Below the pieces are notes generated by a model. That model was not told the origin of the DNA. It saw nothing but the letters and a program-made list of their open reading frames with translations, and did no database searches. A DNA stretch of 27,299 bases from positions 1-27,299 of IMG/VR virus record IMGVR_UViG_3300037076_000286; one strand, 5' to 3'. The stretch is from a virus. The position numbers were made by a program, and so were the translations under genes. This document shows positions 1-27,299 of this stretch, piece after piece. Each line of letters starts with the position of its first letter. Position 1 is the stretch's first letter.

Positions 1-2
1 AA

Positions 3-545
3 CAGGGGAGCGACGATGAGAAAAACGCCATCGTCGACACGATGCTGCAGCGGATCGAACAGCACCGCGGCTACCTCGTCGCTGCGACCAACTACGCCGA
101 GGCGATTGACCAGGCGATCTGGCGGCGCTTTGACATGCACATCACGCTCGAACTGCCGGGGCAGGGCGAACGCGAGCGCATTCTCGCGCGCTATTTTGCC
201 CCCTTCGTTCTGCCGAAGGCGGCGCTCCACGTCCTCGCCGAATCCTGCGAAACAGCGTCGCCGGCGCTGATGCGGGCGCTGGCCGAGAACATCAAACGCG
301 CGCTGATCGTCGGCCCGAAGCTTGGGGCCGACATGGACAAACGCGCGGTGTTCGGCCGCGTGCTTAGCGCGATCCATCCCCATCCCGATCTCGGCAAGCC
401 GCGGCTATGGAGCCTCGGGGTCGCCGATCCGGCGATTGCGGCGTTGCCTTGGCCGCTGACGCGTGACGGCGAGGTGGCCGAGGTCGCCGCCGCGCCGACC
501 ATCTCGTGCGCCGGCGTCGTTCCGTTTCGGCGCCCAGCGCCATGA
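3..545 (+). CDS. AAA-type ATPase, C-terminal part (5' end outside window)
   Basis: The frame is open from the first bases of the window with no start before position 42, and the residues before that methionine (QGSDDEKNAIVDTMLQ) read as normal AAA sequence, so the gene begins outside the window. The visible part carries the sensor-1/second-region-of-homology pattern VAATNYAEAIDQAIWRRFD, where VAATN is sensor 1 and the RRFD arginine is the usual finger position. A small helical lid-like region with GERERILARYF follows. AAA ATPases of this type use ATP hydrolysis to remodel proteins or complexes. Walker A and B are not in view, so the substrate cannot be guessed. The stop codon overlaps the start of the next gene (ATGA), which suggests coupled translation in the early phage operon. 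The family call is firm; the role is unknown. Confidence 0.8.
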   Translation, partial: QGSDDEKNAIVDTMLQRIEQHRGYLVAATNYAEAIDQAIWRRFDMHITLELPGQGERERILARYFAPFVLPKAALHVLAESCETASPALMRALAENIKRALIVGPKLGADMDKRAVFGRVLSAIHPHPDLGKPRLWSLGVADPAIAALPWPLTRDGEVAEVAAAPTISCAGVVPFRRPAP

Positions 546-1690
546 ACATCCATCCGCTCGCCAATCTCTTTCCGATGATGGAAGGCGACGACCTAGCGGC
601 GCTCGTCGACGATATCAAGGCGCACGGGCTGCGCGAAACGATCGTGCTGCTCGACGGCGCAATCCTCGACGGGCGCAACCGCTTCCGCGCTTGTGAGATC
701 GCCGGCGTAACGCCGCGCTTTCGCAGCTATTTGGGCGAGAATCCTCTTGCTTACGTCCTCAGCCTCAACCTGGCGCGGCGGCATTTGAACGAAAGCCAGC
801 GCGCCATGGTGGCGGCGCGGCTGGAGACGATGCGGCCGGGGCGGCCGGGAAAAGACGCAAATTTGCGTGTTTCGCGCGGTGAAGCGGCCGCAGCGTTGCA
901 CGTCAGCGCGCGCAGCGTCTGCGACGCCGCCAAGGTCAGTTCGGACGCGGTGCCCGAACTCAAGGCGGCCGTCGATCAAGGTGCGCTTTCCGTCAGCGCC
1001 GCAGCGAAGGCGCGCGCGCTGACGCCGGAGATCCAACGCGAGATCGCGGCCCGCGCTAGCGCGGGCGAGGCGCGAGCGGCGCAGACGATCATCAAGCGTG
1101 CGGCGCGCGATGAACGTGAAGCGGACCTTGGCGCGCGGCAGTGTGCGCTCCCTGAGGCGAAATTCGGCGTCATCCTCGCCGATCCGGAATGGCGGTTCGA
1201 GCCATGGTCGCGCGACAGCGGCCTCGACCGCGCCGCCGACAACCACTATCCGACCAGCGCGGTCGAGGAAATCGCGGCGCGCGACGTCGCTTCGATCGCC
1301 GCCGACGATTGCGTGCTGTTCCTCTGGGCGACGGCGCCGATGCTGCCACAGGCGCTCGTCGTGATGGCGGCGTGGGGCTTTGAATATCGGTCGCATGTCG
1401 TGTGGGCGAAGGATCGAACCGGGACCGGCTACTGGTTTCGCAACGCCCATGAGCTGCTGCTGGTGGGCGTGCGCGGCGCGATTCCGGCCCCGGCGATGGG
1501 GACGCAATGGGACTCGCTGATTGCCGAAGACCTCGGCGAACACTCAGCTAAGCCTGCCGCCTTCCTGACGATGATAGAACACTACTTCCCTAACCTTCCC
1601 AAGATCGAACTGAATCGGCGCGGGCCGGCGGCCAAGGGCTGGGCGGCGTGGGGGAACGAAGCGACAGAGACGGCGTCGCCGCCGGAGTGA
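542..1690 (+). CDS. ParB-like N-terminal domain fused to MT-A70 adenine methyltransferase
   Basis: The ATG at 542 is chosen because it overlaps the upstream stop as ATGA and gives a natural ParB-type N-terminus (MNIHPLANLFPMMEG); an in-frame start at 506 only adds low-complexity residues. Residues ~1-160 look like a ParB/sulfiredoxin-like domain (ILDGRNRFRACEIAGV) followed by a helix-turn-helix-like part (EAAAALHVSARSVCDAAKV). Residues ~205-370 look like an MT-A70 methyltransferase: ILADPEWRF contains the catalytic motif at D214-W217, followed by FLWATAPM, VVWAKDRTGTGYWFRNAHE and KPAAFLTMIE. MT-A70 enzymes transfer a methyl group from S-adenosylmethionine to adenine N6; in phages the substrate is presumably DNA. 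The motif is DPEW rather than the common DPPW. The 382-residue domain pairing is frequent in proteobacterial prophages and may protect phage DNA or mark regulatory sites. The target sequence is unknown. Confidence 0.88.
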   Translation: MNIHPLANLFPMMEGDDLAALVDDIKAHGLRETIVLLDGAILDGRNRFRACEIAGVTPRFRSYLGENPLAYVLSLNLARRHLNESQRAMVAARLETMRPGRPGKDANLRVSRGEAAAALHVSARSVCDAAKVSSDAVPELKAAVDQGALSVSAAAKARALTPEIQREIAARASAGEARAAQTIIKRAARDEREADLGARQCALPEAKFGVILADPEWRFEPWSRDSGLDRAADNHYPTSAVEEIAARDVASIAADDCVLFLWATAPMLPQALVVMAAWGFEYRSHVVWAKDRTGTGYWFRNAHELLLVGVRGAIPAPAMGTQWDSLIAEDLGEHSAKPAAFLTMIEHYFPNLPKIELNRRGPAAKGWAAWGNEATETASPPE

Positions 1691-1707
1691 TTTTCGAGGG
1701 GGATTGT

Positions 1708-2151
1708 ATGGGCGTGACGTTGAGCGCGGCGCAGATTCGCGAGGCGCAGATCTACGATCAGGGATTTCAGGCGGGCAAAGCGGCTGGCTGGCGCGCGGCG
1801 TTGCGCGAGACGACCAGCACGCGCCACACTGAAGCGGGCGCGATCGCCGATAGTGTGGTGCGCGAGGTAGCGCGGCGGTATTCGCTGACCGAAGCGGAGA
1901 TGATCGGCCACGCCGGCCGCTTGGCGCTCTCCCATCCGCGCTTTCTCGCCTGCTGGGTTGCAGCACGACTGTCGGGTCTGAGCAAGATCGCACTTGGCGA
2001 ACAGCTGAAGCGCGACGCGACGACGGTCGCCTACCAGCTGCATATCTTCGAAACGCGCGCCGCGCTCGACGCCAGTCTGATGGTTGAGGCGCGCGCGGTC
2101 GCCCTGGCGATCGGCCGCGAATTGCCGGACGAAGCGAGGGCGCCGCAATGA
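1708..2151 (+). CDS. DnaA domain IV-like DNA-binding protein
   Basis: This 147-residue protein starts at ATG 1708, preceded by a purine-rich GAGGGGGA ribosome-binding site at 1696-1703; a longer in-frame start at 1648 would lie inside the methyltransferase gene. Residues ~50-125 resemble the C-terminal double-strand-binding domain of the replication initiator DnaA: VAARLSGLSKIALGEQ matches the helix-turn-helix region and KRDATTVAYQ matches the signature loop (R-D-x-T-T-V). No AAA motor is present, so it cannot act as a full initiator. By position among replication and regulatory genes it probably binds DNA as a regulator or helps at the phage origin. Its stop overlaps the next start (ATGA). 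The fold call is by motif only. Confidence 0.7.
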   Translation: MGVTLSAAQIREAQIYDQGFQAGKAAGWRAALRETTSTRHTEAGAIADSVVREVARRYSLTEAEMIGHAGRLALSHPRFLACWVAARLSGLSKIALGEQLKRDATTVAYQLHIFETRAALDASLMVEARAVALAIGRELPDEARAPQ

Positions 2152-2399
2152 GCTTTCTCGCCCGCGGGATCGAAGGCCTGCCGTTCGCTCCGATTGTGAT
2201 CGGCGGCTCATGTCGGCGACGGACCGTCGACGATGGCGATCATCCATCGCCGGCGATTCTCGCGGTGATGGCGCTCCGATACGGCTCATGCCGTTGGCCG
2301 ATCGGTCATCCAAAGCAAGAGGGATTTTGCTTCTGCAGCGCCTCGCGCGCGCCTGGCAAGCCTTACTGCGCCGAGCATAGCGCGTGGGCGCGGGGCTGA
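2148..2399 (+). CDS. GcrA-like C-terminal domain mini-protein
   Basis: This 83-residue protein starts on ATGA overlapping the previous stop. Its C-terminal half has the pattern CRWPIGHPKQEGFCFCS followed by KPYCAEH (C48, C63, C74, H77), which is the pattern seen in GcrA-family proteins. GcrA is an alphaproteobacterial transcription factor that acts with sigma-70 at GANTC sites methylated by CcrM. Caulobacter GcrA is about twice as long and has an N-terminal helix-turn-helix that I cannot find here, so this copy appears to keep only the C-terminal part. It could act as a decoy or partner of host sigma-70/GcrA, or work with the neighbouring DnaA-like DNA-binding protein; both are inferences. 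GcrA-like genes occur in alphaproteobacterial prophages, which supports the host assignment. Confidence 0.65.
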   Translation: MSFLARGIEGLPFAPIVIGGSCRRRTVDDGDHPSPAILAVMALRYGSCRWPIGHPKQEGFCFCSASRAPGKPYCAEHSAWARG

Positions 2400-2400
2400 G

Positions 2401-2607
2401 ATGACTACGTCCCGCCATTCCTGGAAGCCGCCCGTGCGCTTCCCGTTCAAGACCGAGCGCGAGTGCCGGCGCTGCGGGTTGATCCGCGTCACCCGCCATG
2501 AGGTAGGCGAACGCGTCGTTCCTTGGGTCGAGTTCTGGCGTGATGGCGTGCGGTTGGAGGTGTGCGGAACGCCGGCGTGTGAGCCGGGGGAGATCGGTCG
2601 GGTATGA
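2401..2607 (+). CDS. Small four-cysteine protein of unknown function
   Basis: This 68-residue protein starts one base after the previous stop and its own stop overlaps the next start (ATGA), so it sits in the translationally coupled early cluster. It contains ECRRCGLIR (C22, C25) and VCGTPAC (C55, C60), a spacing that could hold one zinc ion as a small zinc ribbon. I recognise no family. Codon use and tight packing support a real gene. Small zinc-binding proteins at this position in phage early regions are often nucleic-acid-binding or inhibitors of host proteins, but nothing in this sequence decides between these. Confidence 0.6.
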   Translation: MTTSRHSWKPPVRFPFKTERECRRCGLIRVTRHEVGERVVPWVEFWRDGVRLEVCGTPACEPGEIGRV

Positions 2608-3737
2608 GCGGGCCAGGTTTGACGTGGGCAATCGCCCAGAAGGGTTCGGGGCCCGGCATGCAGGCGTTGCTGCTGACGCTCGGACTGAGTGCGACCGACC
2701 CAAGCCAGCTTTGCGAGCTGCCGATCGGCTTACTCGCTGAACGCACGCGCCAGTCGCGCCGCAGCGTATCGCGGCTGCTCGCTGAGCTCGAACAGATGGG
2801 CGTGATCGAGCGCGACGACCGATATGTGGCCTATGGCGATCGCAAGTTGATCGTCCGGCTACGGCTCGATCGAGAGGTGCGGCTGCTGACGCTGACTGAG
2901 CGCAACGCTATGCCCGCAAGTCATGGAGTGGAGGACGCGGCTTCTGACGATCCGAAAGACGCGGAGACGAGCGAAACAGGTCGTGCCAATCCTGCAGAGA
3001 GGTCGTGCCAATCCTGCAGAGAGGTCATGCCAAAAGCGACAACAGGTCGTGCCAATCCTGCATCCCCACCATTATATACGAATCTAGAAGAATCTCTCTC
3101 AAACGCGAGCGCGAGCGCCCGCGAAGGCGAGAGAGAGAAGTTTATAGAATTTCAGAAAAGACTTCGCGACGACCAGAAACGCTTCGCCGCCAACTATCCC
3201 GGCATCGCCGGGATGGACCTGGAGCGTGTCGAACAGGAGCTCGGCCGGCTCAACCTCGGCGATCGCGACATCGCGATCCGCGAAGCGGCGCATTACGCGG
3301 CCGAGTTCAAGGCGTCGAAGAAAACCTTTCCGAAGGAAGCCTGGCGCTGGATCGCCGCGCGCGATTTCGATCGGCTCGCCGAAGTGCGCCAGGCCAAGGC
3401 GGAAAAGGCCGGGCTGAAAGCGCCGCTCGTGCCGGTGCGCAAGGGCACGCGGGCCGGCGACACATGGGAAGCGAGCGATCGCCGCACCGGCAAGAAGGGC
3501 TACTGGACTTGGTCGGACGAGCACCGCTGCCAGGTCAGCTGGCGGCCGACGTTGTTCCCACCGGAATCGGCCGCCGCGGCCGCGCTGGAAGCGGAGCCTG
3601 CCGCGCCCGCGCCGCGGGTCGCCGCCGACGCCTGGAAGACGCTCGCGGCGCGCATCAACCCGCAACCCGTAAACCCTGATCCAGATCCTGTCGAAGGGAC
3701 CGCCGGACCGCCAGACGATGAAATTCCGTTCGAGTGA
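2604..3737 (+). CDS. Phage replication initiator-like protein (winged helix, O-like) containing iterons
   Basis: This is a 377-residue protein. Residues ~35-85 form a winged helix-turn-helix (LAERTRQSRRSVSRLLAELE then MGVIERDD), typical of phage replication initiators and regulators. Residues ~95-160 are a low-complexity, Ser/Thr/Ala-rich linker whose DNA carries four 22-bp direct repeats followed by AT-rich sequence. Residues ~175-270 are helical (EKFIEFQKRLRDDQKRFAANY), followed by a basic region and an acidic tail ending DDEIPFE. That tail resembles the C-terminal acidic tip of single-strand-binding proteins. In lambda the O initiator gene likewise contains ori inside its linker-coding part, so I infer that this protein binds the repeats within its own gene. 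No helicase-loader gene is visible next to it. The detailed family is not certain. Confidence 0.7.
   Translation: MSGPGLTWAIAQKGSGPGMQALLLTLGLSATDPSQLCELPIGLLAERTRQSRRSVSRLLAELEQMGVIERDDRYVAYGDRKLIVRLRLDREVRLLTLTERNAMPASHGVEDAASDDPKDAETSETGRANPAERSCQSCREVMPKATTGRANPASPPLYTNLEESLSNASASAREGEREKFIEFQKRLRDDQKRFAANYPGIAGMDLERVEQELGRLNLGDRDIAIREAAHYAAEFKASKKTFPKEAWRWIAARDFDRLAEVRQAKAEKAGLKAPLVPVRKGTRAGDTWEASDRRTGKKGYWTWSDEHRCQVSWRPTLFPPESAAAAALEAEPAAPAPRVAADAWKTLAARINPQPVNPDPDPVEGTAGPPDDEIPFE
2978..3065 (+). repeat. Four 22-bp direct repeats (iterons), putative phage replication origin
   Basis: Repeats start at 2978, 3000, 3022 and 3044 with an exact 22-bp period. The first 19 bases, aggtcgtgccaatcctgca, are identical in copies 1, 2 and 4. 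Copy 3 keeps only aggtc-tgccaa and then diverges. Because 22 is not a multiple of three, successive copies are read in different frames (GRANPAE, RSCQSCRE, then GRANPA again), so the repetition is conserved as DNA and not as peptide. This matches the lambda ori layout, where iterons bound by O lie inside the O gene. Confidence 0.75.
3070..3160. other. AT-rich stretch next to iterons, candidate DNA unwinding element
   Basis: In otherwise GC-rich DNA, 3071-3100 is about 70% A+T (attatatacg, then two AATCT-containing decamers) and 3141-3160 is about 80% A+T. Between them lies a purine-rich strand (gcgagagagagaag). The stretch begins immediately after the last iteron. Lambda-type origins place an AT-rich unwinding region directly beside the iterons, so this is the expected melting site. 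It is part of the coding sequence of the replication protein. Confidence 0.55.
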
Positions 3738-3779
3738 GCGTCGTTTCAGTGCGTTGGGTGGTCGACAGGGAGCTTCGAC

Positions 3780-4406
3780 ATGAAGACACGCAGCGCGGCG
3801 AACGGCGGAACTTTCCGAGGGGCCGACGACGAAGACAAGCTGGTCGAGCCGGCCAAGCTTGAAGTCGACGGTTTGCGTTGGGCGGTGGCTCGGGTCGCAC
3901 CGGGAACTGAGCGACGTGTGACGCGCGATCTCGCCGGCGAGGGGTATCGGCCCTACTGCCCATTGGGGCGAAAGCTTTCGATGCGGGGGCGCGCGATCGT
4001 GAACGGCGCGAAGTGCCGTCGCCGCATCATGCGGCAATTCGTGGTGTTTTCGGGCTATGTTTTCATTGGTTGTGCGCTGGGTCACGAGGTCGGACGCAAG
4101 ATCTATGATCGTTGGGACAACCGCGTCGGCGTCGTGCTCGGCGACGCAGCGGGTACGACCTTCATCGCGCCCGAAATCGTCGTCGAGATCAACAAGCTCG
4201 AGATCGCCGGCCGATGGTGGGATAATTGGGCCGTCCAGACGCACCTGCGGCCGGGCAAGAAAGTCCTGGTCACCGATGGCCCGTTCCGCGATATGCGCGG
4301 GATCATTGAAGCGTTGCCGGCGGAGATGCGCGTGACGGTCGATCTCAGGCTGTTCGGCCGTGCGACGCCAGTGATGTTTGACGCCGGCCAACTCGAGTTG
4401 GTGTGA
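3780..4406 (+). CDS. NusG/RfaH-like transcription elongation protein
   Basis: This 208-residue protein has a good AGGGAG ribosome-binding site at 3767-3772, 7 bases before the ATG. After a ~30-residue charged leader, residues ~32-145 fit the NusG N-terminal domain (LRWAVARVAPGTERRVTRDL, then GYRPYCPLGRK and FVVFSGYVFIG). Residues ~155-190 fit a KOW domain (LRPGKKVLVTDGPFRDMRGI). NusG family proteins bind the RNA polymerase clamp and alter pausing or termination; specialised paralogues such as RfaH act on long operons. It is the last gene before the regulatory gap and the >20-kb late region, so an antitermination role for late transcription is a reasonable inference. It is not the host housekeeping nusG, which normally lies next to secE and rplK. 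Confidence 0.82.
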   Translation: MKTRSAANGGTFRGADDEDKLVEPAKLEVDGLRWAVARVAPGTERRVTRDLAGEGYRPYCPLGRKLSMRGRAIVNGAKCRRRIMRQFVVFSGYVFIGCALGHEVGRKIYDRWDNRVGVVLGDAAGTTFIAPEIVVEINKLEIAGRWWDNWAVQTHLRPGKKVLVTDGPFRDMRGIIEALPAEMRVTVDLRLFGRATPVMFDAGQLELV

Positions 4407-4436
4407 ACTGGACGGAGGACGAGCGATAAACCGCGC

Positions 4437-4466
4437 TTGTCAACTTGAGCCGACTTGAGCTAAACG
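4437..4466 (+). promoter_or_regulatory. Candidate late promoter with tandem ACTTGAGC repeats in its spacer
   Basis: TTGTCA at 4437-4442 could serve as a -35 element and TAAACG at 4461-4466 as a weak -10 element, 18 bases apart. The spacer is filled by two copies of ACTTGAGC (4443-4450 and 4453-4460) separated by CG. It lies in the only sizeable non-coding gap between the early and late genes and points toward the late operon. The -10 match is poor and alphaproteobacterial promoters vary, so this is tentative. Confidence 0.3.
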
Positions 4467-4499
4467 AGTCGCCAGCGCGATTCGCCTAAAGAGTCGGCT
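4448..4499. repeat. Inverted repeat AGCCGACT / AGTCGGCT enclosing three GANTC sites
   Basis: AGCCGACT at 4448-4455 and AGTCGGCT at 4492-4499 are perfect reverse complements with a 36-base interval. Within or at the edge of the interval lie GAGTC (4466-4470), GATTC (4479-4483) and GAGTC (4491-4495). GANTC is the CcrM methylation site of alphaproteobacteria and is recognised by GcrA when methylated. The region is non-coding and precedes the late genes. Confidence 0.5.
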
Positions 4500-4510
4500 T
4501 CCACGGAAGT

Positions 4511-4526
4511 GTTGCAAATTTGCAAC
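4511..4526. promoter_or_regulatory. Perfect 16-bp palindrome GTTGCAAATTTGCAAC, candidate operator
   Basis: GTTGCAAATTTGCAAC equals its own reverse complement over all 16 bases, with no loop, as expected for the binding site of a dimeric regulator. It lies in the non-coding gap 55 bases upstream of the first late gene and is AT-richer than its surroundings. No cognate regulator can be assigned from this window. Confidence 0.5.
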
Positions 4527-4580
4527 CCCACCGTGCCGCCGCATTGGTGAAAGCGCTTTTTATCCCCTCGTGAGCCGTCC

Positions 4581-5147
4581 ATGCAGATCGTCGCCAGGTT
4601 CGACGACGGCGCAATCACGCGCCTGCAAACGCGGCTCAACGCCTTGGCGGAAAACGGCCGAGTCGAGATGGCCGCGGCGCTCAACGCCGCAGGGCTCAGT
4701 CTTCGCCGCAAGACCGTCGCCGCCGAGACGCCGCAGACCGGGCTCGCCGAAAGCGTCATCGATCGCGCGCAGCAGACGATCGACGCCAGCGCAGCGACGC
4801 TCATCTTCACGATCGTCGCGCGTGGCGGCAGCGTCCGATTGAAATACTTCGGCGCGAAGGAAGGTGGGGGAGGGGTCACGGCCCATCCCTGGGGGAGGGT
4901 GACCTTCTATTCGGGTGATTTTATCACCTCAGGTAGGCCCGGCGCTCGCGCTGCATCGCCGAAGCTTGGCGGCCACGTCTACACCAATGTTGGCGGCGGC
5001 AAGTGGCACGGCAAGATCAAGCAAGTCCGTCCCGGCCTGTTCATCCCAACCGAACTGACGCTAGGCAAGACGGTCGCGGCTTTCAAAGACGGCGGTCCCG
5101 CCGCGCTCCAGGCGATCATCGCGCACGTCGTCGCCATCCTTCAGTGA
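4581..5147 (+). CDS. Putative minor tail protein Z-like / tail completion protein
   Basis: This 188-residue protein is the first gene of the late region. It starts with QIVARFDDGAITRLQTRLN and ends with VRPGLFIPTEL plus a helical tail. The length and the layout, an N-terminal helix pair about arginine-rich LSLRRKTVAAETPQTGL and a C-terminal basic strand region, resemble the lambda gpZ family (192 residues), whose members complete the head-proximal end of the tail. Against this, gpZ normally lies downstream of the capsid gene, whereas this one precedes terminase. No strong Shine-Dalgarno sequence precedes the ATG. The family call rests on general pattern and should be treated as tentative. Confidence 0.45.
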   Translation: MQIVARFDDGAITRLQTRLNALAENGRVEMAAALNAAGLSLRRKTVAAETPQTGLAESVIDRAQQTIDASAATLIFTIVARGGSVRLKYFGAKEGGGGVTAHPWGRVTFYSGDFITSGRPGARAASPKLGGHVYTNVGGGKWHGKIKQVRPGLFIPTELTLGKTVAAFKDGGPAALQAIIAHVVAILQ

Positions 5148-5287
5148 AGGCGCGCGGTTCGGCCCACCAGGTGCGGGTCCTTCCCCGGCCCCCCGACGAC
5201 CCACGGGTCGGAAACTGCGGTTTGGCGCTAGTTGCAGTCGTTTTTGAAGCCTAAAGCTGGGCTAAAGCCCTAAAGAGGCGGCGTTTT
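5148..5287. other. Non-coding gap before terminase; candidate cos/packaging region
   Basis: This 140-base gap sits directly before the small terminase gene, where lambda-like phages place cos. It contains a G/C-rich segment (ggtccttccccggcccccc), a near-palindrome GACCC-AC-GGGTC at about 5199-5210, an ACTGC/GCAGT inverted pair, and near 5255-5274 three copies of CTAAAG with a GGGCT-AA-AGCCC palindrome. Terminase binding sites are often short repeats of this kind. There is no sequence proof of cutting, so the assignment is by position and repeat content only. Confidence 0.3.
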
Positions 5288-5935
5288 ATGGAAGAGCCGC
5301 AGATCGTCCGAAAAGGCGAGTTTGCGGAGCTGCTGGGCGTCACGGCCGGGCGCATCTCGCAATTGATCGCCGAGAAGAAGCTTCGGCCTCCGGCGCTGGT
5401 CGGCGAAGGGCGCGCGGCGCGTATCGTCGTGCCTCTTGCGCGCCAGCAGCTCAAGGAAGCGCTGGACCCGGCGCAGCGGTTCGGCCTCAACGGCATCACG
5501 ACGCGACTCGACGCGCCGCCAGCTCCGCCGCGCGCTCCCGTCGTGGCGATCGCGCCGATCGCTGACCCGGCGCCGATCGACGATACGGTCGAGACCAAGA
5601 TCAAGGCCGAGAAGCTGCGCCAGGCGCAGCTGATGACGTCTCGGCTCGAGGAAGAGGATCGCGCGCGCCGCGGCGTCTATGTCGAAGTGGCGGCGGTCCG
5701 AGCCGAAATGACGCGACTCGTCGGCGACATGCTGAAGATCTTCGAGGGCTGGTTACCCAACCTAGCATCCGACTTTGTGGCTGAGTTCAAGATTCCGCCC
5801 CGCGATGCGTTGCACCGCGCGCGCAAATCCTTCGTTCGTGCGCGGGAACAAGCTTCTCAAGCCGCGGCAGCGAGCGCCGCGAGACAATCGAAGGTCGTCT
5901 CCGACGACGAGACTCAGCCGACGTCGGTTCAATGA
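5288..5935 (+). CDS. Terminase small subunit, lambda Nu1-like
   Basis: This 215-residue protein (lambda gpNu1 has 181) binds the packaging site and hands DNA to the large subunit. Residues ~7-35 form the Nu1-type winged-helix start (GEFAELLGVTAGRISQLIAE) followed by the wing (GEGRAARIVV). A Pro/Ala linker spans ~75-100. The C-terminal half is helical and charged (KIKAEKLRQAQLMTSRLEEE), as in other Nu1/terS proteins that use it to contact the large subunit. An AGAGG-type ribosome-binding site precedes the ATG. The stop overlaps the start of the large subunit gene (ATGA), as expected for stoichiometric partners. Confidence 0.85.
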   Translation: MEEPQIVRKGEFAELLGVTAGRISQLIAEKKLRPPALVGEGRAARIVVPLARQQLKEALDPAQRFGLNGITTRLDAPPAPPRAPVVAIAPIADPAPIDDTVETKIKAEKLRQAQLMTSRLEEEDRARRGVYVEVAAVRAEMTRLVGDMLKIFEGWLPNLASDFVAEFKIPPRDALHRARKSFVRAREQASQAAAASAARQSKVVSDDETQPTSVQ

Positions 5936-7911
5936 GCACCTGGCTCGCCAATGCGCAGTGGCTCGGCGATCAAGTCCTCGCCGAACTGCTGAAACCACCG
6001 CCGCCGGTCGACTACGAAAAGTGGGCGATCGAAAACATCAGTTTTTCCGAGCGCGAGTCACCACTTCCGGGCCCCTACAATCCAGACCGCGCTGTGTTGT
6101 TCAGTGAGGTATTCCGCGCTCTCAGTCCCGACGATCCGTGCCGCATCGTCACCCTCTCTTGCGGTGCGCAGATTGGCAAGACGGTCGTCGCCACCGTCTT
6201 CTGCCTCGGCAGCCTCGATCTCGACCCAGGCGATTTTCTTTACGTTCACCCGACCGAGGACAACGCGCGGCGCTGGTCGAAGCTCAAATTCGCGCCGATG
6301 GTGCGCGGCAGTCCGCGCCTTCGCCAACTCTTCCCCGAGAAGTCGCGCGACGGCGCCGACTCGGTGCTGTTCAAGGAACGCGCCGACGGCCGCGGCGCAA
6401 TCCTGATCTCCGGCGCCAATTCGCCGGCGTCGCTGTCGCAAGTGTCGATGCGCCGCCAGGTGCAAGACGACCTGGCGAAATGGGTCGAGAACGACGCTGG
6501 AGATCCCGAGGGGCAAGCCGACAGTCGATCGTCGGCGTTCGACTTCGCCAAGATCCTCAAGATCTCGACGCCGCTGGTGCTGCCGGGTTGTCGGATCACC
6601 AAGAGCTTCGAAGCGGGCAGCCAGGAGTCCTACTTCGTTCCCTGTCCGCATTGCGGCCACGAACAGACGCTCGATATCGAGAATTTTCTCTCCAACCTCG
6701 ACGAAGAACATCCGGAGCGCTCGTGCTTTTCCTGCATCGAGTGTGGCGGCCTGATCGAAGAGTATCATCGCGATGCGATCGTCAGGGCAGGGCATTGGCA
6801 TTCCCGCAACCCGGCAGCGATGCGCCATCATCGCAGTTTCACGCTGTGGGCCGCCTATAGCCCGCTGAAGCGCTTCGAACTGATCGCTCGCTCGTGGCTT
6901 GCCGCCCGCGGCGACGTCGCGGCGGAAAAGACCTTCACCAACGACGTCGCCGGCAAGGCATTTCAGGTCAAGGGCGAAGCGCCGCCGTGGGAGGATCTGC
7001 GCAACCGCGCCGAGAATTCCGGTCACCGTCGCGGCGCCATCCCGTTCCCTGGCCTCGTCGTCACGGTCGGGATCGACGTCAACGGCGATTGGCTCAACTG
7101 GCATGTGGTTGCATGGACGCGCGACCACCGCCGCTTCGTCGTCGACTACGGCCGCATCGATGGTGCGGTCACCGAAGCGGCAGTTTGGCGACGGCTCGAC
7201 GATCTGGTCGCGTCGAAGTGGAGGCACGAGTCTGGCAACTTTATCGGCCCCGACCTGGTGGCGATCGACGGCAACGCCTGGACCGAAGACGTATGGAACT
7301 GGGCCAAGCGTCACCCGACGTCGAAAGTCATCATGGTGCGCGGCGTCGACGGCGACGACAAGCCGTTGATCGCCAAAGTCAAGCGAGAGCGCTCGCGCCG
7401 TTCCGGCAAGGTGCTGAAATACCAGAGTCGCTTCTACAACTTCGCTACCTCGATCTTGAAGTGGTCGCTCTATCGCAACCTCAGCAAGACCGATCCGCTG
7501 CACGCCGGATTCGTCGGCTTCCCCAAAGGGCTCGGCGACGTCTACTTCCGCGAGCTGACCGCCGAGCGGCGCATCGAGATCAAGAATCGCGACGGCACGA
7601 CCCGATTCGGTTGGGATCTCACCGAGAAAGAGCGCAACGAAGCGCTCGACACGATGGTGCAGGCGGAAGCGGCGGCGATCAAGTTTGGGCTGCGCGATCT
7701 TCCGCCAGGCTTATGGGACCGCATCGAGGCAGAACGCGCCACGCCGATCGTCGATGCGCAGCTCGATTTCGAAGACGCGCCGGCGGCGCTGGCGCTCGCC
7801 GCGCAGAACGAACCGGCCGCCGTCGGGGGCACCCCTTCAACGCCTCGACGGCCAGAACCGCAGCCGCGCCGCACGTTCGCCGATTTTGCTCGCCGCCTTG
7901 GAGGTTCCTGA
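5932..7911 (+). CDS. Terminase large subunit, GpA family
   Basis: This 659-residue protein (lambda gpA has 641) is the ATP-driven DNA packaging motor and nuclease. Residues 77-84 (CGAQIGKT) are the variant Walker A of GpA-type terminases, followed by FLYVHPTEDNARRW. A zinc-ribbon-like CPHC (238-241) and CIEC (268-271) pair lies in the middle. KAFQVKGEAPPWEDLRNRAE is characteristic of the family. The nuclease domain begins around D382 (GIDVNGDWLNWHVV), with a second acidic patch in VAIDGNAWTEDVW and a C-terminal FGWDLTEKERNEALD. The tail is Pro/Arg-rich. The start overlaps the small-subunit stop. All expected motifs are present, so it looks functional. Confidence 0.95.
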   Translation: MSTWLANAQWLGDQVLAELLKPPPPVDYEKWAIENISFSERESPLPGPYNPDRAVLFSEVFRALSPDDPCRIVTLSCGAQIGKTVVATVFCLGSLDLDPGDFLYVHPTEDNARRWSKLKFAPMVRGSPRLRQLFPEKSRDGADSVLFKERADGRGAILISGANSPASLSQVSMRRQVQDDLAKWVENDAGDPEGQADSRSSAFDFAKILKISTPLVLPGCRITKSFEAGSQESYFVPCPHCGHEQTLDIENFLSNLDEEHPERSCFSCIECGGLIEEYHRDAIVRAGHWHSRNPAAMRHHRSFTLWAAYSPLKRFELIARSWLAARGDVAAEKTFTNDVAGKAFQVKGEAPPWEDLRNRAENSGHRRGAIPFPGLVVTVGIDVNGDWLNWHVVAWTRDHRRFVVDYGRIDGAVTEAAVWRRLDDLVASKWRHESGNFIGPDLVAIDGNAWTEDVWNWAKRHPTSKVIMVRGVDGDDKPLIAKVKRERSRRSGKVLKYQSRFYNFATSILKWSLYRNLSKTDPLHAGFVGFPKGLGDVYFRELTAERRIEIKNRDGTTRFGWDLTEKERNEALDTMVQAEAAAIKFGLRDLPPGLWDRIEAERATPIVDAQLDFEDAPAALALAAQNEPAAVGGTPSTPRRPEPQPRRTFADFARRLGGS

Positions 7912-8276
7912 TGCTCGCCAACGTCAATGACGCCCGCGTCCACGCGGCCTTCCTGCGCGGCCTGTCCGGCCAGTCTGACTTTGCCGAGGATCGCGCGGCC
8001 TTCGCCGAAATCGCCGAGTTTCTCGAACACATCGTCGAGGGCCGCCTTGTCGTGCGCGCTCCGCGGCCCGTAGTTCCTGACGATGAAGCTGCGGCTTCCG
8101 GCGCGCCTGTTGGAGTTTCCCCGGCCGCCGCGGCGCCCGCAACGCCGGTCGACGAAACCGCGGTCGCGCAGATCGACGCCGCGACGCCGAAGAGCGAGGC
8201 GGCCGAGGCGAGCACGATTACCAGGGCGCTTGACGAAGGCGTCGCCGCACAACTCCCGTCGGAGCCGTCCGCGTGA
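7911..8276 (+). CDS. Small acidic Ala/Pro-rich protein between terminase and gpW
   Basis: This 121-residue protein starts at an ATG that shares a base with the terminase stop (TGATG) and ends with a stop overlapping the GTG of the gpW-like gene. Residues ~1-50 are predicted helical (NDARVHAAFLRGLSGQ, then FAEIAEFLEHIVEGRLVVR); residues ~55-120 are a low-complexity Ala/Pro/Glu tail. I recognise no family. Its tight packing between two packaging/neck genes suggests a role in head assembly or packaging, but the sequence alone gives no function. A longer frame exists upstream, but it only reads through the terminase gene in another frame. Confidence 0.6.
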   Translation: MLANVNDARVHAAFLRGLSGQSDFAEDRAAFAEIAEFLEHIVEGRLVVRAPRPVVPDDEAAASGAPVGVSPAAAAPATPVDETAVAQIDAATPKSEAAEASTITRALDEGVAAQLPSEPSA

Positions 8277-8509
8277 CCAACGCGGTCGACCCGCTGACGC
8301 CTGACGTTCTCGGCGCTCGGCTCGCCGAGGCCGAAGCGGCGTTGCACACGCTGATGACGACTGGCGGCGTCACGGAGCTGGCCCACGGTCAGAAGACGAT
8401 GAAATACGCACGCGCCGATGTGCCGCGTCTGCAAGCCTATATCCGCGATCTTCGCGGCCAGCTCGGCCTTCCTGGCGCGCGTCCGCGCGCTCGACGCGTG
8501 AGCTTCTAA
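8273..8509 (+). CDS. Head-to-tail joining protein, gpW family
   Basis: This 78-residue protein (lambda gpW has 68) starts at GTG overlapping the previous stop (GTGA). The family pattern is clear: AEAEAALHTLMTTGGVTELA, then a short beta hairpin (GQKTMKYARADV), then RLQAYIRDLRGQLG and a basic tail. gpW binds under the portal after packaging and is needed for tail attachment. It sits directly before the portal gene, as in lambda. Its tail ends in an Arg-rich stretch similar to the C-terminus of lambda gpW. Confidence 0.88.
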   Translation: MTNAVDPLTPDVLGARLAEAEAALHTLMTTGGVTELAHGQKTMKYARADVPRLQAYIRDLRGQLGLPGARPRARRVSF

Positions 8510-10183
8510 ATGACCCTGCTCGGTCCAGACGGCTCGCCTCTTCCGCCATCCGCCCGCGTCGCCGCTGGCGCCGGCGCGATGCGCGCGTTCGGCGTCGCGA
8601 TCGGCCGTTCCTACCAAGGCGCGTCGCTTACCGACCCCGATCTCGCGTCGTGGACGGTCGCCAACCCGTCGCCGCAGCTCGCCGTCACGTCCGACCGCGC
8701 CATTCTCGCCGCGCGAGTCCACGATCTCGCGCGCAATGACGGCTGGGCGGCGGGAGGCGTCGCCCGCATGGTCGACGCGATCATCGGCTCAAATTGGCGT
8801 CTGTCGGCGCGGCCCAACGCCAAGGCGCTCGGTATCGACCAGGACGAGGCCGACGCGGTCGCCGAGCAGATTGAGTCTTTGTGGCGCCCCTATGCATCAG
8901 GCGTCGACAACGCGATCGACGCTGGCGAGCGGCTCAATTGGGGCGGCCTGCTGGCGCTCAATTTCCGCCATCGCATCTGGGACGGCGAGGCGATCGCCGT
9001 TTCGCTGTGGCTCAAGCGCTCGTGGGCCTATTCCACCTGCATCCAGACGATCCATCCCGACCGCCTGTCGAATCCCTACAACGGGCCGGACACGCTTTAT
9101 CTGCGCGCCGGCGTCGAGATCGGCGATCGCGGCCAGCCGCTCGCTTATCACTTCCGCTCGACCCATCCTGGCGACCAATACTTCGCCAACCCGAAGTTGT
9201 TCACCTGGGATCGCGTCGTCCGCCGCACCGCCTGGGGCCGAGCCACCGTCGTTCACGCTTTCGAACCGCAGGCGGCCGATCAGTTTCGCGGCGTCTCGCC
9301 GCTGGCGCCGATCCTGAAGAAGATTCGCATGCTCGGCCGTTACGACGAAGCCGAGTTGCAGGCCTCGGTCCTCAACGCGATCCTCGCCGCGTTCGTCACA
9401 TCGCCGTTCGACGCCGAGCAGCTCGCCGAGACGATGAGCGCCGACGCGCTCTCGCCCTACCAGGACATGCGGGCCGAATGGCATGAGAGCAACCGCGTGC
9501 GGCTCAGTGGCGCGCAGGTCAATTTCCTGGCGCCGGGCGAAGAGATCAAGCTTTCCAGCCCGAACCATCCGAATTCGGTCTACGAGGCGTTCGAACGCAC
9601 GGCGCTGCGCAACGTCGCGACGGCGATCGGCGTCTCCTATGAACAGCTGTCGATGGATTGGAGCCAGGTCAACTATTCCAGCGCGCGCGCCGCGCTGCTG
9701 GAAATTTGGCGGGGCTTCACGTCGCGCAAGGACAATTTCGCCCATCAGTTCGCCCAGCCGATCTACGCTAATTGGCTCGAAGAGGCGGTCGACCGCGGCG
9801 ACGTCAATCTGCCGAAGAAAGCGCCGAAGTTCCTCGAGGCGAAGTCCGCCTGGTGCGAGTCCAAATGGGTCGGGCCCGGCCGCGGCTGGGTCGACCCACA
9901 GAAGGAAGCGCTCGCCGCGATCACCCGCATGGACGGTGGTCTATCGACCATGGAACACGAATGCGACGAGCAGGGCATGGACTGGCGCGTGGTGCTGGTC
10001 CAGCAGGCGCGCGAGTATAAGGAACGCGAGAAGCTCGGCTTGCCGCCGCTCATTCCGATGCAGGCCGCGCGCACGCTGCTGACGATGCCTGCCGAGGACA
10101 TCGATGACAAAGCCAAGGCCGGCGATAAGAAAGACGGCGCGCCTCCGCCGCCTCCGCCGCCGCGTAAACAGCAGGCCGCCTGA
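8510..10183 (+). CDS. Portal protein, lambda gpB family
   Basis: This 557-residue protein (lambda gpB has 533) starts directly after the gpW stop. The portal is a ring at one capsid vertex through which DNA enters and leaves and on which the neck is built. Visible family features are an N-terminal helix with RILAARVHDLARNDGWAAGG-like spacing, IGSNWRLSARPN, FRHRIWDGEAIAVSLW, the DQFRGVSPLAPILKKIRMLG core and SMDWSQVNYSSARAALLEIW. The C-terminus has a run of seven prolines and is basic. Its stop shares a base with the next start (TGATG), coupling it to the protease gene, whose product cleaves portal in lambda. Confidence 0.93.
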   Translation: MTLLGPDGSPLPPSARVAAGAGAMRAFGVAIGRSYQGASLTDPDLASWTVANPSPQLAVTSDRAILAARVHDLARNDGWAAGGVARMVDAIIGSNWRLSARPNAKALGIDQDEADAVAEQIESLWRPYASGVDNAIDAGERLNWGGLLALNFRHRIWDGEAIAVSLWLKRSWAYSTCIQTIHPDRLSNPYNGPDTLYLRAGVEIGDRGQPLAYHFRSTHPGDQYFANPKLFTWDRVVRRTAWGRATVVHAFEPQAADQFRGVSPLAPILKKIRMLGRYDEAELQASVLNAILAAFVTSPFDAEQLAETMSADALSPYQDMRAEWHESNRVRLSGAQVNFLAPGEEIKLSSPNHPNSVYEAFERTALRNVATAIGVSYEQLSMDWSQVNYSSARAALLEIWRGFTSRKDNFAHQFAQPIYANWLEEAVDRGDVNLPKKAPKFLEAKSAWCESKWVGPGRGWVDPQKEALAAITRMDGGLSTMEHECDEQGMDWRVVLVQQAREYKEREKLGLPPLIPMQAARTLLTMPAEDIDDKAKAGDKKDGAPPPPPPPRKQQAA

Positions 10184-11484
10184 TGACCCATCTCGCCCGC
10201 GTCGCTTCGCTGATCTTCAACACGCCGCTCTTGGTGACGCCAGACGTCGCCTGCACTATCGCCAACGCGCTCGCGGAGCGCTGGGGCGTCGATCCGCTGG
10301 AGCCGTTCGACGCCTCTCGCTTTGTCGGTCAGCCCAGTGGCCCGCGCGACGCCAACGGCGAAATGCGGACGATGTACCGCGCCGAGAAAGGAATCGCGCT
10401 GATCGGCGTGATGGGCGAGTTGGTCAACCGCGGTGCGTGGGTCGGCGCCTCGTCTGGGCTGACGAGCTATGAAGGCCTCGACGCGCAGCTCGCCGCGGCC
10501 GAGCGCGACGACGCGGTCAAGGGCGTCGTGCTCGACATCAACTCGCCCGGCGGCCAGGCCGCCGGCGCGATGGAGACGGCGGCCAAGATCCGCGCCCTCG
10601 ACGCCAAGAAGCCGGTCGTCGCCTTCGTCAACGGCATGGCGGCGTCCGCCGCCTACGCGCTGGCCTCGGGCGCGCGAACGATCGTCGCCACGCCGTCGGC
10701 GATGCTCGGCTCGATCGGCGTCGTTTGGATGCACGTCGATCGCTCGGCGCAGGCGGAGAAGGCCGGCGTTAAGCCGACGCTGCTGACTGCTGGCGCCTTC
10801 AAGACCGACGGCCACCCATTGGCGCCACTCGCCGCCGACGCGCGCCAGCGCATCCAGGCGCAGATCGACAAGGTCTACGACCTGTTTGTGCAGACGGTGG
10901 CGGCGCATCGGCCGATCGACGCAGCCGCCGTGCGGGCGACCGAAGCCGGCGTCTACATCGGCTCGCAGGCGGTCGAGGCCGGTCTCGCCGATCTCACCGG
11001 CTCGCTCGAAGATGCATTCCAGGCAGTTCGCGCGGCGCTGCCGAAATCCCAATTCAGCGGATCGTTCTTCGCCGCCTCAAAGGAGTCCAACATGACCGAT
11101 GCATTCACCAAAGCCCAACTCGACGCCGCCGTCGCCGAAGCCAAGGCGGCCGGCGCCGCCGAAGCGAAACCGACTTTTGTCAAAGAGGCCGCCGAAGCCG
11201 AGCGCGCTCGCATCGGCGCCATCCTCGACGCAACGTCCGCCAAGGGGCGTGAAGCCCAAGCGCGCCACTTCGCCTTCAAGACCGCGATGAGCGTCGCCGA
11301 GGCGAGCGCCGCGCTGGAGGCCGCGCCGGCCGGGCAGGAAGGCTCGCCGCTCGTTCGTGCGATGGAGAGTCTCGACCAGCCCAAACTCGGCGCTGGCGCG
11401 CCGGCGGATGGCCGCGCCGCGCCGCGCGCGGTCGACACTGCCGGCATCTACGCCGCCCGCGCCAAGGCCTCGACCGGCCGCTGA
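10183..11484 (+). CDS. Capsid maturation protease, S49/SppA type (gpC), with C-terminal scaffold part
   Basis: This 433-residue protein (lambda gpC has 439) has an S49 peptidase domain at ~65-265. DINSPGGQ lies at ~118-125, the nucleophile serine is S155 in GMAASAAY, and the general-base lysine is K207 in GAFKTDGHP. The Ser-Lys spacing of 52 equals that of SppA of Bacillus (S147/K199). Residues ~300-433 are helical, Ala/Glu-rich and scaffold-like. An AAAGGAG site and in-frame ATG at 11092 would give this part as a separate protein, as lambda gene C does for Nu3. The enzyme should degrade the scaffold and trim portal during prohead maturation. It is coupled to the portal gene by start/stop overlap. 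Confidence 0.92.
   Translation: MTHLARVASLIFNTPLLVTPDVACTIANALAERWGVDPLEPFDASRFVGQPSGPRDANGEMRTMYRAEKGIALIGVMGELVNRGAWVGASSGLTSYEGLDAQLAAAERDDAVKGVVLDINSPGGQAAGAMETAAKIRALDAKKPVVAFVNGMAASAAYALASGARTIVATPSAMLGSIGVVWMHVDRSAQAEKAGVKPTLLTAGAFKTDGHPLAPLAADARQRIQAQIDKVYDLFVQTVAAHRPIDAAAVRATEAGVYIGSQAVEAGLADLTGSLEDAFQAVRAALPKSQFSGSFFAASKESNMTDAFTKAQLDAAVAEAKAAGAAEAKPTFVKEAAEAERARIGAILDATSAKGREAQARHFAFKTAMSVAEASAALEAAPAGQEGSPLVRAMESLDQPKLGAGAPADGRAAPRAVDTAGIYAARAKASTGR
11092..11484 (+). CDS. Nested in-frame scaffold protein (Nu3-like), internal start within protease gene
   Basis: The sequence aaaggagtccaac immediately before ATG 11092 is one of the strongest Shine-Dalgarno sites in the window, with about six bases of spacing, yet it lies inside the protease gene and in the same frame. 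The product would be 130 residues, beginning MTDAFTKAQLDAAVAEAK and highly helical and charged as scaffolds are. In lambda, the scaffold Nu3 is made from exactly this kind of in-frame internal start within C. The match in position and signal supports the call; expression is inferred. Confidence 0.75.
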   Translation: MTDAFTKAQLDAAVAEAKAAGAAEAKPTFVKEAAEAERARIGAILDATSAKGREAQARHFAFKTAMSVAEASAALEAAPAGQEGSPLVRAMESLDQPKLGAGAPADGRAAPRAVDTAGIYAARAKASTGR

Positions 11485-11537
11485 GCGGCCGCCGCGTTCG
11501 TCACCTGCGAATCCACCCCACAATCAGGATGTGCCCC

Positions 11538-11903
11538 ATGTCTCTGACCGAAAACCCGCATGCCGGTTCGTTCATCGTCTCGATGGCCGACGACGGAAAT
11601 CTCTCGACCGATAATGGCGTCGTCGCTTCGGGCGCCGGCGTGCTCCTTCCCGGCGCGGCGTTGGCGCTCAACTCGGGCGGCAAGTACGTCCCGATCGCGC
11701 CGGCCGCGACCGATGGGACTCAGAACTGGGCTGCCTTCCTGTTCGGTCGCACCGACGCGACGTCCGCCGACGCACCCGCGGTCGTCGTCAGCCGCCACGC
11801 CGAAGTCTATGCGAGCGGTTTGATCTGGCCAACCGGCATCACCGCGCCGCAGAAGGCCGCCGCGCTGGCGCAGGCCGCCGCCGCCCTGGTCGTCGCGCGC
11901 TGA
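11538..11903 (+). CDS. Head decoration protein, gpD family
   Basis: This 121-residue protein (lambda gpD has 110) begins MSLTENPHAGSFIVS. ATG 11538 is preferred because AGGA at 11526-11529 lies 8 bases upstream; the ATG at 11529 overlaps that site and is too close to use it. Family features include an extended N-terminal arm, the GVVASGAGVLLPGAALAL core and AAFLFGRTDAT. A C-terminal Ala-rich helix follows ITAPQKAAALAQ. gpD trimers bind the expanded shell at three-fold axes and stabilise it against DNA pressure. It lies between the scaffold and capsid genes, as in lambda. Confidence 0.85.
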   Translation: MSLTENPHAGSFIVSMADDGNLSTDNGVVASGAGVLLPGAALALNSGGKYVPIAPAATDGTQNWAAFLFGRTDATSADAPAVVVSRHAEVYASGLIWPTGITAPQKAAALAQAAAALVVAR

Positions 11904-11981
11904 CGGCGCGCCGTCTCACCGCGCGCTGACGCGCGCTTACCGAAACCGCGCTAACCGCGCTTCAGCTCGCAGGAGTCCATC

Positions 11982-13007
11982 ATGGACCCGTTGGTTCTCA
12001 ATCCTTTCACCGCCGACGCTTTCTCGTTTCTCAGCCTCACCGACTCGATCAACAAGCTGCCGTTCACGCCAGGCCGGCTCGGCGAACTCGGCCTCTTCAG
12101 CGAGAGCGGCATCGCCACGACCGGCATCATGATCGAGGAAAACAACGGCTTCCTCAGCCTGATCAATTCGAGCAAGCGCGGCGGCCCGGGTGAGACGCGG
12201 CCGAAGAATCCGCGCGCTGCCCGCACCCTCGTCGCCTCGCACTATCAAATCGACGACACAATCCTCGCCGAGGAAGTGCAGGGCGTGCGCGAATTTGGCC
12301 TGCCGGCGACGCCGCGCACGGTCGAGACCTATCTCGGTCAGCGCATGGCGCAGATCACACCGAATTTCGACGCGACGCTCGAATTCCAGCGCGTCGGCGC
12401 GCTCGGCGGCATCATCCTCGATAAGAACGGTGCAACCGTTTACAACCTGTTCACCGAGTTTGGTGTGACGCAGGCGACGCCGGTTTCGTTCGGAGGCCTC
12501 GCCTCGACCATCAAGCCGCGCGCGGTCTCCGCAACAGTCGTCCGTGCGGTCAAGAAGTTGCTCGGCGGCATCGCCATGCGCGGCGTCGGCGCTATGGCGT
12601 CCGATACGTTCTGGGATGCGCTGATCACTCACCCCGACGTCGAGAAGACCTATCTCTATCAGGAAGGCCAGCGCCTACGCGACGGCATCGCCTATGCGCA
12701 GCTCGACTTCGGCGGCATCCATTGGGAGAACTACCAGGGCTATGTCCCGGCCAACGACGGCACGACCGCCGTGACGCCGTTCATCCCCGCCGGTTCGGTG
12801 CTCTTCTACCCGATTGGTGTGCCGAACTTCTTCCGCAGCGTGTTCGCGCCCGCCGATTACAACGAAACCGTCAACACGATCGGCCTGCCGCGCTACGCCA
12901 AGGCGATCCCGTTCGACAACAACAAGGGCGTGCGGCTGGAGATGCAGGCAAACCCGCTCTCCTACTGCACTCGGCCGGGCGCGCTGGTCTCCGGCACGCT
13001 CTCCTGA
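11982..13007 (+). CDS. Major capsid protein, gpE family
   Basis: This is a 341-residue protein, the same length as lambda gpE. The N-terminus MDPLVLNPFTADAFSFLSLT and the following LPFTPGRLGELGLF are characteristic, as are the GGPGETRPKNPRAARTLVAS segment and the C-terminal CTRPGALVSGTLS. It forms the icosahedral shell with the HK97 fold. A clear AGGAG site precedes the ATG by about seven bases, fitting a highly expressed gene. The 78-base gap upstream contains short GC repeats (ccgcgct, gcgcgc) but no convincing terminator. Confidence 0.95.
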   Translation: MDPLVLNPFTADAFSFLSLTDSINKLPFTPGRLGELGLFSESGIATTGIMIEENNGFLSLINSSKRGGPGETRPKNPRAARTLVASHYQIDDTILAEEVQGVREFGLPATPRTVETYLGQRMAQITPNFDATLEFQRVGALGGIILDKNGATVYNLFTEFGVTQATPVSFGGLASTIKPRAVSATVVRAVKKLLGGIAMRGVGAMASDTFWDALITHPDVEKTYLYQEGQRLRDGIAYAQLDFGGIHWENYQGYVPANDGTTAVTPFIPAGSVLFYPIGVPNFFRSVFAPADYNETVNTIGLPRYAKAIPFDNNKGVRLEMQANPLSYCTRPGALVSGTLS

Positions 13008-13010
13008 CGC

Positions 13011-13403
13011 ATGTCGGCTTTCGCTGACGCCTTCATCGGCCGCCAGGCCGCGCTGGACTCAGCTTTCGGCGAGCCGCTGCTAATTGTGCCGCAGCTCGCC
13101 GGCGAGTTCACAGCGGCAGGCGCTGACCCGGCCAATCCAGCCTTCACGGCGATCGGCGTGCTCGACGTCGAAGGCGTCGTGGTCGATGGATCCGGACGGA
13201 AGACGGCCGCCCGCAGCGAAGTCGAGACGACGAACCCGGTCGTCGACTTCGCACTGACGCAGTTCGGCCCCGGCCGGCCGCAGCCGGTCAAGGGCTGGCT
13301 GATCACGGCGACGTCGCGGCTCGGTTCACCGTCCTACGCCGTGCTCGACGCGCTGCCCGACGGCGTCGGCCGGATCGTCTGCCAACTAGCGCCGCTGCCG
13401 TGA
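13011..13403 (+). CDS. Neck/head-tail joining-position protein (possibly gpFII-like)
   Basis: This 130-residue protein starts three bases after the capsid stop. It is mostly beta (LLIVPQLAGEF, AIGVLDVEGVVVDGSGRKT, GWLITATSRLGSPSYAVLDA), with a helical N-terminus (AFADAFIGRQAALDSAFGE). In lambda the genes after E encode FI and FII; FII (117 residues) joins head and tail. Size, strand-rich content and position fit an FII-like head-tail connector, but I see no unmistakable motif. The following gene starts at a GTG overlapping its stop. Confidence 0.5.
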   Translation: MSAFADAFIGRQAALDSAFGEPLLIVPQLAGEFTAAGADPANPAFTAIGVLDVEGVVVDGSGRKTAARSEVETTNPVVDFALTQFGPGRPQPVKGWLITATSRLGSPSYAVLDALPDGVGRIVCQLAPLP

Positions 13404-14158
13404 GCGGCCTTTCCGCCTTTGCGCTTGGCTTCGCCGCTGCGCGCGCCATCCGCGGCCGCACCTGGGCCGGCGCCAATGTGCTGTTCGAGCCGAACGCGCC
13501 GGTCGACGTCACCGCGCCGCTGATCTGCGTCTGGTCAGGCCTCGGCCGTGGCGAAGTCGCTGGTGGCGACCTGCTCAACGGCTCGGCTCACGCGCGGCTG
13601 CGCTTCGAATTCTTCCTGCCGCCGCGGGTGTCGGTCGACGCCGTCACGTTCGACGCCACGACCAATCAAGCGTTGCTGTTCGCGGCGCTATGGCGGCAAG
13701 TCTTAGTCCCGCTGCTGACCGACACGACGCCCTGGGCCGATCTCTGGCGCCGTCTTCGCCTGCGCGTCGCGTCGATCGATGAAGCGCGCGACCTGTTCGA
13801 GACCGACAAAGGGCAGAAGATCCCGGTCAACGTCGTCGAACTGCAGGTCGAGACATTGGCCGAGCCGCCGATCGGCGAGCCGCCGTGCGGCGTGTGGGCC
13901 GATTTTGTCGCCGCGATGCGCGCCGACACGGCCGAAGTCGCCGGCCTCGCCGACTTGATTGCCGCGCAGATCCAAGGTTCGGCCGATCCGCTGCCGGATT
14001 GGCAGGTCGACATGGGACTGCTCGGAGCCAACGCGCTTGCCGTGCAGGCGATCGATCTCGGGCCCGGCGATAATTCGACGCCGGCGGTCGACACCGGCGA
14101 CAACGCACCGACGCAAGAGACAGTGACTGAACCGATCACTCCGCTGCCGGGGCTGTGA
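13400..14158 (+). CDS. Uncharacterised neck/tail-terminator-position protein
   Basis: This 252-residue protein uses a GTG start overlapping the previous stop (GTGA). Residues ~1-170 look globular: LICVWSGLGRGEVAGGD, a strand region LRFEFFLPPRVSVD, helices NQALLFAALWRQVLVPLL, and the DEARDLFETDKGQKIPVNVV-type beta end. Residues ~175-252 form an acidic, Thr/Pro-rich tail. Its place between head-tail joining and baseplate genes, and the mix of strands and helices, would suit a tail terminator, but I recognise no family. It is specific to the junction between the lambda-like and P2-like modules. Confidence 0.55.
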   Translation: MSGLSAFALGFAAARAIRGRTWAGANVLFEPNAPVDVTAPLICVWSGLGRGEVAGGDLLNGSAHARLRFEFFLPPRVSVDAVTFDATTNQALLFAALWRQVLVPLLTDTTPWADLWRRLRLRVASIDEARDLFETDKGQKIPVNVVELQVETLAEPPIGEPPCGVWADFVAAMRADTAEVAGLADLIAAQIQGSADPLPDWQVDMGLLGANALAVQAIDLGPGDNSTPAVDTGDNAPTQETVTEPITPLPGL

Positions 14159-14159
14159 C

Positions 14160-14672
14160 GTGAGCGCCGACCGCGCGCTGCTGGAGATCCACGAGGCGCT
14201 CGGTGAGATGTTTTCTCGCCATGCCGACCTCGAGGCGCGCATCGAGCGGATGTTCCGCAAGGGCAAGGTCACCGACGTCGACGCGACGAAAGGGCTTTAC
14301 CGCCAGGAAATCGGTCTCGACGACCAAGGTCAAACGGTCAAATCGCCGTGGGCGCCCTATTCGCAGATCGCCGGCGCCCGCAAGTCGCATTCGCCGCCGA
14401 GCGTCGGTGAGCAATATCTGCTGATCAACCCCGATGGCTCGCCCGACTTCACCCAAGGGCTCGGCGTGCCGCACGGCTGGTACGACCAGAACCTATCGCC
14501 TTCGACCGATCCGGCTGCTGACGTGACGACGCGCGGGACGACCAAGGATACGACGACCGCCTCGTCGCGGGTGCTCGAGGTTGGCGGCGCGAAGTTCTCG
14601 ATGACCGACGGCGTGCTCGAAATCGACGCGACGACGATCAAGCTCAAGGGCGACGTGCAGGTCAATTCGTGA
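14160..14672 (+). CDS. Baseplate assembly protein V (spike, P2 gpV/Mu gp45-like)
   Basis: This 170-residue protein (P2 gpV has 211) starts with GTG just after the previous stop. The N-terminal ~45 residues are helical (EIHEALGEMFSRHADLEARI). Residues ~45-115 form the OB-fold typical of V proteins: GKVTDVDATKGLYRQEI, then VKSPWAPYSQIAGAR, PPSVGEQYLLINPDGSPDF and QGLGVPHGWYDQN. The C-terminal ~40 residues (GAKFSMTDGVLEIDATTIKL) fit the triple-stranded beta-helix needle of the membrane-piercing spike. It marks the start of a contractile-tail baseplate module and is followed by its natural partner, a PAAR tip protein. Confidence 0.88.
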   Translation: MSADRALLEIHEALGEMFSRHADLEARIERMFRKGKVTDVDATKGLYRQEIGLDDQGQTVKSPWAPYSQIAGARKSHSPPSVGEQYLLINPDGSPDFTQGLGVPHGWYDQNLSPSTDPAADVTTRGTTKDTTTASSRVLEVGGAKFSMTDGVLEIDATTIKLKGDVQVNS

Positions 14673-14681
14673 GGAGCGGTC

Positions 14682-14942
14682 ATGGGGCTCACCGTCGCGC
14701 GGCTCGGCGACACATCCGATCATGGCGGCGCGATCGTCACCGCCGGGACGATGCATGACGCCGGCGGCATTGAGATCGCGCGCGTGACCGACATCCTCGC
14801 CTGTCCGATTCATGGGCCGAACCCGATTGTCACTGGCTCGCCGAATTTTGTCTCGCAAGGCCAGAAGGTCGCCCGCACGTCGAGCCTGACCGCGTGCGGG
14901 GCGGCGATCATCGGTTCGGCGCCGAACTACGTGTGCGACTGA
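14682..14942 (+). CDS. PAAR-domain spike tip protein
   Basis: This 86-residue protein has a GAGGAG ribosome-binding site overlapping the preceding stop. It shows the PAAR pattern: VARLGDTSDHGGAIVTAGT, a polar IHGPNPIVTGSP turn, VARTSSLTACG and GSAPNYV. H14, C39, H42 and C70 are the likely metal ligands. PAAR proteins form a sharp cone that caps the V spike and holds a metal ion. In phages of this type the gene follows V directly, as here. Confidence 0.87.
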   Translation: MGLTVARLGDTSDHGGAIVTAGTMHDAGGIEIARVTDILACPIHGPNPIVTGSPNFVSQGQKVARTSSLTACGAAIIGSAPNYVCD

Positions 14943-14943
14943 G

Positions 14944-15318
14944 ATGACCGCCGGTCTCAACCGCTTCACCGGCCAACCGCTCGCTGGCTTCGCTCACGTC
15001 GAGCAAAGTCTCGGCGTCATCTTCACCACGCGGCTCACGTCGCGCCTGATGCGTCGCACCTTCGGCTCGGCGGTTCCCAAGCTGCTCGGCCAACCACTGA
15101 CGTCGGATCGGCTGCTGCGCTTCTACATGGCGATCGTCATCGCCGTCGAGTTGTGGGAGCCGCGCTTCAAGGTGATCTCGCTCGACTATCCCAAGGCGCA
15201 GAACAGCGCCTCTCAGCTTCAGCAGGGGCGCTTCGGCGTGACCATCCTCGGCCAATACATGCCGAACGCCCTCGAAGGCGACTTCACCGTCGCCGCCACT
15301 GTTTCGGTGATCCTGTGA
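14944..15318 (+). CDS. Baseplate wedge protein W (GPW/gp25 family)
   Basis: This 124-residue protein (P2 gpW has 115) starts one base after the PAAR stop. The family signature is clear: GFAHVEQSLGVIFTTRLTSR, then LMRRTFGSAVPKLLGQPLT, a helix LLRFYMAIVIAVELWEPRF and a C-terminal beta part. Family members (T4 gp25) form the inner baseplate wedge and start sheath polymerisation. The order V, PAAR, W, J, I is the P2-type baseplate order. Confidence 0.88.
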   Translation: MTAGLNRFTGQPLAGFAHVEQSLGVIFTTRLTSRLMRRTFGSAVPKLLGQPLTSDRLLRFYMAIVIAVELWEPRFKVISLDYPKAQNSASQLQQGRFGVTILGQYMPNALEGDFTVAATVSVIL

Positions 15319-15352
15319 CGGCGCATTGCCGCTCGAACTCGCGAGGTTGACG

Positions 15353-16288
15353 GTGTCCGACCGCTTTCCTGACGCGACCCTGGCGCTGTCGCTGCTGCCA
15401 CCGCCGGCGGTTATCCAGCCGGTCGACTACGCCGCGATCAAATCGGCGCGCGTCGCTGATCTCGCTGCGCGACTCGCCGCCGCTGGCGTCGCCTTCGACG
15501 TCGCCGCGCTGGAAACCGATCCGGCCGTCATCCTGCAGGAGGAAGGCGCTTATCGCGAGGTGCTGAATCTCGCCGCGATCAACGCCGCCGCCAAGGCGGT
15601 GATGATCCTTTACGCCCAGCGCGCCGACCAGGACGTTCTCTACGCGCTGCTCGGCGTTCGCCGCTTGACGCTGACGGCCGCCGACCCGACGACCACTCCG
15701 CCGACGGCGGCGGTGATGGAAGGCGACGACGCCTTCCGCGCCCGCGCTCAGATCGCGCTCGAGGGAACCGCACCCGGCCTGACCGGCGGCGGCTACGCCA
15801 GCGTCGCCTTGCGAGCTTCGGCGGAAGTGCGACGCGTCGGGCTGATCACTGCGCCGGGCGGCGTGGTCAATGTGATTCTGCAAGGCAACATCAACGCCGA
15901 CGGCTCGGTGTCTTCCGCCGCGGTGCAGGCGGTGGCGGCGGCTCTCAACGACGATTGGAGCGCCGATCCGGCGACCGGCAGTCAGTTGACCGACATTCCG
16001 CAGGTGCGCTCGGCGACGCCGCGCCCCTACGCGATCGTCGCGCGGGCGATCGTGCCGATCGGCCCGTCGCTCGCCGCCGTCCGAGCGGCTTCGCTTGCCG
16101 CGCTCGCCGCCGCGACGACGTCCCTGCAACTGATCGGCAATGCGGTGCCGACCGACGCTTTGATCGCCGCCGGCCGCGTCGCGCCGATGACCAAGTTCAT
16201 CCTCGATCAGCCGGTCGCCGACGTGATCTGCGCGGGCGACGAGACGCCTTACTGCACGTCGATTGTGGTCACGGTGACCAATGCCTGA
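15353..16288 (+). CDS. Baseplate assembly protein J
   Basis: The GTG at 15353 is preferred over the upstream TTG at 15326 because GAGG lies about six bases before it and it yields MSDRFPDATLALSLLPPP, a typical J N-terminus. The protein has 311 residues (P2 gpJ has 302). Features include EEGAYREVLNLAAINAAAKA, the YALLGVRRLTL segment, GDDAFRARAQIALEG, and a C-terminal VRAASLAALAAATTSL helix region. J proteins form the baseplate wedge arms around the spike. The stop codon lies inside the next gene, overlapping by eight bases. Confidence 0.9.
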   Translation: MSDRFPDATLALSLLPPPAVIQPVDYAAIKSARVADLAARLAAAGVAFDVAALETDPAVILQEEGAYREVLNLAAINAAAKAVMILYAQRADQDVLYALLGVRRLTLTAADPTTTPPTAAVMEGDDAFRARAQIALEGTAPGLTGGGYASVALRASAEVRRVGLITAPGGVVNVILQGNINADGSVSSAAVQAVAAALNDDWSADPATGSQLTDIPQVRSATPRPYAIVARAIVPIGPSLAAVRAASLAALAAATTSLQLIGNAVPTDALIAAGRVAPMTKFILDQPVADVICAGDETPYCTSIVVTVTNA

Positions 16289-17492
16289 AGCGAGTATGCT
16301 GCCATCGAACGCGACGCCGTTCGAGCGGGCGCAGTCGCTTGCCGACGCTTCGCGTTGGCCGCTGCCAGTCGACCTGATCAAGAGCGTGTGGAACCCGGCG
16401 ACCTGTCCGCTCGATCTGCTGCCCTATCTCGCCGCCGGCCTCGGCCTGGAAATCTGGCATGACGACTGGAGCGAGGCGTTCAAGCGCGCGACGATCGCCG
16501 ACATCTGGGCGCTGAAGCGCAACAAGACGAAGCTCAAAGGCCTCGCTGCTTACGCCGGGCTCGAAAGGGCGACGATTGTCAAGGCGGTGCGGCCGCGCGA
16601 CAAGGTGTTCGCCGTCGAGCCGTGGAGCGCCGCCGAACGTGCGGCGATCGAAGCGGCGATGCCGCAGATCCATATCTTCCCGACCGCGCCGGCCTTCGCG
16701 GTTGAGCTCGGCATGGCCTTTCTCGGCGCCTGTGCTCTCGGCGCCAGCTTCACGCTCACGCCGTCCGACGCCGCTGAGCGGTGGGCCGAGCGCGCGGTCT
16801 ATGTCGACGGCGCGACGTCCATCCGCTGCCGCGTCGACAACCTCGACGGTCTCGCCAGCGCTTCGACGCAGATCGCGGTTTCGACGGCCTGCAGCGTCGC
16901 GCGCTATTTTGCCGGCGCGGCGCTCGAAACCGGGGCTTTGTTCGCCGACGACGCCGAGACGAGCGTGATCCTAATCACGCCGGACTCCTCGGCGCTGAGC
17001 TTTGCCGTGCCCACCGGATTGACGCCGTCGACCGTGCGGCCGGTTCCGACCGCCGACAACGTCGCCGGCCCGGTCGACATGGCTTTCGCCTACCACATGA
17101 CGCTCGGCTATCTGTCGACGCTCTATCCGAGCGACGCCGCCGAGCATCTCTATTCGCGCCTGACCTTGTTCGATCTTTCGCGGATCAAGGATCCCGGCGC
17201 AGCGGTGTCGTTCTGGGGCTGGTCGAGCTTCGGCTGCGCGCCTTACACCGCAGAGCTGACGCTCGACGTCAGGCTTGCCGGCCCGGCGTGGCCGTTCCCG
17301 GGGCCGCTCGGCCTCGCCACAATTATAGAGCCAGACCTGTCGCCGTTTTGGGACGCGCTGGCGGCGCTGCGGGTCGCCCAGGCGCAGCGCGACACGGTTC
17401 TGGTGTCGACGAAACTATATCAGCCGATCAATTTCAATTCCGGCTATCGCTTCGGCCAGTTCGACTTCGGCGATCTGCAAAAAGTCGCTTAG
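16281..17492 (+). CDS. Tail protein I with a long C-terminal extension
   Basis: This is a 403-residue protein. Residues ~1-145 fit the P2 gpI family: PFERAQSLADASRWPLPVDL, then VWNPATCPLDLLPYLAAGLG, LEIWHDDWSEAFKRATIADI and RNKTKLKGLAAYAGL. gpI links the baseplate to the fibres. P2 gpI has 176 residues, so ~230 residues are extra. The extension is beta-rich with serine/threonine turns and ends YQPINFNSGYRFGQFDFGDL, a sequence typical of baseplate-fibre adaptor regions. It probably adds a fibre-attachment or adaptor domain. The start overlaps the J stop. Confidence 0.82.
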   Translation: MPEASMLPSNATPFERAQSLADASRWPLPVDLIKSVWNPATCPLDLLPYLAAGLGLEIWHDDWSEAFKRATIADIWALKRNKTKLKGLAAYAGLERATIVKAVRPRDKVFAVEPWSAAERAAIEAAMPQIHIFPTAPAFAVELGMAFLGACALGASFTLTPSDAAERWAERAVYVDGATSIRCRVDNLDGLASASTQIAVSTACSVARYFAGAALETGALFADDAETSVILITPDSSALSFAVPTGLTPSTVRPVPTADNVAGPVDMAFAYHMTLGYLSTLYPSDAAEHLYSRLTLFDLSRIKDPGAAVSFWGWSSFGCAPYTAELTLDVRLAGPAWPFPGPLGLATIIEPDLSPFWDALAALRVAQAQRDTVLVSTKLYQPINFNSGYRFGQFDFGDLQKVA

Positions 17493-17531
17493 TTCGCTCG
17501 AGACGCCGAGCAAAACCCAAGGTGGTCCAAG

Positions 17532-19835
17532 ATGGAAACCAAGCGCAACTTCGCCAATTATCAGCAGGTCTCGCCGGCCGATCTCAATGCGATCCAGGCT
17601 GACGCCGAGACCAGCCTCGACGACGTCGTGCAGGACACGCTCATCCCGGCGATGGCTTATACCGGCTTCGTCGGCGCCAAGACCGGCCCAGCGCAAGTGT
17701 CGGTCGCCAGCGGCCGCCTCTACATCAGCGGCAAAGTCTACGCGCTATCCACCGCGACGCCTTACGACTTCACCTCGATCCTGCCGGTCGCGTCGCAGAA
17801 GATCGTGCTGATCTGCCTCAACGGCGTAGAAGAGGACACTAACGTCGCGGCGGTCAATTTCCTCTCGCCGACCCTGTCGACGCCGACCAATCCCGTCTAT
17901 CAGCCGCAATCGGTGGCGCTCGACCACGTGCGGCTCGCCAATATGAGCTATGTCGTCGGCGCCGAAAGCCCGAATCCGTCGCCGCCGTCGATCAGTTCGA
18001 CCCTCCTCGCCGTCGCCACGGTGACGCTGTCGCCGACCGGCGTCGCCTCGGTCGCCAACATCGCTTCGGCGCAAGCTCCCAATCTCCAGGACGTCGCGTC
18101 GCGAACTGCGGCGCTCGAGGCGTGGGAAGGCGTCGCGGCGCCCGAACTAACGTCGCTGTCGTCGTCGATCGCGCGGTTGTCGAACAGCTTGCAGGCGCCC
18201 TCGACCGCGGCGTTGACCGGGCAGATCCTGCAGCGGCTCGCCGTGATCGAGGCCAAAGACGGCATCCCGTCGACCGCCGCCTCTTCCGCAGCCGATTTCT
18301 TCCTTACTGGCGCGACGTCCGATCTCGCCAATCTGCTGTCGTCTTGCAACGTGGCGGAAGGGGTGCGCTTCCCCGACGACGGGGCCGCCGACGCCGCGCT
18401 GCAGCTGTTCAACCCGCTCGACCCACTGGCGACGGTGATCAACGGTGTGCTGTTTCCCGCCTACGACATCGCCGTCGGCGCCAGCATCGGACCGGCGATC
18501 GGTTCGACGTCAATCGCCGCCTACACCTATCAGACGACGACCTGGACGCAGAAGACGATGGCGCGCTCGCGCGTGCGCTACGGCACTGAGTTCACCGTCT
18601 GCACCAACTCCGCCTTCTGGCAGAGCGGCAGCTACGACCCGATTTCCGGCATTTTCACCCTGCCGGATGGCGAGACCTTCCTCGCTGCGTTCGATCCGAC
18701 CGCCGGCGTCTACGCCGCCAACACCGGCGGCGGCCTGTCGCATCTCGGCGTTCGCCTCGAGGAGTTCTGGACCGACAGTGTCAACGTCGATTATTGGGAC
18801 CGCCTGACGACCAATGGGACGCTGACCGGCTCGTCGGTCGAGGAAACCTTCCAGGCGTCGCAGGACACCTGGCTCGCCGGCGTCGACCTGGCCTTCACCC
18901 AGCTCGCCGCGAGCGGCGGCGTCACGGTGTCGATCTGCGAATGCACGCCGGCCGGCAACGTCGACCTGACCAAGGTTCTCGGCCAAGTCACGCTTCCCTT
19001 CGCCTCGCTCGGCCTCAGCCCGACCAAGACCCAGTTCCTCTTCCCGCAGCCAGTCTGCTTGACCGGCGGCACGCGTTACGGCCTGCACGTCTCGACCGCC
19101 GCCAATCATTTCATCGCCACTGCGGATGGCGGCGCGTTCCCCAACGGCATGTTCTTCGGCCTGGTCGGCGGTTATGCGATCGCCGATCCGACCAAGCACA
19201 TCGTCTGTGACTTCCTCAATTGCGCCTTCACGCAATCGCTGTCGACCATTACGCTGGAGGGTCTGCAGCTCAGCGGCGGCATCACCTCGATCGACGCGCT
19301 GTTCGCCAGCGTCATTCCCGACTCGAGCCAGTTGACGTTCCAGGTCCAAGTCGCAGGCGCGTGGATCGCGCTGGCGGCGGCCGACGTCGGTGCGCTCAAC
19401 GCTGGCGGCGCGTTGCCGCCGCTGTTGCCGTTTCGCGTCGTCTTCCAGGGCTCGCAGACGATGCAGCCGTGCATCGATCTGCTGCATTCGAACGTGCATG
19501 TGTCGCGGCCAAAGACGGCCTATGTGCACGTCTGGCCGCTCGGCGGTCGCACGCTCGCCGCGCCGTCGACGCAGATCCGCTGCATCGAGCGCTACGAAAG
19601 CTTCGATCCTTCCTATCACGCGGCGTCGATGAATCTCTTGACCGGCGTCGGCTTCGCCACGTCGACCGCGCCGTCGTCGACCTCCGACGTCGTCAACGAC
19701 GACGGCTCGGTCGAGCGCACCTATGTGTGGAACCTCGGCGGGGCAGTCTCGGCTTACAAATACGAGAGCCTCGGCACGACGACCGCGGCGCTGAAGACCT
19801 TCCATATCGCGTGGTTGAAGGATTGGGCGCTGTAA
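17532..19835 (+). CDS. Large fibre-like/baseplate-associated structural protein
   Basis: This is a 767-residue protein. The N-terminal ~120 residues (METKRNFANYQQVSPADLNA, then VASGRLYISGKVYAL) resemble the baseplate-attachment part of large myovirus fibre or adhesin proteins. A linker at ~180-280 has coiled-coil-like heptads (ELTSLSSSIARLSNSLQ). From ~300 the protein is strand-rich, with a region around EETFQASQDTWLAGVDLAFT that looks like a lectin-type beta sandwich. I do not recognise a named family. Lying between gpI and the fibre pair, it probably forms a fibre or an adaptor to which the DGR-diversified tip binds. It is the largest coding region in the window and ends at a strong hairpin. 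Confidence 0.65.
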   Translation: METKRNFANYQQVSPADLNAIQADAETSLDDVVQDTLIPAMAYTGFVGAKTGPAQVSVASGRLYISGKVYALSTATPYDFTSILPVASQKIVLICLNGVEEDTNVAAVNFLSPTLSTPTNPVYQPQSVALDHVRLANMSYVVGAESPNPSPPSISSTLLAVATVTLSPTGVASVANIASAQAPNLQDVASRTAALEAWEGVAAPELTSLSSSIARLSNSLQAPSTAALTGQILQRLAVIEAKDGIPSTAASSAADFFLTGATSDLANLLSSCNVAEGVRFPDDGAADAALQLFNPLDPLATVINGVLFPAYDIAVGASIGPAIGSTSIAAYTYQTTTWTQKTMARSRVRYGTEFTVCTNSAFWQSGSYDPISGIFTLPDGETFLAAFDPTAGVYAANTGGGLSHLGVRLEEFWTDSVNVDYWDRLTTNGTLTGSSVEETFQASQDTWLAGVDLAFTQLAASGGVTVSICECTPAGNVDLTKVLGQVTLPFASLGLSPTKTQFLFPQPVCLTGGTRYGLHVSTAANHFIATADGGAFPNGMFFGLVGGYAIADPTKHIVCDFLNCAFTQSLSTITLEGLQLSGGITSIDALFASVIPDSSQLTFQVQVAGAWIALAAADVGALNAGGALPPLLPFRVVFQGSQTMQPCIDLLHSNVHVSRPKTAYVHVWPLGGRTLAAPSTQIRCIERYESFDPSYHAASMNLLTGVGFATSTAPSSTSDVVNDDGSVERTYVWNLGGAVSAYKYESLGTTTAALKTFHIAWLKDWAL

Positions 19836-19852
19836 GCCGCTCCGCGGCCCAC

Positions 19853-19899
19853 GAATAGCGAGTGGCGACGCGGCGACTTCCATTCGCCACTCGCCATTC
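19853..19899. repeat. Long hairpin (16-position stem, one mismatch) after the large fibre gene
   Basis: Left arm 19853-19868 (GAATAGCGAGTGGCGA) pairs with 19884-19899 in 15 of 16 positions across a 15-base loop; the inner 11 pairs are perfect. It starts 17 bases after the stop codon. No T-run follows, so it is not a standard intrinsic terminator. It looks like a REP-type intergenic palindrome (repeated 'cgccattcgccac'-like words), possibly acquired from the host, and could protect the 3' end of the upstream mRNA or tune expression of the fibre genes downstream. Confidence 0.65.
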
Positions 19900-19923
19900 G
19901 CATCTTCCCCGAGAGGAGCCTCC

Positions 19924-20199
19924 ATGGCCTACGTAGAAGTGAAACTCAAGAAAGCGGTCGTTGTCGCCGACCATCTCTACAAGCCTGGCGTGCGCCATAT
20001 CGTCGATGAAGTGACGCTGGCGGCGATGGGCGACGCGGTCGCGTCGACGTCGCCCGCGCCCGCGCCGTTGACGACGACCGCGATTGCGGCCGCCGCGCAA
20101 ACCGCGACGGTTGCGAAGGCGCCGGCAAAAGCGCCGACCGCGACCGCCGCCGGCCACAAGCCCGTCGTTGAAACTAAGTCGACGGCGAAGAAGAAATAA
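19924..20199 (+). CDS. Small lysine/alanine/proline-rich protein of unknown function
   Basis: This 91-residue protein has a strong GAGAGGAG site six to eight bases before its ATG. Residues 1-40 look folded (MAYVEVKLKKAVVVADHLYK, then RHIVDEVTLAAMGDAV). Residues 41-91 are low-complexity Ala/Thr/Pro/Lys and end in a basic KSTAKKK tail. Similar small proteins with a VxVKLKK start occur in the tail regions of phages, but I cannot name the family. It is separated from the fibre gene upstream by the hairpin and abuts the next fibre gene. The function is unknown. Confidence 0.55.
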   Translation: MAYVEVKLKKAVVVADHLYKPGVRHIVDEVTLAAMGDAVASTSPAPAPLTTTAIAAAAQTATVAKAPAKAPTATAAGHKPVVETKSTAKKK

Positions 20200-21207
20200 A
20201 TGACCGCGCTTCCCGCCGATCTCGATTTCGTCGCCGATCCGACGGCGTCACCGGCGCGGATGAATCGCGCCATGACCAATCTCAACGGCCGCACCGCCGC
20301 GCTCGAAACCTACAAGCCGAATTTCGACGCGGCGCTGGCGACAATCCAGCAGGTCGGCCTCGATCGCCTCAGTCAGGTGCTGATTCCGATCTACGAGCAA
20401 TTGGTCTCTGTCGCCCAGCTCGGCGCGCTGTTTCGCGCCCATTCGAGCTCGACCCTCGCCGTCGCCGCGGGGCCACAGACCTTGGTTGTCGACCCGGCGC
20501 AGGCGTCGCAGTTCGCCGCCGCAGCCTGGGTCATTGCCGTCAGTGATGACGCTTCGGCGGCGATGGCGGGCCCGGTGACGAGCTACAACCGAACGACAGG
20601 CGCGCTGGTCGTCGATGTCGTCGAAGGCGAAGGGTCGGGAGCTTTCGCCTCATGGACGATCTCGCCCTGGGCGCCGACGCAGCTTTCGACCGGAACCGAC
20701 GACGGCGACATCGATCACCCCGGTCTCACGCCGGTGATCGCTGGCTATCTCAGTCCGGAAGCGGTCGACGCCGTCGCCGACGCCGAGGCTGCAGCCGTAG
20801 CCGCGGCGTCGAGCGAGGCGGCCTCGGCCGGGTCGGCGGGCGCGGCGGCCGCCGATCGCGCAACCACCGCGACGCTGTTGGCGATGTTTCGCGCCGGTTT
20901 CCTCGGCGTCTTCGCCAGCGACGCCGCCGCGGCGGCCTTCGCTGCGGCCAATTCGATCGCGCTCGTCGCCGGCGTTCTCTACCTCAGTAGCGCCACGACG
21001 ACCTACCGCATCTACAGCGGCTCGGCGTGGGGCGACTACACGGCCTCAGTCGTCGCCTCGGTCAACGGCATGGTTGGATCCGTCGTTGGCGTCGAAGTGA
21101 CGGCGAACAAAGGCGCAGCCAACGGCTACGCCAGCCTCGACTCCGGCGGCCGCGTGCCGACGACGCAAATTCCTTCCGGCGCCTCGATCGACGACGGCGC
21201 GATTTAG
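20200..21207 (+). CDS. Fibre-like protein upstream of the DGR target
   Basis: This 335-residue protein starts directly after the previous stop. The N-terminal ~75 residues are helical (TASPARMNRAMTNLNGRTAA, LDRLSQVLIPIYEQL). The middle part is beta, and ~195-260 is an Ala/Ser-rich coiled-coil-like segment (DAVADAEAAAVAAASSEAAS). It contains YRIYSGSAWGDYTA and ends ANGYASLDSGGRVPTTQIPS at ~307-326, the linker motif of phage side-tail fibres. The next gene repeats the same motif near its N-terminus. The protein is probably the shaft or adaptor to which the variable tip protein attaches. It has no repeat matching the TR, so it is not itself a DGR target. Confidence 0.68.
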   Translation: MTALPADLDFVADPTASPARMNRAMTNLNGRTAALETYKPNFDAALATIQQVGLDRLSQVLIPIYEQLVSVAQLGALFRAHSSSTLAVAAGPQTLVVDPAQASQFAAAAWVIAVSDDASAAMAGPVTSYNRTTGALVVDVVEGEGSGAFASWTISPWAPTQLSTGTDDGDIDHPGLTPVIAGYLSPEAVDAVADAEAAAVAAASSEAASAGSAGAAAADRATTATLLAMFRAGFLGVFASDAAAAAFAAANSIALVAGVLYLSSATTTYRIYSGSAWGDYTASVVASVNGMVGSVVGVEVTANKGAANGYASLDSGGRVPTTQIPSGASIDDGAI

Positions 21208-21215
21208 GGCTCGTT

Positions 21216-22694
21216 ATGACCATCCAGATCAAACGCACTAAGGTCGGCACCGCCCCCTCTTCGCTGGCCGACGGCCAGTTGTTCATCGACCAGCTCAACG
21301 GCGTGCTGAAATGGGCCGACTCGACCGGCGCCATCCACGCGACGCCGCTGAAGACGGCGGTCGCCAATGGCCTCGCCTCGCTCGATAGCGGCGGCAAGAT
21401 CCCGACCGCGCAACTGCCCGCCGCGATCGTCGGCGCCTTGCAATATCAGGGCACATGGACCGCCGCGACCAACGTGCCGGCGTTGACCTCCGGCATCGGC
21501 ACGAAGGGAAATTTCTACAAGGTCTCGGCCGCCGGGACGACGGCGATCGACGGCAACGCCGTCTGGCTCGCCGGCGACCTCATCGTGTTCGACGGGCTGG
21601 CGTGGGATCGGATCGACGGCGGCGTCGCCGGCGTCGACTCGACCGATCTGGCGGATTCGACCGCGCTCGGCCGCTCGCTGATCGTCGCGGCCAGCATCGC
21701 CGCCGCGCAATCGGCGCTCGGCCTCAGCCCGAAGGGTTTCTTCTTCAAGGCCGATTCCACGACGCCGGCCTTCAGCGTCACTGGCGCCGGGACGATCAGC
21801 GTCAAGGCCGGGACGATCGCCGAATGCGCCGGGAGCCTGTTCTCCTATGCAACAGCGACGGCGGTGACGATGCCGAGCCTGTCGGCTGGGGGCGACTATT
21901 TCGCTTATCAGTGTCTGGACGGCTCGATCCGCGCCGATGCAAGCGCCACCGCGCCCACCGGCTACACGACCGCCAACAGCCGTCAGATCGGCGGCTTCCA
22001 CTACGCGCCAGGCGGCAACGCCACTGCGATGGCGGGCGGCAACACGACGCCGGCGATCAATCCCTATTCGGTGTGGGATCTGAAGTTTCGCCCGCGCTGC
22101 ATCGATCCGCGCGGCATGGCGCTGGTCGCCGGCCGGTTCTGGGCCGACATCTATCTGACCAACACCGCGACCGACGCCAACGGTTCGTCGCGCTACGGCC
22201 TGGCGATTTGTTCCGGCGGCGTCCCGCCCAAAATTCCCGCCGCGTTCGGCGGCAACGGCTCGACTGCCTACGGCCAGTTCAATTGGTGGGACGCCAACGA
22301 GGTGGTCGCCTCGGCCGGCAAGCGGCTGCTGACGACCGAAGAATTTCAGATCGCCGCCTACGGATCGACCGAAGAAACCTCGCTTTCCGCCGATCCGGTG
22401 ACCACCGGCCTGCAGGCGGGAACCTACACCTCGAAGTGGGGCCTGTTTCAGGCCACCGGCTGCTATTGGGTGTGGGGCCGCGAACTCGGCGGCCCGTACT
22501 CGGCGGCAAGCTGGGCGCAGTCGACCGGCAACCGCGGCCAGTTCTACAACATGCCTAACGCCGGGTTCCTGGGCGGCTTCTTCGGCTTCGGCGCGTCCTC
22601 CGGCTCGCGCGCGTCGATCTGGTTCAACGCCGCCTCGGCCTCGGCCGGCACCACCGGGGCGCGGGGCTGCTGTGACCACCTGATGCTCGTCTAG
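21216..22694 (+). CDS. DGR target: variable receptor-binding tail fibre protein with C-type lectin-like end
   Basis: The ATG at 21216 follows the upstream stop by 8 bases; a longer frame to 21027 only overlaps the previous gene. The protein has 492 residues. Residues ~1-75 are fibre-linker (ANGLASLDSGGKIPTAQLPA). A beta-structured middle part has WTAATNVPALTSGIGTKGN and VWLAGDLIVFDGLAWDRI. Residues ~265-492 match DGR variable proteins of the C-type lectin/FGE-like fold: SRQIGGFHYAPGGN, NPYSVWDLKFRPRC, KRLLTTEEFQIAAYGS, FQATGCYWVWGREL and the C-terminal variable stretch 451-487. Variable residues facing the ligand are expected at 455, 458, 461, 468, 470, 471, 475, 477 and 479. Such proteins bind bacterial surface receptors and determine phage host range, as Mtd does in Bordetella phage BPP-1. 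Confidence 0.93.
   Translation: MTIQIKRTKVGTAPSSLADGQLFIDQLNGVLKWADSTGAIHATPLKTAVANGLASLDSGGKIPTAQLPAAIVGALQYQGTWTAATNVPALTSGIGTKGNFYKVSAAGTTAIDGNAVWLAGDLIVFDGLAWDRIDGGVAGVDSTDLADSTALGRSLIVAASIAAAQSALGLSPKGFFFKADSTTPAFSVTGAGTISVKAGTIAECAGSLFSYATATAVTMPSLSAGGDYFAYQCLDGSIRADASATAPTGYTTANSRQIGGFHYAPGGNATAMAGGNTTPAINPYSVWDLKFRPRCIDPRGMALVAGRFWADIYLTNTATDANGSSRYGLAICSGGVPPKIPAAFGGNGSTAYGQFNWWDANEVVASAGKRLLTTEEFQIAAYGSTEETSLSADPVTTGLQAGTYTSKWGLFQATGCYWVWGRELGGPYSAASWAQSTGNRGQFYNMPNAGFLGGFFGFGASSGSRASIWFNAASASAGTTGARGCCDHLMLV
22567..22676 (+). repeat. Variable repeat (VR) of the DGR
   Basis: This 110-bp segment at the 3' end of the target gene aligns without gaps to the template repeat 564 bases downstream. 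It has 95 identities and 15 differences; 14 differences are opposite TR adenines. It ends with a 14-base pure G/C run (22654-22667) and tgctgtgac, the position expected for the initiation-of-mutagenic-homing site. Beyond 22676 the two copies diverge. The stop codon follows 16 bases later. Confidence 0.95.
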
Positions 22695-22715
22695 CTGAGC
22701 GAAAGCGAGGCGAGA
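22690..22715. promoter_or_regulatory. Putative DGR target-site hairpin with GAAA loop, overlapping the avd ribosome-binding site
   Basis: GCTGAGC (22694-22700) faces GCGAGGC (22705-22711) across a GAAA tetraloop. Five of seven positions pair (one G-T), and the central GA/GA steps could form tandem sheared pairs. TCT/AGA extends the stem outside one mismatch. It begins at the last base of the target stop codon. In BPP-1 a hairpin/cruciform just downstream of the target gene boosts retrohoming. The right arm also contains the GAGG likely to serve avd translation. Confidence 0.5.
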
Positions 22716-22717
22716 GT

Positions 22718-23092
22718 GTGAGTGAGATCGCAAGGGACGACCACGTCGCCCATCAAGGGCTGGCGATCGTCGAGGCCTACGAACAGTTCGTCAATTATCT
22801 CTACCCGATCTTGCAAAACGCGCCGCGCAAGCATGGCGTAGCGCGCGAAATGGCGCTGCAGGCGATGTTTTCGCAGATCGAGTTGTTCTTCGCGGCGGCG
22901 AAATCTCCTCAAGCCTCGCGACTCTATTCCGCTGACGCGCATCTCGCGCAACTGCGGTTCTGGCTACGCTTCATGGCCGACAGCAATCGCCGCATGTTGA
23001 CGCCGCACCAACATCGAGCCGCGCTGGCGCTGCTCGCGACGGTGGGGAAGATGCTCGGCGCTTGGATCAAAACCATGAAGGGTAGGGGTTGA
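22718..23092 (+). CDS. avd: DGR accessory variability determinant (Avd-type four-helix protein)
   Basis: This 124-residue protein (BPP-1 Avd has 128) lies between VR and TR, the usual place. It starts at GTG 22718 with GAGG at 22707-22710; no ATG gives a full-length product. It is all-helical with four predicted helices: HVAHQGLAIVEAYEQFVNYL, then ILQNAPRKHGVAREMALQAM, then DAHLAQLRFWLRFMADSN and HRAALALLATVGKMLGAWIK. Avd proteins form a basic, barrel-like pentamer that binds nucleic acid and the reverse transcriptase and are required for template-primed cDNA synthesis. The YPILQNAPRKH and LRFWLRFM segments are typical of the family. The last helix is basic (IKTMKGRG). Confidence 0.9.
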   Translation: MSEIARDDHVAHQGLAIVEAYEQFVNYLYPILQNAPRKHGVAREMALQAMFSQIELFFAAAKSPQASRLYSADAHLAQLRFWLRFMADSNRRMLTPHQHRAALALLATVGKMLGAWIKTMKGRG

Positions 23093-23130
23093 GTGAGGGC
23101 AAAGCCAGGCCGCGCATCGTTGCGCCGTGA

Positions 23131-23240
23131 TCCTGGGCGGCAACTTCGGCAACGGCGCGAACTCCGGCTCGCGCGCGTCGAACTGGAACAACGCCGCCTC
23201 GAACTCGAACGGCAACATCGGGGCGCGGGGCTGCTGTGAC
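23131..23240 (+). ncRNA. Template repeat (TR) of the DGR, part of the template RNA
   Basis: This 110-bp invariant donor copy lies in the 291-base gap between avd and the reverse transcriptase. It has nine AAC codons in the target frame, so adenine mutagenesis can give many amino acids but never a stop codon. Homology seems to extend weakly upstream to 23123, including one more A-to-T change at 23130. A frame open through the TR (GTG 23127) is a by-product and not a gene. The transcript probably also includes the avd end and the ~143-base spacer downstream. Confidence 0.93.
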
Positions 23241-23383
23241 GACCAATTGGGACTCTGCGTCGGTCATGGCCGCGCAGGTCGGCTACCTCGACGGTGGTCA
23301 GCTCGCTCGACCTGCTTCGGCGAATACATTGCGCGGTTCGGCAGAGCGGGGAGTAGGCGTTCGAAACCCGCGGCCGGCTCGCA
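23241..23383 (+). ncRNA. TR-RT spacer, probable functional part of the template RNA
   Basis: This 143-base non-coding stretch has no credible gene. In BPP-1 a spacer of about 140 bases directly downstream of TR is required for Avd-RT to prime cDNA synthesis, so a matching role is inferred from position and length. It contains self-complementary G/C-rich words (ccgcggccgg, gcgcaggtcggc). No strong ribosome-binding site for the RT is visible at its end. Confidence 0.55.
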
Positions 23384-24358
23384 ATGGGTAAGAAGCATCG
23401 TAATCTGATCGGTCTCATCGTCGATGCCGACAACATGCGTCAAGCGCTGCAGCAGGCGGCACGCGGCAAGCGGCGTTCGGTCGGCTACCTGGAGTTCAAG
23501 GAATACGGCGAGCTCAATCTCGAGCTGCTCGCCGAAGAGATCGCCGCCGGAGCCTATCGCCCGGCCGCGCCGCATCAGTTCGTCGTGTTCGAGCCCAAGC
23601 GTCGCGTGATCTCGGCGCCGACGTTCTGCGACCGCGTCGCGCAGCACGCGCTGGTCAATGTGATTGGGCCGATCCTCGACGCCGGGCTGTTGCCGCGCGC
23701 CTACGCCTGCCGCGAAGGGAAGGGGACACACGCTGCGGTGATCGCCCTGCAGTCGGATATGCGCCGCCTCGGCGCGCCGCTCTACGCGCTAAAGACGGAT
23801 TTCTCGCGGTTCTTTCCGTCGATCGACCGAGTGATCCTCAATCGGTTGATCGCCAAGAAGATCACCTGCGCTGCGACGATTGGCCTGATCGAAGCGATCA
23901 CGCCGCCGGACGGCGTCGGCCTGCCGATCGGCGCGCTGACCAGCCAGATCTACGCCAACGTCTACGCCGGCCAGGTCGACCGGATGCTGCAATGCGATCT
24001 CAAACGGCGGTTTTGGTATCGCTACATGGACGACATCGTCGTCCTCGGCCGCTCTTCGGAGCGCCTGCGCGCGGTCAAAGACCGCATCGAATCGTTCTCC
24101 CTGGCCGAGCTGGGGCTACGGTTCAGTCATTGGGGCGTCGCGCCGATCAGCCGCGGCGTGAACTTCCTCGGCTATCGCATTTGGCCGACGCACAAGCTGT
24201 TGCGCCGCCAAAGCGTTCGCCGCGCCCGGCGCCGTCTACGCGAACTCACTGCGGCCGGCGATCCTGAAGCGCTGGCGGCGTTCCGCGCCGCGTGGCTCGG
24301 CCACGCTCAATGGGCGGACTCGCATCATCTTCTGAAGAGCCTCGGATTGGAGACGTGA
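23384..24358 (+). CDS. DGR-type reverse transcriptase
   Basis: This 324-residue protein (BPP-1 RT has 328) copies TR RNA into cDNA with adenine-specific errors. RT motifs are in order: RSVGYLEFKEYGELNLELLA (motif 1 region), CREGKGTHAA, motif 3 KTDFSRFFPSID with catalytic D139, LPIGALTSQIYANVY at 180-194, catalytic YMDD at 214-217, and the thumb-like GVNFLGYRIWPTHKLL. IGxxxSQ in place of the QGxxxSP of group II intron RTs is the hallmark of DGR enzymes and relates to their low fidelity at adenine. No maturase or endonuclease domain is present. The start at 23384 gives the usual short basic N-terminus (MGKKHRNLIGLIVDADNMRQ). The next tail gene begins three bases after its stop. Confidence 0.96.
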   Translation: MGKKHRNLIGLIVDADNMRQALQQAARGKRRSVGYLEFKEYGELNLELLAEEIAAGAYRPAAPHQFVVFEPKRRVISAPTFCDRVAQHALVNVIGPILDAGLLPRAYACREGKGTHAAVIALQSDMRRLGAPLYALKTDFSRFFPSIDRVILNRLIAKKITCAATIGLIEAITPPDGVGLPIGALTSQIYANVYAGQVDRMLQCDLKRRFWYRYMDDIVVLGRSSERLRAVKDRIESFSLAELGLRFSHWGVAPISRGVNFLGYRIWPTHKLLRRQSVRRARRRLRELTAAGDPEALAAFRAAWLGHAQWADSHHLLKSLGLET

Positions 24359-24361
24359 ACG

Positions 24362-24922
24362 ATGGCAATTCTCAACACGCCGGCGGACCTCGCCGCACTC
24401 AAAGGCTCGCCCGACTACGCCGCGGCGCTGCAAATCTTGCTCGGCTCGACCCAGACCTGGGTCAATCAGGCCGCGGTGGGAGCTCCGCCGAATTGGCAGC
24501 TTGTCACCGTCCTCTCGACGATCGAGGCGATGGGCTTCATGACGGTCGACGAGCTGCTCGCCGAATGCGCCGCCGCCGGCGTCGTCGCGCCGCCCGCACC
24601 GGCGCAGCCCGCCCCGCCGCCGCCCGCACCGCCGACCACCGTGCAGATGTGGCAGGCGAAGGCGGCGTTGAAGGCGGCCGCCTTCGTGCCGTCGCAGGCG
24701 CAAACCGCCGCCCAGGCCACGGTCGCCAACACGACCAATCTGCTCGACGCCGCCAACGCGCTAATCGCCGCCTCGGGCAACGGGGCGCTGCAAGCGTTCT
24801 GGGAATATGCGACCGCGCTGCAATCCGACAACGCGATGATCGCCTCGCTGGGCGCGCAACTCGGCCTGTCGCCAGCGCAAATCGCGGCGCTGTTCGCTGC
24901 CGCGGCGGCGCTGTCGTTCTGA
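24362..24922 (+). CDS. Fibre-region small protein, possible tail fibre assembly/chaperone
   Basis: This 186-residue protein starts three bases after the RT stop and is probably co-transcribed with it. Residues 1-80 are helical (NTPADLAALKGSPDYAAALQ, then NWQLVTVLSTIEAMGFMTVD). Residues ~76-90 are a Pro/Ala hinge, and the C-terminal ~95 residues (TVQMWQAKAALKAAAF, ALQAFWEYATALQSDNAMI, LGLSPAQIAALFAAAA) resemble the C-terminal module of small phage tail-fibre accessory proteins. That module is typically found downstream of fibre genes and is thought to aid fibre folding or assembly. I infer a chaperone or accessory role for the variable fibre protein. An alternative is a minor structural protein. 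No catalytic motif is visible. Confidence 0.55.
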   Translation: MAILNTPADLAALKGSPDYAAALQILLGSTQTWVNQAAVGAPPNWQLVTVLSTIEAMGFMTVDELLAECAAAGVVAPPAPAQPAPPPPAPPTTVQMWQAKAALKAAAFVPSQAQTAAQATVANTTNLLDAANALIAASGNGALQAFWEYATALQSDNAMIASLGAQLGLSPAQIAALFAAAAALSF

Positions 24923-24968
24923 TCGTCGCCCTACCGCGTCTTCATTTTCAACCCGAAGGAAACCCACC

Positions 24969-26678
24969 ATGACCGAACCGGCCTATGGCATCATCATCAA
25001 TGAAAGCTACGCCGGCCCGTTGCCGGTGCAGTCCGGCGACTTCTCGGTCATCGGTCTGCTGCTGCCCGCCGACGACGCCGATGCGGCGACGTTCCCGCTC
25101 AACACGCCGGTGCAGTTCAACTCGTCCGACTCGACCTATCTCGGCAAGGCGGGCACGGGCGACTTCGCCAAGGCGCTGACGGCGATCAACAACCAACTGG
25201 CGGCGTGGCAGAGCGCCGCCAGCGTCGTCGCGGTGCTGGTCGCCCGCGGCGTCGACCGGCCGACGACGATCGCCAACCTGGTCGGCTCCTCAGTCGCTCT
25301 GACCGGCCTCTACGCCTTCCTCAAGGCGGGCGCGCTGACGATGACCATCCCGCGCCTGATCGGCTCGCCCGGCTATACCGGCGACGTCGGCCTGGGTGTC
25401 ACTGCGCCGACGGTCAGCGCCGCCGGCATCGGCTTTACAGCGGCGCCGGCGGTCGCGTTCTCGCCGGCTGGCGCGACGGCTCACGCCGTGCTCGCCGTCG
25501 CCAACGGCATCGATGACCCCGTCGTCACCGCCGGCGGCTCGGACTACACGCATGCGGCGGTCGTGTTCACGCCCGCCGGCGCCACGGCGCATGCGGTCCT
25601 CACGGCGGGAGCCGTCAGCTCGGTCATCATGGATTTGCCGGGCGCCTACGAGGAAGGCGTCATGCCCACCGCCGCGATCACCGGCGACGGGGCCGGTGCG
25701 ACGATGAGCTTCAGCCTGTTCCAGAACTCCTCGGTCGGCTCGATCGTTATGGACAGCCCCGGCGCTTACGGCGCCGGCGTCGACGTGACCGCAACGATCT
25801 CGGGCGGTGGCGGAAGCGGCGCCACCATGGGCTTCACCATGGCGCCCGTGAGCAACCCGCTGTGTGCGGCGCTGCCGGCGGTGCTGAAATCTCTGTTGGC
25901 GAAAGCGATCGTCGGCTCTTCCGGCGACGGTGTCGTCGCCGACACCTTCACCTGGCGTCAGACGCTGTCGTCGGATCGGCTTGACCCGGCCGACGCGTGG
26001 GTCATTCCCGGCTCCGGTGTGGGTTACACCGATGGCGTCGCCGAAGCGCTCGGCGCGCAGGTCGCGGTCGACTTCCAGCACGCCGGTATCCCCGGCTGGT
26101 CGATCTCCGGCCAGCAGATCAACGGCATCGGCGGCCTGAAGACTTATTACAGCTTCAGCCTCACCGACGGCGCGATGCAAGGCCAGGAACTGCTCGCCCA
26201 GCAGGTTAGCGTGATAGAGCCCGGCGCGATCGGCTCCGACACTGCAATCGCCTCGAGCGGCTACGTCTGGGCCGGTGTGTGGAACGCCTCGACCGACCCG
26301 CGCGCCTGGTTCTCCAACAAGCGGCGGATGAAGGACTACGTCAACCTGGCGCTGGTCAAGGCGATCCGGCTGCGGCTCGGCGTCGACAACGTGACGCCGC
26401 ATGCGGTGCAGGCGGTGCTCAACGATATGGTGGTGTTGGGATCCTGGCTGTTGTCGAAGCAAATCAGCATCGGCTTCAAGGTGTCGTTTGTGCCGAGCCA
26501 GAATTCGCCCTCGCAGTTGCAGCAAGGCCAGTTCGTCGTGTCGTTCGCCAACGAGGTGCCGGCGCCGATTACTCAGGTCACCGTCAACTCGAGCGACGAT
26601 CCCGATGCACTGACCGTCGAGCTGGCGACCATCATCGCCCAAGCCAACACCATCGCGCCGCAATACCTGACTTCGTAA
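24969..26678 (+). CDS. Contractile tail sheath protein with a repeat insertion
   Basis: This 569-residue protein (P2 FI has 396) has a GAAGGA site before its ATG. The N-terminus matches sheath family starts (GIIINESYAGPLPVQSGDFS, then VIGLLLPADDADAATFPLNT). The C-terminal core is diagnostic: RRMKDYVNLALVKAIRLRLG, GSWLLSKQISIGFKVSFVP, LQQGQFVVSFANEVPAPITQ. The sheath surrounds the tube and contracts to drive it through the host envelope. Residues ~146-295 are an insertion made of about four ~35-residue beta repeats (AGGSDYTHAAVVFTPAGATA and PGAYGAGVDVTATISGGGGS are two of them), probably exposed on the sheath surface. The gene order fibre, sheath, tube is P2-like. Confidence 0.92.
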   Translation: MTEPAYGIIINESYAGPLPVQSGDFSVIGLLLPADDADAATFPLNTPVQFNSSDSTYLGKAGTGDFAKALTAINNQLAAWQSAASVVAVLVARGVDRPTTIANLVGSSVALTGLYAFLKAGALTMTIPRLIGSPGYTGDVGLGVTAPTVSAAGIGFTAAPAVAFSPAGATAHAVLAVANGIDDPVVTAGGSDYTHAAVVFTPAGATAHAVLTAGAVSSVIMDLPGAYEEGVMPTAAITGDGAGATMSFSLFQNSSVGSIVMDSPGAYGAGVDVTATISGGGGSGATMGFTMAPVSNPLCAALPAVLKSLLAKAIVGSSGDGVVADTFTWRQTLSSDRLDPADAWVIPGSGVGYTDGVAEALGAQVAVDFQHAGIPGWSISGQQINGIGGLKTYYSFSLTDGAMQGQELLAQQVSVIEPGAIGSDTAIASSGYVWAGVWNASTDPRAWFSNKRRMKDYVNLALVKAIRLRLGVDNVTPHAVQAVLNDMVVLGSWLLSKQISIGFKVSFVPSQNSPSQLQQGQFVVSFANEVPAPITQVTVNSSDDPDALTVELATIIAQANTIAPQYLTS

Positions 26679-26699
26679 GACGCGCCGCCGTCGCTTTGA

Positions 26700-26724
26700 C
26701 CCTCTCCCGTCAGGCGGGAGAGGG
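26700..26724. terminator. Perfect 10-bp hairpin between sheath and tube genes (REP-like or attenuator)
   Basis: CCCTCTCCCG (26700-26709) and CGGGAGAGGG (26715-26724) are perfect reverse complements around a 5-base loop. The hairpin follows the sheath stop by 21 bases. There is no T-run, so termination is uncertain. This CCCTCTCCCG-type palindrome looks like REP-type elements of alphaproteobacterial genomes. It may stabilise the upstream message or adjust the ratio of sheath to tube. Confidence 0.6.
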
Positions 26725-26759
26725 GACGCCCATTTCCTCTCGCTCGGAGCCTTCCCATC

Positions 26760-27299
26760 ATGGCCACGATCTACGTGCCTGAAGCCCTCAACATCTTTGT
26801 CACGGACCAGGGCCCGGACAATTCCAAGCATCTCAAGATCACCGACAGCACCTTTCCGGTGCTCGAGGAAAAGACCGTCGAGCATCACGCCGGCGGCTCG
26901 ATCGGCGCGATCGAAATCGGCGGCCTCGGCCTCAATGCGCTGAGCTTCAACTTCAAGCTGGTCGGGTTCGATCCGCAGTCGGCGGCGCAGTTCGGCCTCG
27001 GCGGTTCCGGCCAGGTTCCTTATACCGTCTATGGCGCAGTGCGCGACAAGCAGACGGGGCAGGCAATCGAGCTGAAGTCGACGATGTGGGGCCGCATGGC
27101 CAAGCTCGACATGGGCACCTATAAGCGCGGAGACGCCGCCGAGCAGACGCACGAGATCAAGGAAATCACCCGCTACGGCCTCTACTGGAACAAGGTCGAG
27201 CTCTACTACTATGATTTCTTCGCCTCGATTTGGCGCGTCGACGGCGTCGATCAATACGCCGACGTGAACGGGATTCTGCGCATCAGCGGCGGCGGGTGA
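26760..27299 (+). CDS. Tail tube protein, FII family
   Basis: This 179-residue protein (P2 FII has 172) ends with its stop codon on the last base of the window. Family features are clear: YVPEALNIFVTDQGPDN, the central TFPVLEEKTVEHHAGGSIGA, VYGAVRDKQTGQAIELKSTM with WGRMAKLDMGTYKRGD, and EIKEITRYGLYWNKVELYYY. Tube proteins stack as hexamer rings to form the inner tail channel inside the sheath. The sheath-tube pair, in this order, supports a contractile tail. The gene upstream of a predicted tape measure is as expected, but that gene lies outside the window. Confidence 0.93.
   Translation: MATIYVPEALNIFVTDQGPDNSKHLKITDSTFPVLEEKTVEHHAGGSIGAIEIGGLGLNALSFNFKLVGFDPQSAAQFGLGGSGQVPYTVYGAVRDKQTGQAIELKSTMWGRMAKLDMGTYKRGDAAEQTHEIKEITRYGLYWNKVELYYYDFFASIWRVDGVDQYADVNGILRISGGG

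Follow-up and report, generated by a model that had tools for sequence, protein, structure and literature searches.

The window (the whole 27,299-base stretch of viral DNA analyzed here) corresponds to an IMG/VR record that is probably a fragment. It carries a complete diversity-generating retroelement (DGR) at 21216-24358, with every part on the plus strand in the order VR-avd-TR-RT, as the original prediction had it. The target gene (21216-22694) encodes a variable protein of 492 aa, in which a fibre-like N-terminal module (approximately residues 1-172) is followed by an Mtd-like second domain and a predicted C-type-lectin domain (173-491). The VR (22559-22676) lies at the 3′ end of this gene and finishes in a GC-rich IMH region. 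The accessory variability determinant gene, avd, follows at 22718-23092, then the template repeat, TR (23123-23240), the 3′ part of which is the IMH*, and finally a reverse transcriptase (RT) gene (23384-24358) encoding 324 aa. The target gene with its 3′ VR and the YMDD and IGALTSQ motifs of the RT, which had been part of the same prediction, are all present, the latter as RYMDD and LPIGALTSQ. Two further parts had been overlooked, namely a DGR RNA spacer element, RF03022, in the interval between TR and RT (23252-23378), and a post-VR stem-loop (22694-22711). In BPP-1, the spacer element recruits and primes the RT. No further VR was found, the window containing only two TR-like places.

The DGR is situated between fibre-like genes and a sheath gene. 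Upstream of the target is a fibre-like gene (20200-21207, plus strand; PHROG 13892 minor tail protein, E = 1.5e-8), and downstream of the RT is a tail sheath gene (24969-26678, plus strand; PHROG 23 tail sheath, E = 3e-25). The window also encodes a lambda-type large terminase, a lambda-E-type capsid protein and a P2-type tail protein I (Tail_P2_I profile, E = 2e-17). From its contractile sheath and P2-type tail genes, the phage would be classed as contractile-tailed (a myovirus). RT relatives in named genomes occur mostly in Alphaproteobacteria (Hyphomicrobiales), which fits the alphaproteobacterial host that had been guessed, without proving it.

The proteins of the element resemble those of Bordetella phage BPP-1. 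Over 317 aa, the RT shares 56% identity with BPP-1 bRT, and its match to the solved BPP-1 RT (PDB 8ub7; E = 2.4e-116) is far above that to any retron or group II intron RT (best of the latter, E = 4e-16). It also matches PHROG 1423 (E = 4e-107). With BPP-1 bRT by far its best match, the enzyme falls within the DGR class, as predicted, and groups apart from non-DGR RTs. Avd shares 52% identity with its BPP-1 counterpart, matches Pfam bAvd (E = 2e-31) and scores 105.5 bits against NCBIfam NF033474, for which the curated cut-off is 80. The target is approximately 50% identical to BPP-1 Mtd; its residues 173-491 match Mtd-M1 (PDB 1yu2; E = 4e-96), and it also matches Pfam mtd_2nd (E = 2.9e-25) and PHROG 11262 tail protein (E = 5e-113). 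Homology to Mtd predicts a C-type-lectin fold for its VR region. As judged from sequence, we regard the homology to the solved Mtd, Avd and bRT as decisive. The first 172 residues of the target form a separate fibre-like module that is not Mtd-like. PHROG 13892 is matched by the target (E = 2.6e-20) as well as by the gene at 20200-21207, and the motif SLDSGGR/KxPTxQ/LP is common to that gene and the target N-terminus. The spacer element was recognized by Rfam RF03022 (Phage_DGR) at 97.6 bits over the full model (positions 1-127; cut-off 50, E = 1.3e-17). It is also found in two relatives, L003 and L004, and is conserved over 33 aligned sequences.

TR and VR are direct repeats spaced 564 bases apart. 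Over 118 bases they differ at 17 positions, 15 of which are TR adenines; the TR has 21 adenines in total (hypergeometric P = 1.8e-12). The adenine-only changes, which fall in the 3′-terminal part of the target gene, alter nine AAC codons of the TR together with a single ATC codon, close to the nine codons of the original prediction. The two remaining differences (T to G at 22564 and T to C at 22654) may be ordinary mutations that arose after the last homing event. The 3′ ends of VR and TR share the GC-rich IMH CGGGGCGCGGGGCTGCTGTGAC, beyond which they diverge. A DGR-type RT, Avd, the RF03022 spacer RNA, adenine-specific TR/VR differences and an IMH are all present, in agreement with the BPP-1-type architecture that had been proposed.

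The stem-loop behind the VR is the one part that departs from this type. Efficient homing in BPP-1 requires a stem-loop after the VR, and the phage examples described have GC-rich stems of 7-10 bp and a GRNA loop, 4-34 bases past the VR (PMC3240598). In the window, the 18-mer GCTGAGCGAAAGCGAGGC (GCTGAGC-GAAA-GCGAGGC) overlaps the target stop codon and has a loop of the GRNA class, GAAA (22701-22704), in the expected position. The post-VR site contains no Watson-Crick stem of at least 5 bp and so falls short of the described 7-10 bp. Its arms, GCTGAGC and GCGAGGC, pair only if the third and fourth pairs counted from the loop are a tandem G.A / A.G, which a G-T wobble adjoins, and a nearest-neighbour DNA model gives the hairpin approximately -1.6 kcal/mol. 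The element is nonetheless a member of the BPP-1 type, the exception being the pure Watson-Crick stem, a typical and not an obligatory feature. Stem-loop deletion in a reconstituted BPP-1 DGR impairs homing without abolishing it (PMC12875486), and weakening of the BPP-1 stem by GC to AT changes reduces homing (PMC3240598). Given the low predicted stability of the hairpin, the element of the window could home more weakly than that of BPP-1.

Comparison with relatives provides strong traces of past mutagenic retrohoming from TR to VR. The TR of L003, the closest relative (RT 98% identical), has no differences from the window TR over 118 bases, and 4.3% of bases differ between the two RT genes. 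The VRs of the same pair differ at 16 positions, of which 14 are TR adenines. In L004 (RT 90% identical), the TR departs from that of the window by four substitutions inside a 117-base match, and all four recur in its own VR, from which it follows that TR was copied into VR after the lineages split. Own TR and own VR show only adenine mismatches in both L003 and L004, and other close pairs of relatives follow a similar pattern. In relatives, 210 distinct TR/VR pairs together have 2,680 mismatches at A and 107 elsewhere, a ratio that is illustrative since the pair finder was lenient to A; the window's own mismatch count is free of this leniency. In agreement with the original prediction, VRs are not identical among relatives and differ almost solely at TR adenines. 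These patterns suggest that homing operated after the lineages of the window, L003 and L004 parted, and that the DGR of the window is apparently active. With an identical TR beside a diverged VR, and TR changes mirrored in a VR, the element offers a clear natural record of homing.

We consider it very probable that the locus represents a full BPP-1-type DGR carried by a contractile-tailed phage, in which an RT-Avd complex copies the TR and the cDNA replaces the VR of an Mtd-like receptor-binding protein. The avd-TR-spacer-RT transcript would be reverse transcribed by this complex with errors at TR adenines, and replacement of the VR would vary approximately ten codons of the C-type-lectin tip. 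By extension from BPP-1, error-prone priming would occur inside the spacer RNA, the IMH and stem-loop would mark the homing site, and a switch of receptors would be expected. The diversified target may, on the analogy of Mtd, change the host range of the phage.

The strongest competing explanation is that the DGR is a relic, with intact parts but a fixed VR and no further homing. The two non-adenine TR/VR differences and the weak predicted hairpin would suit such a relic, but every DGR gene is intact, 14 adenine sites separate the VR from that of L003, whose TR is identical, and own-TR/own-VR mismatches in L003 and L004 are confined to adenines; we judge it very improbable. That the RT instead belongs to a retron, a group II intron or a DRT defence system beside a tail gene, with the repeat a coincidence, is extremely improbable: generic models do match it (PADLOC RT and DRT profiles, and a group II model at 96.5 bits), but the curated cut-offs of those classes are not reached (300 for group II), Avd is present, and the reading is refuted by the bRT match, the RF03022 RNA and the adenine bias. 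Still less credible is a plain duplication of a gene fragment that diverged through selection, which direct repeats 564 bases apart would resemble, but which is refuted by the adenine bias (P = 1.8e-12), by differences falling nearly always at TR A positions between relatives as well, and by the mirroring of L004's non-A TR changes in its own VR.

In addition to supporting a BPP-1-type DGR, the related loci show that the tandem-GA stem recurs. To tell decay from a variant form, we collected 269 such loci, found TR/VR in 224 and obtained 160 distinct post-VR hairpins, which were selected on the loop, pairs 1-2 and pairs 5-7, with pairs 3-4 left out. Pairs 3-4 are Watson-Crick in 119 hairpins, an exact tandem 5′-GA/5′-GA in 28 and of other kinds in 13, and 28 of the 29 double mismatches at these pairs are tandem GA. 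On an RT phylogeny, a quick FastTree reconstruction with some long branches, the GA label changes 10 times, at least six of the changes being forced by well-supported branches, which indicates that the GA stem was gained or lost repeatedly. Within 1.26 Mb of DGR loci, the sequence GAGC-GRNA-GCGA was found 31 times in sense orientation and a single time in antisense. A chance origin is rejected because 29 of the 31 sense matches lie 5-45 bases past a VR, although these 29 are not independent, some loci being overlapping or near-identical contigs. In all of IMG/VR, the motif was found behind the IMH consensus in 35 stretches, 29 of them with adjoining DGR proteins, whereas a mirror control with tandem TC gave 10 stretches and none at a DGR. 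A hidden Watson-Crick hairpin in the GA class was likewise rejected, with a stem of more than 5 bp in just one of 28 loci.

Close pairs within the GA class (the window with L003, and L257 with L254) are identical in TR and differ at adenines in VR, and the variant appears, from these comparisons, compatible with homing. Under the DNA energy model, the sense hairpin is more stable than its complement in 28 of 28 GA-class hairpins, with means of -2.4 and -1.4 kcal/mol, respectively, both low in stability, and -9.6 kcal/mol for the Watson-Crick class. Tandem GA is capable of stable sheared pairing, which the model may score too low. The tandem-GA purines are on the sense strand in every case. We lean, by a narrow balance, towards the homing stem-loop having a second recurrent form, sense GAGC-GRNA-GCGA, whose working structure would be a one-strand hairpin rather than a two-strand cruciform. 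A one-strand hairpin, in single-stranded sense DNA or in the transcript, is favored by the invariable sense-strand position of the purines and by the T.C mismatches that the complement would carry. By analogy, the effect of stem weakening in BPP-1 speaks for caution on this reading. No description of the tandem-GA variant was found in the part of the literature that was searched. The stem bears on an open point addressed by Guo et al.; a hairpin favored on the sense strand fits their picture and supplies natural variants for testing.

Among known systems, BPP-1 (mtd-avd-TR-brt) shares with the window its order, strand, genes (approximately 50-56% identity) and spacer RNA, and in both the GRNA stem-loop overlaps the target stop codon. 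The two differ in that BPP-1 is a podovirus and the window has contractile-tail genes, in that the BPP-1 stem has eight Watson-Crick pairs where the window stem has the tandem G.A, and in that the N-terminal module of the window target is longer than that of BPP-1 Mtd and unrelated to it. The original prediction had presented the setting of a lambda-type head and P2-type tail as distinctive. As a claim of novelty this finds no support: the setting is not new, since Vibrio phage VP58.5 (Vhmlvirus) has the window's gene order (baseplate, tail I, fibre, target, Avd, RT, small ORF, sheath) and a kappa-like Vibrio prophage has a BPP-1-type DGR, and VHML, described as having a P2-like tail module and a lambda-like remainder (PMC10612066), is another precedent. 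VP58.5 and VHML have a contractile P2-type tail, as does the window, but their RT is only 38% identical to the window RT, their target is annotated as SUMF1/EgtB/PvdO type and not Mtd type, and their hairpin is Watson-Crick, unlike that of the window. In the kappa-like prophage of Vibrio cholerae HE-09, the resident tail-fibre gene is fused to mtd in a BPP-1-type cassette (PMC3521204); its host and phage differ from those of the window, and it is described as the transfer of a 2.9-kb unit from a BIP-1-like phage (PMC3521204). The Pseudoalteromonas phages ACA1 and ACA2 are P2-like myoviruses with a DGR adjoining an anti-receptor gene (PMC10612066), and their RT is approximately 37% identical to that of the window. 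A phage-related DGR of the alphaproteobacterium Rhodospirillum centenum is included in the list of PMC3240598, and metagenomic and viral DGRs have been surveyed on a large scale (Roux et al. 2021, PMC8144416). Set against these systems, the DGR of the window is of the ordinary BPP-1 type in a known setting, and only its tandem-GA stem might strike a specialist as new.

The stem-loop that follows the variable repeat (VR; hairpin at 22694-22711) carries tandem G.A mismatches at the third and fourth pairs from its loop, where typical stems have Watson-Crick pairs. This stem type is recurrent, being found in the window and in 27 related hairpins, and in every case the purines of the mismatches lie on the sense strand. 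The post-VR hairpin of one related locus, L103, has two consecutive tandem G.A blocks (GAGCGAGC-GAAA-GCGAGCGA).

More than one VR per template repeat was found in 19 relatives, mostly through duplicated target genes (L008, L009, L014-L016, L019, L020, L027, L030, L032, L033, L037, L048, L049, L059, L073, L083, L089 and L107). L048 has a Watson-Crick hairpin after one of its VRs, whereas the hairpin after its other VR is tandem-GA-like and shows further irregularities.

The first 172 residues of the target protein (encoded at 21216-21731) are unrelated to Mtd and have a short motif in common with the upstream fibre-like gene (20200-21207), a pattern suggestive of module swapping between a fibre N-terminus and an Mtd-like tip.

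Elsewhere in the window, a NusG/KOW-like phage antiterminator gene (3780-4406; PF02357, E 4e-5; PHROG 6386) lies directly upstream of the head genes. A small ORF of unassigned function (24362-24922; PHROG 6034) is located between the reverse transcriptase and sheath genes; in Vibrio phage VP58.5, too, a small ORF occupies this position.
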